Assembly: GCA_028577615.1 (NCBI GenBank) | Contig: JAJSDU010000007.1 | Location: 32,334 to 90,492 of the forward strand | Direction: 5' to 3' | DNA: 58,159 nucleotides | Origin: Nitrosomonas sp. | GTDB lineage: Bacteria > Pseudomonadota > Gammaproteobacteria > Burkholderiales > Nitrosomonadaceae | Shown here: positions 1-58,159 of the stretch, piece after piece | Layout: every line of letters begins with the position of its first letter | Position numbering within the stretch: position 1 is the first letter of the stretch | The notes under the pieces: generated by a model | The model's input: only the letters and a program-made list of their open reading frames with translations | Told to the model about the DNA's origin: nothing | Database searches by the model: none | Made by a program: the position numbers and the translations under genes

Positions 1-1116
1 CAGGCGCGCCGGTTGCGCGAACAGGGCCATACCCTTTCCATCCTCGGTGTCGGCACGGAAACCGGCGGTGCGATCATGAATAACGGTGTTGCCGAAGTGA
101 CGCGCTTCAATGCCGGGCCGCTGGAGGAAATCGCCCGCGCCGGTGGCGGTACATTCAGCCGGTTGACGACTGACGATGCGGACTTGAACCGGTTGCTGCC
201 GGAAATCAGTGCGGCAGGCAATTTTGATCCGGTCGAAACCAGTGCGAGCGGCGTTACACGCTGGGTAGAACACGGTGTCTGGCTGATACTAGTGGTATTA
301 CTGCTCGCCGCAGCAGCATTCCGGCGCGGCTGGCTGCTCGGATTTGCCGTGATCTTGATCACACCGCCACCAGCGTATGCGTTCGGCTGGAAAGATTTAT
401 GGCTGCGCGCCGACCAGCAGGCGCACAACCATTTGCAACAGGGCGATGCGCAGACTGCCGCGCAACAGTTCCGCGACCCCGGCTGGCGCGGTATGGCGTT
501 GTATGAATCCGGGGATTATGAAGCCGCGGCGCAGGCATTTGCCGAATCCGGTACACTCGAAGCCCGCTATAATCGGGGCAATGCACTTGCACGCGCCGGT
601 GAGCTGCAACAGGCCATCGATGCCTACCGTGACGTGCTGCAACAAGACCCGCGCCATGAAGACGCCAAAGCCAATCTTGATCTGCTGAAAAAAATGATAC
701 AGGAACAACAGCAGGATGCAGATTCATCGCAATCATCACAAAATACCGATGACAACGCTACCGATCAGGAACATGGTGACAACAGTGGCACTGAAGACCG
801 GTCGAAGCAACAACAGGACATGACTGAACCTGGAAACAATGATGACGCCGATAACGACGACCCTGCCGCGCATCAGCAGTCGCATGATCAGCAAGCAGAT
901 GCACGCAATAACGATGCCGATCAGCCTGACACGGATGACCGGCAACAAAAGGAAACGCTGACCTCGGATAACACGATGATCGACGATGAAAGTGAGCAGC
1001 GGCGCAGCGAGGAAGATATCGCGCTGGAGCAGTGGCTGCGGCAGATTCCTGAAGATCCGTCCGGTTTGCTGCGCCGCAAATTCATGCTGGAACACATGCA
1101 ACGCAGACAACAATGA
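1..1116 (+). CDS. VWA-TPR fusion protein (BatB/BatC-like), 5' end cut by window
   Basis: The reading frame is open from base 1, so the true start lies outside. The first ~70 residues read as the end of a von Willebrand factor A domain (a GVGTE strand, then a conserved E-I-A-x-A-G-G segment). Two hydrophobic stretches follow at about residues 88-125, then TPR repeats (about 130-230) and a long Asp/Gln/Asn-rich acidic tail. VWA plus membrane segments plus TPR is the arrangement of BatB joined to BatC in Bacteroides-type aerotolerance operons; these proteins are thought to form a membrane or periplasmic complex, often with a MoxR ATPase. The stop overlaps the start of the next gene by 4 bases (ATGA), so the two are translationally coupled. 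Family confidence is high; cellular function is inferred. Confidence 0.85.
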   Translation, partial: QARRLREQGHTLSILGVGTETGGAIMNNGVAEVTRFNAGPLEEIARAGGGTFSRLTTDDADLNRLLPEISAAGNFDPVETSASGVTRWVEHGVWLILVVLLLAAAAFRRGWLLGFAVILITPPPAYAFGWKDLWLRADQQAHNHLQQGDAQTAAQQFRDPGWRGMALYESGDYEAAAQAFAESGTLEARYNRGNALARAGELQQAIDAYRDVLQQDPRHEDAKANLDLLKKMIQEQQQDADSSQSSQNTDDNATDQEHGDNSGTEDRSKQQQDMTEPGNNDDADNDDPAAHQQSHDQQADARNNDADQPDTDDRQQKETLTSDNTMIDDESEQRRSEEDIALEQWLRQIPEDPSGLLRRKFMLEHMQRRQQ

Positions 1117-2885
1117 ACAGAATCTGCTATTTTCTTGTCAGTACAGGCTTGCTGTGCAGTCTGTGCCTGCTCAGCACGCAGGCATGGGCGGCGCTGACCG
1201 CGCACCTTGATCGCTACCGGATAACCGAAGGTGAGACCGTGCGATTGACCATCGAAGCAGCCGGGCAGATTGCCGCCATGCCGGATACCCGTGCGCTGAA
1301 TCAGGATTTCGAGGTGACCGGCACCATAAGCGGCAGCCGCGTCAATATCGTCAACGGCAAAATGGATTCGCGTACCACCTGGACAATTTCATTGATTCCG
1401 CTGCGCAGCGGAGCGTTAACCATTCCGCCGCTCCAAATCGATGGCGAATACACGCCCGAACTGAAACTACAGGTCATCGAAGCGTCGACCGGAAAGGATA
1501 CGGATACAGCCGCACCAATTTTCATTGAAACTGAAGTCGATAAAACCGCCCCCTATGTGCAAGGCATGGTGCGTTATACACAGCGGGTTTTTCTTGCCGT
1601 CAGTCTTGCACAGGGCAGTCTGAGTGAGCCGGAGCATGAGAACGCACTGGTGCAGAAGCTGGGAGAAGACCGCGAATATGTCACCCAGCGCAACGACAGA
1701 CCCTACACTGTCATTGAACGCCAGTTCGCCATTTTTCCGCAGACCAGCGGTCTCATGGTGATCCCCGCGCCGGTGCTGAATGCGCAGATTCCGCAGAACA
1801 GCAACCGGAGTGACCCCTTCTTCGATCGTCTGTTTACCAATACCCGCCCTGTCCGGCTGCGCGGAGAAACGATCACGCTTGAGGTGCGGCAACGCCCCGA
1901 TCAAAGCAAATCCCCATATTGGTTGCCAGCTGAATCGGTTACCCTGCGGGAAACATGGCAACCGGAAAACAACAGTATCAACTTCGGCGATCCGGTCACT
2001 CGCTCGATTACCATTGAAGCGCTGGGTGTAGCCGGCGAACAGTTACCTGAACCGAAGTTTTCCGACCAGGAAGGCTTTAAAGTCTATCCTGACCGCGCCC
2101 AGTCCAGTACACAACACCTGTCCGATAACGTTCAGGGTGAAAAAACACTGCGTCTCGCCTATATGCCGACGCGGCCCGGTAAGCATATTCTGCCGGCATT
2201 TTCCATATACTGGTGGGATACCACGACAGACAGCGCCCGGACAGCAACCTTGCCGGAACGCACCATCGAAGTCCTGCCTGGGACGAATCAGCAGAACGAC
2301 ACGGCCATGCCTGCACAGAACTTGATCGACCCCAATGAAACAGCGGGCATGCCACAGACTCAGCAAAACCTGCCTGCAACATCGCTTTTTCAAGCTGAGC
2401 AATCGACAAACCATGCCGCTGGACAGACAATCGGACATACCGGCTGGTTCTGGACGACCTGGCTGTTTGCCGCATTATGGCTGATGACGCTGGGCGTACT
2501 ATGGCGTAAACGCCACGACGCTCCGCAATTCGCTGCGGAAACAAAAGCATCTCCTGTCGAACCGCTGAATGCCCGGGAAGCGCGGAAACGTTTTCTTACC
2601 GCCTGCCAGAATAACAATCCGCGGGAAGCTCGCCACTGTTTGCTCAAATGGGCAGCCGCTCACTGGTCCGATGCACCGCCGAAAGGACTCGATGAGCTCG
2701 CGCTGCGACTCAGCGACCCGGCTGCGCGCGGAGCGTTGAAGCAGCTGGATCGTGTTGTGTATCAGCATACCGAGGAAAACTGGAGCGGCAACGAACTTGG
2801 CAAATTGATCGCTCAATTGCCGGAGCACGATCAGCCATCAAAAAACATCGCCAGCAAACGTGCTTTGCCTGACCTATACTCCTGA
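1113..2885 (+). CDS. batD: BatD-family membrane protein
   Basis: A 590-residue protein with a Sec signal peptide ending about AWA (residue 27), a long periplasmic beta-rich region, one transmembrane segment near residues 445-465 (W-F-W-T-T-W-L-F) and a cytoplasmic tail. This is the BatD ('oxygen tolerance') layout. Its ATG overlaps the stop of the VWA-TPR gene, and Bat proteins are expected to act together. No metal- or nucleotide-binding motif is visible, in line with a scaffold role. About 80 bases separate it from the next gene, and I see no clear terminator there. Confidence 0.85.
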   Translation: MNRICYFLVSTGLLCSLCLLSTQAWAALTAHLDRYRITEGETVRLTIEAAGQIAAMPDTRALNQDFEVTGTISGSRVNIVNGKMDSRTTWTISLIPLRSGALTIPPLQIDGEYTPELKLQVIEASTGKDTDTAAPIFIETEVDKTAPYVQGMVRYTQRVFLAVSLAQGSLSEPEHENALVQKLGEDREYVTQRNDRPYTVIERQFAIFPQTSGLMVIPAPVLNAQIPQNSNRSDPFFDRLFTNTRPVRLRGETITLEVRQRPDQSKSPYWLPAESVTLRETWQPENNSINFGDPVTRSITIEALGVAGEQLPEPKFSDQEGFKVYPDRAQSSTQHLSDNVQGEKTLRLAYMPTRPGKHILPAFSIYWWDTTTDSARTATLPERTIEVLPGTNQQNDTAMPAQNLIDPNETAGMPQTQQNLPATSLFQAEQSTNHAAGQTIGHTGWFWTTWLFAALWLMTLGVLWRKRHDAPQFAAETKASPVEPLNAREARKRFLTACQNNNPREARHCLLKWAAAHWSDAPPKGLDELALRLSDPAARGALKQLDRVVYQHTEENWSGNELGKLIAQLPEHDQPSKNIASKRALPDLYS

Positions 2886-2964
2886 CACAGGACAAGCTCC
2901 CAATCGGTAACCTCATACACCACTTTCACTGCATGCATATTATTAACAGTTGATTATTTGAATC

Positions 2965-3540
2965 ATGGCCATTATGAATAGAATTTTTTTTGCAGCCTTC
3001 TCCTTATTGATCGTGACTGTCCCAGCCTCAGCCAATCAGGATGACATCCGTCCCGGATTATGGGAAGTAACGACAACTTCCGATCTGTTGAATCTGGTGC
3101 CGCATATTCCGCCGGACACGATGCAGCAGATCACTGATCTGGCCAGACAATACGGACTGGTCATGCCGAGAATCCAGAATAAATCGGCAATATCCCATGT
3201 CTGTATCACACCGGCAATGGCGGCACAGGACATTCCCACTTATTTCTATGATGGCCAGTCGGGGTGTTCGGTCAAAAATGCCAATCGCAGTGGAAATCGT
3301 TTTCAAATCGAATTATTTTGCGACAACGCTCAGTTTCAAGGCAACGGCACAGCGGAAGGTGTTTTTACCAGTCCTGAAGATTTTTCCGGACATACCGAGT
3401 TCGACAGCGTGGTCATGGGAAATCCCGTTTACGCCACCGCCGAAACGCGTGGACGGTGGGTGGGCGAGAAATGCGCTGTTGTTACACAACCGGCAACCCG
3501 GCCTTCCACATTACCGCAAACTTTTCCTGCGCAGCAGTAA
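2965..3540 (+). CDS. DUF3617 family exported protein
   Basis: A 191-residue protein with a signal peptide (cleavage about ASA, residue 23). The mature part opens with a PGLWEVT segment, carries four cysteines (C65-T-P context, C84, C100, C154 region) and ends its domain with a G-R-W-V-G-E-K-C motif. This is the DUF3617 pattern common in proteobacterial periplasms; function unknown. An internal ATG three codons in (2974) is an alternative start, and no strong ribosome site separates the two. It is convergent with the following EAL-domain gene. Confidence 0.8.
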   Translation: MAIMNRIFFAAFSLLIVTVPASANQDDIRPGLWEVTTTSDLLNLVPHIPPDTMQQITDLARQYGLVMPRIQNKSAISHVCITPAMAAQDIPTYFYDGQSGCSVKNANRSGNRFQIELFCDNAQFQGNGTAEGVFTSPEDFSGHTEFDSVVMGNPVYATAETRGRWVGEKCAVVTQPATRPSTLPQTFPAQQ

Positions 3541-3628
3541 AACGGATAATGGAGAATCATTACGGGATAATGAATTTATCGCGCAGTATACAGTATATTG
3601 CCGCAGTCTATTAATTTACTGATGAACC

Positions 3629-5167
3629 TTATGCGTTTACGTTGCGTTCGTTTTTCTCAGCGCCAGCTGCCGATCCGGTTTCCGGATTCATTGCCGCAAC
3701 TTTGATCCCATCAAGCGGGCAGGGTTTGGCAATACCAAATCCCTGCGCGTAATTGATTCCAATTTCATTCAATTTTGCCAGGGTCTCCCTGGTTTCGACA
3801 AGTTCCGCTATTGTTTTAATGGACAGCCTGCGCGCAATCTGATTGATTCCTTTGATCCGGGTCATATCCTCATCATCGTGCAGCATGTTGCAGATAATGC
3901 TGCCGTCGATCTTCAGGTAATCAAATTTCATTTTTTTAAGTAAATCCATAGAGGCCGCACTTTGACCAAAACTGCACAGCGTGACCTGACAGCCAATTTT
4001 CCGAATCGCCTCGATGAAAAAACCCGCATCTTCTGAATTTGAATGCGCATCGTTTTCCTCAATCTCAAAGCACAATTTCTCAGCAGAGAGTTGATTCTTT
4101 TGTAATTCTTCATCAATGAAAGAAATGAATTTTTTGTCGCGCAGCGTATCCCTGGCGATATTCAGGCAAAAAACAGATCTTTCTTCCTTACAGTGCTCCG
4201 CAATCCATTCGATGACATAACCTGCAACCCAGCTATCCAGCTGCGGCATCAACCCAAACTGATCGACCAAAGGAAGGAATGAGCCTGGCGGCATAAGATT
4301 GTTCTCCTCCTCCAGCATGCGGATCAAAATTTCATACTGAACCGGCAGCAAAGCGTTTTTGTCGACAGGGATAATTTTTTGGCAATAGACATTGAACTTC
4401 CCGTCATCAATGGCTTGAGCAATCCGCGAAGCTGTTATGGCATCTTTCGGATCCGTTTCTCCTAGCGGGATATTTTTGCTGACTGACAGGATATTGGGAT
4501 GCGCTGCCTGGGTTGGCTGATTCTTTCTTGATACAACAAGATGTTTTTCCTGTGCTCGCGGTGTGTGCAGTGTATAAAAACCTACAATTCTTCCCTTGTT
4601 ATCCAGATACGGTATATATTGTTCGATAAAAATATAGGGAAAACCTTTTGTTGATTTTAGAATACGTTCCTCGTGAACTGTTTTCCCGGATAAAATAGCA
4701 TCAATGTGTTCCGAAATACTGGAGGCGAATTCTTTATTCGCGAACTCCGACAGCAGCAAACCATCTATCTGATCCGGCGTCAGTCCAAACCATTTTCGAA
4801 ACAGGCGATTGTGATAACGACAGCGCTGCTCAGTATTAAAATAAGCCAGCATGACAGGGATATTCTCGTCTACATACTGCGACTTTACCTTACTCTCAGC
4901 CGTAGTTTTTTCCGCCCACAAACGGTGCTTGATCTCGTTGTTCAGCCTTTCCTTGCTGGCCGCCAACTGTTCAGAATAATTTTTGATGTGTTTATTTGCA
5001 TGAATCAGCTGACCCACCATAATCAGAATGACAGAAAGCAAGCCAATCCATAACATGGCGATCCAGTGACTTGCAGTATCTTCAAAAAAAAGATCAATTA
5101 ACAATAAAAACGTTGCTAACACTAACGCAACGCTGGCTGTGATATAAGACTTTATTGAATTAATCAT
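3629..5167 (-). CDS. membrane-anchored PAS-EAL protein, degenerate EAL domain
   Basis: A 512-residue protein. Two hydrophobic helices (about 8-28 and 36-55) anchor it, a coiled linker follows, then a PAS domain (about 95-210) and a C-terminal EAL domain (about 240-495). EAL domains normally hydrolyse cyclic di-GMP. Here the EAL signature reads Y-E-I-L, the metal-site Asn (LNIAR) and Glu (FEIEE) remain, but the conserved D-D-F-G loop is C-S-F-G (about residue 397), losing both aspartates. The later K-I-D-G Asp is kept. The protein is therefore probably a c-di-GMP sensor or a protein-interaction module and not an active phosphodiesterase; that is inference. No GGDEF domain is present. The ATG at 5167 has no obvious ribosome site. 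Confidence 0.85.
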   Translation of the reverse strand: MINSIKSYITASVALVLATFLLLIDLFFEDTASHWIAMLWIGLLSVILIMVGQLIHANKHIKNYSEQLAASKERLNNEIKHRLWAEKTTAESKVKSQYVDENIPVMLAYFNTEQRCRYHNRLFRKWFGLTPDQIDGLLLSEFANKEFASSISEHIDAILSGKTVHEERILKSTKGFPYIFIEQYIPYLDNKGRIVGFYTLHTPRAQEKHLVVSRKNQPTQAAHPNILSVSKNIPLGETDPKDAITASRIAQAIDDGKFNVYCQKIIPVDKNALLPVQYEILIRMLEEENNLMPPGSFLPLVDQFGLMPQLDSWVAGYVIEWIAEHCKEERSVFCLNIARDTLRDKKFISFIDEELQKNQLSAEKLCFEIEENDAHSNSEDAGFFIEAIRKIGCQVTLCSFGQSAASMDLLKKMKFDYLKIDGSIICNMLHDDEDMTRIKGINQIARRLSIKTIAELVETRETLAKLNEIGINYAQGFGIAKPCPLDGIKVAAMNPETGSAAGAEKNERNVNA

Positions 5168-5219
5168 GGATGTTTAATGATCAGCATCTTTGTTGTCGAG
5201 GAAACCCGGGTAATTTGTT

Positions 5220-6272
5220 TTATGGTTTATCGGCATAAAAAGACAAAGGTTTTATACTCGACCAGAACTTCCATAAACTTGAGGGTTTAACGAAAAAATC
5301 ATGACTGAATTGCTCATTAACGCTTGAAATTCTGATCGAATTGATTCGATTATTTTTCAAGGCTGCATAAAGCGGGAAAAACCAATCCTGCTCAAGCTTT
5401 TTTAAATTCTCGCGCCACTGATAGGCATCGTTATATTTCTCACTATTCAGCAAGTTATCAAGAACAATTAACTGGTTCTCAGTATTACTGTTTGTCTGCT
5501 GCTGTAACCATGATTCTGCTGTATCGGGTAATTTCCGGTGATTTATGTCACACAACAACGTCAATGCCTGTGCAAAATGATCATTGCTCCACACAGCCGT
5601 ATAAGGAGAAAATGCGGATTGCGGCATGAATCCGCCTCCCCAGAACCATAGGCTGTTAATGGCGAGTTGATCTCGAGCAGCGCGTTCTTGATTAAGCGGG
5701 TGATCGTGCAGCAGCATCTGGATTTCATTGGTAATCTTATGCCAGGTGATACCGTCTTTCCCGGTTGGCATCAAATGATTGATATTGTTGCAGGTAGCTG
5801 CATTCAGGGTTTGTGTATGCAGTTCAGGCGCGCAAGACAGTCGTATGTACCAACGGTAAGGATTCAACGGCAGCACAGTCATATTGTCATGAACCAGAAT
5901 CTGATTAATCGCTTCGGAAAATTGCAGCGCTTCTTCCGGCGTGATCTGAAACATAAAGCGATCAGCCAGCATAATGTGGTTCTGTTCAATGCGCAAATGA
6001 ACCGGATCAGCACGCAGCCAGTAATCCCGACTGGAATCAATATATTGTTCGGAGGAATCCATACGCTGCATAATCGGGGCAACAGGCCAGTCGCATTGTT
6101 TCTCAATATTGAAAGCCTTGCAGAGCCAGGCATTTATGTCAGTTGCTGAAGATGTTGCTGTCCTGCTTTTAGCCAGTAATGTTGCTAGCGCAGGTGTCGG
6201 CAGATCCTGATAAATTTCCGGGAAAGTGGTATCAGACCAGAATAATGCGGGTATAAAAAGATGTAGATTCAT
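5220..6272 (-). CDS. RpfE-type conserved protein (COG4255-like)
   Basis: A 350-residue soluble protein without signal peptide or membrane helix. A short signature, N-S-L-W-F-W-G-G-G near residue 207, and overall character match the betaproteobacterial and xanthomonad family annotated as 'regulatory protein, RpfE type' or as phosphoglycerate-mutase-related. No biochemical function is established as far as I know, and I see no catalytic motif. It lies 52 bases upstream of the PAS-EAL gene on the same strand, so co-transcription is possible; a link to signalling is speculation. Confidence 0.65.
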   Translation of the reverse strand: MNLHLFIPALFWSDTTFPEIYQDLPTPALATLLAKSRTATSSATDINAWLCKAFNIEKQCDWPVAPIMQRMDSSEQYIDSSRDYWLRADPVHLRIEQNHIMLADRFMFQITPEEALQFSEAINQILVHDNMTVLPLNPYRWYIRLSCAPELHTQTLNAATCNNINHLMPTGKDGITWHKITNEIQMLLHDHPLNQERAARDQLAINSLWFWGGGFMPQSAFSPYTAVWSNDHFAQALTLLCDINHRKLPDTAESWLQQQTNSNTENQLIVLDNLLNSEKYNDAYQWRENLKKLEQDWFFPLYAALKNNRINSIRISSVNEQFSHDFFVKPSSLWKFWSSIKPLSFYADKP

Positions 6273-6698
6273 TGAAATAATTACTGAATTCCTGTTTCGC
6301 CTGTTAATCTTATCTACCGAATCTGAATCTTAAAACTTGCGACAGTTCCATGAAAATGCCATTTATGAAAACTTCGAACTGCTTTGCAGTGATAAGCAAA
6401 CTGATTACCGCATTTCTGGCAGCCGTTACTTGAGCGTGCTTCGCCAGCAGAGCTTGAACTACAATGGCATTTGATTGATGAAACGAAACCTTTGCAAAAG
6501 TCTCGAAATAATAATAACTGCCAGAGCAGCCGACTCCGGTCTTGATGACAAGAACCTTCTTTTCCATGAATACTGCATCAAGGCGATATCGGAAACAGCG
6601 CCATTTAACAGTCTGGCAAATAAAAAAACCGCCACAAAGGGCGGTTTTGCTTGCTTCATATAAGAAGCAAATGTTGGCTATTAAAACTTAAAAACTAA
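6273..6698. other. intergenic region without a recognisable gene
   Basis: About 425 bases between the RpfE-like gene and the small lipoprotein gene. It contains an 85-codon frame on the minus strand (6310-6567) that I do not recognise and that has no good ribosome site, plus the terminator at 6622-6648. I do not call a gene here. Confidence 0.5.
6622..6648 (-). terminator. intrinsic terminator of the small lipoprotein gene
   Basis: A 9-bp perfect stem AAAACCGCC / GGCGGTTTT with a 6-base loop. Read on the minus strand it ends in seven consecutive T. It sits about 50 bases downstream of the stop of the lipoprotein gene at 6699-6896. Confidence 0.85.
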
Positions 6699-6896
6699 TT
6701 AATGTCCTGGTTTGCTGGTGCCACCGTATGGACGTGGATCCTGACCTTCTTTCAAGCAATTACCGTTACCGTCAATACCAAATTGACAATCCTCAGCTAC
6801 CAAATTGGGATCACCCATATCGGCCGAATCAAACATGGAACCACAACCAGATAAAACAAGCGCGAGCAGTGCAGCTAAAAATACTGAAAATTTCAT
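6699..6896 (-). CDS. small lipoprotein, 65 residues
   Basis: A short gene with a clear lipoprotein signal: charged start, hydrophobic core and lipobox L-S-G-C at residues 15-18. The mature part is only ~47 residues, acidic, with two further cysteines (C37 and C47 in the D-C-Q-F and G-N-C-L contexts) that could form a disulfide. A ribosome site (GGAGAAAC, reverse strand) precedes the ATG, and a strong terminator follows, so it looks like a monocistronic expressed gene. No family recognised. Confidence 0.75.
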   Translation of the reverse strand: MKFSVFLAALLALVLSGCGSMFDSADMGDPNLVAEDCQFGIDGNGNCLKEGQDPRPYGGTSKPGH

Positions 6897-7309
6897 TGTT
6901 TCTCCTAATTATCTAATATTTATTTGTTGAATAAATAATTTAAAGCTAATTGTTATTATTAATATCTCTTTCAAGGTTTATCATAAAACAGCCAGTTTCG
7001 GAGTATATACTGAAACAAACCAAACTTACAAGAACGAAGATAATCCACTTCAAACAAATAGGTTTCTCGCCATTCAGCGCCATTTCAGAGCCCGCTCAGC
7101 GGTCGAAGATATGGATTGATTCAACTCTTCAAATGACAAAGCACCGCCGGATAAAAAAACTGGAATTACACATAATTCCGGCCTCGCAATTGATCATATG
7201 CAGCCTGAAGGTGTTGAGTGATCTTGAACACTGTCTTTCGTATCCAGTCTGAAAATCCCATCACACGCAGGTTGCTGCCCATATTTGCGGCCGAAGACCG
7301 ATTGTGGCG
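6897..7309. other. AT-rich intergenic region
   Basis: About 410 bases between the small lipoprotein gene (minus, transcribed leftwards) and the end of the porin gene. It should hold the lipoprotein promoter near its left end. A 100-codon plus-strand frame (6950-7252) is unrecognised, lacks a ribosome site and is not called. Confidence 0.5.
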
Positions 7310-8812
7310 CTAAAAAGTCAAATCCCACTGCAACCAGAATCGCTGATCCGACTGATTCTGCACGATCAAATGACTGACCTGGAAATTGACCTTGTTTGCA
7401 TGGCCATTAAAAAAATAAGTCACTACACCGCTGATTTCTTTTTGCTGATCGTTTTTAACATGCATATTGGGATCAACAAATGCATACCGTCCGGCAAACT
7501 CCAGATTTCTGGGAATAACCGGAAAAATATGGTGCGGAAAATAACCGGCCTGAATCAGACCGCCCATGAGATTGGTTTTTCTCGTCGGATCGCCCTGGCC
7601 TTTGAATGTGTCGACAATTTCTTTCCAATGCAGCTCATGTTGCACTGAAAAACCCTGCCATTTGAAACGGATTTCTTCCATCATTTGATTAATGCGGTAC
7701 TGTCCATCCTGCCCAGGCGCAAACCCCGGAAGATCGCGGCAGCTCCGGCTGTCAGTCTGGAACGCCGTGCATCTGCTTCGATTCGTTGCCGCGGCGAATG
7801 CAAAATTAAGCGCCGGTTGCTCATGGAACTCGATATCGGATTGAGAGAACGGCATCTCACCGCCCAGTGCATTCCATTGCAACCGCCCCGAATACATCAT
7901 GTGCTTATCGTCATTACTGCCCTCACCGACGCCCAGACCACTGAAAACGCCAGCGGAATAACTGATATCATGCCAGGTTCCGGGAAATACATTACCGAAT
8001 AACTGCACGCCCTGCTGCCGGTCTACGGTAAAAATGTCATTAACAATCGAACGATTGACGAACTGCTGATTGGCGGAAGAGGTGACGCGTTCGTCGTTAT
8101 AAATCACCTTCCCGCGGCCAAACCACACTTTTGCCCACTGATATTTATCGATGGTCAATGTTAAGTCTCGCAGCACAGGCTGAGACCAGTCATATTGCAG
8201 ATAATATTTCAACCACGGCCAATACGCGTGTCCTCTTAGCCGGGTTCTTGCACGGCGGATCCTGAATGAACTGTCCTCACGCTCAAGATCCGCGATAGAG
8301 CGCGGATCACTATCAAAAGGATCGGAATAACGGATTTGCGCCCTGTTCTGAACTGCAAGCGAGAATTTGTTATTTTCCGTCCGGAATTCAAATCCGTTCT
8401 TGCCATAACTGACATTGGCAAAGCCATCTGACAAACCGGCCTTAGTGTCCTTATCAGCTGGTTTAAGCCCGGAGCCGAGTTCGGATTTTGACTCTGCCGC
8501 TTGCCTGACAGGCGCGATTTCTTCCGCCTTAACTGTATCCGGCTTATCGAGGACAATTTCGGATCCGGGATCAGGCTCAGCAGATGCCGCAACCGCGCCA
8601 GCAGATTCTCCCATAGATTTAAGCTTTTCGAGCCGTTCCAGCTTTTCGTCAAGCGCCTTCAGCTTGGCATCAAGACGCTTTTCAATCACCAGGAGCTCTT
8701 GTTTATAACGTTCGGGATCTTTAACTTCGGCTGCGGCAGCAGTTATCGGAATCACCCCGGAAAGCAATAAAATAGTTGAAACTATCAGTCGAATTGTAAA
8801 AAAATGATGCAT
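7310..8812 (-). CDS. porin, phosphate-selective O/P (OprP) type
   Basis: A 500-residue outer membrane protein. It has a signal peptide (cleavage about AAA, residue 27), then a short coiled-coil (about 33-70, K-R-L-D-A-K-L-K-A-L-D-E-K-L-E-R), as in trimeric porins of the OprP/OprO group, then a long beta-barrel rich in alternating aromatic and polar residues. It ends in W-D-L-T-F, the terminal-Phe signal read by BamA. Family members conduct phosphate, pyrophosphate or other anions; substrate here cannot be told. The upstream region (8813-8944) has an A/T-rich promoter-like stretch. No phosphate-transport genes are nearby. Confidence 0.85.
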   Translation of the reverse strand: MHHFFTIRLIVSTILLLSGVIPITAAAAEVKDPERYKQELLVIEKRLDAKLKALDEKLERLEKLKSMGESAGAVAASAEPDPGSEIVLDKPDTVKAEEIAPVRQAAESKSELGSGLKPADKDTKAGLSDGFANVSYGKNGFEFRTENNKFSLAVQNRAQIRYSDPFDSDPRSIADLEREDSSFRIRRARTRLRGHAYWPWLKYYLQYDWSQPVLRDLTLTIDKYQWAKVWFGRGKVIYNDERVTSSANQQFVNRSIVNDIFTVDRQQGVQLFGNVFPGTWHDISYSAGVFSGLGVGEGSNDDKHMMYSGRLQWNALGGEMPFSQSDIEFHEQPALNFAFAAATNRSRCTAFQTDSRSCRDLPGFAPGQDGQYRINQMMEEIRFKWQGFSVQHELHWKEIVDTFKGQGDPTRKTNLMGGLIQAGYFPHHIFPVIPRNLEFAGRYAFVDPNMHVKNDQQKEISGVVTYFFNGHANKVNFQVSHLIVQNQSDQRFWLQWDLTF

Positions 8813-8944
8813 GAGTCACATAGCGCACCCAAAAAACGCATTATTACAGTTTTATTACATTTTTGTTACAAAATGACGACCAAAAAGATTCCCGGAGAAC
8901 ATCACTCTAGAAAATCGCATGCAATACGGTTTTCTTCTGCCAGC

Positions 8945-10507
8945 TTATGTTTTCTCCGGTTCAGCTTTTCTGTTTCCAGCGCCATCTATAATCCGCAATA
9001 CAATATCGGACGTGGAAATACCCGGCGTGTATGGCAATTCCTGTATCATTTCCACCGGCAACGATTCGCATAATTTAAGCTTTTCCCGACGTTCGTGTTC
9101 GGATGCGCAGGCAAACGTATAAATATTGAAACCATGCTGCTGCATGTATTCCAGATTGACGCTGGCCGGCGTTTCAGTCAGTACGGCGTCAACATATCTG
9201 CAGGCAGCGACAATCGCTGCGCGTTCCGCCTGCTTCATGACCGGCTGCTTGCCCTTATTTTCTGCTACCCGTTCGTCGGATACCACACAGACTGTCAAAT
9301 GCGTACCCAGCGCGCGCGCTGCGCGCAGAAAATTGACATGGCCTTCATGGAATAAATCGGCCACCATGCGGGTATACACGCGACGTTGCCGCTGACTACT
9401 TGGCCAGACAGGGATTTTCCGGTTTAACCGATTGAGCGCACGCTCCAGCCATTGCCTGCTGCGCAGCGCCAGCATGTCATCGGGGTCTTTTAAGGCAACC
9501 TGATGCGCATAACTCCAGGCCTTAGCCAGATCGCCCGCTAACCAGTTTTGCGCCAGCCGGTGGTACGCATAACACCGCACCAGTAATGAGAAACGCCTTA
9601 AATTCAGCGCAGAGACGACAGTATCCCAATAAGGATTGGGTGTGCGCCAGTCCCCGTAAAAAGCGGTCAGAATGATTTCCGGCCGCCGTGGAAACCAGAC
9701 GGTGCCATAATCTGTTGCACGCTGCACCAGATCAAATGACGGAAACACCGATATCCGTTGATAGTCTGATGGATAATCCGGCAAAGCAAAGCCACCGGTG
9801 ATCTGCTGATCGGAATTTTTCTGCAAACCGCAGACATCAAGCGTAATGCCCAGCTCAGGATGGATATAATCACGATAGTTGATATAGTCTATTCGCATCG
9901 AAGAACGCACCCACCCCGCCTGCTCCAGCGCAGCGCAGCATGCATTCCAGGATTCCATCCACACCGCAATATCAATATCCTTGTCGGATTCCAGCAGGCG
10001 ATTATTTCTGACCAGACCCAGCAACGTTCCGGCATATGGAAATGCCTGAATACCCTGATCGGCCAGTTGTGCACAGGTTGTCCACAACAAAGTTTCAGCC
10101 TTTCCCGACATAAAAACATTGTTGCCGGATTGTCGGGTTTCAGGATCTTTTTTTAGCGGCGGAACCTTGCCGCTTTTGGCCAGCGCCATTAAATGATTTA
10201 GCGAATTTTCGAAATGGCTCTGCGCGGGCGGCAAATCGAGCAACATGAAATTGGCGCTGCCAAGCACATGCGCCCAATGCGCTTTGTAAAAATCGCCCTG
10301 AACATGTGTATAAACTTTTGCCGCGCATGACAGCGCTTCGGCTGCACGGTTTGTCCGCATGGCCAATGCACACCATAGCCTTGCCACATCCTGCGATAGC
10401 GGCTGTTCTTTTATCAAGGGCTCCAGTATCGCATCGGCATCATTCAGTTTCCCGGTCGCAATTAATTTCTTTACCGTCAGCAGCAGTTTTTTCAAATCAT
10501 CCGCCAT
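8945..10507 (-). CDS. TPR-LicD-cytidylyltransferase fusion enzyme
   Basis: A ~520-residue protein with three parts. Residues 1-115 are helical TPR-like repeats. About 135-300 is a LicD-type phosphotransferase: G-T-L-L-G-L-V-R, then a D-K-D-I-D-I metal site, then P-R-R-P-E and Y-G-D-W. About 385-510 is a cytidylyltransferase with the H-E-G-H nucleotide motif and a terminal G-I-S-T-S-D. LicD enzymes transfer phosphocholine or similar groups from CDP-alcohols to glycans; the second domain would make such a CDP-alcohol from CTP. One polypeptide thus appears to make and use the donor, probably to decorate a surface glycan; the alcohol is unknown. The ATG at 10507 is chosen; a GTG three codons upstream (10516) is possible. 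No glycan cluster surrounds it. Confidence 0.8.
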   Translation of the reverse strand: MADDLKKLLLTVKKLIATGKLNDADAILEPLIKEQPLSQDVARLWCALAMRTNRAAEALSCAAKVYTHVQGDFYKAHWAHVLGSANFMLLDLPPAQSHFENSLNHLMALAKSGKVPPLKKDPETRQSGNNVFMSGKAETLLWTTCAQLADQGIQAFPYAGTLLGLVRNNRLLESDKDIDIAVWMESWNACCAALEQAGWVRSSMRIDYINYRDYIHPELGITLDVCGLQKNSDQQITGGFALPDYPSDYQRISVFPSFDLVQRATDYGTVWFPRRPEIILTAFYGDWRTPNPYWDTVVSALNLRRFSLLVRCYAYHRLAQNWLAGDLAKAWSYAHQVALKDPDDMLALRSRQWLERALNRLNRKIPVWPSSQRQRRVYTRMVADLFHEGHVNFLRAARALGTHLTVCVVSDERVAENKGKQPVMKQAERAAIVAACRYVDAVLTETPASVNLEYMQQHGFNIYTFACASEHERREKLKLCESLPVEMIQELPYTPGISTSDIVLRIIDGAGNRKAEPEKT

Positions 10508-10717
10508 ATCCGTCACTCATTTTTTTCGCCTCGCTCATCCATTTCCTCCAATCAATTCCATGCCGATCATCGCATCAGTCAGCAGTTTTGGTTGCATTTT
10601 AATCATTAATCAATAATAATCAGAATAATTCTCATTAATTCTGATACAAATCAGATGAGAACCAAAGAAAATCATAGCATTGTAAATTCAATATAATAGT
10701 AGCAGGGAGGTAAAATT

Positions 10718-11329
10718 ATGACAGTCAGCACATCACCCCGCCCGAATCTGGGCTCCGGCGCCATCAAGTTTATCGATGGCATTCCTTTTGAAGGATTGGG
10801 ATCTGCCGGATTTGACGATAATGATTTACTCATTATCGGCGACGAGCTGGACAATATTCTTGAAGGCGGCGCTGGCCACGATGAAATCGAAGGCGGAGCC
10901 GGCAACGACATTATCCGCGGCGGAGACGGCAACGGTATTCTCAGGGGCGGCGACGGCGACGATGATATCGACGGACAGGCAGGAACCGAAAGACTGTTTG
11001 GCGGAGACGGCAACGACATCCTGCGCGCAGGCGGTTCACCGGATGATCGCGATCAGCTTAACGGCGGCGCAGGCAACGATACATTCGGTTTTTATGGCGC
11101 GGGACAATTCAGAATATCCGACTTCACTCTGGGCGAAGACCGCCTGTTTTTCGATTCGGAAATTCTCGGAATCAATTCGGTGCCGGAACTGCTTTCTCTT
11201 ATCACCAATATTGACGACAGAGGCGACACAGGTTTCACCGCTGAATTTCTTGACGGTATTGCAACCATTGATCTGGTTGGCGTCAATGTGAACTCGATTA
11301 CAGCTGACATGATTGTTTTCAGCCTGTAG
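10718..11329 (+). CDS. small RTX (hemolysin-type calcium-binding repeat) protein
   Basis: A 203-residue acidic protein without a Sec signal. Residues ~45-125 hold nonapeptide repeats of the G-G-x-G-x-D-x-I/L type, several perfect (GGAGNDIIR, GGDGNDILR, GGAGNDTFG), followed by an I-S-D-F-T-L-G-E-D-R-L linker typical of RTX C-termini. Such proteins leave the cell through type I secretion using an uncleaved C-terminal signal; the hydrophobic end (M-I-V-F-S-L) fits. No type I secretion genes are in the window, so it would depend on a remote exporter. A strong ribosome site (GGGAGG, 7 bases from ATG) and a strong terminator show a self-contained unit. It has no recognisable enzymatic domain. Confidence 0.85.
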   Translation: MTVSTSPRPNLGSGAIKFIDGIPFEGLGSAGFDDNDLLIIGDELDNILEGGAGHDEIEGGAGNDIIRGGDGNGILRGGDGDDDIDGQAGTERLFGGDGNDILRAGGSPDDRDQLNGGAGNDTFGFYGAGQFRISDFTLGEDRLFFDSEILGINSVPELLSLITNIDDRGDTGFTAEFLDGIATIDLVGVNVNSITADMIVFSL

Positions 11330-11356
11330 CAGGTCACTAATCATTTATTTCCAGTT

Positions 11357-11401
11357 AAAAAAACCCCTGTTCTGAATGAAGAATTCAAAACAGGGGTTTT
11401 T
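11357..11401. terminator. bidirectional terminator between convergent genes
   Basis: A long stem of about 18 bp with one mismatch (AAAACCCCTGTT... / ...AACAGGGGTTTT) with a very short loop, flanked by A-tract and T-tract so that it ends with a U-run on either strand. It lies between the RTX gene (plus) and the tandem-repeat exported protein gene (minus). Confidence 0.9.
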
Positions 11402-11467
11402 ATGACACATTCTGCCAAAAGCAGAATCCCGCAGTTAAATGCTTCTGCGAAATCCTGCTGTTTCCGC

Positions 11468-13717
11468 CTAAATCAACTCGCCTTGATAATCCGAAATGAT
11501 TTCAACGATAGCCGACTGTGCAGCAGCTGCTTTATCGGTATTACCGGATACACTGGCTTCCTCAAGATCCTGCAGCGCATTTTCCAATTGCACGCGCCGC
11601 AATGCATCCAGACGAAGCGCCAGATCAGGAATAATAATACCTGCATATAACGATACACGTTCAGCGGCGATTACTGCCTGATCCGTATCAGCGGTAATTG
11701 CGGCATCGACCGCACTGAGATTTCTGTTGATCTGGCCGATAATTCCCCTGCTGATATCACTGACGATTTGATCAGCCACAACATTGCCCAGATCACCGGT
11801 AAATTGTGTTTTGATGCGATTATTGCCGGCCGGATTATCCTGAACAATAAATCCCTCGACAGTGCGATAGAAATATTCACCTTCAATCTGCTTTTCTCTC
11901 GCTGAAATCGGATCGCTATCACGATCTTTAACGATACCTTCAACTTCACGCAGTACGCCGATCAAATAGCTTCTGGCCAACGGAATGATTACTTGCTCAC
12001 GTGCAACAGCCAGTCGGGTTTTGTCATCAGAGCGCGCCTTGCTCAAAGCTTGTCTGCCCTGAATAAAAGCCAGCGTAATCTGATCATCGATATCGGGATT
12101 GCTACCGGATTGAATCGATTGTCTATCAGCCGTCAACACCTTGTTTTCCCTGGCGGCCGTTCCGATAATGGCCTTAAAGGCGACATATGCACGATCCCAT
12201 TCCAGCGCCAGTTCATCGGTAGACATATCGTCAAACTCATCCAGTGCCAACGTGATGCGATTATAAATCGCCAGCGCAAAAACCCGCTGTAATGATTTAT
12301 CAATCACCTGTGCGGCAAATATGGAATTCGCCGCATCGCGCGTGGCTTCAATGGCTGCAACCACTTCGCCATCTATGGTCAGTCCATAGATCTGGTCAAC
12401 GATTTGTGTCAGTTGCTGCAAATCTCCGGCGTAGGCCGCGGCAATGGCATCAGTGTTCATCGGAAATTCTCTTCGCAATGTTCCGATTTCCTGGAATGCG
12501 CTGAGCGCGCCATCCACAACTACGGAAGTATCCTGCGCCTTATCATATTCAGCCAATTCGAGCGTATCCTCATACTCAGCCAGAATCGCTGAAATAGTTT
12601 GACGCGCAGCTGCCGCGACCGTGGCATTACTGGTATCACTCGCTTCGATCAAGCTGGCTAATGCATTCTCCAGATTGGTTCGTACAGAAGCACCCATGCG
12701 AACTTCCAGATCCGGAATAAAAACGTTGGCATAAAGCAACGCTTCTTCGGCCACTTCCATCGCACGCCCGCGGTCGCTGCCAACGCTGGTTTCATTTGCG
12801 GTCAGCTCGGATTTGACGCGGCCAATAAATCCTTTACTTAATTCACTGACAACCTGATCAGTGTTGACATCGGTGATATTTCCAGTGAATTGTTGCTTGA
12901 TCAATATATTTCCCAGTGGATTATCCCGAGAAACAAACGATTCAATATTGCCGTAAAAAATCTCGCCTTCTTTTTGTTTTTCACGCGCGCTTTCCACGTC
13001 AGCGTCATTCAGACCTTTAATAATGCCTTCCACTTCCCGCAATACACCAATGTAGTAGACACGGGCCAGTGCAATCCGTATCACCTGCCGCTGAATCGCA
13101 ACGGCGATTTTATCCTCCTCCGGATTCGCTTTGTTTAAGGCTGTTTTACCATTCGCAAATGCTGATGAAATCAAAACATCAAGACCGGGATTGCTGCCGC
13201 TCTCGATCGATTGCCGGTCTGCGGTAATAACCTTGTTTTCCCTGGCGGCTGTTCCTTTAATGGCTTCAAAGGCTGCTGCGGCTTCATCCCATTGCCGGGT
13301 AAGATCAGCTGTTGCGCCGCCATCAAAATTGTCGCGAACAGCGGTAATACGATCCAGAATGGCTTGAAAAAAAACATGTTGCAACGATTTGTCTATTACC
13401 TGCGCTGCAAGCAATGGCTCATTGCCGTCTCGGATCTCTTCAATAGCCGCCAGGACTTTGCTATCCAGATTCAGCCCCGAAGCCGCATCCACTTCCTGCG
13501 CCAATGTCTTCAACGCGCCGCTGTAAGCGGTTGTCAGCGCATCTGCATTAATCGGAAATTCTCTGCGTAACGTTCCAATGGTTTGAAAATCGGCAACCGC
13601 TGATTCAATAGCCGTCACATTCGATGCGGCATTAGCCTGACTGATGCAAGCCGCAAGCACGTACAAACTGATAATGACAGACTTAATCCACAAATTAAGT
13701 CTTCTTGATTTAGACAT
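11468..13717 (-). CDS. exported protein made of two tandem ~350-residue copies, unknown family
   Basis: A ~749-residue protein. The start at 13717 is preceded by an excellent ribosome site (GGGAGGAG), so the longer upstream frame is rejected. The signal peptide ends near A-N-A (residue 30); an L-A-A-C at residues 21-24 could alternatively be a lipobox. The mature protein is two copies (about 35-385 and 395-749) sharing blocks in the same order: IGTLRREFP, AAQVIDKSLQ, GTAARENKV, TADRQSI, GVLREVEGI, AREKQ-x-EGE and DNP-x-GN. It looks wholly alpha-helical, with no enzyme motif recognised. It follows the TonB receptor gene on the same strand and has its own Fur-box-like site, so a role in iron acquisition or storage is inferred. 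Confidence 0.8.
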   Translation of the reverse strand: MSKSRRLNLWIKSVIISLYVLAACISQANAASNVTAIESAVADFQTIGTLRREFPINADALTTAYSGALKTLAQEVDAASGLNLDSKVLAAIEEIRDGNEPLLAAQVIDKSLQHVFFQAILDRITAVRDNFDGGATADLTRQWDEAAAAFEAIKGTAARENKVITADRQSIESGSNPGLDVLISSAFANGKTALNKANPEEDKIAVAIQRQVIRIALARVYYIGVLREVEGIIKGLNDADVESAREKQKEGEIFYGNIESFVSRDNPLGNILIKQQFTGNITDVNTDQVVSELSKGFIGRVKSELTANETSVGSDRGRAMEVAEEALLYANVFIPDLEVRMGASVRTNLENALASLIEASDTSNATVAAAARQTISAILAEYEDTLELAEYDKAQDTSVVVDGALSAFQEIGTLRREFPMNTDAIAAAYAGDLQQLTQIVDQIYGLTIDGEVVAAIEATRDAANSIFAAQVIDKSLQRVFALAIYNRITLALDEFDDMSTDELALEWDRAYVAFKAIIGTAARENKVLTADRQSIQSGSNPDIDDQITLAFIQGRQALSKARSDDKTRLAVAREQVIIPLARSYLIGVLREVEGIVKDRDSDPISAREKQIEGEYFYRTVEGFIVQDNPAGNNRIKTQFTGDLGNVVADQIVSDISRGIIGQINRNLSAVDAAITADTDQAVIAAERVSLYAGIIIPDLALRLDALRRVQLENALQDLEEASVSGNTDKAAAAQSAIVEIISDYQGELI

Positions 13718-13765
13718 AATAGGCTCCTCCCAAGAGCAGTTAATAAAATTGCTAATCAAAATAAT

Positions 13766-13784
13766 GATGATAATAATTATTATT
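13766..13784. promoter_or_regulatory. Fur-box-like site upstream of the tandem-repeat protein gene
   Basis: Compared base by base with the 19-bp Fur consensus (GATAATGATAATCATTATC), this site matches at 15 of 19 positions. It lies about 50 bases upstream of the ATG at 13717, where Fur would block transcription. It indicates iron-repressed expression independent of the receptor gene; the surrounding AT-richness weakens the evidence somewhat. Confidence 0.6.
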
Positions 13785-13815
13785 AAATAATACAAACAAA
13801 AATTTTTGCGTTCGG

Positions 13816-16233
13816 TTAAAAATTCGCGATCAGACTTGCCCTGACAGCAATGGGCGAACCAGGGGTGATATTAAAATCATTTTGTGCGGAAGCAAAATAA
13901 TGCGTATCAAACAGATTTTCGATATTCAACTGGCCACGGAAGCTTCTGGTGAAACGGGCGAACAACGCGGCATCAACACGCGTGAAATCGGGCAAAATCA
14001 CTCGATTGGTCAAGGAAGCAAACATGGCGTCGCGATGGATCACGCCAACCGCCGCGCCAATATTAGGTGTGATGTCGTAGCGGCTCCACATTGAGAACGT
14101 ATGACGCGGCAATTCGGCGACGGTCGCGCCTTTTTTTGCAATCCCGAATACATCGCTGGTCAGTTCCCCGGTTTGATAAGCATAACCGCCCATTACACTC
14201 CAGTTTTGCGTCAACTGGCCGACCAGGCTGACTTCAACGCCTTCAGTGCGCTGGCCTTTGCTCAAAAATGTCTGTCCGCCGACAATCGAATTAATGACAT
14301 TGGTGCGGTCCAGTTGATAGGCTGCTCCGGTAAAGGCCAGATCCGGACGGATATCCCACTTGAGACCAACCTCCATTGTGGTGAACTTTTCCGGTTTCAA
14401 TGTTTCCACCGTAACGTTCAGTGCATTCAGCTGGTCGCCGGCGCGCGGCACAAAAGCCTGACTGTAGCTTGCATACAGCGATACCGGCTCAATGGGTTTG
14501 TAAATCACGCCGAAACGCGGCGCAATCAAATCATCCTGGGTTTTTATATGATCTCTCGGACCGTTTTTCTGCTGAAAATTAACCTCGAACAAATCGTAAC
14601 GCACCCCGGCAATGACCTGAATCTGCGGAATGATTTCGATCTGATCCTGAATATAGAGCGAAACGACATCCACGACACTGCGATTCAAAGCATCGATACC
14701 GTCGCCTGAATTCCGGTTTATAAAAGTGATTGGCGCATTGGTGACCGGATTACTGATCGGTACAAACAAATTGGCGCTATCCGCACTATTGTTGAACAAA
14801 CCTGTTTCACGCCGGTTATGTGTTTCCTGCCGCCCGACTTCAATACCGGCCAGCAGCGTGTGCGAAAACGGACCGGTGTTCAATGAATACAGCACATTGG
14901 TCTGATTGAAAACATTATCCCGCTCCGTCGCATTGTTGTAGGCGCCGACAGGCAGCAATCCGGTAAGCGGATTGAGTCCGCCGCTTGCAAATACGTTTTG
15001 ATAGAATTTATCGTAAGTCGTGTAATTCGTGCGATTCTGCACGGTAACGCCGGAATCGAATTTATGTTCGATGAAGTTACCAAACGACAGTACATCCACA
15101 TTGGCATTGCTTCGCCGGGGGTCGCCAAAAAATTGCGCACGCCTGACATCGACAGGCCCGGTCACCTGCCCGGTGCTGCCGACAACAGAGGTAATTCCGC
15201 GATCGGCAGTACGGTCATCGTGAAAGCGCTCCATGTTGACAACGACTTTCGTGCGATGCGTCGGCTTAATGGTCAGCGTGGGTGCAATACCGAGCCGTTC
15301 CATGTCAACGCCATTCCGGAAACTTCCTGAATTTTCGTATAAGGCATTCAGCCGCACCGCAGCAACGTCATTGATGACATAGCCGACATCCGCGGACATT
15401 CTTTTTTGTTCAAATGACCCGCCCTGGAATGAAAATTCCTGTACCGGATTCCAGTGTGCTTCCTTGGTAACCCGATTGACCACCCCTCCCGAACCGCCAC
15501 GTCCGAAAATCATCCCATTGGCGCCTTTCAGCACTTCAATGCGTTCGATGTTATATAGATCGCGATAAAATTCGGCGTCATCACGCAGGCCGTCGATGAA
15601 AAAATCACCGGTCGAACGGTTTCCGCGAAACACCAACGCATCGCGGTTTCCTTCACCTTGAGAGATGCCGACGCCGGGAACGTAACGAACAGCATCGGCG
15701 AGGCTTCGAATGGATTGATCTTTGATCAAATCGTCTGTAATGACAGTTATCGACTGTGGCACATCGCGCAGCAATGTGTTCGTTTTAGTCGCGGTCGTGA
15801 TGCTGGTGGCGGCATAACGATTGCTTGCGTCCGCCGTGACCTGAATCGATGGCAAAGTTACAATCTGTTCGACTCCGGCCGCTGTTGCAGCCGAAGCAAT
15901 GACATAACCTTCTTCTGATCGCGTAACCTGTAAGCCGGAATTTTCCAGCAATCGATCAAGTGCCTCTCTAGCCTCGAAATCACCGGTCAACCCAAAAGAT
16001 ACCTTTCCCTGTAACAGATTGGGATCAACAGCCAGCTTTATTCCGGACTGTTCTACAAACTGCGCTAACGCATCCTTTAAAAGCCCGGCTTGAATCGTGT
16101 AGGATTTTACAGTGGACGGCGCCGCACTGACTGAAGATTCAGCCATAACGGATTGCAGGAGGCAGAATATGTAAATCAGGTTGATCAATACAACTAGGCT
16201 GATCTTCCCTGCCGGGTTACGGGTTTTCATCAT
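13816..16233 (-). CDS. TonB-dependent siderophore receptor with STN domain
   Basis: An 805-residue outer membrane receptor. It has a signal peptide (about 1-32), then an STN signalling domain (about 42-115: S-Y-T-I-Q-A-G-L-L-K-D-A-L, ending G-Y-V-I), then the plug (about 140-270) with D-V-P-Q-S-I-T-V-I and I-E-R-I-E-V-L-K-G, which resembles catecholate receptors such as Fiu, and a 22-strand barrel ending in A-N-F. Such receptors import ferric siderophores using TonB/ExbBD energy. STN domains usually contact a FecR-type anti-sigma factor, yet no fecI/fecR pair is in the window. Fur-like boxes upstream suggest iron repression. The protein appears complete. The 98-base gap to the next gene contains a separate Fur-like site. 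Confidence 0.92.
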   Translation of the reverse strand: MMKTRNPAGKISLVVLINLIYIFCLLQSVMAESSVSAAPSTVKSYTIQAGLLKDALAQFVEQSGIKLAVDPNLLQGKVSFGLTGDFEAREALDRLLENSGLQVTRSEEGYVIASAATAAGVEQIVTLPSIQVTADASNRYAATSITTATKTNTLLRDVPQSITVITDDLIKDQSIRSLADAVRYVPGVGISQGEGNRDALVFRGNRSTGDFFIDGLRDDAEFYRDLYNIERIEVLKGANGMIFGRGGSGGVVNRVTKEAHWNPVQEFSFQGGSFEQKRMSADVGYVINDVAAVRLNALYENSGSFRNGVDMERLGIAPTLTIKPTHRTKVVVNMERFHDDRTADRGITSVVGSTGQVTGPVDVRRAQFFGDPRRSNANVDVLSFGNFIEHKFDSGVTVQNRTNYTTYDKFYQNVFASGGLNPLTGLLPVGAYNNATERDNVFNQTNVLYSLNTGPFSHTLLAGIEVGRQETHNRRETGLFNNSADSANLFVPISNPVTNAPITFINRNSGDGIDALNRSVVDVVSLYIQDQIEIIPQIQVIAGVRYDLFEVNFQQKNGPRDHIKTQDDLIAPRFGVIYKPIEPVSLYASYSQAFVPRAGDQLNALNVTVETLKPEKFTTMEVGLKWDIRPDLAFTGAAYQLDRTNVINSIVGGQTFLSKGQRTEGVEVSLVGQLTQNWSVMGGYAYQTGELTSDVFGIAKKGATVAELPRHTFSMWSRYDITPNIGAAVGVIHRDAMFASLTNRVILPDFTRVDAALFARFTRSFRGQLNIENLFDTHYFASAQNDFNITPGSPIAVRASLIANF

Positions 16234-16304
16234 GCGCTGAACTATTATTTATGATTTTAATCAGACTGGAAACAAGATTTATGTCAATCGAGCGACTATC
16301 AAAA

Positions 16305-16323
16305 AGAAATAATTATCATGAAT
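16305..16323. promoter_or_regulatory. weak Fur-box-like site near the receptor gene
   Basis: This site agrees with the 19-bp Fur consensus at 12 of 19 positions by eye, about 70 bases upstream of the receptor ATG. On its own it is weak; the better site at 16406-16424 supports it. Confidence 0.35.
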
Positions 16324-16405
16324 AATGTGGGGCGCCTAAAAAGCCGGATATTGGAGCATGAAACACGATGATCGATGGGTATAGACTCGCTAACTTATTA
16401 ATATC

Positions 16406-16424
16406 AATAATGATAATAATTCGT
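16406..16424. promoter_or_regulatory. Fur-box-like site upstream of the TonB receptor
   Basis: The site matches the Fur consensus at 14 of 19 positions, including an unbroken run of 11 (ATAATGATAAT). It lies 173 bases upstream of the receptor start. Together with 16305-16323 it suggests iron-repressed transcription of the receptor. Confidence 0.55.
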
Positions 16425-16540
16425 AATTATACGCCGGCGCTCATAAAATGCAACTTATGTTTGTTATAGGTCACGTCTCTCTTGCCTTGCCTGGCCCCAT
16501 TTCAGAGGCAACAGAAATAATTACTCCTTGTTAACGCCCC

Positions 16541-16644
16541 TAGGTAATGGAATGGACGCTCCTATCTTTTATGTGGTTATTGCTGCACCATTACTTTGGC
16601 ACTTTGATGCCGCTTTGTGTAGTGAGCGTCCATTCCATTACCTA
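16541..16644. mobile_element. 104-bp MITE with perfect 21-bp terminal inverted repeats
   Basis: The left end (16541-16561, TAGGTAATGG...GACGCTC) is repeated exactly, inverted, at 16624-16644. The element is flanked on both sides by GCCCC (16536-16540 and 16645-16649), a 5-bp direct repeat that reads as a target-site duplication. The 62-bp interior has no coding capacity. This is the structure of a miniature inverted-repeat transposable element moved in trans by a full-length IS elsewhere in the genome. The IS family cannot be named from the ends alone. It lies immediately beyond the 3' end of the VOC pseudogene. Confidence 0.85.
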
Positions 16645-16651
16645 GCCCCCA

Positions 16652-16827
16652 TCATATGCCCGTTGCAGCGAGATCAAATTTTTTCATCTGCAGAAATGCC
16701 CGGGTAACGCGGACCAATCTCCCGGGATTATTATCCTGCATCATTCCGGTCAATAAAAACTTGCCTTTTCTTTTACTTCTTTGTCGAACCACAGCTTCGA
16801 AACAATTCCTTGCTTTACTTCTGTCAT
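16652..16827 (-). pseudogene. VOC/PhnB-like (glyoxalase fold) protein, internally deleted remnant
   Basis: From the ATG at 16827 the frame gives a typical PhnB-like N-terminus (M-T-E-V-K-Q-G-I-V, then L-W-F-D-K-E and A-S-F-Y) and stops at 16750-16752. In another frame, starting just there, comes the typical family C-terminus (M-M-Q-D-N-N-P-G-R, then F-L-Q-M-K-K-F-D-L-A) ending at the TGA 16652-16654. Roughly 100 or more central residues, with the metal ligands, are missing. An internal deletion with a frame change explains this. The gene lies 46 bases downstream of the DUF1428 gene on the same strand, and its end abuts the MITE. Family assignment is from remembered conserved motifs. Confidence 0.7.
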
Positions 16828-16873
16828 TGTTTTTCCTGAATTAGCGCATAAACCCGGAACAGGCTGGTATTGC

Positions 16874-17236
16874 TTACGCGTGCACTAATTGCTTAAAACC
16901 GCCGTATGCCATTCGTTTACAGTCAAACAACTGGTTCGACGAATCCATCAACACATTGATGCGTGGATCCGCAAGTATTTTTTCATTCGCTGCATCCCTG
17001 GCCTCCCGGGACTCGAAAACCACCCATGCGAATATTACTGTTTCATCCGGTTTTATATTGACAAGCTGCGGAAATGACAGTGTGTTCTTTACATCCATAT
17101 CGTCACCGACACATTCCCAGTAATCGAGGGCACCGTGATCTTTCCAGATTTGCGCCGCCTTTTCAGCCATATTGCGATAATCGTCAATGCGCGCTGCCGG
17201 TACGGGAATGATAAAGCCATCAATGTAGCGACTCAT
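16874..17236 (-). CDS. DUF1428 family protein
   Basis: A 120-residue protein of the dimeric alpha/beta-barrel type. It begins M-S-R-Y-I-D-G-F and has H-G-A-L-D-Y-W-E-C, V-F-A-W-V-V-F-E-S-R and a final R-M-A-Y-G-G-F, all hallmarks of DUF1428. The start at 17236 is set by a good ribosome site (AAAAGGAGA) and homology; the longer frame upstream is not coding. Biochemical function is unknown. Such genes often sit with VOC-, YciI- and SRPBCC-type small proteins; here the neighbour is a deleted VOC gene, so the former operon seems to be decaying. Confidence 0.85.
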   Translation of the reverse strand: MSRYIDGFIIPVPAARIDDYRNMAEKAAQIWKDHGALDYWECVGDDMDVKNTLSFPQLVNIKPDETVIFAWVVFESREARDAANEKILADPRINVLMDSSNQLFDCKRMAYGGFKQLVHA

Positions 17237-17744
17237 GATTTTCTCCTTTTCCTTTCTGTGGAGCTCAATGTAATATCTGTTGATAAAACGCACTGGCAGC
17301 GGCAGTGGGAAAATAACAAAGCTGAACATTCTTCGACACCACGCTTTATCCGTCACCCAATAAACAGATAACAGACCGCAAGCCCGCTCACCGGTATCTT
17401 CACCTACTCAAGGTTAAAAATAGTTCTGATTCTTATCATTATTATTGTTTTGTTGAAATTATCAGGAATTCAATTTTCCTGTCAAACAAAATATCCGGAT
17501 ATTTTTTGTCCGGTGCCGTCAATACATTATTTTTTACGCATCGTGCAGCATTGTTTGTAAAAACAACGCGCAGGTTTCTCAAAATCACATATCCACCAGT
17601 CATGACACGCAGAAGTCTTTTTCTTTTTTCGGAATCGTAAGACAATTCCAGTATTCCGGCATCACTGTTCATCGAAAAAATACTGAATAGCGATTGCTTC
17701 GGCGGAATCGAATATCTCCAATGAATAATCAGGTCGGCAATTCA
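17237..17744. other. intergenic region between DUF1428 and mutS
   Basis: About 500 bases holding the divergent promoters of the two genes. A Fur-like stretch near 17425-17443 matches 13 of 19 consensus positions but is far from both starts. A 76-codon minus-strand frame (17442-17672) is unrecognised and is not called. Confidence 0.5.
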
Positions 17745-20339
17745 ATGAAAAATGAAACACCTCATACCCCCATGATGCAACAGTACCTGGGCATTAAGGC
17801 GCAGTATAACGATATGCTGTTGTTTTACCGCATGGGAGATTTTTATGAATTATTTTATGAAGATGCTGAAAAAGCAGCTACCTTGCTCGATATCACGCTG
17901 ACACGACGCGGCGTCTCTGCCGGAGAACCCATCAAAATGGCGGGAGTGCCCTATCATGCGGCTGAGCAGTACCTGGCCAAACTGGTCAAACTGGGTGAGT
18001 CAGTCGCAATCTGCGAGCAGGTTGGCGATCCGGCAACGAGCAAGGGGCCGGTGGCGCGCAAAGTTACACGTATTGTCACGCCCGGCACGCTGACCGATGC
18101 CGCGTTGATGGAAGACAAGCGCGATTGCATTCTGCTGGCGTTATATGCACAGGGTTCAATACTTGGATTGGCATGGCTTAATCTGGCGGCGGGACAGCTG
18201 CGATTGATGCAAACATCGCCCGACCAGCTCATCAGTGAGCTGGAACGGCTGCAACCCTCTGAAATCCTGGCGCCTGAAGCCTGCCAGTCAGTGCATGGTC
18301 TGGCGGAACATTGGATCATAAAGCACCTGCCGCCCTGGCAGTTTGATCAAAAAAATGCGATTCTTAGCTTGACCCGGCATTTTAATACACAGGATCTTTC
18401 CGGTTTTGGTTGCGACGATTTGCCGACCGCATTAAGCGCGGCCAATGCATTGCTGGAATATACCCGCCTGACTCAAGGCAGTGCCGCAATTCATGTAACG
18501 TCCTTACAATCTGAACATGATAGTGCGTATGTGCGCATGAATGCAGCCACACGCCGCAACCTGGAGATATCAGAGACCATACGTGGAGAACGTGCGCCGA
18601 CGCTGTTTTCCTTGCTGGATACCTGTTCCACCAGTATGGGCAGCCGTCTGATGCAATTCTGGCTTCACCATCCGCTGCGGGATTTGCCCGTTATTCGACA
18701 GCGGCTGGATAGCGTGGCCAGTCTGATTACACGCAATATTTATATCGCGGCGCATGAATGTTTGAAACATGTCGCCGACATTGAACGCATCACCGCGCGC
18801 ATTGCACTGAAATCGGCGCGCCCCAGAGATTTATCCGGTCTGCGCGACAGCCTGAAGCAACTGCCTGGTGTGATCAATGCACTCAGTGAATGCACTGCGC
18901 ATAGGATCGTGCACCTGACACAGGCTATTCAACCGGAACCGGAATTAGTCGATTTGCTCGAAAAAGCCATTCAACCCGAGCCTGGCGCCGTACTGCGCGA
19001 AGGCAATGTCATCGCAGATGGCTACGACAGTGAATTAGATGAGTTACGGACTTTACAGAATAACTGCGGCGCATTTCTGCTGCAACTCGAAGCGCAGGAA
19101 AAAGCGCGTACAGGAATCCCCAATTTAAAAGTGGAATACAATCGCGTGCACGGTTTTTATATCGAGGTCACGCATGCGCACAGCGATAAAATACCTGAAA
19201 ATTACCGCCGCCGACAAACACTGAAAAGCGCCGAGCGCTATATCACACCCGAGCTTAAAGTTTTTGAAGATAAAGCCCTGGCTGCGCAGGACAGAGCCTT
19301 ATCACGTGAAAAATACCTGTACGATGACTTGCTCGACAAGCTGTCAGGGTACGTACAGAATCTGCAAGAGATCGCTACCGGAGTGGCTGAAATCGATGTG
19401 CTGAGCACCTTTGCAGAACGCGCGCAATCGCTGGACTATACTGCACCGGTGCTGTCGCAAGAAAATGTCATTGATATTGAAGAAGGCCGTCACCCCGTCG
19501 TTGAGCGCCAGGTGGAGCACTATATTCCCAATGACGTGCAACTCGGCCAGCACCACTACAGCAAATGCCAGATGCTGATGATCACCGGACCTAACATGGG
19601 CGGCAAATCAACCTATATGCGACAAACGGCGCTGATTGCATTACTGGCGCATTGCGGCAGCTTCGTACCTGCGGCAAAAGCACATATTGGTATTCTTGAT
19701 CAGATTTTTACCCGTATCGGCGCATCGGATGATCTAGCCGGCGGACGCTCCACTTTTATGGTGGAAATGACGGAAGCGGCCAACATTCTGCATAATGCGA
19801 CCGCACACAGCCTTGTACTCATGGATGAAATCGGTCGCGGCACATCGACTTTTGACGGACTCGCGCTTGCTTTCGCCATTGCGCGTTATCTGTTGACCAG
19901 GAATCAGAGTTGTACGCTTTTTGCCACGCACTATTTTGAATTAACAACGCTCGCGACGGAATTCAAGCAAATTCGGAACGTACATCTGGACGCTGTGGAG
20001 CATAAGAATCATATCGTTTTTCTGCACAAAGTCGCCGCAGGCCCGGCAAGCCGGAGCTATGGCCTGCAGGTTGCCGCTTTGGCCGGAGTGCCTGGCGCCG
20101 CCATTCGAATCGCAAAAAAGCACCTCTCAGCATTGGAGACCAGTAGCCCGGACAAGCAACCGCAATTGGATCTTTTTTTTGATGATAGCGCCACAGACGA
20201 GCATCACATTTCAACCGAAGCCTTCATTGAAAATGCTGTTATGACTCTGCTGCGAACCATTTCACCCGATGAATTGACGCCAAGACAAGCACTTGAACAG
20301 CTTTATCACCTCAAACAGATGCTCAATGAGCAACAGTAG
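17745..20339 (+). CDS. mutS: DNA mismatch repair protein MutS
   Basis: About 864 residues, the normal size of MutS, which binds mismatches and, with MutL, starts repair. The N-terminal mismatch-contact motif [11 protein letters not shown] is intact. The C-terminal ATPase has Walker A (G-P-N-M-G-G-K-S-T), Walker B ([10 protein letters not shown]) and the ATHYFEL motif. The start at 17745 puts H-T-P-M-M-Q-Q-Y a few residues from the N-terminus, as in other MutS; 17721 (ATG) and 17694 (TTG) are in-frame alternatives, none with a strong ribosome site. It stands alone and converges with the SlyD-type gene. Confidence 0.95.
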
Positions 20340-20369
20340 AAAAGTATGGAGCACTCTCCCAGCAGTCTG

Positions 20370-20849
20370 TCAATGCGCGTGTCCATTCGGACCATGAGCA
20401 TGCTGATGCGCGATTTCTTCCGCTGTTGCCGGACGTATGTCAATCACCGTGCAGGAGAAATTAAGCTTCATTCCTGCTAAAGGATGATTACCATCAACAA
20501 CCACCTTATCATCCTCAATATCGGTTACCGTATAGATAATAAAATCTTCCGAATCTTCAGGAGCACCCTCGAAGCGCATGCCGACACTGACATTATCAGG
20601 GAATGCGCTGCGCGGCTCAATATGAATCAGACTGCCGTCATACTCACCAAAGGTATTTTCCGGTTCCATTGAAACAGTGCAGGAGAAACCCACTTCCTTA
20701 TGATGCAATGCTTCTTCCACCAGAGGAAAAATACCATCGTAACCACCATGCAGATAACTGATCGGTTCATCGGTTTTTTCAATGACATTCCCGGATGTAT
20801 CTGATAATTCGTAATGTAACGAAACAACGGTATTTTTTTCTATTAACAT
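20370..20849 (-). CDS. slyD: FKBP-type peptidyl-prolyl isomerase, SlyD-like
   Basis: About 159 residues. It has an FKBP core split by an insert-in-flap (IF) domain, as in SlyD: V-S-L-H-Y-E-L at the start, G-G-Y-D-G-I-F, the F-G-E-Y-D-G segment, then G-N-H-P-L-A-G at the end of the flap. It ends in a short histidine-rich tail (H-Q-H-A-H-G-P-N-G-H-A-H), shorter than the E. coli metal-binding tail but capable of binding nickel or similar. SlyD combines prolyl isomerase and chaperone activity and helps nickel enzymes mature. The ATG at 20849 is preferred over an upstream TTG. It stands alone on this strand. Confidence 0.88.
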   Translation of the reverse strand: MLIEKNTVVSLHYELSDTSGNVIEKTDEPISYLHGGYDGIFPLVEEALHHKEVGFSCTVSMEPENTFGEYDGSLIHIEPRSAFPDNVSVGMRFEGAPEDSEDFIIYTVTDIEDDKVVVDGNHPLAGMKLNFSCTVIDIRPATAEEIAHQHAHGPNGHAH

Positions 20850-20907
20850 ATGTTTATTCAATCCAAGTAAGAAGTTTAAATATTTGAATACTGCCTGAGA
20901 AAGATTA

Positions 20908-21354
20908 TCACGTATCCAACACCGCTATCGCAACAGTCACCAATCCGATAACCAGATTTAATCCGATCAGCACCCTGATCTGCAACAATGCAATGCCTGC
21001 CGATTGCCATTCCTCCGCCGCTACATAGCGTTTGAACTTACGATACGCTGTAAAAAAAACATGGAGAAAAATGAGTACCATCATTATGCCCAAAGCAGCC
21101 ATTAGATAGACGTTAAACGATAGCTTTCCCAATCCACCCGACTCGGCGATCATATGAAAGCCGCTCGCGAGAATGATCGTGATTGACAACCACACCCAGT
21201 GAAAGAAATTGCCAAAAATCGCTTGCCAGAATTTGAACATCTCCGGCAATTGCAACTGTTGATTCACCACGGGACGCAATACCATATAGGCAAAAAACAT
21301 GCCCCCCACCCAAATGACGACACCTAGCAGGTGCAAAACTTTCAGGATTTCCAT
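20908..21354 (-). CDS. CopD-like small integral membrane protein
   Basis: A 148-residue protein with four predicted membrane helices (about 5-25, 45-65, 78-100, 120-145). The first carries H-L-L-G-V-V-I-W-V-G-G-M, and later R and H residues fit CopD-domain proteins, which are linked to copper handling or to heme- and quinone-like roles. The function here is not established. The start at 21354 is set by a good ribosome site (AAGGAA). It follows rnhB by 30 bases on the same strand and may be the last gene of the long cluster. Confidence 0.75.
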   Translation of the reverse strand: MEILKVLHLLGVVIWVGGMFFAYMVLRPVVNQQLQLPEMFKFWQAIFGNFFHWVWLSITIILASGFHMIAESGGLGKLSFNVYLMAALGIMMVLIFLHVFFTAYRKFKRYVAAEEWQSAGIALLQIRVLIGLNLVIGLVTVAIAVLDT

Positions 21355-21384
21355 ACTGATTCCTTCGCACAAAATTCTGATAAT

Positions 21385-21960
21385 TCAATCATTGATGTTT
21401 CTAATCGCTTTCACGGGAGAAAAGCTTTGCCGATGTATTTCTGTGGCGCCATATTGTTCAAGCGCCGCGATATGTTCTTTTGTAGGATATCCCTTATGCC
21501 GGTCAAATCCATACTGCGGAAAAAGCAAATGGTGCTCCATCATTTCCGCATCGCGCGCAGTCTTTGCCAGAATTGACGCCGCAGCAATCTCCGCAATCAA
21601 AACGTCGCCTTTTATAACGGTAGTTACCGGAATCCTGATCTTTGGCGCATGACTGCCATCAATTAAAATACTGTCCGGAATCACCGGCAGCTGCGCAATG
21701 GCTCTTTTCATCGCCAGCAGCGTTGCCTGCAGGATATTCAGCCGGTCGATTTCCGTCACCGAAGCTGACGCCACAGCCCAGGCCAGAGCACGTTCCTTGA
21801 TCAGTACAGCAAGATAATCACGTTTTCTTTCGCTTAATTGCTTGGAATCCGCCAATCCGGCAATGCCATGTTCCGGACCTAAAATAACGCATGCCGCAAA
21901 AACAGGACCGGCAAGCGGACCGCGGCCTGCCTCATCAACGCCAGCGATTAATCGGCTCAC
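21385..21960 (-). CDS. rnhB: ribonuclease HII
   Basis: A 191-residue enzyme that removes ribonucleotides and RNA primers from DNA. The catalytic set is visible: G-V-D-E-A-G-R-G-P near residue 7, then D-S-K-Q-L-S, I-D-G-S-H and the later K-T-A-R-D. The family length is normal. It starts with GTG (21960), since no in-frame ATG fits. In betaproteobacteria rnhB usually ends the fabZ-lpxA-lpxB run; here it follows fabZ directly with a 46-base gap, lpxA and lpxB being absent. Confidence 0.95.
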
Positions 21961-22006
21961 TTTGCAAGCTGATTAAAACTTTGCTTTCGCTGTATCCGGC
22001 AAACGG

Positions 22007-22441
22007 CTACACGCCTCTGGCCGTGCACATCAGCTTAGCTTCCGTGACCAGCTGATCGTCGACCTCTGCCCGAACTGAATATTTCCACAGCCCTTTTATC
22101 TGACGATCAATGGTGGCTTTGAGAATCAGCTGATCTCCGGCCGTTACCGGTTTTTTGAAACGCACGCCATCAATGCCAACAAAATAATAAACCGAATCCT
22201 CCTTGCGGGTATTTTCTTCTGTTTTCAGTGTCAGCAATGCCGCAGCCTGTGCCAGTGCTTCAACAATCAGCACACCCGGCATCACCGGATGATGCGGAAA
22301 ATGTCCCGCAAAAAAGGGTTCGTTAATCGATACGTTTTTTAACGCAACAATACTTTTTCCGGCGTCGATGGAAATAACTCTGTCCACTAGCAACAATGGA
22401 TAGCGATGCGGCAAGTATTTAAGAATTTCATGAATATTCAT
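22007..22441 (-). CDS. fabZ: 3-hydroxyacyl-ACP dehydratase FabZ
   Basis: A 144-residue hotdog-fold enzyme that dehydrates 3-hydroxyacyl-ACP in fatty acid synthesis. The catalytic helix context is clear: [12 protein letters not shown] near the start, then [12 protein letters not shown] (His and later Glu in V-E-A-L-A-Q). The ribosome site AAAGGAA lies 8 bases before the ATG. It sits 34 bases after skp, where lpxD is normally found, so the lipid A genes have been lost from this location or moved. Confidence 0.95.
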
Positions 22442-22475
22442 CTGTAATTTCCTTTACTGATTCAGATTTCAAGAA

Positions 22476-23036
22476 TCATTGTGAGGCAGCGCGGCCATTC
22501 AATACCTCAATCACCTGATCGGTGATGTCGATACGTTGACTGCGGTATACTGAATCCTGCAACTGCAGAATAAGGTCATAGCGTTCCTTTTCAGCAATCT
22601 GCTGAATCGCTTTATCAATCAAATTGAGAATAACGCCATACTCTTCATTTTGACGCGCAGTCAAATCTTCACGCATCTGGCGTTGCGCCCGCTGATAAGT
22701 GCGGCTCAGATTGGCGAGCTCGCGCTCCAGTTCAAGCCGGTCAGTGTCACTCATGGCTGCACCTTTCTTTTCCAGCCTGTCCTGCATCACCCTGGCCTGC
22801 TCGGCCATTTCCTTTATTTCAGCATCCCTCGGGAGAAATTCCTGGTCGATTTTTTTGTGCGCGGCCAGCGCAGGTTGTGATTCACGCAGAATTTTTTCGG
22901 TATTGACAACCCCTATTTTGATACTGTTGCCGGCATAAACAATACCGGATTCTGGCAACACCGCCAGGATAAGCGGTATCAAAAAAACATATCGCCACAG
23001 GAAATTCAAGTGCAACAGATGTCTCCGGCTGATCAT
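22476..23036 (-). CDS. skp: periplasmic chaperone Skp (OmpH)
   Basis: About 186 residues. A long N-terminal signal sequence (about 1-37, ending V-Y-A) leads into K-I-G-V-V-N-T-E-K-I-L, the beginning of the OmpH domain, followed by a long charged coiled-coil (about 65-140) that forms the tentacles of the trimer. Skp holds unfolded outer membrane proteins between the Sec and Bam machineries. It is translated directly after bamA, which fits a shared job. The start codon could be the ATG at 23036 or the GTG just before it (23039). Confidence 0.9.
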   Translation of the reverse strand: MISRRHLLHLNFLWRYVFLIPLILAVLPESGIVYAGNSIKIGVVNTEKILRESQPALAAHKKIDQEFLPRDAEIKEMAEQARVMQDRLEKKGAAMSDTDRLELERELANLSRTYQRAQRQMREDLTARQNEEYGVILNLIDKAIQQIAEKERYDLILQLQDSVYRSQRIDITDQVIEVLNGRAASQ

Positions 23037-23044
23037 CACGAGAA

Positions 23045-25372
23045 TCAGAACTGCTGCCCAAAAAGAAACTGAAATACCTGTATATTATCTTCCGGTTTCT
23101 CATTCAGCGGTTTGGCCAAACTGACTTTCAGTGGCCCCATCGGCGATATCCAGGTCACTGAAATACCCGCGGAATAGCGCATCAGGTCTGAAAACCCTCT
23201 TTCGACAAGCACGCCATTTTCATCATACTTTGCTTTGAATCGATCAAATACCGTACCCGCGTCGACAAAAGCGCCCAGACGGATTGAACGATCGTCTTTC
23301 ATGAGCGGCATGGGAAACAGCAACTCAAGATTGGCTACAACGCGTTTGCTGGCGCCTACCGAAAAAGTTCTGTCCGAGTTCGGGATACTCTCTCTTGGGC
23401 CGAGCGAATTCAGGTCATACCCGCGTATTGAATTATTGCCGCCGGCAAAAAAGTTCTTGAAGAAAGGCAAAGGCTTTCCAGCATAGCCATCTCCAACACC
23501 AAATTCCGTATTCAGAAATAACGTGAACATCTGAGAGAGCGGGAAATACGTTCTCTGGTTATAGCTGACTTTATAATAATTCAGATCGGCGCCTGGAACG
23601 CTGGCTTCGGCAAACAAACGGTGCGTAGTGCCTGAAGTGGTATAAATGGCGCTATCGCGCCTGTCTCTCGCCCAGCTCACCGTAACCGGCAGGTTATATG
23701 TAGTGCTGCCAAATTGCTCGACAAACCGGACAGTGCGCGGCAAGCTGTCTGCAAAAGTATCTATACTGGTTTGTTCAGCGCCCGCACTGAACGCGACGAT
23801 ATCATTCTCGGCAATGGGAATACCAAAGCGCATAACGGCACCCGTGGTTCTCGTCCTGAATGCATTAACCCTGGATAAACGCGAGGTATTCAGGTCTCTT
23901 CGGAAAATATCGAATCCGAGGCTGACACCATTGACGGTGAAATACGGATTGGTAAATGATGCGGAAAGAACACGATTAATCCTGCCCGTATTGACTTGCA
24001 TACTGAAATGATTGCCCGTGCCAAAGATATTATCCTGTGAAATAGAGCCATTCAGTATTAACCCCTCGCGATCCGAGAATCCCGCGCCGAACATCACGGC
24101 ACCAGTCGGCTTCTCCGTTACCCGGACATTGACATCAACCTGGTCAGGTGCCTCGGGAACTGGCGGCGTCTCCACATCCACGCTGTTAAAAAAGAACAGG
24201 CGGTCAACACGTTGCCTGGAAAGATTGATTTTCGATGTAGAATGCCATGCGCCTTCCATCTGCCGGAATTCACGGCGAATTACTTCATCCTTTGTTCGGT
24301 CATTGCCGGAAATATTGATACGGCGTATGTAAACACGCCGTCCGGGATCGACGAAAAACGTGAATCCCGCCTGCAGATTCTCAGGATCAAGATCGGGAGC
24401 CGCGTTGACATTGGCGAACGCGTAGCCGTCATCCCCCAGACGATCAGTAATTAACTTGATGGATTCAGTCAGCTTCTCACGCGCGAACACATCGCCAGGT
24501 TGCAGCAATATCAGCTTTCTGAGCTCTTCCTCGGGCACCAGCAATTCACCGGCGAGCTTGATGTCGGATACAGTATATTGTTTCCCCTCGGAAATATTGA
24601 CGGTGATATAGATATCCTGCATGTCGGGTGTGATTGAAACCTGCGTGGATTCGATGCTGAATTCCAGATAGCCGCGATCCAGATAATAAGAACGCAGTGT
24701 TTCCAGATCTGCGGACAATTTCTGCTTGGAATACTGATCGTTCTTCGTAAACCAGGTCAGCAGGCCCGGTGTCGTCAGGACAAAAAGGCCGCGCAAGGTT
24801 TTGTCATCGAAGGTTTCATTGCCAACAAAGCTGATCTGCCTGATGCGCGCCGTCCTGCCTTCCTTGATATCAAAGTTGATCGCGACACGGTTGCGCTCCA
24901 AGGGTGTTGTCGTTGTCGTGATTTGAACAGCATATTTGCCAGTGCTGATATATTGCCTTTTCAGCTCCTGTTCAGCGCGGTCAAGCATGGAACGGCTGAA
25001 TATCCGGGATTCCGATAACCCGGCCTGCTTCAGGCCTTCCTTGAGTTTATCTTTTTCGAATGCCTTTGCGCCTGTGATGTTTATCTGCGCTATCGCCGGA
25101 CGCTCTTCAACCTGCACAATCAGCACACCATTCTCGGCCTTCAATTTGACATCCTTGAAAAAACCGGTTGCATACAGCGCCTTGACCGCTGCAGTCGCTT
25201 TTGTCGCATCAAGCGTATCACCAACCTTCACGGGCAGGTAACTGAACACTGTACCCGCCTCTGTCCGTTGAATTCCTTCAACACGGATATCGACAACCAC
25301 GAGCGACTCGTCCGCCAAGGCTGAAAATGCGCACAAAAAAATAGCCAGCGCAACAAGGAATTTGAAAGTCAT
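23045..25372 (-). CDS. bamA: outer membrane assembly factor BamA
   Basis: A 775-residue protein, the usual size. It has a signal peptide (cleavage about A-L-A, residue 20), then five POTRA domains (about 22-420) and a 16-strand barrel ending in F-L-F-G-Q-Q-F, with the C-terminal Phe. The barrel contains the conserved G-G-x-x-S-I-R-G-Y near residue 640 (loop 6 VRGF/Y motif). BamA folds and inserts outer membrane proteins with BamB-E. It lies 3 bases after rseP and 8 before skp, so these three envelope genes form one tight operon. Confidence 0.96.
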   Translation of the reverse strand: MTFKFLVALAIFLCAFSALADESLVVVDIRVEGIQRTEAGTVFSYLPVKVGDTLDATKATAAVKALYATGFFKDVKLKAENGVLIVQVEERPAIAQINITGAKAFEKDKLKEGLKQAGLSESRIFSRSMLDRAEQELKRQYISTGKYAVQITTTTTPLERNRVAINFDIKEGRTARIRQISFVGNETFDDKTLRGLFVLTTPGLLTWFTKNDQYSKQKLSADLETLRSYYLDRGYLEFSIESTQVSITPDMQDIYITVNISEGKQYTVSDIKLAGELLVPEEELRKLILLQPGDVFAREKLTESIKLITDRLGDDGYAFANVNAAPDLDPENLQAGFTFFVDPGRRVYIRRINISGNDRTKDEVIRREFRQMEGAWHSTSKINLSRQRVDRLFFFNSVDVETPPVPEAPDQVDVNVRVTEKPTGAVMFGAGFSDREGLILNGSISQDNIFGTGNHFSMQVNTGRINRVLSASFTNPYFTVNGVSLGFDIFRRDLNTSRLSRVNAFRTRTTGAVMRFGIPIAENDIVAFSAGAEQTSIDTFADSLPRTVRFVEQFGSTTYNLPVTVSWARDRRDSAIYTTSGTTHRLFAEASVPGADLNYYKVSYNQRTYFPLSQMFTLFLNTEFGVGDGYAGKPLPFFKNFFAGGNNSIRGYDLNSLGPRESIPNSDRTFSVGASKRVVANLELLFPMPLMKDDRSIRLGAFVDAGTVFDRFKAKYDENGVLVERGFSDLMRYSAGISVTWISPMGPLKVSLAKPLNEKPEDNIQVFQFLFGQQF

Positions 25373-25375
25373 TCT

Positions 25376-26743
25376 TTAACCAGTAGTAAGTCGGCTAATA
25401 TCGTTATAAATTGCGAATGTCATCAACGTAAACAACATGGCCAAGCCAACTCTCTGACCGATAATCATGACCTTTTCCGAAACCGGCGATCCTTTAACAA
25501 TCTCGATTGTATAATACATTAAATGCCCGCCATCCAGAACCGGGATGGGCAACAGATTCAGCACCGCCAAACTGACACTGATCAACGCCAGAAATGCAAG
25601 ATAGGAAACCAGTCCCATTTGCGCGGATTGTCCGGCGTAATCCGCGATGGATATTGGTCCGCTGACATTCTTCCAGGACACATCTCCAAAAATCATTTTG
25701 TACAGCATGCGTAGCGTCAGTGCCGTTGTTTCCCATGTTTTCTCCAGCGCTTTTCTGATCGCTTCATCGGCCGGATAGGTTACAACCACGCGCAGTGCGT
25801 CAAAAGCGGATTGATCAATTACGGGGGTAATGCCAATTCTGCCGATTGTACGGCCATGTTCGATTTCTGCCTGGGGAGTCACGCTCAATTCAATGATTTG
25901 TCCATGACGCAGAATCTCCAGAATCAGAATGCGGCCAGGATTTGACTGTATTTCCGGCACAAATTCCATCCAGCTGTTAACCGTTTTATCATTGACCGCC
26001 AGTATTTCATCGCCAGCCGCCAGTCCACCACGCGCGCCCGCGCCTCCGGGCGTTACTTCGGCAACAACAGGTTTAATTTCCGGCTGATAGGCGTTAAATC
26101 CTATTTTTCCAAGTACATCGCCTTCCAGTTCGTCGGGATGGATACCGCTCAAATCCAGTTGCCGCCAATTGATTTCGCCGCGCTGATTAATCGTTTCAAC
26201 CGCGACATCGGATGATTGATTAACGGCGTAGCGTAACAATGTCCAGCGAGCATCCTGCCAGCTTTCAACCGTCTCATTCTGGATCCTGACAATTGTTTCG
26301 CCTTTCTCAAATTTTGCCTGGGCTACCGGCGTATCAGGTACTGCAAGACCAATGACCGGTTTAACGCCTTCGACACCCAGGACAAACATCAGCCAGTACA
26401 TGACAATCGCCAGCAGAAAATTAGCCAGCGGACCCGCCGCGACAATGGCAAATCGCCGTCCGACAGGCTGCCGATTAAACGCCCGCGGCAATTCTTTTTC
26501 AGATACGCGGCCTTCGTTCTCATCGAGCATTTTGACGTAACCACCGAGAGGAATAGCCGCAACAACCCATTCCGTCTGATCCTTGCCAATACGCCTGCGG
26601 AATATTGGCTGGCCAAAGCCAACCGAAAATCTCAATACTTTGACCCCGTTCCAGCGGGCAACCAGATAGTGTCCGAATTCATGAAAAGTGATTAATATGC
26701 CCAAGGCAACAACAAAAGCGATCAGAGTAAAGAGTATTGACAT
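25376..26743 (-). CDS. rseP: site-2 intramembrane metalloprotease RseP
   Basis: A 455-residue membrane protease that completes release of the envelope-stress sigma factor by cutting RseA-type anti-sigma factors. The zinc site H-E-F-G-H is at residues 21-25 and the partner motif L-D-G-G-H has its Asp at about 404. Two PDZ domains occupy about 115-305. Four membrane helices fit the family. It precedes bamA by 3 bases. A 180-base gap separates it from dxr, with a hairpin just after dxr, so the envelope genes may also have their own promoter. Confidence 0.95.
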   Translation of the reverse strand: MSILFTLIAFVVALGILITFHEFGHYLVARWNGVKVLRFSVGFGQPIFRRRIGKDQTEWVVAAIPLGGYVKMLDENEGRVSEKELPRAFNRQPVGRRFAIVAAGPLANFLLAIVMYWLMFVLGVEGVKPVIGLAVPDTPVAQAKFEKGETIVRIQNETVESWQDARWTLLRYAVNQSSDVAVETINQRGEINWRQLDLSGIHPDELEGDVLGKIGFNAYQPEIKPVVAEVTPGGAGARGGLAAGDEILAVNDKTVNSWMEFVPEIQSNPGRILILEILRHGQIIELSVTPQAEIEHGRTIGRIGITPVIDQSAFDALRVVVTYPADEAIRKALEKTWETTALTLRMLYKMIFGDVSWKNVSGPISIADYAGQSAQMGLVSYLAFLALISVSLAVLNLLPIPVLDGGHLMYYTIEIVKGSPVSEKVMIIGQRVGLAMLFTLMTFAIYNDISRLTTG

Positions 26744-26847
26744 GTCTGTTCTGTATTACACGCGGAAAGGAGAGGCTTTTTTATTTCATTCATCAATCAG
26801 TCGAATTACTGGTAATCGATTTCGGTTGTGTTTACTTTTGTGCATGG

Positions 26848-26861
26848 CTGAGCATGCTCAG
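26848..26861. repeat. 14-bp perfect palindrome upstream of rseP
   Basis: CTGAGCATGCTCAG reads identically on both strands, about 105 bases upstream of the rseP start and inside the dxr-rseP gap. It could be an operator or a small hairpin. No regulator is identified. Confidence 0.5.
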
Positions 26862-26902
26862 GCTGTTATCTTACCATTAGAAAAAAAGCCGCAGCATGGA
26901 AA

Positions 26903-26918
26903 AGCGATAAAAATCGCT
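26903..26918 (-). terminator. short hairpin just downstream of dxr
   Basis: AGCGAT/ATCGCT stem with a 4-base loop, followed on the minus strand by TTTCC. It begins 6 bases after the dxr stop. The stem is short and the T-run weak, so this is at most a partial terminator or attenuator before rseP. Confidence 0.4.
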
Positions 26919-26923
26919 CTTGC

Positions 26924-28114
26924 CTAATTTAGTGCAGCAAGCCAGTCCCCTGCCGTTGCACGCGCGATGCTATCTGCTTCCAGCACATCGCTCAAAGAAT
27001 GTATTGCCTGCTGTTGCACATTCTGCATGACATGCTCAATCATAGCTGGAATAGCCGTGAAAGGCATCTTCTCGTCAAGAAACGATGCCACAGCTATTTC
27101 ATTCGCGGCATTGAGCACAGCAGGCATATTGTCTCCCATTTCAAGTGCCTGATAAGCCAGTCTCAAGCAGGGAAAGCGTTCAAAATCAGGCGGTTCAAAA
27201 TCCAGACGCCCAACTTCAAACATATCAAGTGACGTAACACCACTGTCAATTCTTTCGGGATAACCCATGGCATGTGCAATAGGTGTGCGCATATCCGGAT
27301 TACCCAGTTGCGCCAGAACTGAACCATCCACATACTCAACCATCGAATGGATTACGCTTTGCGGATGAATAACCACCTGAATATTTTCGGGTGGCGCGTT
27401 AAACAGCCAATGTGCCTCTATGACTTCAAGCCCCTTATTCATCATAGTTGCGGAATCCACCGATATTTTTCGTCCCATATCCCAATTCGGATGCGCACAG
27501 GCTTGTTCAGGTGTCACATGTACCAGCGAATCCCGCGACAGGGTTCTGAACGGACCGCCAGACGCAGTCAACAAAATGCGTCTGATGCCTTTTCCCGCTA
27601 GATTCCCATTAAAATCCTGCGGCAGCGACTGATGAATCGCATTATGTTCGCTGTCAATCGGTAATAATACAGCGTGATGTTTCTTGACCACATCCATAAA
27701 AATCCGGCCCGCCATCACCAGCGTCTCTTTATTGGCGAGCAATACAAGCTTGCCGGCTTGCGCAGCGGCAAATGTCGGTCGTATTCCCGCAGCGCCGACG
27801 ATGGCCGCCATGACTACGTCGACCTCGGGTAACGAAGCGACTTTTTCCAATGACTCCACGCCTGACAGCACAATCGTATCCAGCTTCGTCTGCCTGATTG
27901 CTTCTTTCAGTTGCTGCGCGGATGCGTGATCCAGCATCACAGCAAATTGCGGTTTAAACTGGTTGCATTGCGCGAGCATTTTCTTGACATTATTATTGGC
28001 AGTCAGCGCAAGAACCTTGAAACGATCAGGATGGCGCTGGACAACATCCAGCGTGCTGTCACCGATACTGCCGGTTGATCCCAGAACAGTCAAATGGCGG
28101 ATAGTATTATTCAT
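26924..28114 (-). CDS. dxr: 1-deoxy-D-xylulose 5-phosphate reductoisomerase
   Basis: A 396-residue enzyme that converts DXP to MEP with NADPH, the committed step of the non-mevalonate isoprenoid pathway. The N-terminal NADPH-binding G-S-T-G-S-I-G is at about residues 12-18; the metal and substrate motifs ([25 protein letters not shown]) are all present. It supplies precursors for UppS two genes upstream. Its ATG overlaps the cdsA stop by 4 bases. Confidence 0.96.
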
Positions 28115-28935
28115 GTTTGAAAAGAATTAAAAACCTGCACAGCCAGTATGGCGGCAGGCAATGCAGCGGTCAATGCGTCAACACGATCCAGTATGCCGCC
28201 ATGGCCGGGAAGAATTCTGCCGCTGTCTTTCACGCCCGCCTGTCGTTTAATGAGCGACTCAAACAAATCGCCCATAATGCCTAATACCATTAAAATGATC
28301 AACAGCGGAATCAACGTTTCCATATACGCGCCATCGGCAAATACAAGAACCCATGTCAAGCCGTAAATTATGACGGCCAGCATTGCGCCCGCAACACCTT
28401 CCCAGGTTTTTCCCGGACTGATGTGATAAGCGAGTTTACGCCTGCCAAAAGCTCTGCCGGCAAAATAGGCGGCAGTATCAGAAATCCAGATGGTTCCCAT
28501 AAAACCCAGTAGCAGCGCCGGGCTGATGACGCGTAACTGATAGAGTGCGAGTATCGTGGGAATCAATACCAACCAGCCTATCAGCATTAATGTGGGCGCA
28601 TTAGTGATTCTGCGGGGATGTTTTAATTGAAAAGGAACATAGCTCATCCAAAAAAGCGCGGACAGAACATAAACCCAAACCATCGCCGATGTATAGGCAT
28701 TGGTTTCCGCCGCCTCGCTGAGCAGAAACAGCAGCTCTCCTCCGATCAGCGTCGTCAGAATCATAAATATGATCGTGTTCCTGACCGAAAATCCCGCCAG
28801 ATTACACCATTCGCGTGAGCCTATAACTGCCAGTGTCAGCAGCAAAGCCGCCCAGAAGATATTCTGCAAATACAGCAATGCCAGCAAAAATAGCGGTAAT
28901 ACAACTATCGCCGTCAGGATGCGCGTTCTTAGCAT
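28111..28935 (-). CDS. cdsA: phosphatidate cytidylyltransferase
   Basis: A 274-residue membrane enzyme making CDP-diacylglycerol from phosphatidic acid and CTP. It has about eight hydrophobic helices and the C-terminal family signature ([12 protein letters not shown], then L-D-R-V-D) near residues 230-255. It overlaps dxr by 4 bases and follows uppS after about 100 bases. Confidence 0.95.
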
Positions 28936-29034
28936 GGCGATCTTTTTATCAACAGGAAAATGTCCGATTATTGATGAAATACATGATGCAGATAAAAGAG
29001 AATATTTCCGTGAGTGACATATGCGCGATAGGAT

Positions 29035-29784
29035 TTACTGCTGAATCTGTTCACTGGTTTGTCCAAAACGACGCTCACGCCGCTGATAAGACTGGATGGC
29101 CAGATCAAATTCCTTTTCATTAAAATCCGGCCAAAGTGTTTTGGTGAAATATAATTCGGTATAAGCAAGTTGCCATAGCAGAAAATTGCTGATGCGATAT
29201 TCTCCTCCGGTACGAATAAACAAATCCGGCTCCGGTGCATGGTTCATGGACAGATATTGCGCGAGATCTTCTTCTTTGAATTGCTTTGACAGGTCACGAG
29301 AATTTTTTATCATTTTATTTGCAGCCTGCATGATATCCCATCGACCACCATAATTCGCAGCGATAGTCAGTGTAAGTCTGGAATTACTGGCTGTCAGCTG
29401 CTCTCCCTGATGAATGAATTCCACGATTCTGGACTCAAACCGAGACATGTCGCCTATCACCTTGAAACGAATACCGTTTTCGTGCAACTTGGCCATTTCC
29501 TGCTCCAAAGCGCCTGCAAACAGTTGCATAAGAAAAGAAACTTCATCCGCAGGGCGGCGCCAATTTTCACTGCTGAAAGCGAAAAGCGTCAAATATTCGA
29601 TGCCATGATCAGAACATGATTTAATGACATTCCGGACGGTTTCCACACCCTGCTTATGTCCTGCCATTCGAGGCATTAACCGTTTTCTTGCCCAGCGCCC
29701 GTTACCATCCATAATGATTGCGATATGCTGCGGCATCGGTCCTGTGTCAGGTATTTCTCGCGTGGAGCTCGTACCCAGAGACAT
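29035..29784 (-). CDS. uppS: isoprenyl transferase (undecaprenyl diphosphate synthase)
   Basis: A 249-residue cis-prenyltransferase that builds the C55 carrier used for peptidoglycan and O-antigen. The catalytic I-I-M-D-G-N-G-R-W-A is at about residues 23-32, S-x-E-N-W-x-R-P in the middle, and the diphosphate site R-T-G-G-E-x-R-I-S-N-F-L-L-W-Q in the C-terminal third. Only one base separates it from frr. Confidence 0.95.
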   Translation of the reverse strand: MSLGTSSTREIPDTGPMPQHIAIIMDGNGRWARKRLMPRMAGHKQGVETVRNVIKSCSDHGIEYLTLFAFSSENWRRPADEVSFLMQLFAGALEQEMAKLHENGIRFKVIGDMSRFESRIVEFIHQGEQLTASNSRLTLTIAANYGGRWDIMQAANKMIKNSRDLSKQFKEEDLAQYLSMNHAPEPDLFIRTGGEYRISNFLLWQLAYTELYFTKTLWPDFNEKEFDLAIQSYQRRERRFGQTSEQIQQ

Positions 29785-29785
29785 A

Positions 29786-30343
29786 TTATATCGCCATTAA
29801 TTCAGCTTCTTTAACCTGCAAAATCTTTTCAATTTCGACAATATAGCGATCAGTTAACTTTTGAATCTCATCCTGGCCGCGCCGCTCGTCATCTTCAGAA
29901 ATTTCCTTGGATTTTAACAATTCCTTGAGCTGTGCGTTTGCATCACGACGAATATTACGCATCGCAACACGCACATGTTCCGCTTCCTGCTTGACGATTT
30001 TGGTTAATTCCTTGCGCCGTTCCTCTGTCAGGGGTGGCATGGGGACACGTATGACTTCTCCTACGGACATGGGATTGAGACCAAGATCGGAGTCACGTAT
30101 TGCTTTTTCTATGGCATTTGCCATTTTCTTTTCCCAGGGAATAACACCGATGGTACGCGGATCAATCAAATTAACGTTTGCGACCTGATTGATAGGCGTC
30201 GGCGCGCCATAATAATCAACTGTGACATGGTCAAGCAAACCCGTATGCGCTCTTCCACTTCTTATTTTACTCAGATCAACTTTCAGTGCTTCCAGGCTTT
30301 TCTGCATTTTCTGTTCAGCAGATTTCTTTACATCAGCAATCAT
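29786..30343 (-). CDS. frr: ribosome recycling factor
   Basis: A 185-residue protein that splits terminated ribosomes with EF-G. It begins [13 protein letters not shown], standard for RRF, and keeps the K-I-R-S-G-R-A and G-L-N-P motifs. The ATG at 30343 has a GGA ribosome site 8 bases upstream; an upstream TTG (30355) extends the frame but is not supported by homology. It is in the usual pyrH-frr-uppS order. Confidence 0.95.
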
Positions 30344-30412
30344 AATTTTTTCCAATAAGCAAAGTTACAATCAGCATTAAAGTAATGAACGAAAAATCCG
30401 GTCTTCGCGCCA

Positions 30413-31144
30413 TCAAAGTAAATCTGTGCTTATATTACCCACGTAAGTTCCTTCATTTTCTCCAATTATAATGCGTTTCAGCGCGCCCGGTTTGAAGATA
30501 CTGAACACATTCAGCGGCAGCTTCTGATCTCTGCATAGCGTCAGCGCTGTCGCATCCATGACTTGCAGATTTCTCGCTATTGCTTCATCAAATGAAATTT
30601 TCTGATACCGCTTTGCCTGATGATCGATTGCAGGATCACTTGTATAAACACCATCAACCTTGGTTGCCTTCAGCATGATATCCGCATTCATTTCCATGCT
30701 GCGCAATGCTGCTGCCGTATCTGTAGTAAAAAAAGGATTCCCTGTGCCAGCCGCAAAAATAACTATCCAACCCTCCTTCAGATAACGCATGGCTTTATTA
30801 CGAACATACGGCTCAACAACCTGCTCTATTCGTAAAGCGGACTGTATGCGCGGTATCAAGCCGGCCTGCTTCATCGCATCCTGCAGCGCCAGTGCATTCA
30901 TGACCGTTGCAAGCATGCCCATATAATCGGCAGTGACCCGCTCCAGATTGTCATTTGCGGTTTTCATGCCGCGAAAAATATTGCCTCCGCCTACCACAAT
31001 CGCGATTTCGACGCCCATTTTATTGACTTCTTTGATTTCGGCAACTATCCGACTGACTACGGATTGATTAATGCCATAGCTGTTATCGCCCATCAGAGCT
31101 TCCCCTGACAGCTTCAGCAGAATGCGTTTATATTGCGGAGTCAT
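30413..31144 (-). CDS. pyrH: UMP kinase
   Basis: A 243-residue amino-acid-kinase-fold enzyme that phosphorylates UMP. The motifs are K-L-S-G-E-A-L near residue 11, [10 protein letters not shown], and [13 protein letters not shown]. It lies 33 bases after tsf, in the standard translation cluster. Confidence 0.96.
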
Positions 31145-31177
31145 GTGGAGTTCGGCGATTTTAAATTGACTTAACTC

Positions 31178-32062
31178 TTATTTTGCCTGCTCCATTTGCG
31201 CTTTGACCTCTTCAGCGAAATTCTCGACTTTCTTTTCGATACCTTCACCTACAACATACATCGTAAAACCATTTACCGACGCAGACTTCTGCGCCAGCAG
31301 CTTTTCTACCGTAACATCGGGATCTTTGACAAATGGTTGTCCTAACAGCGTTACCTCAGCCAGAAACTTGGTAATTCGTCCTTCAACCATTTTTTCGATG
31401 ATGTTGGCCGGCTTGCCGCTTTCGGCTGCCTGAGCAATGAATATCTGGCGCTCGCGCTCAAGCACTTCGGCCGACACCTGATCCTTATTGACGCACATGG
31501 GTTTACTCGCGGCAATGTGCATGGCCAGATCCTTGCCGATTGTTTCATCGCCGCCAGTATAATCAATCATTACGCCGATCTTACCGCCATGCAGGTAAAA
31601 TGCCAGTTTGCCTTCAGTGGCGTGACTCACGCAACGGCGAATACTGATATTCTCACCAAGTTTCATAATCAGCGCTTTGCGCATTTCCTCAACTGCTTCA
31701 CCATTGGAAAAGGAAGCTTCGCTCAGAAGCTGCGCATTCGGAATTTTCTTCAAAGTGGCCAATTCAGCGAGATCATTCGCGAATTTAATAAAATCATCAT
31801 TTTTAGCCACAAAATCCGTCTCGCTGTTTACCTCCACCAGTGCGCCACTTTTTCCATCCGCAGAAATATATGCACCAACCACACCCTCTGCAGCGATACG
31901 ACCTGCCGCTTTACTGGCTTTCGCACCGCTTTTAATTCTCAGCAGATCTTCAGCCGCTTTCATATCACCGTCAGTCTCAACCAGCGCTTTCTTGCATTCC
32001 ATCATGCCCAGCCCTGTCAACTCACGCAATTCTTTCACCATGCCTGCGGAAATCGCCGCCAT
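31178..32062 (-). CDS. tsf: elongation factor Ts
   Basis: A 294-residue guanine-nucleotide exchange factor for EF-Tu. It has an N-terminal UBA-like domain with [17 protein letters not shown] (residues 11-27) and the core T-D-F-V-A-K-N (EF-Tu contact). It is downstream of rpsB after a 175-base gap. The gap contains T-runs but I see no convincing terminator. Confidence 0.96.
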
Positions 32063-32237
32063 ATCTCATTCACTCCAATCTATATTAAAACTCAGTATCT
32101 TTACTTTTAACGGGTGAAGACTTTTTCTTTGACGATTATCTGCAACACCCCATCGAAGTCATGCGTAGTTTCATCAAAAAATAAAAACCTGAGAAACTGA
32201 AAAACCGCGTTCAGAAACACAGCTTTTAAAAAAACGA

Positions 32238-32954
32238 TCAATCCTCGGCCGTCATTTCTACAATTTCCTGGATCGCCTGATTGCGCCCTTCCAGAACAGC
32301 ATCCGCCACGCCGCGCGCATACAAACGTATCGCACGGCTGGAATCGTCGTTTCCTGGGATGATGTAATGCAGTCCTTCAGGATTATGGTTTGTGTCTACC
32401 ACGCCAATCACCGGGATTCCCAGCTTTCTGGCCTCGGTGATAGCTCCTTTCTGATAACCCACATCGACCACAAACAGCGCATCCGGTAAATTTTTCATAT
32501 CCTTGATTCCGCCCAGACTTGCATTAGATTTGATCAGCTCCCTTTGCAAATCAAGCGCTTCTTTCTTGATCATTCTATCGAGTGTACCATCCTGCACCAT
32601 TGTTTCCATATCATGGAGTCGCTTGATCGACTGTTTGATCGTCTTGAAATTAGTCAGCATGCCGCCAAGCCAACGCTGGTCGACATAGGGCGAACCACAG
32701 CGCATTGCCTCTTCACGGATGATATCGCGCGCCTGACGCTTGGTACCCACAAACAAAATCACGCCCTTGTTTACAGACAACTGGCGGACGTATTTCATGG
32801 TTTCTTCATACAACTCCAGCGTGCGCTCCAGATTGATAATATGGATTTTGTTGCGATGGCCGAAAATATAAGGGGCCATTTTAGGATTCCAGAAGCGTGT
32901 TTGATGGCCGAAATGAACACCTGCTTCCAGCATTTGCCGCATTGTTATTGACAT
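32238..32954 (-). CDS. rpsB: 30S ribosomal protein S2
   Basis: A 238-residue S2. It starts [19 protein letters not shown], the conserved N-terminus, and contains F-V-G-T-K-R-Q-A and [10 protein letters not shown]. The ATG at 32954 has AAAGGA eight bases upstream; the 20-codon longer frame is the leader. It is the first gene of the cluster, with a structured leader at 32955-33050. Confidence 0.96.
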
Positions 32955-33050
32955 AATTTTTCCTTTATAAAGGGTTGAGCCTCCATCTGTCCTATGAATT
33001 TGAGATTGCCGCACGCAACCTCAACACCCTCTTTATTGCAACAGATGTGC
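32955..33050 (-). promoter_or_regulatory. rpsB leader with a possible pseudoknot (S2 autoregulation)
   Basis: Read on the minus strand, four segments pair in an interleaved order. CATCTGT (33047-33041) pairs with ACAGATG (32990-32984). ATAAAG-AGGGTG-TTGAG (33036-33020) pairs with CTCAACCC-TTTAT (32979-32967), with small bulges. The order A-B-A'-B' is an H-type pseudoknot, and B' is directly beside the rpsB ribosome site. S2 is known to repress rpsB-tsf translation in enterobacteria through a structured leader; that this leader does the same is inferred. Confidence 0.55.
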
Positions 33051-33369
33051 GATATATTATTTACTATGAAATTGCCAGCGCCTGTTAACATCCCGATCGG
33101 AATCACCAGCACTTAGCAACCGCGCATTATAGCATTTTCCTGCCCGCACTCAAGTCGGTGCAAGTGATTTACAACAGGAATAAACGCCGAACCGCTGGCA
33201 ATTAGTATCACCGCAACCAGATTTTAATGATCGAACCGATTAAATAAATGCGTAAATGCGGCACCTTTTATAATCATCTTGCAGCGCGTACCCGGCACTG
33301 CCTGATATTTGAATTGGTGATGATTAGCGGCTGCCCCGGCAAATCACTACCATCACATCATGAAAAACC
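33051..33369. other. intergenic region upstream of rpsB leader
   Basis: About 320 bases between the fnr stop and the rpsB leader. It should hold the rpsB promoter. I see no gene, tRNA or strong terminator in it. Confidence 0.5.
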
Positions 33370-34122
33370 TCAAGTGACGCAGGAAGAATTGCCCATTTTT
33401 ATTTTCAGGCGTTCAAGATTCAGAATTTTGACATGCTTGTTGTTGACTGTAATTATTGCATCTTCTTGTAATCTGGAAAAAGCACGGCTAACTGTTTCCA
33501 GCTTCAGACCAAGATAACTGCCGATTTCTTCACGCGTCATACGCAAATTAAAATCAGTTCCGGAATAACCCCGGATTGCAAAGCGTCGTGACATATTCAA
33601 CAAAAATGAGGCCAACCGTTCTTCCGCTTTCATGCTGCCAAGCAGCAGCATGATGCCGTGATCACGCACGATTTCCCTGCTCATGATTTTATGAAAATGG
33701 TGCATCAGCGAAGGAATAGTCCGACTGATATCTTCAAGTTTAGAAAACGGAATTTCGCACACCTCACTGTCTTCCAGTGCAACAGCATCACAGGTATGCA
33801 TATCGGTGCTTATCGCATCCAGCCCGAGCAATTCTCCTGTCATATGAAAACCTGTCACCTGCTGACGCCCGTCTTCTTCCAGTACGCAGGTTTTCAGGAA
33901 ACCGCTTCTGACAGCATACAACGCCTGAAATTTTGCTCCGGTGCGATGCAGGTAACCGCCCCGCTGAATTTTTCGCTTGTGAACAATCACTTCTCCCAGC
34001 GTCTCTACTTCCTCGTCATTCAATCCAACGGGCAGACACAGTTCGCGCAGACTGCACGTCGCACAGCTCGAGCGTATCTGCGCGACATCGAAATTCTTAG
34101 CTGAGAATCGTTCTGGTAACAA
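33370..34122 (-). CDS. fnr: FNR-type oxygen-responsive transcription regulator
   Basis: A 250-residue Crp/Fnr regulator. The four Fe-S ligands sit exactly where E. coli FNR has them: C20, C23, C29 and C122 (V-C-E-I-P-F). The dimerisation helix and the helix-turn-helix recognition motif (E-T-V-S-R-A-F-S-R-L, with the FNR-type Glu, Ser, Arg) are present. It should bind a 4Fe-4S cluster, dimerise without oxygen and control genes for low-oxygen metabolism at TTGAT-N4-ATCAA sites. The start is a TTG (34122): residue numbering and the L-P-E-R opening align with FNR (I-P-E-K), and no ATG is suitable. The target genes cannot be read from here. Confidence 0.92.
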   Translation of the reverse strand: MLPERFSAKNFDVAQIRSSCATCSLRELCLPVGLNDEEVETLGEVIVHKRKIQRGGYLHRTGAKFQALYAVRSGFLKTCVLEEDGRQQVTGFHMTGELLGLDAISTDMHTCDAVALEDSEVCEIPFSKLEDISRTIPSLMHHFHKIMSREIVRDHGIMLLLGSMKAEERLASFLLNMSRRFAIRGYSGTDFNLRMTREEIGSYLGLKLETVSRAFSRLQEDAIITVNNKHVKILNLERLKIKMGNSSCVT

Positions 34123-34879
34123 AATTTTCGTCTCATTCAGAAAGTTTTTAAAAAATTAAACTCTTAAGGGTGTCTCCAAAAATTCAGCGTTTTAAACAAG
34201 ACGAGGCGGGAACAAAAAATATTGACACAGCATACGATCGATATGTGAGGAGATATTTTTTGCGAACAACGACGTATTGTCACGAAGCATGGATTCTTAG
34301 CGATATTCTTAATATTAATTTTAATCAACACTGGATTATCAATCTTCTGCGCATAATTTTACTGATATTAAAGAGGGATGTGTTGATTTTTCTTTTTTAA
34401 GAACTCTGCTTAATCATTGATGACCGTACTGAAAATTTTATGCATTTTGCGTGGCGCATTTTTCCCCGACGTTTCGTGAACGATCCGTTACGCTGCTCGG
34501 TCATTTATGCATTGACTGTCATGAAATTATTCCCCTTGAATCAACGAAAACCTTTTCCATCGATTTCAGCACTACTTCGCCACCGAGCTGACTGCACCGC
34601 AAGCTTATCAAAACATCGGTCTGCTGAAAATTAATGACGAGGAAACAGCGATTACAACAAAACAAAAGGTCGCTTATTTATTGACAGCACTTGCAGAAAT
34701 TTTGACAGATACCCGAATTAAGCATCGCCACGGGGAAACGGGGTAAAAATTGAATTTACTCAAGCATGCTGCTTATGAAAATTCAACAAAAATCCTGCAA
34801 ATACAATGCAATCGAAGATGAAATCACCACGTCAGGAAATTCATGATTTCCCGGCGTGGTGATCGCTTTGCCCGAATGC
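34123..34879. other. intergenic region with an AT-rich palindrome and decayed-looking frames
   Basis: About 750 bases. It opens with GGGTGTCTCC-type sequence (34168-34177) and a 48-base imperfect palindrome (34214-34261, AAAAAATAT ... ATATTTTTT, centred on CGATCG). Then two overlapping open frames in different phases follow (34442-34591 and 34540-34746), the second 68 codons without an ATG. These may be a frameshifted gene remnant, but I recognise no family. A hairpin at 34823-34863 ends the region. Confidence 0.4.
34823..34863 (-). terminator. strong hairpin downstream of the cytochrome gene
   Basis: An outer stem ATCACCACG / CGTGGTGAT encloses an inner stem GGAAAT / ATTTCC. It lies just beyond the stop of the monoheme lipoprotein gene. 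The minus-strand T-run after it is weak (ATTTC), so it could act as a terminator or mRNA-stabilising hairpin. Confidence 0.55.
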
Positions 34880-35188
34880 TTATTTAATTTCACTATTGGC
34901 CAGCAGATAATCCGCAAGGCGATCGGCCGCCTCGCCTTGAATATTCGGAAATGCCGGCATTCTCATGCTGCCTTTCTGAAATTTGTTCTTCAGCGCTTCC
35001 TTATTGGCGACTTTTTCGCTCAGGATCATGGCCACATCACCCTTCAATGGTTTGTGACATTCCGTACAGGCTGTACTGAAAATTCTTTCTCCGGTCGCAT
35101 CCGCAGGAGGCGAATAATCATTACTGGCTCCGCAACCAACCAATGCAACAAAAACAAACGAACTTAACAAAGCACCTCTTTTTTTCAT
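34880..35188 (-). CDS. monoheme c-type cytochrome lipoprotein
   Basis: A 102-residue protein. The lipobox is V-G-C (Cys 19), so it is lipid-anchored. The heme-binding motif C-T-E-C-H is at residues 41-45 and a likely Met ligand lies in M-R-M-P-A-F. It has the size of a class I, c5-like cytochrome. It would carry electrons at the periplasmic face of a membrane; its partner is not in the window. The ATG at 35188 has a GGGAG ribosome site 7 bases before; the TTG two codons upstream is rejected. The fnr gene is ~750 bases further along, but no direct link is shown. Confidence 0.85.
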   Translation of the reverse strand: MKKRGALLSSFVFVALVGCGASNDYSPPADATGERIFSTACTECHKPLKGDVAMILSEKVANKEALKNKFQKGSMRMPAFPNIQGEAADRLADYLLANSEIK

Positions 35189-35962
35189 TTTCAACTCCCA
35201 GATTCTCTCTTTTTTAATGTCCTACTTACTCTTAATTACCACCCACCCCCAGCTTTATCCTAATGTTTTTTTATCACGCATTTTCATCCGTTTCGGATCT
35301 TGATAGGAATAACCATACTGGGCATAGCTGTAATTTGTCAAACAAAAATAATACAAAACCCGCAAAAAAACATTGGATTGCATAAGGGCTAACAACCTCA
35401 TGTCAATCTCCATTACGCAATCATTCTACACGTTACCCGGCAACTCCGTTCATTAAAAATCAATGCGCATACCTTGCGCCGACTTAAGATCAAAACACTG
35501 CCCACCATTAATCCAGCACGAAAAATCAACGAAACACAACTATTTTTCAAAATGCCACACATCAAATTTTCTTAACATTTTCTTGACATTCGCTATGTTA
35601 TTCTCCATTTCAAGATGTAAGCGATTCTTTATATTATTTATATAGTTATATTGAATAAATTCCAGAATGACGTCTTGAAAAAGCCGAAGCAAACAATCCG
35701 ATAACAAGGTGCACGGCGCATAGGGTACAGAGCAGGGATACAAGGGATACAAGGTATATCCAATCGAAGAACGAGCATCCGGACACAGCAACCGGATAAT
35801 CGCGCAGCAGGCAATGTACTCAAAAGCGAATCAATGCCGTCAAACCTCAATCATCACTTAAATAATGCGCTGCTTACGGACTTTGCCTGCGCGGCAGACT
35901 GGGGTTTTTTCAATAAAAACAATCAGTAAACAAACAATTAATTAATAAAGAGGAAGATAAAT
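35189..35962. other. long AT-rich intergenic region
   Basis: About 770 bases between the divergent cytochrome and DUF2490 genes. It contains a short tandem repeat (GGGATACAA twice, near 35732-35750) and a TTGACA at 35583-35588, but no gene I can support. Both promoters should be here. The low complexity and lack of coding frames fit a regulatory or decayed stretch. Confidence 0.45.
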
Positions 35963-36685
35963 ATGCTGAAAAAAATTAGTATACTGATGTTATTCGCCGC
36001 AATACCATTCATAATGAACGGCTCAGTATCGGCCGCAACAGCCTATGATGAAGATTTCCAGTCATGGGGAAACATTACAGCAAGAGGTAATTTCGGGTCG
36101 CTGGGTAACTCAAAAATTTTATGGTGGATGGAAGGCCAGGGACGTTTCGGCGCCGATTCGTCACGGTTCTCACAGAGTCTTATCAGACCGGGCGTAGGCT
36201 ACGCATTAACCGAAAAGACCAGTGTCTGGCTAGGCTATGCCTGGGTTCCTACAAGCCGTCCTTTTGTGGCAAGCAGCCCTTTCAACGAACACCGCATCTG
36301 GCAGCAAGTATTGTGGAGCGACCGTTTCTCATTTGGTACGCTGCAAAGCCGTACACGTCTTGAACAACGCTTCTTCGACATTCCCGGCAGCACGGACGTT
36401 CATCACCGCATTCGGCAACTATTCAAGCTCGCCGTACCCATTGCGGAAATCCCAAATCTGAGTTTTGTCGTGGCCAACGAGATTTTTATGAACTTTAACG
36501 ATGTCGACATGGGTTTCCAGAGCGGCTTTGACCAGAATCGCCTGTTCGGTGGCTTTGCCTATCGCTTCAACCCGATGGTAACGACGGAGATTGGATACAT
36601 GAATCAGTATCTTAATAGAAGAAACTCAAGCCGTCCGGATTCAATGCAGCATATTCTGTCCGTCAACTTATTTTTGAATTTCTGA
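35963..36685 (+). CDS. DUF2490 domain outer membrane protein
   Basis: A 240-residue exported protein with a signal peptide ending about V-S-A-A (residue 25). The mature part is a predicted beta-barrel of 8-12 strands with many aromatic residues, and it ends in F-L-N-F. The D-F-Q-S-W-G-N-I start and repeated R-x-R-x-E-x-R-F strands match DUF2490. Such proteins occur in outer membranes of many Gram-negatives; function unknown. A GAGGAAG ribosome site precedes the ATG and a strong terminator follows at 36798. Confidence 0.8.
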   Translation: MLKKISILMLFAAIPFIMNGSVSAATAYDEDFQSWGNITARGNFGSLGNSKILWWMEGQGRFGADSSRFSQSLIRPGVGYALTEKTSVWLGYAWVPTSRPFVASSPFNEHRIWQQVLWSDRFSFGTLQSRTRLEQRFFDIPGSTDVHHRIRQLFKLAVPIAEIPNLSFVVANEIFMNFNDVDMGFQSGFDQNRLFGGFAYRFNPMVTTEIGYMNQYLNRRNSSRPDSMQHILSVNLFLNF

Positions 36686-37061
36686 CGCCAGGTACTCGAA
36701 AAAACCGCCGCAGTAAAGCAGTTTTTTCGAAACACTCAAACATACAACAAAAACTTCTCTTTCAAGGTATCCACTCCAAAGATACCTAAATTCTACCGCC
36801 GGTCAATTTCTTTGAAAACAAAAGAAGTTGACCGGCCTTTTTGTAACTCACGCGCATCATGACTGTATCGCCAGCAGTGACCTTTTCCTCTCCCGCAGTT
36901 TGTTCGATCTGCCTTGATCAAATCCCTTAGCCTGTTAGACTGCGTTTTTCAAGTTAAAACAATCCATATAACGGATAGAATTCCGACAGCAGTGATAATG
37001 ACAGCACCAACACGTTAATGGATATAATGCTACTCAATCGAGTCAGACCCAGGGGTGTTTT
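36686..37061. other. intergenic region between DUF2490 and corC-like gene
   Basis: About 375 bases. It contains a terminator at 36798-36843 and presumably the promoter of the CorC-like gene near 36990-37035. No gene is seen. Confidence 0.5.
36798..36843 (+). terminator. intrinsic terminator of the DUF2490 gene
   Basis: GCCGGTCAA / TTGACCGGC stem, extended by TTTCTTT / AAAGAAG, followed on the plus strand by CTTTTTG. It lies about 110 bases downstream of the DUF2490 stop. Confidence 0.85.
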
Positions 37062-38372
37062 TTGGAAGACATACCGCTTTATATCTTACTGATCATATTA
37101 TTCGTATTATTAATTCTTTCAGGTTTTTTCTCACTGTCTGAAACCAGCATGATGGCGATCAACCGTTATCGCCTCAAGCATCTGGCAAAACAGGGACACC
37201 GAGGTGCGCGATTGACGGTGCGCTTACTCGACAAAACCGACCGGCTGCTGGGCGTGATCCTGCTGGGCAACAATCTGTTGAATACCGCATCGGCCACGCT
37301 GGTTGCGGTGATCATCGCCATGTTGTTCGGTCAAAGCGAACTGGCTTTGCTGCTCGGCACGATTTGCGTCACCTTCGCCATATTGATATTCAGCGAAATC
37401 ACCCCGAAAGTCATCGCCGCGGCTTATCCTGAGCGTATTGCACTTTTTGCCAGTTATATTCTGACCCCGCTGCTCAAACTGCTCTATCCTGTTGTATGGT
37501 TTGTCAACCTGTTTGTTACCGGCCTTTTACTACTGTTGCGGCTCAATCCCCAGAAAGAATCAGCGGCCACACAAACAATCAGTACCGAAGAATTGCGCAC
37601 GCTCGTACTCGAAGGCAGTCACTTCATTCAGAAAAAGCACCAGAGCATGTTGCTGAATCTGCTTGATCTTGAGACAGTCACCGTCGATGACGTTATCGTC
37701 CCGCGCAGTCAAATCGAAGCGATAGATCTCACCGCCGATGACGAAACAATCCAGCGGCAATTACTGACCTGTCACCACACACGCCTGCCCGTCTACCGTG
37801 AACGCATGGAAAATATCGTCGGCGTCATCCATACGCGCAAAGTACTGAATCACATCAAAAGCGGACCGATTACCGCTGTCACGCTGGAAAAAATCATGCA
37901 GCAGCCCTATTTTATACCGTCCGGCACCCCGCTGTTTACCCAACTTCAGTTATTCCAGGAAAACAGAAAGCGAATCGGCATGGTTGTCGACGAATACGGC
38001 GACTGGATGGGCCTGGTTACCCTGGAAGACATTCTGGAAGAGATTATCGGTGAATTCACAACGCACGCACCCACGCATGCGAGCACCTGTGCCCGTCAGG
38101 AAGACGGCAGCTACCTGATCGAAGGCAGCGCACTGCTGCGCGACCTGAATCGCAAGCTTGGCACACAGTTTCCGCTCGACGGCCCGAAAACACTGAACGG
38201 CCTGATTCTCGAATACCTCAAGGATATCCCGGAAGGCGGCACCGGGTTGAATATCGCCGGTTATTCCATGGAAATTCTGCAAGTCAAAAACCAGGCCGTC
38301 AAAACGGTAAAAATACACCCTTATATCACGGCAGCGGAGTCATTATCCGAGCAGGATTCAAGCAAGACATGA
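37062..38372 (+). CDS. CNNM/CorC (HlyC-CorC) family membrane protein
   Basis: A 436-residue protein of the type associated with magnesium, cobalt or sodium transport and extracytoplasmic ion homeostasis. The N-terminal DUF21 membrane domain (about 1-165, three or four helices, with G-F-F-S-L-S-E-T-S) is followed by two CBS repeats (about 195-325) and a C-terminal CorC_HlyC domain (about 340-430). The start is a TTG at 37062: an AGGGG ribosome site lies 7 bases before it and the M-E-D-I-P opening fits homologues. It is separate from the Tol cluster (147-base gap). Confidence 0.88.
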   Translation: MEDIPLYILLIILFVLLILSGFFSLSETSMMAINRYRLKHLAKQGHRGARLTVRLLDKTDRLLGVILLGNNLLNTASATLVAVIIAMLFGQSELALLLGTICVTFAILIFSEITPKVIAAAYPERIALFASYILTPLLKLLYPVVWFVNLFVTGLLLLLRLNPQKESAATQTISTEELRTLVLEGSHFIQKKHQSMLLNLLDLETVTVDDVIVPRSQIEAIDLTADDETIQRQLLTCHHTRLPVYRERMENIVGVIHTRKVLNHIKSGPITAVTLEKIMQQPYFIPSGTPLFTQLQLFQENRKRIGMVVDEYGDWMGLVTLEDILEEIIGEFTTHAPTHASTCARQEDGSYLIEGSALLRDLNRKLGTQFPLDGPKTLNGLILEYLKDIPEGGTGLNIAGYSMEILQVKNQAVKTVKIHPYITAAESLSEQDSSKT

Positions 38373-38519
38373 TTTGCATCGCCAACACATGGACAGAGTT
38401 TATGCAGGAATCATATTTTAACTTTAACTTTAACTTCAATCGATTTTAGTTATATTTTCACGTGTTTTATAGTATAAAATTGCTTAAATTTTAATTACAG
38501 TCTCAGGTTTTTTTACGCA

Positions 38520-38930
38520 ATGCAGTCGCAACATTTTTCGCTACCGATCCGGGTATATTATCAGGACACTGATGCAGGCGGCGTTGTCTATCACTCGACA
38601 CATCTGAACTTCATGGAACGCGCCCGTTACGAATGGTTGCGCAGCCTGGGTTTCGATGTGCACGAATTAATCAATGACCACAAGTTGCAGTTTATGGTGC
38701 GTTCCATTGAAATTGAATATTTCAGGCCCGCCATACTGGATGACCTGCTTCAAATCAACGTCAGTGTCATTGACATGGGCAGAAGCCGCATATCGATCGC
38801 GCAGGAGATACTTCGCGAGCAGACGCGTCTGGTTAACGCCACAGTTCATGTGGTATGCGTAAGTACAGAAAGCCTGAGACCGATCAGAATTCCACCCCAC
38901 CTACGAGAAAAAATAGAGACACCGACATGA
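38520..38930 (+). CDS. ybgC: tol-pal associated acyl-CoA thioesterase YbgC
   Basis: A 136-residue hotdog-fold thioesterase. The catalytic Asp is in Y-Y-Q-D-T-D-A-G-G-V-V-Y-H-S (about residues 13-26). YbgC hydrolyses short-chain acyl-CoA or acts on acyl-ACP in phospholipid metabolism, and is the usual first gene of the tol-pal cluster. Its stop overlaps the tolQ ATG by 4 bases. Confidence 0.93.
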   Translation: MQSQHFSLPIRVYYQDTDAGGVVYHSTHLNFMERARYEWLRSLGFDVHELINDHKLQFMVRSIEIEYFRPAILDDLLQINVSVIDMGRSRISIAQEILREQTRLVNATVHVVCVSTESLRPIRIPPHLREKIETPT

Positions 38931-39607
38931 ACACAACTGTAACCGAGGATTTATCGCTTTTTTATCTGATCAGCAGCGCCAGCGTATTTGTCCAGCTGGT
39001 CATGCTTCTGCTTCTTCTGGCCTCGCTGCTGTCCTGGTGGTATATATTCCGGAAATTATTCGTCCTGCGCGACGCCATCCGACAGAGCGATGAATTTGAA
39101 GATTATTTCTGGCGGGGTGTGGATTTAAACACGTTATATCAGCGCGCAACCACCTCACGCTATACCGCGGGCAGCATGGAGCGCATTTTCATCTCCGGTT
39201 TCGGCGAATTCAGCAAACATCCACCGGGCACCGATGTCGATATGATCATGGAAAGCACTCGCCGCGCGATGCAGGCGACGTATCAACGGGAAATGGACAG
39301 ACTGGAAACACATCTGTCATTTCTGGCTACAGTGGGTTCGGTCAGTCCCTATGTCGGCCTGCTGGGTACAGTATGGGGCATCATGAATTCATTCCGCAGT
39401 CTGTCCAATATTTCCCAGGCCACGATTGCGCATGTCGCCCCCGGCATTGCCGAGGCACTGATCGCAACGGCAATGGGCCTTTTTGCCGCAATTCCGGCTG
39501 TCATTGCCTATAACCGTTTTGTCAGCGATACCGAAAAACTGGCCACCCGGTTTGAAAGCTTCATGGAAGAATTATCCAACATCCTTCAACGCAGAGCTTC
39601 GCACTAA
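38927..39607 (+). CDS. tolQ: Tol-Pal motor protein TolQ
   Basis: A 226-residue inner membrane protein with three helices (about 18-40, 130-150, 165-190). It is a MotA/ExbB-family proton channel with G-L-L-G-T-V-W-G-I-M in helix 2. With TolR it uses the proton gradient to energise TolA. The start at 38927 is fixed by the ATGA overlap with ybgC and the M-N-T-T-V-T-E-D start; the ORF reaching further upstream is the ybgC overlap. Confidence 0.95.
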   Translation: MNTTVTEDLSLFYLISSASVFVQLVMLLLLLASLLSWWYIFRKLFVLRDAIRQSDEFEDYFWRGVDLNTLYQRATTSRYTAGSMERIFISGFGEFSKHPPGTDVDMIMESTRRAMQATYQREMDRLETHLSFLATVGSVSPYVGLLGTVWGIMNSFRSLSNISQATIAHVAPGIAEALIATAMGLFAAIPAVIAYNRFVSDTEKLATRFESFMEELSNILQRRASH

Positions 39608-39634
39608 TCCATACGTATAAGGAATCCGATAAAA

Positions 39635-40048
39635 ATGGCCCGCCGCATCAAACGCCAACTCAAGAACGAAATGAACGTGGTGCCCTATATCGATGTCATG
39701 CTGGTACTGCTGATTATTTTCATGATCACCGCGCCAATGATCAATCCGGCGCAAATCGAGCTGCCGCAGATCGGCAAATCCTCAACAGCGCCCGCTGCCC
39801 CCCTTGAAGTGATCATCAAGGCGGATAACAGCCTTGCCTTGCGCGACCGTGCGCAAACAAGCACTGAATCGTTCGTCACGCATCAGCAGCTTGTCGACGC
39901 CGTCAAGCGCAAGCAATCGCAAAATGCGGACCAGCCGGTAGTGATTGCCGCCGACAAAAGTGTGCGGTATGAAGAAGTCATCAAAGTCATGGATATCCTG
40001 CAACAACACCAGGTGCAAAAGATCGGCCTGCTGGCGCAGCCGAAATAA
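39635..40048 (+). CDS. tolR: Tol-Pal motor protein TolR
   Basis: A 137-residue ExbD-family protein with one N-terminal helix (about 17-37) carrying the essential Asp in P-Y-I-D-V-M-L-V-L-L. The periplasmic part binds peptidoglycan. The ribosome site is AAGGAA, 27 bases after tolQ. Confidence 0.95.
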   Translation: MARRIKRQLKNEMNVVPYIDVMLVLLIIFMITAPMINPAQIELPQIGKSSTAPAAPLEVIIKADNSLALRDRAQTSTESFVTHQQLVDAVKRKQSQNADQPVVIAADKSVRYEEVIKVMDILQQHQVQKIGLLAQPK

Positions 40049-40072
40049 TCAGGTCGATAAATTCAAGCAGTA

Positions 40073-41116
40073 ATGAGAGCAGGTAAATCACAAAACGCAG
40101 CAGAAAAAGAACCAGGTTCACTGCCGGCAGCCGCGCTGGCCATACTGGTGCATCTGGTATTCATTGGTCTGTTGATCTTCGGCTTTAACTGGAAGGAGAC
40201 GCCTCCTGAAGGCATGATGGTCGAACTGTGGCAGGATTTGCCGGTGCAACCCATAGCGCAACCGCAGCAACCGCCTGTTAAAAGCACACCGCCGCCTGCG
40301 CCGCCACCGCCACCCAAGCAACCGCCGAAGCCTGCGCCGGAACCCAAGCCGCAGCCTGAACCCAAGACAGAGCCTAAAGCTGCCCCTAAACCGGAACCGG
40401 CCAAACCGCAACCTGCGCCGCCTAAACGTCCGGATATCGAGATCAAGGAAAAAGAAGCCAAAGCAAAAGCTGAAGCGGAGCGGATGCAACGCGAGCGCGA
40501 AGAACAGAAAAAACGTGAGCAGGAGGAACAGAAAAAGCGCGAACAGGAAGTACAACGCAAGCGCCAGGAAGAAGAACAGAAGAAACGTGAACAAGAAACA
40601 CAGAAAAAGCGTGAGCAGGAAGAACAAAAACAGCGCGAAGAAGAAGCCCTGAAAAAACGTAAGGAAGAAGAACAGAAACAGCGTGAACGCGAAGAACAGA
40701 AAAAGCGCGAGCAGGAGGAGCAGAAGAAGCGCGAACAGGAAGCGCAACGCAAACGTGAACAGGAAGAAAAAGCCCGACAGGAAGCACAACAGACGGCAGC
40801 GGCAGCCGCCGCTGCCGCCCGGACACAGGTCGCCAGTGAAATCGGCAAATACAAGGCGATGATCATGGCCAAAATAAAAAGCCGTATCGTGATGCCGCCC
40901 GATCTGCCGGGTAACCCTGCGGTTGAATTCAACGTCACGCTATTGCCCGGCGGCGACATCCTTGATGTCCGGCTGCGCAAAAGCAGCGGCTATCCGGCAT
41001 TCGACAGCGCAGTGGAACGCGCGATACACCTGTCCAAACCGTTGCCGCTGCCCCCCGATCCGGCATTGTTCAGCGAATTCCGCAATCTGAATGTCATCGT
41101 ACACTATCTGGAATGA
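40073..41116 (+). CDS. tolA: Tol-Pal energy-transducing protein TolA
   Basis: A 347-residue protein. One membrane helix (about 19-40) is followed by a proline-rich stretch (about 62-122), then a very long charged helix (about 124-250) made of near-repeats of E-E-Q-K-K-R-E-Q, and a C-terminal TonB-like domain (about 260-347, ending V-I-V-H-Y-L-E). TolA bridges the periplasm to TolB/Pal. The ORFs on the opposite strand are shadows of the repeats. Confidence 0.93.
   Translation: MRAGKSQNAAEKEPGSLPAAALAILVHLVFIGLLIFGFNWKETPPEGMMVELWQDLPVQPIAQPQQPPVKSTPPPAPPPPPKQPPKPAPEPKPQPEPKTEPKAAPKPEPAKPQPAPPKRPDIEIKEKEAKAKAEAERMQREREEQKKREQEEQKKREQEVQRKRQEEEQKKREQETQKKREQEEQKQREEEALKKRKEEEQKQREREEQKKREQEEQKKREQEAQRKREQEEKARQEAQQTAAAAAAAARTQVASEIGKYKAMIMAKIKSRIVMPPDLPGNPAVEFNVTLLPGGDILDVRLRKSSGYPAFDSAVERAIHLSKPLPLPPDPALFSEFRNLNVIVHYLE
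40440..40780 (+). repeat. degenerate tandem repeat inside tolA
   Basis: About 340 bases of imperfect repeats of a unit coding E-E-Q-K-K-R-E-Q and variants (built from GAAGAACAG, AAAAAGCGT/C). It encodes the TolA stalk helix. Such DNA may vary in copy number between strains. Confidence 0.8.
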
Positions 41117-41164
41117 TTGCTATAATCCGCTTTAATTTCTGTATTTTTTAGAGTTCCTACAGCT

Positions 41165-42484
41165 ATGCCTATGTACCGACACACCGTTCATTGTTTTTAC
41201 TGGCTCTTTAGCCGCCTTTTATTTCTGGTTCTGCTCACGATTGCCTGCACACCGGCTTACTCCCGTCTGAACATTGAAATTTTCGGCGGCGGCGCGGAGC
41301 GGATACCGATCGCCATCGTTCCGTTTGCCGACGAAAACAGGCTTCAGCAAAGCATCACCGAAGTGGTTTCCGCTGATCTCTACCGCAGCGGATTGTTCCG
41401 CATGGTCGATCCGGGCGGTTTACGCCCGCATGCGCCTGCTGATGTTGTCTACAGCAATTGGTCCGAGCGCGGCGCAAGCGCGCTGGTGATCGGGCGCACG
41501 ATTCCGATGCCCAACGGACAGGTTGAAGTGCAATTCCGTCTGATGGACGTCGCCCGGCAATCGCAACTCGCGGCGCATGCCGCAGTCGTCCCCATGACAC
41601 AGCTGCGCGCCGCCGCGCATCACATCGCCGACATTATTTACGAAGCGTTGACCGGCGAGGTGGGCGTGTTCAGCACGCGCATCGCCTATGTGCTGAAACA
41701 AGGTAATAATTACGCGCTGCAGATCGCCGATGCCGACGGCTACAACGAACACTCGATCATTCAATATACCGAACCGATCATTTCTCCAGCCTGGTCGCCC
41801 GATGGCAGCCAGATCGCCTATGTTTCATTTGAAAACAAAAAACCGGTGATTTATGTACAGACACTGGCGACGCGGCAACGCAAGGCCGTCGCCAATTTCT
41901 CCGGCAGCAACAGCGCCCCGGCATGGTCGCCGGACGGCAGGAAGCTGGCTGTGGTGTTATCACTGCATGGCGGCTCGCAGATCTACCTGATCAATGCCGA
42001 CGGCAGCGGACTGCAACGCCTGACCCGCAGTTCCAGCATCGATACCGAACCCAGCTTTTCGCCGGACGGACGCCATATCATTTTCACTTCCGACCGCGGT
42101 GGCAGTCCGCAGATTTACCGCATACCGGTGACCGCATCCGAGTCCACCACGGCAGAACGACTGACATTCGAAGGCAGCTACAACGTCAGCCCGGACTACA
42201 GCCATGACGGCAGGAGCTTCACATTTATTCACCGGCACAATGGACGGTTTAATGTCGCCGTGCAGGACATCGCCACACGCCAGGTGCAGATCCTGACGAA
42301 TTCGCAATTTGACGAATCCCCGAGCTTTGCACCGAACGGCAGAATGATTCTGTACGCCACGGAAATCGGAGGGCGTGGTATATTATCCGCGGTTTCCCGC
42401 GATGGTTCGACGCGGCAGAATCTGTCCGTACAGGCAGGCGATATCCGCGAACCGGCATGGGGACCGCTGCCAAGGAAACGCTGA
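41165..42484 (+). CDS. tolB: Tol-Pal periplasmic protein TolB
   Basis: A 439-residue protein: a signal peptide (about 1-32), an N-terminal TolB_N domain (about 35-160) and a six-bladed beta-propeller with repeated S-P-D-G and A-W-S-P-D-G motifs (about 190-435). TolB is released or held by Pal in response to TolA. An internal ATG at 41171 is an alternative start. Confidence 0.95.
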   Translation: MPMYRHTVHCFYWLFSRLLFLVLLTIACTPAYSRLNIEIFGGGAERIPIAIVPFADENRLQQSITEVVSADLYRSGLFRMVDPGGLRPHAPADVVYSNWSERGASALVIGRTIPMPNGQVEVQFRLMDVARQSQLAAHAAVVPMTQLRAAAHHIADIIYEALTGEVGVFSTRIAYVLKQGNNYALQIADADGYNEHSIIQYTEPIISPAWSPDGSQIAYVSFENKKPVIYVQTLATRQRKAVANFSGSNSAPAWSPDGRKLAVVLSLHGGSQIYLINADGSGLQRLTRSSSIDTEPSFSPDGRHIIFTSDRGGSPQIYRIPVTASESTTAERLTFEGSYNVSPDYSHDGRSFTFIHRHNGRFNVAVQDIATRQVQILTNSQFDESPSFAPNGRMILYATEIGGRGILSAVSRDGSTRQNLSVQAGDIREPAWGPLPRKR

Positions 42485-42591
42485 CATTTCAGCGGCGCAT
42501 CCGGAATGATGATTGCACAGTGGACGGAACAGCATTTCCCCAAACAGATGGGTGGGTTTTGTTTTTTTATTAATAGTAATAGGAGCGGTAA

Positions 42592-43116
42592 ATGAAAAAA
42601 ATAGCAGGTGTATTGATCATCAGTTTATTATCGGCTTGCGCCAGCCAGACAACGCAACCCACTGAAGTGGACGATTATTCAACAGGCAGCTATAACGGCA
42701 GCGGTAGTAGCGGCGCGGACAGCAGCGCCTATGGCTCGGGCGGTTCAGGCTTTTACCCGATGAATGATCCCGGCAGCATTTTATCTCAGCGCAGTGTCTA
42801 TTTCGATTACGACAGCTTTTCCGTAAAAAGCGAATACCGTGAAATGGTCGTCGCGCACGCGCAATTCCTGCGCGACAATCCGAACGCCCAGGTCATTCTG
42901 CAGGGCAACACCGATGACCGTGGCAGCCGCGAATACAATCTTGCACTCGGTCAACGCCGTGCCGACAGCGTGAAAAACATCATGACACTGTCGGGTGCGC
43001 GTAATGCGCAGATTGAGGCGGTCAGTTTTGGCGAAGAAAAACCCCGCGCTTACGGCAGCGGTGAATCGGTCTGGAGCCAGAACCGCCGCGCGGATATCGT
43101 TTACCGGGGTGAATAA
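42592..43116 (+). CDS. pal: peptidoglycan-associated lipoprotein Pal
   Basis: A 174-residue outer membrane lipoprotein. The lipobox L-S-A-C is at residues 13-16; a Gly/Ser-rich linker follows; the C-terminal OmpA-like domain (about 65-174) has Y-F-D-Y-D, the peptidoglycan site G-N-T-D-D-R-G and the R-R-A-D-x-V motif. It anchors the outer membrane to peptidoglycan and binds TolB. The ribosome site is AGGAG. Confidence 0.96.
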   Translation: MKKIAGVLIISLLSACASQTTQPTEVDDYSTGSYNGSGSSGADSSAYGSGGSGFYPMNDPGSILSQRSVYFDYDSFSVKSEYREMVVAHAQFLRDNPNAQVILQGNTDDRGSREYNLALGQRRADSVKNIMTLSGARNAQIEAVSFGEEKPRAYGSGESVWSQNRRADIVYRGE

Positions 43117-43119
43117 AAA

Positions 43120-44082
43120 ATGCTGATACGCGCTTTCTGTTTACTGCTGCTGATCGGCAGCAGCACTGCCCAGGCAGGATTATTCGGTGATGACAAGGCA
43201 CGAGAGCAGATCGAAAACCTGCGTCAGCAGGTTGCCGAACTGGAGGCGCGTATTGTCGAGATGGAAGCAGCCTTGAAGGGACATGCGCTGGTGGAAATGT
43301 ATACCCAAGTGGAAACGCTTGGCCTCGAACTCGGCAGACTGCGCGGTCAGATTGAAGTGCTGAACAATGACAACACGTCACTGCAAAAACGGCAAAGGGA
43401 TTTCTATATCGATCTCGACAACCGCCTGCGACAGATCGAGCAGCCGGGCGCACCACTGCCGACGTATACCGATCCCGCCGCCGGCGCTGCCGAAAGCCCT
43501 AGCGGCGCAGCGGCGCCTGCCGATGAAATCATCGACGCGCCGCACGGAACCCGGATCACAACCAGCCCGGAACCACAGGATAGTCCAGGCGCGCACGCTG
43601 GGACAACGGCGCCCTCCCTCGATTCGGCGGCGGCTCAGACACCGGATAGCGCCGACGCGGAAACAACGATCGCCGCCATACCCGGCCAGAGCCTGCAACC
43701 CGCTGGTGCAACGGAAAAACAGTTCTACGACGCGGCATACCGGCAGTTCGTCAACGGCGATTATGCCGGCGCCCGGTCGCAGTTCCAGACATTTCTGGAA
43801 CACTACCCGCAGTCTAATCTTGCACCCAGCGCCGCGTACTGGATCGGTAATGCCCACTACGCTCTGCGCGAATTCCAGCAGGCCATCGCCGCGCAGCGCA
43901 ATCTGATCACCCGCTACCCGGACAGCGCGAAAGTGCCCGATGCAATGCTGAATATCGCCAGCAGCCAGACCGAACTGGCCGATAGAAAAGCCGCCAGGCA
44001 AACGCTGGAAGAACTGATCTCCCGATATCCGTTCAGCGGCGCGGCTGAAAAAGCCAAGCAGCGCCTCAGTCGGTTGAATTGA
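43120..44082 (+). CDS. cpoB: cell division coordinator CpoB (YbgF)
   Basis: A 320-residue periplasmic protein: signal peptide (about 1-19), N-terminal coiled-coil trimerisation helix (about 25-105), a long Pro/Ala-rich linker and a TPR region (about 195-320: F-Y-D-A-A-Y-R-Q-F, Y-P-Q-S-N-L-A). It links Tol-Pal to peptidoglycan synthesis during division. It starts 3 bases after pal. Confidence 0.93.
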   Translation: MLIRAFCLLLLIGSSTAQAGLFGDDKAREQIENLRQQVAELEARIVEMEAALKGHALVEMYTQVETLGLELGRLRGQIEVLNNDNTSLQKRQRDFYIDLDNRLRQIEQPGAPLPTYTDPAAGAAESPSGAAAPADEIIDAPHGTRITTSPEPQDSPGAHAGTTAPSLDSAAAQTPDSADAETTIAAIPGQSLQPAGATEKQFYDAAYRQFVNGDYAGARSQFQTFLEHYPQSNLAPSAAYWIGNAHYALREFQQAIAAQRNLITRYPDSAKVPDAMLNIASSQTELADRKAARQTLEELISRYPFSGAAEKAKQRLSRLN

Positions 44083-44201
44083 CGTTAGCCGCATAACCAG
44101 GTTATTGTCTCGCTCGAACTTCCTGCACCGATAGTCCGTCTCAGCAGTACCGCTGTTTTCGGGGTTATGCTAAAAACCTCACAATACGCCAGTCATACAC
44201 C

Positions 44202-44858
44202 ATGCCAGTCGATCCATTCCAGATTTTACGCATCAGCGAAATTTTCTATTCCCTGCAGGGGGAAACCAGCCGTACCGGATTACCGACCGTTTTTATCCGC
44301 CTCACCGGCTGCCCGCTGCGCTGCGGTTATTGCGATACCGCCTATGCATTCACCGGCGGCCAGAACATGACCATCGATGCTATTCTTGAACAAACCGCAA
44401 CCTATCACACGCCGTATGTCACCGTTACCGGCGGCGAACCGCTGGCGCAGAAAACCTGCCTGACATTGCTGACCGCGCTGTGCGATGCGGGCTATTCGGT
44501 TTCGCTCGAAACCAGCGGCGCGCGCGATATTTCCGGTGTTGATCCGCGCGTCAGCAGAATTATGGACATCAAAACCCCCGGATCATGTGAAGTGGAAAAA
44601 AACCTGTGGGCCAATCTCGACTGGCTGACACCGCGCGACGAAATCAAATTCGTACTGTGCGATGCCGCGGATTATCACTGGGCATACCAAATCATTGCCG
44701 AATACAGTCTCGATAAACGCTGTTCAGTACTGCTGTCGCCCGTGTACGGCCAGCTCGATCCGGCCATGCTGGCCAACTGGATACTGCGCGACCGGCTGCC
44801 CGTACGCATGCAGATTCAACTGCACAAACTGCTCTGGGAAGACGGCCCTGGACACTGA
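44202..44858 (+). CDS. queE: 7-carboxy-7-deazaguanine synthase
   Basis: A 218-residue radical-SAM enzyme that makes 7-carboxy-7-deazaguanine from carboxytetrahydropterin, in queuosine biosynthesis. The Fe-S cysteines are C37, C41 and C44 (C-P-L-R-C-G-Y-C). The F-Y-S-L-Q-G-E-T start and T-V-T-G-G-E-P-L are conserved. It precedes queC by 14 bases. Confidence 0.94.
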
Positions 44859-44872
44859 CCATCAATAACCCC

Positions 44873-45565
44873 ATGACCGACTCGGCGAGAAACAACGCTG
44901 TCGTGCTGTTGTCCGGCGGACTTGACTCCGCCACTACGCTGGCGATCGCCAAAGACCGGCAATTTGACTGCTACGCGCTCAGCATCGATTACGGTCAGCG
45001 GCATACCGCCGAACTTAATGCTGCTCGGAGAATCGCCAATGCGCTGGGCGCCGTCGATCACAAAATCCTCACCGTCGACCTGACCGCGTTTGGCGGATCC
45101 GCACTGACCGATACATCCATCGCCGTGCCGACGACAGGCGAAAATACCGGCATTCCGGTCACCTATGTCCCCGCACGCAACACCATCATGCTGTCGCTCG
45201 CATTGGCATGGGCAGAAACCTTGAACTGTCGGGATATATTTACCGGCGTCAACGCCGTCGACTATTCCGGCTACCCCGACTGCCGCCCTGAATTCATCCA
45301 CGCGTTTGAAACCATGGCGAACCTCGCCACCAAAGCCGCCATTGAAGGTGACCAAGTCACCATCCACGCGCCGTTGATCAATCTGCCCAAGAAAGACATT
45401 ATTCTCACCGGTCTGACGCTCGGCGTTGATTACAGTCTCACCGTATCCTGCTATCAGGCCGACGCCGCCGGACGCGCATGCGGCGCTTGCGATTCCTGCT
45501 GTATCCGACGGGATGGATTTACAGCTGCCGGTATTGAGGACAGAACACGCTATCGTAATGTTTAG
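44873..45565 (+). CDS. queC: 7-cyano-7-deazaguanine synthase
   Basis: A 230-residue enzyme converting carboxydeazaguanine to preQ0. The ATP-binding P-loop S-G-G-L-D-S is at residues 14-19; the zinc ligands are in the C-terminal C-x(8)-C-G-A-C-D-S-C cluster. It is the second queuosine gene of the cluster. Confidence 0.94.
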
Positions 45566-45741
45566 CAGTCAATTAATACTCCCGCCGGAAAGCCCTCGGT
45601 AAATTATAGACTGCCGGTGAACCTTTGCGCTTCAGTATAACTGCCTTCACAAACAGACCAATGATACGCAGGTATTCATGTTACTCAATCGAATCTGACG
45701 CGCTCGGCTTCAGCGATTAAAGCAACCGAAACAGCAGCACC

Positions 45742-45788
45742 AAAAAAACCGGAACGGTTATCCGGATTATGCAATGAATAACCGTTCC
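45742..45788 (-). terminator. terminator downstream of the aquaporin-family gene
   Basis: GGAACGGTTAT (45751-45761) and ATAACCGTTCC (45778-45788) form an 11-bp perfect stem. On the minus strand it is followed by GGTTTTTTT. It lies about 65 bases after the aquaporin-family stop. Confidence 0.8.
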
Positions 45789-45851
45789 AGTAGCAGTACG
45801 CAGCACTCCGAAAGCTTTAGGCCGCGATCAAGGACACTGTCGTTTCAGCAC

Positions 45852-47020
<1,169 letters not shown>

Positions 47021-47836
47021 ATGATGCAATCACTGAAATCACCTGCTTTTCGTTCTGGCGCGTTACTGTTTTTGTGCACCGTCATACTACTACTCCACGG
47101 CTGCACCGGTTTACGCCCGCTTACTGAACGGACGATAACGCTTGAAGCCGAGAAAGCCGCCAGTATTTTTGGAGAAAATCACCACGACACGTTTGGTATC
47201 TGCGATCCGTTTTTTCTTGACCGGCGCGGAACGCGCCTCTATCTGTGGGATGAATTTGTGCGCCAGCGTGACAGCGCCGATTCGGAGAGCCATATCAGTC
47301 ATCTGGCCGGTTACGAAGTCACGGTCACGCGCGGCGAAAGCTGTCATTTGCGCATCTTCGAGACCTACCAGGCGGCCGTCAAATTCGATTTGACGGCATT
47401 ACCCGCCGATGCCGCGGTCGTGTCCGCGCAGCTTAACATTCGCGGAAGCTTCGCGCCGCTCGATCCGCCGCGTGATCGCGGCAACCGGGTGCAATGCACG
47501 ATCATGCTATTGGGACAGGCCACGGAACCCTGGGAAGCTGGTATTTTCAGAAACGGACTGCCGGATGGCTCACGTGCATTCATACCCGCAAGATCCGCTC
47601 GTCCTGCCACGGGTCCGTTTTATGTGTCAGGAAGCACCGCCGGGTTCCGTTTCGACGTCACACAGACTGTCAGCGAATGGGTGCGCGGCATCCGGACGAA
47701 TCACGGTTTCGTCATCACACCCGACCGGGAAAGTCTGATGGATTTTTATAACGCGACGGATGAAGGCGGTTATTTTTGCGATACCGGCATCAGTCGTTTC
47801 GAACTGGTCGTTACAATCGCCGTGCCGCAAACCTGA
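47021..47836 (+). CDS. lipoprotein with a DNRLRE-like domain
   Basis: About 271 residues. It starts at the ATG 47021, chosen for a GGGAG ribosome site 6 bases away, and not at 46904. The N-terminus is a lipoprotein signal with H-G-C (lipobox Cys ~28). The mature part has beta-rich segments with A-V-K-F-D-L-T-A-L, S-A-Q-L-N-I-R-G and V-S-E-W-V-R-G, which resemble the DNRLRE domain of secreted and surface proteins. Such domains often tether enzymes to glycans, but no catalytic part is seen. Function is unknown and its neighbours do not help. Confidence 0.65.
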   Translation: MMQSLKSPAFRSGALLFLCTVILLLHGCTGLRPLTERTITLEAEKAASIFGENHHDTFGICDPFFLDRRGTRLYLWDEFVRQRDSADSESHISHLAGYEVTVTRGESCHLRIFETYQAAVKFDLTALPADAAVVSAQLNIRGSFAPLDPPRDRGNRVQCTIMLLGQATEPWEAGIFRNGLPDGSRAFIPARSARPATGPFYVSGSTAGFRFDVTQTVSEWVRGIRTNHGFVITPDRESLMDFYNATDEGGYFCDTGISRFELVVTIAVPQT

Positions 47837-47935
47837 CATGACGGCCGCGTCAGGTTAGAACCGACGTGCTTCAAAAGCTGACATCAATAATGATCAGCGC
47901 ATGAATCACTGCATTTTAATCAGAACACATCCACA

Positions 47936-48319
47936 TCATCTGGAACGTGTGGGGTGATGCCAGAGATCGAGCGGATCGTCCGGATGCGCGTGGCTGTCCA
48001 GGTCATCCGCAAGAAAATTGGCATCAGCCATACCGGTATCTTCACCATGATGCCTAATATGCCACATGCTGCCGGTCCATGTCAGCAGCAATAAAAAGAA
48101 CACTAAAAAAAGCAGTTTCGCTGCATTTTTATGCCATGCGATGACTGCAAAGGTATGTGCTGCCTTGCCATCCGGGATCATCTTGTTCCTGGATTCAAAA
48201 TTCTCCAGCGCATTATTGCGTATGTACTGCAAGCGGGATATAGTCCGCTTGTTGATACCCTTCAGGCTTTGATCCAGTAATTCGACAACCTTTTTTTCGA
48301 CACCATCGTCTTTATTCAT
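47936..48319 (-). CDS. DUF3619 family membrane protein
   Basis: A 127-residue protein with one membrane helix (about 68-87). The N-terminal part starts near K-V-V-E-L-L-D-Q-S-L and has R-L-Q-Y-I-R-N-N-A-L, the DUF3619 pattern; the periplasmic tail is His- and Asp-rich (H-I-R-H-H-G, H-A-H-P-D-D) and might bind a metal. It overlaps the ECF sigma gene by 4 bases, so it may act on the sigma factor; anti-sigma function is inferred. Confidence 0.75.
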   Translation of the reverse strand: MNKDDGVEKKVVELLDQSLKGINKRTISRLQYIRNNALENFESRNKMIPDGKAAHTFAVIAWHKNAAKLLFLVFFLLLLTWTGSMWHIRHHGEDTGMADANFLADDLDSHAHPDDPLDLWHHPTRSR

Positions 48320-48903
48320 AGCGTGACTCCTTTACTTCTCAGATTGACGGCCAGTGCATGCGCCGCACGGGAGCAGTGCGTTTTTACACTGCCTTCCGAA
48401 CATCCCATGATCCGGGCCGTTTCGCTGACACCCATTTCTTCCCAATAACGTAACAGGAAAGCTTCGCGTTGACGCAGCGGCAAATCTTCCAGCGCTTTTT
48501 CGATGACCGCGATCAGTTCAATCTGTTCAAGCGCAGTTTGCGGATTTTCGCCGTATTTTCCGCCGTCTGCAACATACATCGTCTCCAGTGGATCAGAATC
48601 AGCGTCATAATGATCGTGCCCGCCCTGGCTTAATGGCGGCAGAAAGGCGGAAAACAGGGTGGTCAGTGATGACTGGGATTTTTGCCGCCGATAATGATCG
48701 TAAATGGCATTCTGCAAGATGCGCTGAAACAGTGGCGGCAGCTCTTCGACCGGTTTGTCTGCATATTTTCCGGTCAGTTTCATCATCGCCTCCTGGACGA
48801 TATCCAGCGCCATGCTTTCATCGCGCACGGCAAACATGGCCTGTTTGAAGGCACGTAATTCAGTTGATTTCAGGAAATCAGAAAATTCTTGCCGTGTCGC
48901 CAA
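48316..48903 (-). CDS. ECF-type RNA polymerase sigma factor
   Basis: A 195-residue sigma-70 factor of the ECF (RpoE-like) group. Region 2 (about 14-80) has D-I-V-Q-E-A-M-M-K-L; region 4 (about 135-185) has L-P-L-R-Q-R-E-A-F-L-L-R and G-S-V-K-T-H-C-S-R-A. An acidic His-Asp stretch lies between. It is the promoter-selecting subunit for a dedicated stress regulon. The overlap with the DUF3619 membrane protein fits a sigma/anti-sigma pair. Confidence 0.88.
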   Translation of the reverse strand: MATRQEFSDFLKSTELRAFKQAMFAVRDESMALDIVQEAMMKLTGKYADKPVEELPPLFQRILQNAIYDHYRRQKSQSSLTTLFSAFLPPLSQGGHDHYDADSDPLETMYVADGGKYGENPQTALEQIELIAVIEKALEDLPLRQREAFLLRYWEEMGVSETARIMGCSEGSVKTHCSRAAHALAVNLRSKGVTL

Positions 48904-48928
48904 GCCGTATCACCTTCCTGATGATTCA

Positions 48929-49198
48929 TTACACTTCGGTTCCGGATTCCTGTTTCACCTTCCACTTGATGGTCAGGAATGTGCCCAGATAAGCACCGAC
49001 AAATGCAGCCGCAATATAGATCTGGTTGTCGACATAATTGGTCACCGTAAATGCGGTAACCAGAATGATCATGGCGGACCATGTGGAGGCGTGATGCGCT
49101 CTTCTACCATCGACATCAATAAAATAGAGCGTCCAGAATACATCCGCGAGTGCCATGGCAAACATGATGAGCAAAAACTTGATAATCGAAAATTCCAT
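48929..49198 (-). CDS. small integral membrane protein, unknown
   Basis: A 89-residue protein with about three membrane helices (about 4-24, 43-60, 63-81) and a charged C-terminus (K-W-K-V-K-Q-E). The ATG at 49198 is chosen; a TTG 12 codons upstream is an alternative. It lies between the ECF sigma gene and the dapF-like gene on the same strand. I recognise no family. Confidence 0.7.
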   Translation of the reverse strand: MEFSIIKFLLIMFAMALADVFWTLYFIDVDGRRAHHASTWSAMIILVTAFTVTNYVDNQIYIAAAFVGAYLGTFLTIKWKVKQESGTEV

Positions 49199-49279
49199 AG
49201 TCCACAAAATGATTATAACGATGCGCTGCAGCAAATCAGTGCGTCATGGTTATAGAATAACCGACGAATTGATACTGCA

Positions 49280-50119
49280 TTAGAGCATGCCGGGCCATGC
49301 ATAGTTGCGCGGCCAGTCATAAACGGGCGCAACTGATTTCGGATGCGCGGTATTGACAAATCCAGTGACTTTGCCCTGATAGCGGGTTATACCGCAGATG
49401 CTCAATTGATCACCGACCGCCCGGATCTCCAGTTCTCCACCGGGGGAAGCGGCGATGATCGGCAATGCCGTTCCAAACACCCTGGACGCGACGTAGGCGC
49501 TTGCCGCGCTTCCAGTTCCGCAACTTTGCGTTACATTTTCAACGCCGACTTCATACGTCCGCACGGCAATGCCCTGCGCATTGCGCCAGATAAAATTGAC
49601 GTTGACGCCCTCGGGATGCCCGACGAATTCGCAGAGCGACTTTTCTTCACGCAATGATTTACCCAGAATCCGGGCGGATTCGAGATCGATTTCGGCGCCG
49701 ATGACGACGACATGTGGAACGCCGGTAAAAACATAGTGCAGATGCGGCGCAATCTGTCGGTAGTCGCGCGCCTCGCCCAGATTGACTTCGACCTGGTTTT
49801 CACGCACGCTCACTTCCTTTTCGCCGTCGCCAGTGAGAATTGAAAAACGGCGCTCAGGAATACAGGTGTCGTGAAAATAGCGTGTCGCGCATCGCAGGCC
49901 ATTGCCGCACATGGTTTCTTCCGTGCCGTCACGATCAAAAATTTTCATTGCGGGCAGCCCCTGCCATCTGTCCACATACAGAACACCGTCCGTATCATGC
50001 TGATTCGCCAGTGCCCTGGAAATCGCCGACCTGTCGAGCCCTGCCAACGGCATTTTCATTTCATCAACCACCAGGAATGAATTACCGCACCCATCCATTT
50101 TCATTGCGCCGATTCGCAT
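49280..50119 (-). CDS. DapF-like amino acid epimerase/racemase with altered substrate site
   Basis: A 279-residue PLP-independent epimerase. The catalytic Cys pair is intact: C71 (M-C-G-N-G) and C200 (S-C-G-T-G). In diaminopimelate epimerase the far end of the substrate is held by Asn64, Asn157, Asn190 and Arg209 (Haemophilus numbering). Here they are Asp62, Val134 (G-V-P-H in place of G-N-P-H), a kept Asn173 and Val191 (Y-E-V in place of Y-E-R), and the segment before C200 is one residue longer. The N-terminal loop reads C-G-N-S-F, usually G-N-D-F. So it probably does not act on DAP; compare histidine racemase CntK. It is the third gene of a ligase-GNAT-epimerase operon. Confidence 0.8.
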   Translation of the reverse strand: MRIGAMKMDGCGNSFLVVDEMKMPLAGLDRSAISRALANQHDTDGVLYVDRWQGLPAMKIFDRDGTEETMCGNGLRCATRYFHDTCIPERRFSILTGDGEKEVSVRENQVEVNLGEARDYRQIAPHLHYVFTGVPHVVVIGAEIDLESARILGKSLREEKSLCEFVGHPEGVNVNFIWRNAQGIAVRTYEVGVENVTQSCGTGSAASAYVASRVFGTALPIIAASPGGELEIRAVGDQLSICGITRYQGKVTGFVNTAHPKSVAPVYDWPRNYAWPGML

Positions 50120-50149
50120 CGCTTTTTTACTCCGACTAGAGTGGAAAAA

Positions 50150-50596
50150 TCATGGTTTGTACCCCACCCGCCTGGTCAGGTGCACCTGGGCAACGCCCGA
50201 GATAAATTCATCCTGCACGATGCCGGTCAATACAAAACCATTCTTAAGATAAAAACGCAGACTCTGGTTGGCATCCGCGTCAGTAATGACATTGAGTATT
50301 CTTCCACCTTGATTCTCGATTTCCGCGAATATGCCGTCGAGCATCCTTGAACCATAACCTTTTCCACGATGCGGATTGTCCACGGCGATTGTCAGAAGGT
50401 GATAGGTGTCCACAGTCCTCTTCACCGTGACATAACCGACCGGTTGTCCGTTTTCCATCGCGCAGACGCCAAAACATTTGCCGCGCGAAATGTCTTCCAG
50501 TTCTTCCAGAATTTCAGATTGATACATGGGGCCAATATCCTGCATCGCGATGCTTGCGAGCTGCGGGTAGAGCGCTGCCGGTATGGGGGTTATCAT
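50150..50596 (-). CDS. GNAT-family N-acetyltransferase
   Basis: A 148-residue acetyltransferase. The acetyl-CoA site R-G-K-G-Y-G-S is at about residues 79-85, and the later N-Q-S-L-R-F-Y-L-K-N-G-F is the usual GNAT end. The strong ribosome site AGGAGG overlaps the stop codon of the upstream ATP-grasp gene, so translation is coupled. It sits 30 bases before the dapF-like gene. The substrate is probably an amino acid or dipeptide made by its neighbours. Confidence 0.85.
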   Translation of the reverse strand: MITPIPAALYPQLASIAMQDIGPMYQSEILEELEDISRGKCFGVCAMENGQPVGYVTVKRTVDTYHLLTIAVDNPHRGKGYGSRMLDGIFAEIENQGGRILNVITDADANQSLRFYLKNGFVLTGIVQDEFISGVAQVHLTRRVGYKP

Positions 50597-50614
50597 GATT
50601 AGCGCGTTCTCCTC

Positions 50615-51700
50615 CTATTTGCCTAAAAGCATGTATGTTTTGTCCTGATACTGAATTGATTCCGCGCACGGAATTTTGCCCATTGCGGTGGTGACCAGCT
50701 GTTCAAGGGTTTCAGTTTTGCCGCTGAATCTTTCGGGATAAATCGGGGCGAGCCGCTGCACGGCGGTATGAACGATTAACGCGATCATATCCTCATGCGC
50801 GAGACCGGCATGGCGGCACATGTTCGTCAGATCCGCTTCTGTCGGATGTATGCCAGGAATAATGTTGGCTTCAAGAAAATAAAGCTGATCATCGCGCATT
50901 CGAAAATCCATGCGGTTATAATCGCGGACCTCCAGCGCTTCGTGCGCCTTGACCGCGATCTCCGCAAAACGTTTCGCCGTGGCTGTCCAGTCGAGATGGG
51001 TAATAAACGGATTCTCAATATCCTTGACATGCGGGTCACGCACATGGGGTTGACCGGGAATTCTGGCGAAATCGATTTCGAGTATGGGCAGTACATAGCA
51101 GCCAATCAGTCCAATGGTGTACTCCCTGCCGGGCAGAAATTCCTCTACCAGCGCAGGCTGGTGGAATCGCGCATGAATCGACGACACCGCAGCGTTCAGC
51201 TCCGGCCAGTCATGCACCTTGCTGCTCTGGCTGATGCCGATGCTGGTGCCTTCGCTATACGGTTTCACCATCAAGGGGAAACCCAGGTTTCTCAGACGAT
51301 CACCCGGTTTCAGGAGCTGGTATCGCGCGGTCGGCACACCGTCATAAGCCACAATCCGCTTGGCGGTGGCCTTATCCATTTTATTGATGAATGTCTTGGG
51401 ACTGCTGCCAGTACAGGGGATATGCAGATAGTCACAGAAGAACGGCACAATAGCTTCGCGCAATTCCTTCTCCTCCAGACCTTCCGCATTATTGAAAACC
51501 AGGTCGATTCGATCCCTACGTTTTTCGAGCTGATGATAAATTTCAGGCCCCACATCGATCAGTTCAACATTTGCACCGATGCGCTCCAATGCGCTGGTTA
51601 CGGCTTCGATCGTCGCCGGACTTTCAAACTCACCGTAACGTTCATCCTCCATGTCCGGTTTTCTGACATTACAGGTATAGACGATATTCAGTTTTTTCAT
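50615..51700 (-). CDS. D-Ala-D-Ala-ligase-like ATP-grasp enzyme
   Basis: A 361-residue ATP-grasp ligase. The Ddl-like core has M-D-K-A-T-A-K, the ATP loop E-G-T-S-I-G-I-S, and the metal site F-L-E-A-N-I-I-P-G-I-H-P (about residues 282-293). The N-terminal substrate-binding loop differs: F-N-N-A-E-G-L-E-E-K replaces the H-G-x-x-G-E-D motif of true Ddl. It therefore likely joins two amino acids, or an amino acid and another acid, but not necessarily D-Ala. The ATG at 51700 is chosen; a GTG ten codons upstream is in frame. It is the first gene of the operon and is divergent from glnS. Confidence 0.82.
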   Translation of the reverse strand: MKKLNIVYTCNVRKPDMEDERYGEFESPATIEAVTSALERIGANVELIDVGPEIYHQLEKRRDRIDLVFNNAEGLEEKELREAIVPFFCDYLHIPCTGSSPKTFINKMDKATAKRIVAYDGVPTARYQLLKPGDRLRNLGFPLMVKPYSEGTSIGISQSSKVHDWPELNAAVSSIHARFHQPALVEEFLPGREYTIGLIGCYVLPILEIDFARIPGQPHVRDPHVKDIENPFITHLDWTATAKRFAEIAVKAHEALEVRDYNRMDFRMRDDQLYFLEANIIPGIHPTEADLTNMCRHAGLAHEDMIALIVHTAVQRLAPIYPERFSGKTETLEQLVTTAMGKIPCAESIQYQDKTYMLLGK

Positions 51701-52160
51701 GGTGCGCGTGATAGTTTGAGAAAACGGCACAAAGCCGGGAACAAGCTAATAACGCGGGACGGATTAATTGGTTTACACAAAAAAATAATTTTTTGCAGCG
51801 CTCGACTCGCTGAATGTATTCAAGGAATGAAGATTCCGGCATGGTTGCGAAATTTCATGCAGGAAAACAGGTAGTCTATTGTTTCATATGAGTAATTAGT
51901 CCTGTCGTGATAAAATACGCAGCTTTACTGAATGCAGACCGGCAATTGCCCGATCAATGCAATCCATTCAAAACAGTCATCTGAGCATCTGATACCATAT
52001 GTGAAATTCAGTTATGCCTACTGCCCAGCAATGACAACCCGCAGACCGGCAAGCGGGAGAAGGTCACTTGTCAAAAGCCTGATCTGCGCTAAAGTACTGA
52101 TCGTACTGTAAAATAACGACGACTTACCCTGTTTAAAAACATCCGATTCGAGAGACGAAC
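51701..52160. other. intergenic region between the ATP-grasp operon and glnS
   Basis: About 460 bases with the divergent promoters of the two transcription units. I see no gene or tRNA. Frames on the plus strand that overlap here (to 51874) are extensions of a shadow ORF. Confidence 0.5.
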
Positions 52161-53864
52161 TTGAAAGACCAATCTACACAAAACATACCGGCAGAATCCG
52201 CTGTTTCCAATTTCATCCGCAACATCATCAATGAAGACAACCGCACCGGCAAATGGCAAGGCCGCGTGGAAACGCGTTTTCCACCGGAACCCAATGGCTA
52301 TCTGCATATCGGCCATGCAAAAAGCATCTGCCTGAACTTTGGTATTGCCCGAGAATATCAGGGCGTATGCCACTTACGTTTTGACGATACCAATCCGGAA
52401 AAAGAAGCGCAGGAATACGTTGATGCGATATGCGATAACGTCAAATGGCTGGGGTTCGACTGGGGTGAGCATCTGTATTATTCGTCGGATTATTTCGATC
52501 AATTGTATGATTTTGCCGAATACCTGATCAACCAGGGAAAAGCGTATGTCGACAGCCAGCCGGCGGATGTGATTCGCGAGCAGCGCGGCACGCTGACCAG
52601 CCCCGGCCGGAACAGCCCCTATCGCGACCGCCCCGCCGCTGAAAGTCTCAATCTGTTCCGCCGTATGAAGGCGGGTGAATTTTCCGATGGCGCGCATGTC
52701 CTGCGTGCCCGGATTGACATGGCTTCGCCCAATATCAACATGCGCGACCCGGTCATTTACCGCATACGACACGTGCATCATCAGCGCACCGGCAATCGCT
52801 GGTGCATCTATCCGATGTATGATTACACCCACTGCATCTCGGATGCGCTGGAAAACATTACCCACTCGCTGTGTACGCTTGAGTTTGAAGATCATCGCCC
52901 GCTGTATGACTGGGTGCTGGATCAGCTTGAGGAGAAAGTACCCTGCCATCCACAGCAGATTGAATTCGCCCGCCTGAATCTGACCTACACGGTGATGAGC
53001 AAGCGCAAACTGATCGAGCTCGTGGAAAACGGGCTTGTTGGCGGCTGGGACGATCCGCGTTTAAGCACGCTGGCCGGTGTGCGCCGGCGCGGTTACACAC
53101 CGCGCTCGATTCGGTTGTTTGCCGAGCGTATCGGCGTGAGCAAGGCGGATTCCTGGATTGACATGGGCATCCTGGAAGACTGTCTGCGGGAAGATCTCAA
53201 CGAATCCGCGCCGCGCCGTATCGCTGTGCTGAAACCACTGAAACTGATCATCGACAATTATCCGGAAGACCAGGTTGAAGACTGTTTTGCGCCCAACCAT
53301 CCTCAACAGCCGGAATGGGGAAAACGCAGCGTGCCTTTTTCAAAGACGCTTTATATCGAACAGGATGATTTTATGGAAGAACCGGTGAAAGGCTATTTCC
53401 GCCTCTCGCCAGGCGCAGAAGTGCGGTTGCGCTATGCCTATATCGTTAAATGCGTGTCGGTCGACAAAAATGCACAGGGTGAAATCGAGGCCATCCACTG
53501 CACCTATGATCCGGACACAAAAAGCGGCACTGAAGGCGCGGCACAGCGCAAAGTCAAAGGCAATATACACTGGCTTTCAGCCAGCCATGCGCAACAGGTT
53601 GAAATTCGCCTGTATGACCGGCTGTTTACCGATCCATACCCTGATAGCGGCGGCAAGGATTATAAGAATGCGCTCAATCCGGATTCAAAAACGATTATCC
53701 ATGGGTTTGTCGAATCGGCGTTGCATAGCGCCGAACCCGAGCAGTGTTTTCAGTTCGAACGCAATGGTTACTTTGTCGCGGACCGCATTGACAGCGCAGC
53801 GGAAAAACCGGTTTTCAACCGCGCAGTAACACTGCGGGATTCATGGGCTAAAGCGACAAAGTAG
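52161..53864 (+). CDS. glnS: glutaminyl-tRNA synthetase
   Basis: A 567-residue class I synthetase that charges tRNA-Gln. H-I-G-H is at residues 49-52 and V-M-S-K-R at about 277-281; the N-terminal F-P-P-E-P-N-G-Y-L is canonical. The start is TTG (52161): no ATG occurs in frame until about residue 170, and the opening aligns with homologues. A weak GAGAG ribosome site lies just upstream. It has the full family length and a C-terminal anticodon domain. Confidence 0.96.
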
Positions 53865-53882
53865 AATTCAACCCGCAACCCG

Positions 53883-54062
53883 TTACACCAGCTGTATCAA
53901 CAGCATGACAAACAAAATAATCGCAATGACCGGAATCAGGAAACTCATCCAGTCCGACGAGGATCCTTTGGGGCTGTTTTCCAGCATATAACGCGCTCTC
54001 GGAAACAGGATTATGATGAACATGATCAATGCCAATGCGGCAACGATTTGCATCCAGTCCAT
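53883..54062 (-). CDS. 59-residue two-helix membrane protein
   Basis: A short gene with two hydrophobic helices (about 5-20 and 41-58) joined by a charged, Ser-rich loop (P-R-A-R-Y-M-L-E-N-S). The ATG at 54062 has an AAGG ribosome site about 9 bases upstream. It lies directly downstream of the BI-1 family gene, beyond its terminator, and ends 18 bases from the convergent glnS stop. No family recognised. Confidence 0.65.
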   Translation of the reverse strand: MDWMQIVAALALIMFIIILFPRARYMLENSPKGSSSDWMSFLIPVIAIILFVMLLIQLV

Positions 54063-54102
54063 AATGGTTAACCTTTACTGATTCATTGATTTAAAAACTG
54101 GA

Positions 54103-54133
54103 AAACAAAAACCCCGGATAAACCGGGGTTTTT
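54103..54133 (-). terminator. terminator of the BI-1 family gene
   Basis: An 11-bp perfect stem AAAAACCCCGG / CCGGGGTTTTT with a 5-base loop; the minus-strand side continues TTTTTGTTTTC. It lies about 38 bases after the stop of the BI-1 gene. Confidence 0.88.
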
Positions 54134-54170
54134 GTGCACTGCTTCAACTGCTTCAATCTATACAGGAAAC

Positions 54171-54941
54171 TCAGTCGTCACCGCCCATGATGCCCAGAAG
54201 CTGCAACAGGCTGATGAAGATGTTGAAGATCGTCATGTACAGACCAATGGTGGCAAGGATATAGTTGGTTTCACCGCCGTGAATAATGCGGCTGGTGTCA
54301 TACAGGATAAAGCCGCTCATGATCAGAATCACCACCGATGAAATCATCAGCGACATAACCGGCATTTGCAGGAAGATGTTGGCAACTGCGGCAACCAGCA
54401 CCAGCAGGAAACCCACCATCAGAAAACCGCCGAGGAAGCTGAAATCCTTGCGTGTCGCCAGTACATAGGCGGAAAGCCCCATAAAGATAACGCCCGTGCC
54501 GCCCAGCGCCAGCATGATGATATTACCGCCGTTCGGCAGCGAAGCATACATGCTCAGCATCGGTCCTAGACCAAAGCCCAGCAGACCGGTAACCAGGAAC
54601 ACAATACCTATGCCTGCCGGTGAATTGGCGAAACGCGGCAGCACGAACATGGCAATCACCATACCGCCGATGACTGAAATCAGATAAGTCATCGGTGGCA
54701 TATTCAGCGCCATGGAAATAGACGCTGTCAATCCACTGAACAGCAGTGTCATCGACAACAGCATGTAGGTATTACGTAATACTTTGTTAATTTCGATACC
54801 CGCACCAGCTCTTGAACGCGCGGAGTTGATTGTTGCTGATTGCCCGTCATTGATCTCGATGACCTGAGCGTTTGTTGTTTCCGTTCCGGATTGCGCACGG
54901 GCGCGGGATTTCTGATTTGTTTTTGAGTAGTCTTGATCCAT
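54171..54941 (-). CDS. Bax inhibitor-1/YccA family membrane protein
   Basis: A 256-residue protein with about seven helices from residue 40 on and a charged N-terminal tail (about 1-45). The motifs of the family, A-G-I-E-I-N-K-V-L-R-N-T-Y-M-L-L near the N-terminus and D-T-S-R-I-I-H-G-G in the last third, are present. YccA-type members modulate the FtsH protease; BI-1 proteins can leak calcium. An AGGAGG-like ribosome site precedes the ATG and a strong terminator follows. Confidence 0.9.
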   Translation of the reverse strand: MDQDYSKTNQKSRARAQSGTETTNAQVIEINDGQSATINSARSRAGAGIEINKVLRNTYMLLSMTLLFSGLTASISMALNMPPMTYLISVIGGMVIAMFVLPRFANSPAGIGIVFLVTGLLGFGLGPMLSMYASLPNGGNIIMLALGGTGVIFMGLSAYVLATRKDFSFLGGFLMVGFLLVLVAAVANIFLQMPVMSLMISSVVILIMSGFILYDTSRIIHGGETNYILATIGLYMTIFNIFISLLQLLGIMGGDD

Positions 54942-55158
54942 TTAAAACGACCTCCTATTACTTTATTTAGAAACAGAATTATTATTCAAACTGTTGTGAC
55001 TTAAAACCATGCTTTTAGTTCAAGGATATCATGAAAAACCTTTATGATAGTATGTTTATTATCTGGCCTTGAACAGCAGAACTTACATAACGAATGATTA
55101 AATGTCAAACTAAAGGCTTATACGCTTAATTTTCACTCAGATCCCCGGGCAATCCGGA

Positions 55159-55581
55159 TTATTTCTGCTTCCAGGCATTACCGTCAGTCTGATACCACCA
55201 GCCGGATCTGGCCAGATTGACCCAGCGCTGACCGAAAGTGGCACGAATTTTCGATTCCCATTCCGGATGATTGTTTGCCCGAGCAATTTCGCGATACAGC
55301 GCCGTTCTGTCCTGGTTTTCCGCCGAAACCAGCGCATTGACCGCCTGCCGTTGCGCCAGCGGCACGGCATTCGCATCGCGCATGGCAACCATGCCATCCC
55401 GTGTCAGGCCTACAGCGCCGCTGTTATAGTGCTCGACAAGCTGCGCATGGCGGCTTTGCATGCTTTGCTTGAGACTGGCAATCGCTGGCGTATTGACTTC
55501 AAGATTGGCTTCCGCCTGGCCTGCTAACGGCGCTAACGCCAATGCCATAAAGAGCAGTACGTTGTAGAATCGATTCACCAT
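55159..55581 (-). CDS. ydbL: YdbL family periplasmic protein
   Basis: A 140-residue exported protein (DUF1318). Signal peptide about 1-23; the mature part has S-G-A-V-G-L-T-R-D-G and the final segment G-Q-R-W-V-N-L-A-R-S-G-W-W-Y-Q. YdbL is the third member of the ydbH-ynbE-ydbL set; recent work assigns the set to phospholipid movement between membranes. The ATG at 55581 is chosen over a GTG at 55587 for a GAGG ribosome site. Confidence 0.88.
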   Translation of the reverse strand: MVNRFYNVLLFMALALAPLAGQAEANLEVNTPAIASLKQSMQSRHAQLVEHYNSGAVGLTRDGMVAMRDANAVPLAQRQAVNALVSAENQDRTALYREIARANNHPEWESKIRATFGQRWVNLARSGWWYQTDGNAWKQK

Positions 55582-55653
55582 GGTCACCTCGGATTGAAAA
55601 TTAAACTGATTATTGTCAATAAGCAGCCGCCTGCAAGTAACGAAAACCGCGGC

Positions 55654-55824
55654 TTATTCATCTTTTTTTTCCTGCTCCAGCTGCCAGACTTCCTCAATGA
55701 TTTTATCCGCCGCTTTTTCAGCCGCCGCAGCCGGAAAATAAATATTAATCGTGACGCATGCCGATAAAAGCATGCCTGCTGTTACCGGCAAAATACCATA
55801 AAGCAAATTATTGTTCTTCATCAT
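55654..55824 (-). CDS. ynbE: YnbE family lipoprotein
   Basis: A 56-residue lipoprotein. The lipobox is L-L-S-A-C, followed by V-T-I-N-I-Y-F-P-A-A-A-A-E-K-A-A, the YnbE pattern. YnbE is an outer membrane lipoprotein that completes the YdbH bridge. The ATG at 55824 has GAGGAG nine bases upstream. It follows ydbH by 25 bases and precedes ydbL by 72. Confidence 0.88.
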   Translation of the reverse strand: MMKNNNLLYGILPVTAGMLLSACVTINIYFPAAAAEKAADKIIEEVWQLEQEKKDE

Positions 55825-55849
55825 CTTATCGCTCCTCATCGCTACGCCG

Positions 55850-57889
55850 CTACTGAATGACAGGCTCATTTTCCTGAGTTACCCGTTGCAGGCGGCTGAT
55901 CAGCTCCTGCCAGCCGACATCCCGATTATAGCCCATCACATTGATCGCGGGTATGCCGCCGCCTTTGATCAAAGTATAGCGCGAACCCGGTTCAGGCTCG
56001 ATTCCGCCCATGTAACACACGTTAAAGCGCAAGGCGCACCGCCAGCCGATTTCCGCATACCTGAACTCCTCAAAAAAACGCAGAAAACTCCGCTGTATGG
56101 CGACGACCGCGCCCTCTCCGCCCAGAGCGGAGATGTTCCTGATTGCCGCCTGACTGATCCGGCGGGTGTAGCTTCCCGGACTACTGAACATGTGGGCATC
56201 GAAATGAATGGGCTTCCAATTCGCCAGTTCGAGCTGGCTGACATCGATATCAACGCGGCCTTCCACCTTGCCAAATGAAAAAGCGCTGGTCAGCAGTCCC
56301 AGATCAAGATTACGCATGGCGATATCCGCGGTCAAATGCGGTGTCAGTCCCATCGGTTCAATCAGTTTCAATTGATGAATGACGACGCTGCCGTCAAAGA
56401 CATTGATTTGCAGCACACCATCCACAGAAACGCTCTCGCCATCGTAATGCACCCGCGGAATGTAAGCGGATAAAATGCCGTGCATGGGTTGAATCTGCAA
56501 AGCCTCTGTCAGCGCTTCCATTGAAACCGGCGTGAGCTTGCCGCCAAACTCCCAGCGCCAGCCAGTGTCGGTATGCGCTGCGCTGAAATCTTCCAGCTTT
56601 AAAACTCCGTCCAGCACCGGCAGCGCCAGTTGCGGCACATATAAATGAGAATTCTTGATCTCCAGCGGCACGCGCACCGCGCCCAGCGGTATCCGCAGCA
56701 CATGCCCGTCCAACAGACTGATATCGGCGATGGTAGTGTTTGCAGCCTGCCATGGAATATGCGCCTGGATACGGTGAAAGGCAAAACGATCGCGCTGGTC
56801 GATGATATTGACGTCCTCCAGCGCAAGGTTGATCTCCTGCAGAACGCCCTCCTGTATCAGTACCGCAAAGTCGGCGAGCCCGCTGATTTCCAGCTCGGCA
56901 AACACGGTATCCGCCAGAAAGGGCTTCAGCACCTGATCGAATAACGCCGACAACGCCATGTTGCCGGCATCCAGTTGAAATTCACGCATCCTGGCATCCG
57001 GCCAGTCAGCAACGCCTGAAAATTTAACGGTTCCGATTTCGGCCAGCGCCAGATGGCTGTCATGCACCGCCAGAGTTTTTCCATCAAAAACACCCTGCAC
57101 ATTCAAAGCATGATCAGTACCGGAAAAAAACAGCGGTTGCCAGAAAACCGCGCCTTGCCGCCAAAGAATATCGCCGCGCCATTTCCAGTGCTCACGCCGC
57201 GAATCATGCTCAATGTTCGATTTCACCGAGAGCGTTATATCCTCACCGGCATGCATCCCGGCGGCATCTGAAAACGCCAGCGCATCAATCGACAGATCGA
57301 TACCCGCCGAGGTCACGCCCTTCAGGTCGCCGCTGACTTTAATTTTGCCGTGGAGCTTGCCTCCGGTCAGCGTGGGAAAGCTTTCATGATCCAGCATTTC
57401 CGGCAGCCAGCGGGCAAAATGCGTCATTTTTCCCGCTTTTACCGTGAGTGCGGCATGCCACAATTCAGCATCCCACTCGATGCTGAATTGCCAGTGCTCG
57501 CCGCCCGGTGGCCTTAAATCGACGGTCAGATGAGAACGAGTGGCAACAAACTGCATCGGCAGCGCGGATGCAAAAATATCGCCCGCGATCAACTGGCCGT
57601 TTGTACATTGAATTTCATGCCGATTCCATTGAAATGCCCGGCACAAGACGCGAATATCTTTCAGCGCATAATCCTGCACGGCAATTTCCTCGATATCGAT
57701 AGCCAGTTCCCGCGCGCCCGACTGACTGGTGTCAATGCGGACTTCTATCGATCCGGTTTGAAAAACAGGGCTTTTTATATCCGCAACTGAAAACTTCAGC
57801 TGCGGATAAGCCGCTGAAGCTGATAACGTCAGCAGGTAGCAGCCTATAGCAACGATTAATAAAATAAATGACCGGTTATACATCATCAT
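55850..57889 (-). CDS. ydbH: YdbH family intermembrane lipid transport protein
   Basis: A 679-residue AsmA/TamB-like protein. An N-terminal anchor or signal helix (about 1-23) is followed by a long repetitive beta-rich periplasmic part. The C-terminus has G-W-R-C-A-L-R-F-N-V-C-Y-M-G-G and I-K-G-G-G-I-P-A-I-N-V-M-G-Y-N-R, matching YdbH. In E. coli YdbH, with TamB and YhdP, carries phospholipids to the outer membrane. The start could be 57889 or one of the two following ATGs; an upstream TTG is less likely. Confidence 0.88.
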   Translation of the reverse strand: MMMYNRSFILLIVAIGCYLLTLSASAAYPQLKFSVADIKSPVFQTGSIEVRIDTSQSGARELAIDIEEIAVQDYALKDIRVLCRAFQWNRHEIQCTNGQLIAGDIFASALPMQFVATRSHLTVDLRPPGGEHWQFSIEWDAELWHAALTVKAGKMTHFARWLPEMLDHESFPTLTGGKLHGKIKVSGDLKGVTSAGIDLSIDALAFSDAAGMHAGEDITLSVKSNIEHDSRREHWKWRGDILWRQGAVFWQPLFFSGTDHALNVQGVFDGKTLAVHDSHLALAEIGTVKFSGVADWPDARMREFQLDAGNMALSALFDQVLKPFLADTVFAELEISGLADFAVLIQEGVLQEINLALEDVNIIDQRDRFAFHRIQAHIPWQAANTTIADISLLDGHVLRIPLGAVRVPLEIKNSHLYVPQLALPVLDGVLKLEDFSAAHTDTGWRWEFGGKLTPVSMEALTEALQIQPMHGILSAYIPRVHYDGESVSVDGVLQINVFDGSVVIHQLKLIEPMGLTPHLTADIAMRNLDLGLLTSAFSFGKVEGRVDIDVSQLELANWKPIHFDAHMFSSPGSYTRRISQAAIRNISALGGEGAVVAIQRSFLRFFEEFRYAEIGWRCALRFNVCYMGGIEPEPGSRYTLIKGGGIPAINVMGYNRDVGWQELISRLQRVTQENEPVIQ

Positions 57890-57951
57890 TCCGTTGAAGC
57901 GCGCAAAGTTTGCGCACCTCAAACGACCTGTTATGCCCTGCGGTCATCGAA

Positions 57952-58159
57952 TCATTTATGGCTTTCAACGTGGCGCTTGAAGTTATCGAGGATTGCCTGC
58001 CAACCGCTTTGTTGCTGCTCAATGGAATGAGTCGTCTCGGCATCAAATACTATCTTTACGTTGACGCCGTTTTTGGCCTGGGTGAAATCGACGCGCGCAG
58101 TTCTGTCTCCGAATGCATATTCCAGGAGGCAGTTTGGAATCACGCGGGTATAAGTTCCG
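57952..58159 (-). CDS. SRPBCC/AHSA1-domain protein, cut by window end
   Basis: The final ~68 residues of a protein continue past the window edge. The part seen has R-T-A-R-V-D-F-T-Q, N-G-V-N-V-K-I-V-F-D and Q-Q-S-G-W-Q-A-I-L-D-N-F-K-R, the ending of AHSA1-like START/SRPBCC domains, which bind small hydrophobic ligands or act as enzymes. It precedes ydbH on the same strand. The 5' part is missing, so no more can be said. Confidence 0.8.
   Translation of the reverse strand, partial: GTYTRVIPNCLLEYAFGDRTARVDFTQAKNGVNVKIVFDAETTHSIEQQQSGWQAILDNFKRHVESHK

Follow-up and report, generated by a model that had tools for sequence, protein, structure and literature searches.

A four-gene ligase, acetyltransferase, epimerase and membrane protein cassette conserved in some Nitrosomonas, with a possible role in making an N-acetylated dipeptide

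When a Ddl-like ATP-grasp ligase, a GNAT acetyltransferase and a DapF-like epimerase are encoded side by side, do they represent an ordinary Ddl/DapF pair or a small pathway of their own? This question is raised by a locus in the window (the whole 58,159-nucleotide stretch of DNA analysed here), which comes from a draft Nitrosomonas genome of 2.6 Mb. Coordinates and Pfam matches confirmed the three adjacent minus-strand genes of the initial annotation, with gaps of 18 (LIG-GNAT) and 30 (GNAT-EPI) bases. These genes are real, but the set was incomplete: a gene for a small membrane protein, MEM, 81 bases downstream of EPI, also belongs to it. The cassette thus consists of four minus-strand genes, LIG, GNAT, EPI and MEM, at positions 51700-48929 (Table 1). 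The LIG start was placed at the ATG at 51700, and the frame is likewise open from an in-frame GTG at 51730.

Table 1. Genes of the cassette and the two genes downstream of it; positions are those of the window.
Feature	Position	Strand	Evidence or remark
LIG, Ddl-like ATP-grasp amidoligase, 361 aa	50615..51700	-	Dala_Dala_lig_C 2.6e-22 (Pfam)
GNAT, acetyltransferase, 148 aa	50150..50596	-	Acetyltransf_1 3.3e-15 (Pfam)
EPI, DapF-fold two-cysteine racemase/epimerase, 279 aa	49280..50119	-	DAP_epimerase 9.7e-26 (Pfam)
MEM, membrane protein, 89 aa	48929..49198	-	hydropathy; no Pfam family above cut-off
Sigma-70-family (ECF-like) sigma factor	48316..48903	-	open frame begins 25 bases after MEM
DUF3619 protein	47936..48319	-	overlaps sigma factor gene; outside conserved module

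The four genes travel together. EPI was found at 1e-20 in 34 of 125 Nitrosomonadaceae genomes, and the same 34 genomes had LIG at >700 bits (next best LIG match, 164 bits), while the remaining 91 had neither (Fisher p 2e-31, a statistic that ignores phylogeny). MEM lay beside EPI in all 34 carriers, two copies being cut by contig ends. The carriers were 33 of the 85 Nitrosomonas genomes and one genome of another genus (G500, genus g27). GNAT conservation was counted across loci rather than genomes: when the window and 27 other loci were read by tblastn, all four genes were in identical order and on the same strand in 27 of the 28, and the remaining locus, from N. nitrosa Nm90, had LIG, GNAT and EPI followed by a contig edge. 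Clustering of neighbouring genes gave LIG and EPI in 32/32 loci entries, GNAT in 28 and MEM in 27; these entries represent 29 distinct contigs, three of them fetched twice and several shortened by contig ends, and the clustering undercounts, as the ORF picker missed some GNAT and MEM copies that tblastn finds. The next commonest neighbours were the sigma factor family (7/32, two of these having it on the side of LIG) and a protein of 405 residues resembling a ketoacyl synthase (5/32). Flanking genes differed between loci, with no other family near the cassette in more than 7/32 entries, and the sigma factor gene is outside the conserved module.

LIG and GNAT genes overlapped in 9 of the 21 loci measured, with start codons set by us. 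All four genes were under purifying selection: dN/dS was 0.05-0.13 in the comparisons with L043 and L044, the two closest relatives, whose synonymous sites, unlike those of the other three relatives compared, were neither saturated nor near saturation in any gene. Given these values and the order and strand kept across loci, the four-gene arrangement is not due to chance. Mirror-tree correlations ranged from 0.42 to 0.77 over 18 loci, a measure that cannot tell joint transfer apart from vertical descent.

Outside the family we found little. Genome contigs were scanned with LIG for its close relatives, and 27 loci came back: 24 titled Nitrosomonas and one each titled Nitrosovibrio, Nitrosomonadaceae bacterium and 'Proteobacteria bacterium'. 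Among them, Nitrosovibrio sp. Nv4 was the only named locus from another named genus. The window's own genome apart, neither 369 genomes of the class at 1e-45 nor 299 of the phylum at 1e-22 contained a close relative of EPI, and viral contigs had none. Across 399 genomes of the order, the next best LIG match (145 bits) was a 750-residue frame in a Nitrosomonas without the cassette, and LIG relatives in plasmid (109) and phage (12) records were all below 60% identity. In the ORF lists of five non-Nitrosomonas ligase loci, inspected by eye, no DapF-like gene was seen; one of these loci (L095) encoded a pair of GNAT-like proteins, which lay some 4.4 kb away from the ligase and were not adjacent to it. 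Since the class and phylum samples are small fractions of existing diversity, 'private to Nitrosomonadaceae' is to be read as 'in what was sampled'. Decayed or fragmentary MEM copies occurred in three genomes without LIG and EPI (G437, G018 and G475), which suggests that these once had the cassette and lost it, the alternative being the decay of a stand-alone MEM. Mutual exclusion between the cassette and an ATP-grasp/M20 fusion was considered and rejected (2 overlaps, p 0.51, not significant). An anti-phage defence role was also dropped, as none of the four proteins had a match in a PADLOC search at 0.001.

Titles and the beginnings of abstracts, in a collection whose coverage leaves out most subscription journals, yielded nothing on this gene set. 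Related clusters may be mentioned in the survey of ATP-grasp amidoligases that Iyer, Aravind and colleagues published in 2009. The accessible parts of a study on osmolytes of N. europaea (PMC6284046) and of PMC5960693 held nothing on the cassette genes, and the terms searched for the cassette do not occur in PMC10472526.

LIG scored well below the models for D-Ala-D-Ala ligase, with 130.1 bits on PRK01372 (cut-off 243) and 98.6 bits on TIGR01205 (cut-off 245.65), and it fell short of the cut-off in all 25 models listed of the 33 that it matched, Van-type models matching it weakly. In a tree of 38 ligases, for which the program warned of long branches, LIG formed a single clade (100/100) outside the Ddl side, and a branch with 100/99 support parted 12 Ddl (a group with 94/100 support) and two tandem ligases from it; the comparison with true Ddl proposed initially therefore placed LIG apart. 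LIG shares with Ddl an ATP-grasp domain and its ATP/Mg residues (Lys, Lys, Glu, Arg, Asp, Glu and Asn), and the residues on this side (Lys106, Lys145, Glu185, Glu186, Arg262, Asp264, Glu276 and Asn278, numbered without the initial Met) were invariant in 22/22 LIG sequences. The motifs on the substrate side of Ddl are GGxSxERE, the Lys-Tyr loop and the Ser of SLxP. Ddl has all three, whereas LIG lacks GGxSxERE, the Lys-Tyr loop and Ser-Leu-x-Pro in an alignment of two LIG with five Ddl, from which alone its substrate pocket was read. The initial annotation was right that the N-terminal motif is missing, but the F-N-N-A-E-G that it gave in its place is no replacement, as it aligns with the later His-Gly motif of Ddl. 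Judged by tree and motifs, LIG is not a D-Ala-D-Ala ligase.

EPI passes the curated equivalog cut-off of TIGR00652 (148.3 vs 114.65 bits), and both catalytic cysteines are kept in their CGNG and CGTG contexts in 22/22 sequences. Equivalents of Asn11, Cys73, Gly74, Asn75, Asn190, Glu208, Cys217 and Gly218 are also retained, with Ser219 changed to Thr. According to the accessible text of PMC12039745 and PMC8225329, the distal carboxylate of DAP is bound by Asn64, Asn157, Asn190 and Arg209. At these positions, EPI has Asp for Asn64 (22/22), Val for Asn157 (22/22) and Val (19) or Met (3) for Arg209, while Asn190 is kept in 22/22. As aligned, EPI has lost three of the four DAP distal-carboxylate binders and its pocket is rebuilt. 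O-ureidoserine racemase, a DapF-fold enzyme of D-cycloserine synthesis, leads DapF as a match to EPI by about one Z unit (30.2). Curated names can mislead in such a case: the NCBIfam equivalog would name EPI a DAP epimerase despite its rebuilt distal-substrate pocket.

The window's genome also has housekeeping copies of both enzymes, which the initial annotation had named as the point on which an ordinary pair would turn: a second, canonical DapF (309 bits vs 146-148 for EPI) and a Ddl that is likewise canonical (416.8 bits on PRK01372, 330.7 bits on TIGR01205), the latter encoded between MurB and the genes for an FtsQ-like protein (below model cut-off) and FtsA. Given these copies, the position of LIG outside Ddl in the tree and the loss of motifs and pocket residues, we reject an ordinary Ddl/DapF pair.

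The nearest models to GNAT were RimI, below its cut-off, and N-terminal acetyltransferases, and its nearest solved relatives were also N-terminal acetyltransferases. MEM has about three hydrophobic segments by hydropathy; none of 18 members scanned had a Pfam family above cut-off, and two members scanned against PHROG gave no match better than 0.07. One other match, a weak one (0.007), was found in 203 class genomes, one weak match in plasmid records, and none in 50,697 phage records, while IMG/VR contigs contained seven relatives, four at 44-51% and three at 32-37% identity. Given these relatives in phage contigs and the stand-alone paralogues of MEM outside the cassette, a more general function of MEM is suggested.

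We propose that the four genes form one self-contained biosynthetic module, which would yield a small N-acetylated dipeptide containing a D residue, a reading that we hold to be evenly balanced between right and wrong. Here, EPI would act on a non-DAP amino acid and invert its alpha-carbon by a cofactor-free two-cysteine mechanism; the most likely substrate has a side chain ending in an amine and no distal carboxylate. LIG, with ATP, would couple two amino acids via an acyl phosphate, one of them probably the D product. GNAT would place an acetyl group on an amine, either in the product or in one of its precursors, and MEM may place or move the product at the membrane. We infer the substrates, step order, product and MEM role. 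The earlier suggestion that the set could epimerise, acetylate and join amino acids remains the simplest account of the conserved module, the reaction itself being putative. This proposal is supported by co-occurrence in 34 genomes, fixed order, intact catalytic residues and the loss of residues that give Ddl and DapF their specificity, and the cluster of LIG's neighbour ligase follows the same logic of isomerising, ligating and acetylating. On the other hand, EPI passes the DapF cut-off and keeps the equivalent of Asn190, which the racemase PddB does not; GNAT could act on another target or give self-resistance; the phage-contig relatives and paralogues suggest a broader role for MEM; and the placement of LIG comes from a tree for which the program warned of long branches.

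Comparison with known systems places the module as a new variant of a known ATP-grasp/GNAT dipeptide logic. The NAGGN operon (asnO-ngg; PA3459-PA3461), as described in the available part of PMC8070244, likewise combines acetyl transfer and peptide bond formation within one operon. Unlike it, the conserved module has no asparagine synthase (AsnO amidotransferase) and no peptidase, its ligase and GNAT are separate proteins, and an epimerase and a membrane protein are present. Among DapF-fold enzymes, the 2,4-diaminobutyrate racemase PddB is reported, in the accessible text of PMC8225329, to have Arg209 replaced by Val and Gln44 by Gly with Glu208 kept, and to be substituted at all of Asn64, Asn157, Asn190 and Arg209. 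EPI resembles it in the Val at the Arg209 position and in the retained Glu208, but is substituted at three of the four positions and retains the Asn190 equivalent. PddB, O-ureidoserine racemase and the histidine racemases CntK/HisR all have different gene partners, and EPI differs from them in the Asp at Asn64. Other Nitrosomonas carry an aminomutase cluster (L106 and L107; G461 and G459) in which an amino-acid isomerase and a GNAT are also partners. In the tree, the first ligase of this cluster falls with LIG and one long-branched Burkholderiales ligase (99/94). The cluster has a KamA-family radical-SAM protein instead of an epimerase, two Ddl-like ligases and a fusion of a deacetylase with GNAT (HDAC-GNAT), and no MEM was seen in L106 or L107. 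The initial likening to staphylopine was not supported: in the accessible part of PMC11602996, staphylopine-type clusters have a racemase with nicotianamine-synthase-like and opine dehydrogenase genes, whereas the conserved cassette comprises LIG, GNAT, EPI and MEM only. On the content of the conserved module, an opine metallophore was dismissed.

What such a product would do allows several readings. It could be an acetylated dipeptide used as a compatible solute, similar to NAGGN and standing in for sucrose, which we see as possible though not probable. In NAGGN synthesis, Ngg both acetylates glutamine and forms the peptide bond, as stated in the available portion of PMC8070244, and sucrose synthase (over cut-off) occurred in 10 of 85 Nitrosomonas genomes and in 0/33 carriers (Fisher p 0.006, phylogeny ignored). 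However, a weaker match to sucrose synthase, below cut-off, is present in two carriers (G449 and G013), and G500 has both the cassette and sucrose synthase. Ectoine synthase is already encoded in the genome of the window, and ectoine synthase and the cassette do not exclude each other (4/33 Nitrosomonas with the cassette vs 2/52 others, p 0.20). Named carriers, among them N. oligotropha Nm45 and Nm75 and N. ureae Nm13, also span what we take to be freshwater, marine and soil species, and the conserved module has neither a regulator gene nor, in eight loci (129,639 bases), any RNA family over the gathering score; the single RNA match in window positions 47500-52600 was far below it. Alternatively, the product may be a small peptide antibiotic, metallophore or signal, with EPI giving a D residue, LIG joining it, GNAT protecting the producer and MEM exporting the peptide. 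The patchy spread agrees with this somewhat unlikely role, against which stand the lack of a regulator and of any transporter apart from the 89-residue MEM in the module and the lead of O-ureidoserine racemase over DapF, which is about one Z unit (30.2).

Two further readings leave the small-molecule product aside. EPI passing TIGR00652 would suit a divergent DapF that works with a Ddl variant on an altered peptidoglycan stem peptide, and ligases that change the stem peptide exist, the weak Van-type matches of LIG pointing the same way. Such a second cell-wall pair is nevertheless improbable: LIG is under the cut-off of all 25 models listed (33 matched), sits outside Ddl and misses the Lys-Tyr and Ser substrate motifs, EPI has lost three distal-carboxylate residues, canonical Ddl and DapF are present, and the conserved module contains no further gene. 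Some ATP-grasp amidoligases tag proteins, and with N-terminal acetyltransferases as the nearest solved relatives of GNAT, LIG and GNAT might ligate and acetylate protein termini with a D-amino-acid tag. We consider this highly improbable, as the module has no substrate protein and free amino acids are the usual substrates of the Ddl-type ligase clade.

Returning to the proposed dipeptide pathway, its most specific form would be a D-residue N-acetylated dipeptide private to Nitrosomonadaceae, in which a DapF-fold racemase for basic amino acids feeds a non-Ddl ATP-grasp ligase and the product acts, in Nitrosomonas without sucrose synthase, as a compatible solute or a signal. With this much detail we judge the proposal unlikely to hold as a whole. 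A lineage-specific metabolite is indicated by the 33 carriers among 85 Nitrosomonas genomes, by purifying selection and by the lack of a close relative from outside the family in the samples searched. This cassette may belong to the small-molecule biology of ammonia oxidizers, a thinly known side of the organisms that drive nitrification in soils, waters and treatment plants.

MEM, the 89-aa membrane protein encoded by the fourth gene of the cassette, also occurred away from the ligase (LIG), acetyltransferase (GNAT) and epimerase (EPI) genes. Three stand-alone paralogues (L099, L100, and L101) belonged to genomes that also carried the cassette, at sites apart from it, and were missing MEM's Asp and Trp in the first membrane segment. 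The MEM remnants in L109, L102, and L110 had no LIG, GNAT, or EPI close by; by appearance, a transposase-like gene lay ∼900 bases from the L109 remnant. MEM relatives were additionally encoded in IMG/VR viral contigs L128–L134, with 44–51% identity to MEM in L128–L131 and 32–37% in L132–L134, and their neighbors, as judged by eye, resembled groEL, dCMP deaminase, and queC/queE.

Coordinates of MEM copies, other ATP-grasp ligases, and neighboring or genomic features (L, locus; G000:C11, contig of the window's own genome).
Feature	Location	Context
Stand-alone MEM paralogues	L099:7285-7545, L100:4903-5169, L101:7229-7501	
Decayed or fragmentary MEM copies	L109:6473-6727, L102:6078-6206, L110:6860-6964	
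MEM relative	3.0 kb into L128-L133	IMG/VR contigs
ECF-like sigma factor + DUF3619 gene	window 47936-48903	after MEM
Ectoine synthase	G000:C11:7966-8343	window's own genome
ATP-grasp ligase-M20 peptidase domain fusion, then gamma-glutamyltranspeptidase	L035:7839-11767, L036:5082-9748	
Two Ddl-like ligases in tandem	L040:8765-11091	
ATP-grasp-like domain on apparent multi-pass membrane protein	L042:6723-8633	
KamA-family protein + two Ddl-like ligases + HDAC-GNAT fusion	L106:1097-6895, L107:3875-8668	two Nitrosomonas

The sigma factor gene family was found close to the cassette in 7 of the 32 loci entries. Ectoine synthase was present in only 6/85 Nitrosomonas genomes, including that of the window.

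Long frames of the ATP-grasp/M20 type were detected in 11 of the 125 Nitrosomonadaceae genomes; a further one was truncated where its contig ended. Both tabulated fusion loci adjoined flagellar-looking genes, and in L036 the fusion was additionally followed by an N-formylglutamate amidohydrolase gene. The set combining a KamA-family protein, two Ddl-like ligases, and HDAC-GNAT, with domains verified in L106, probably represents another modified-peptide pathway.
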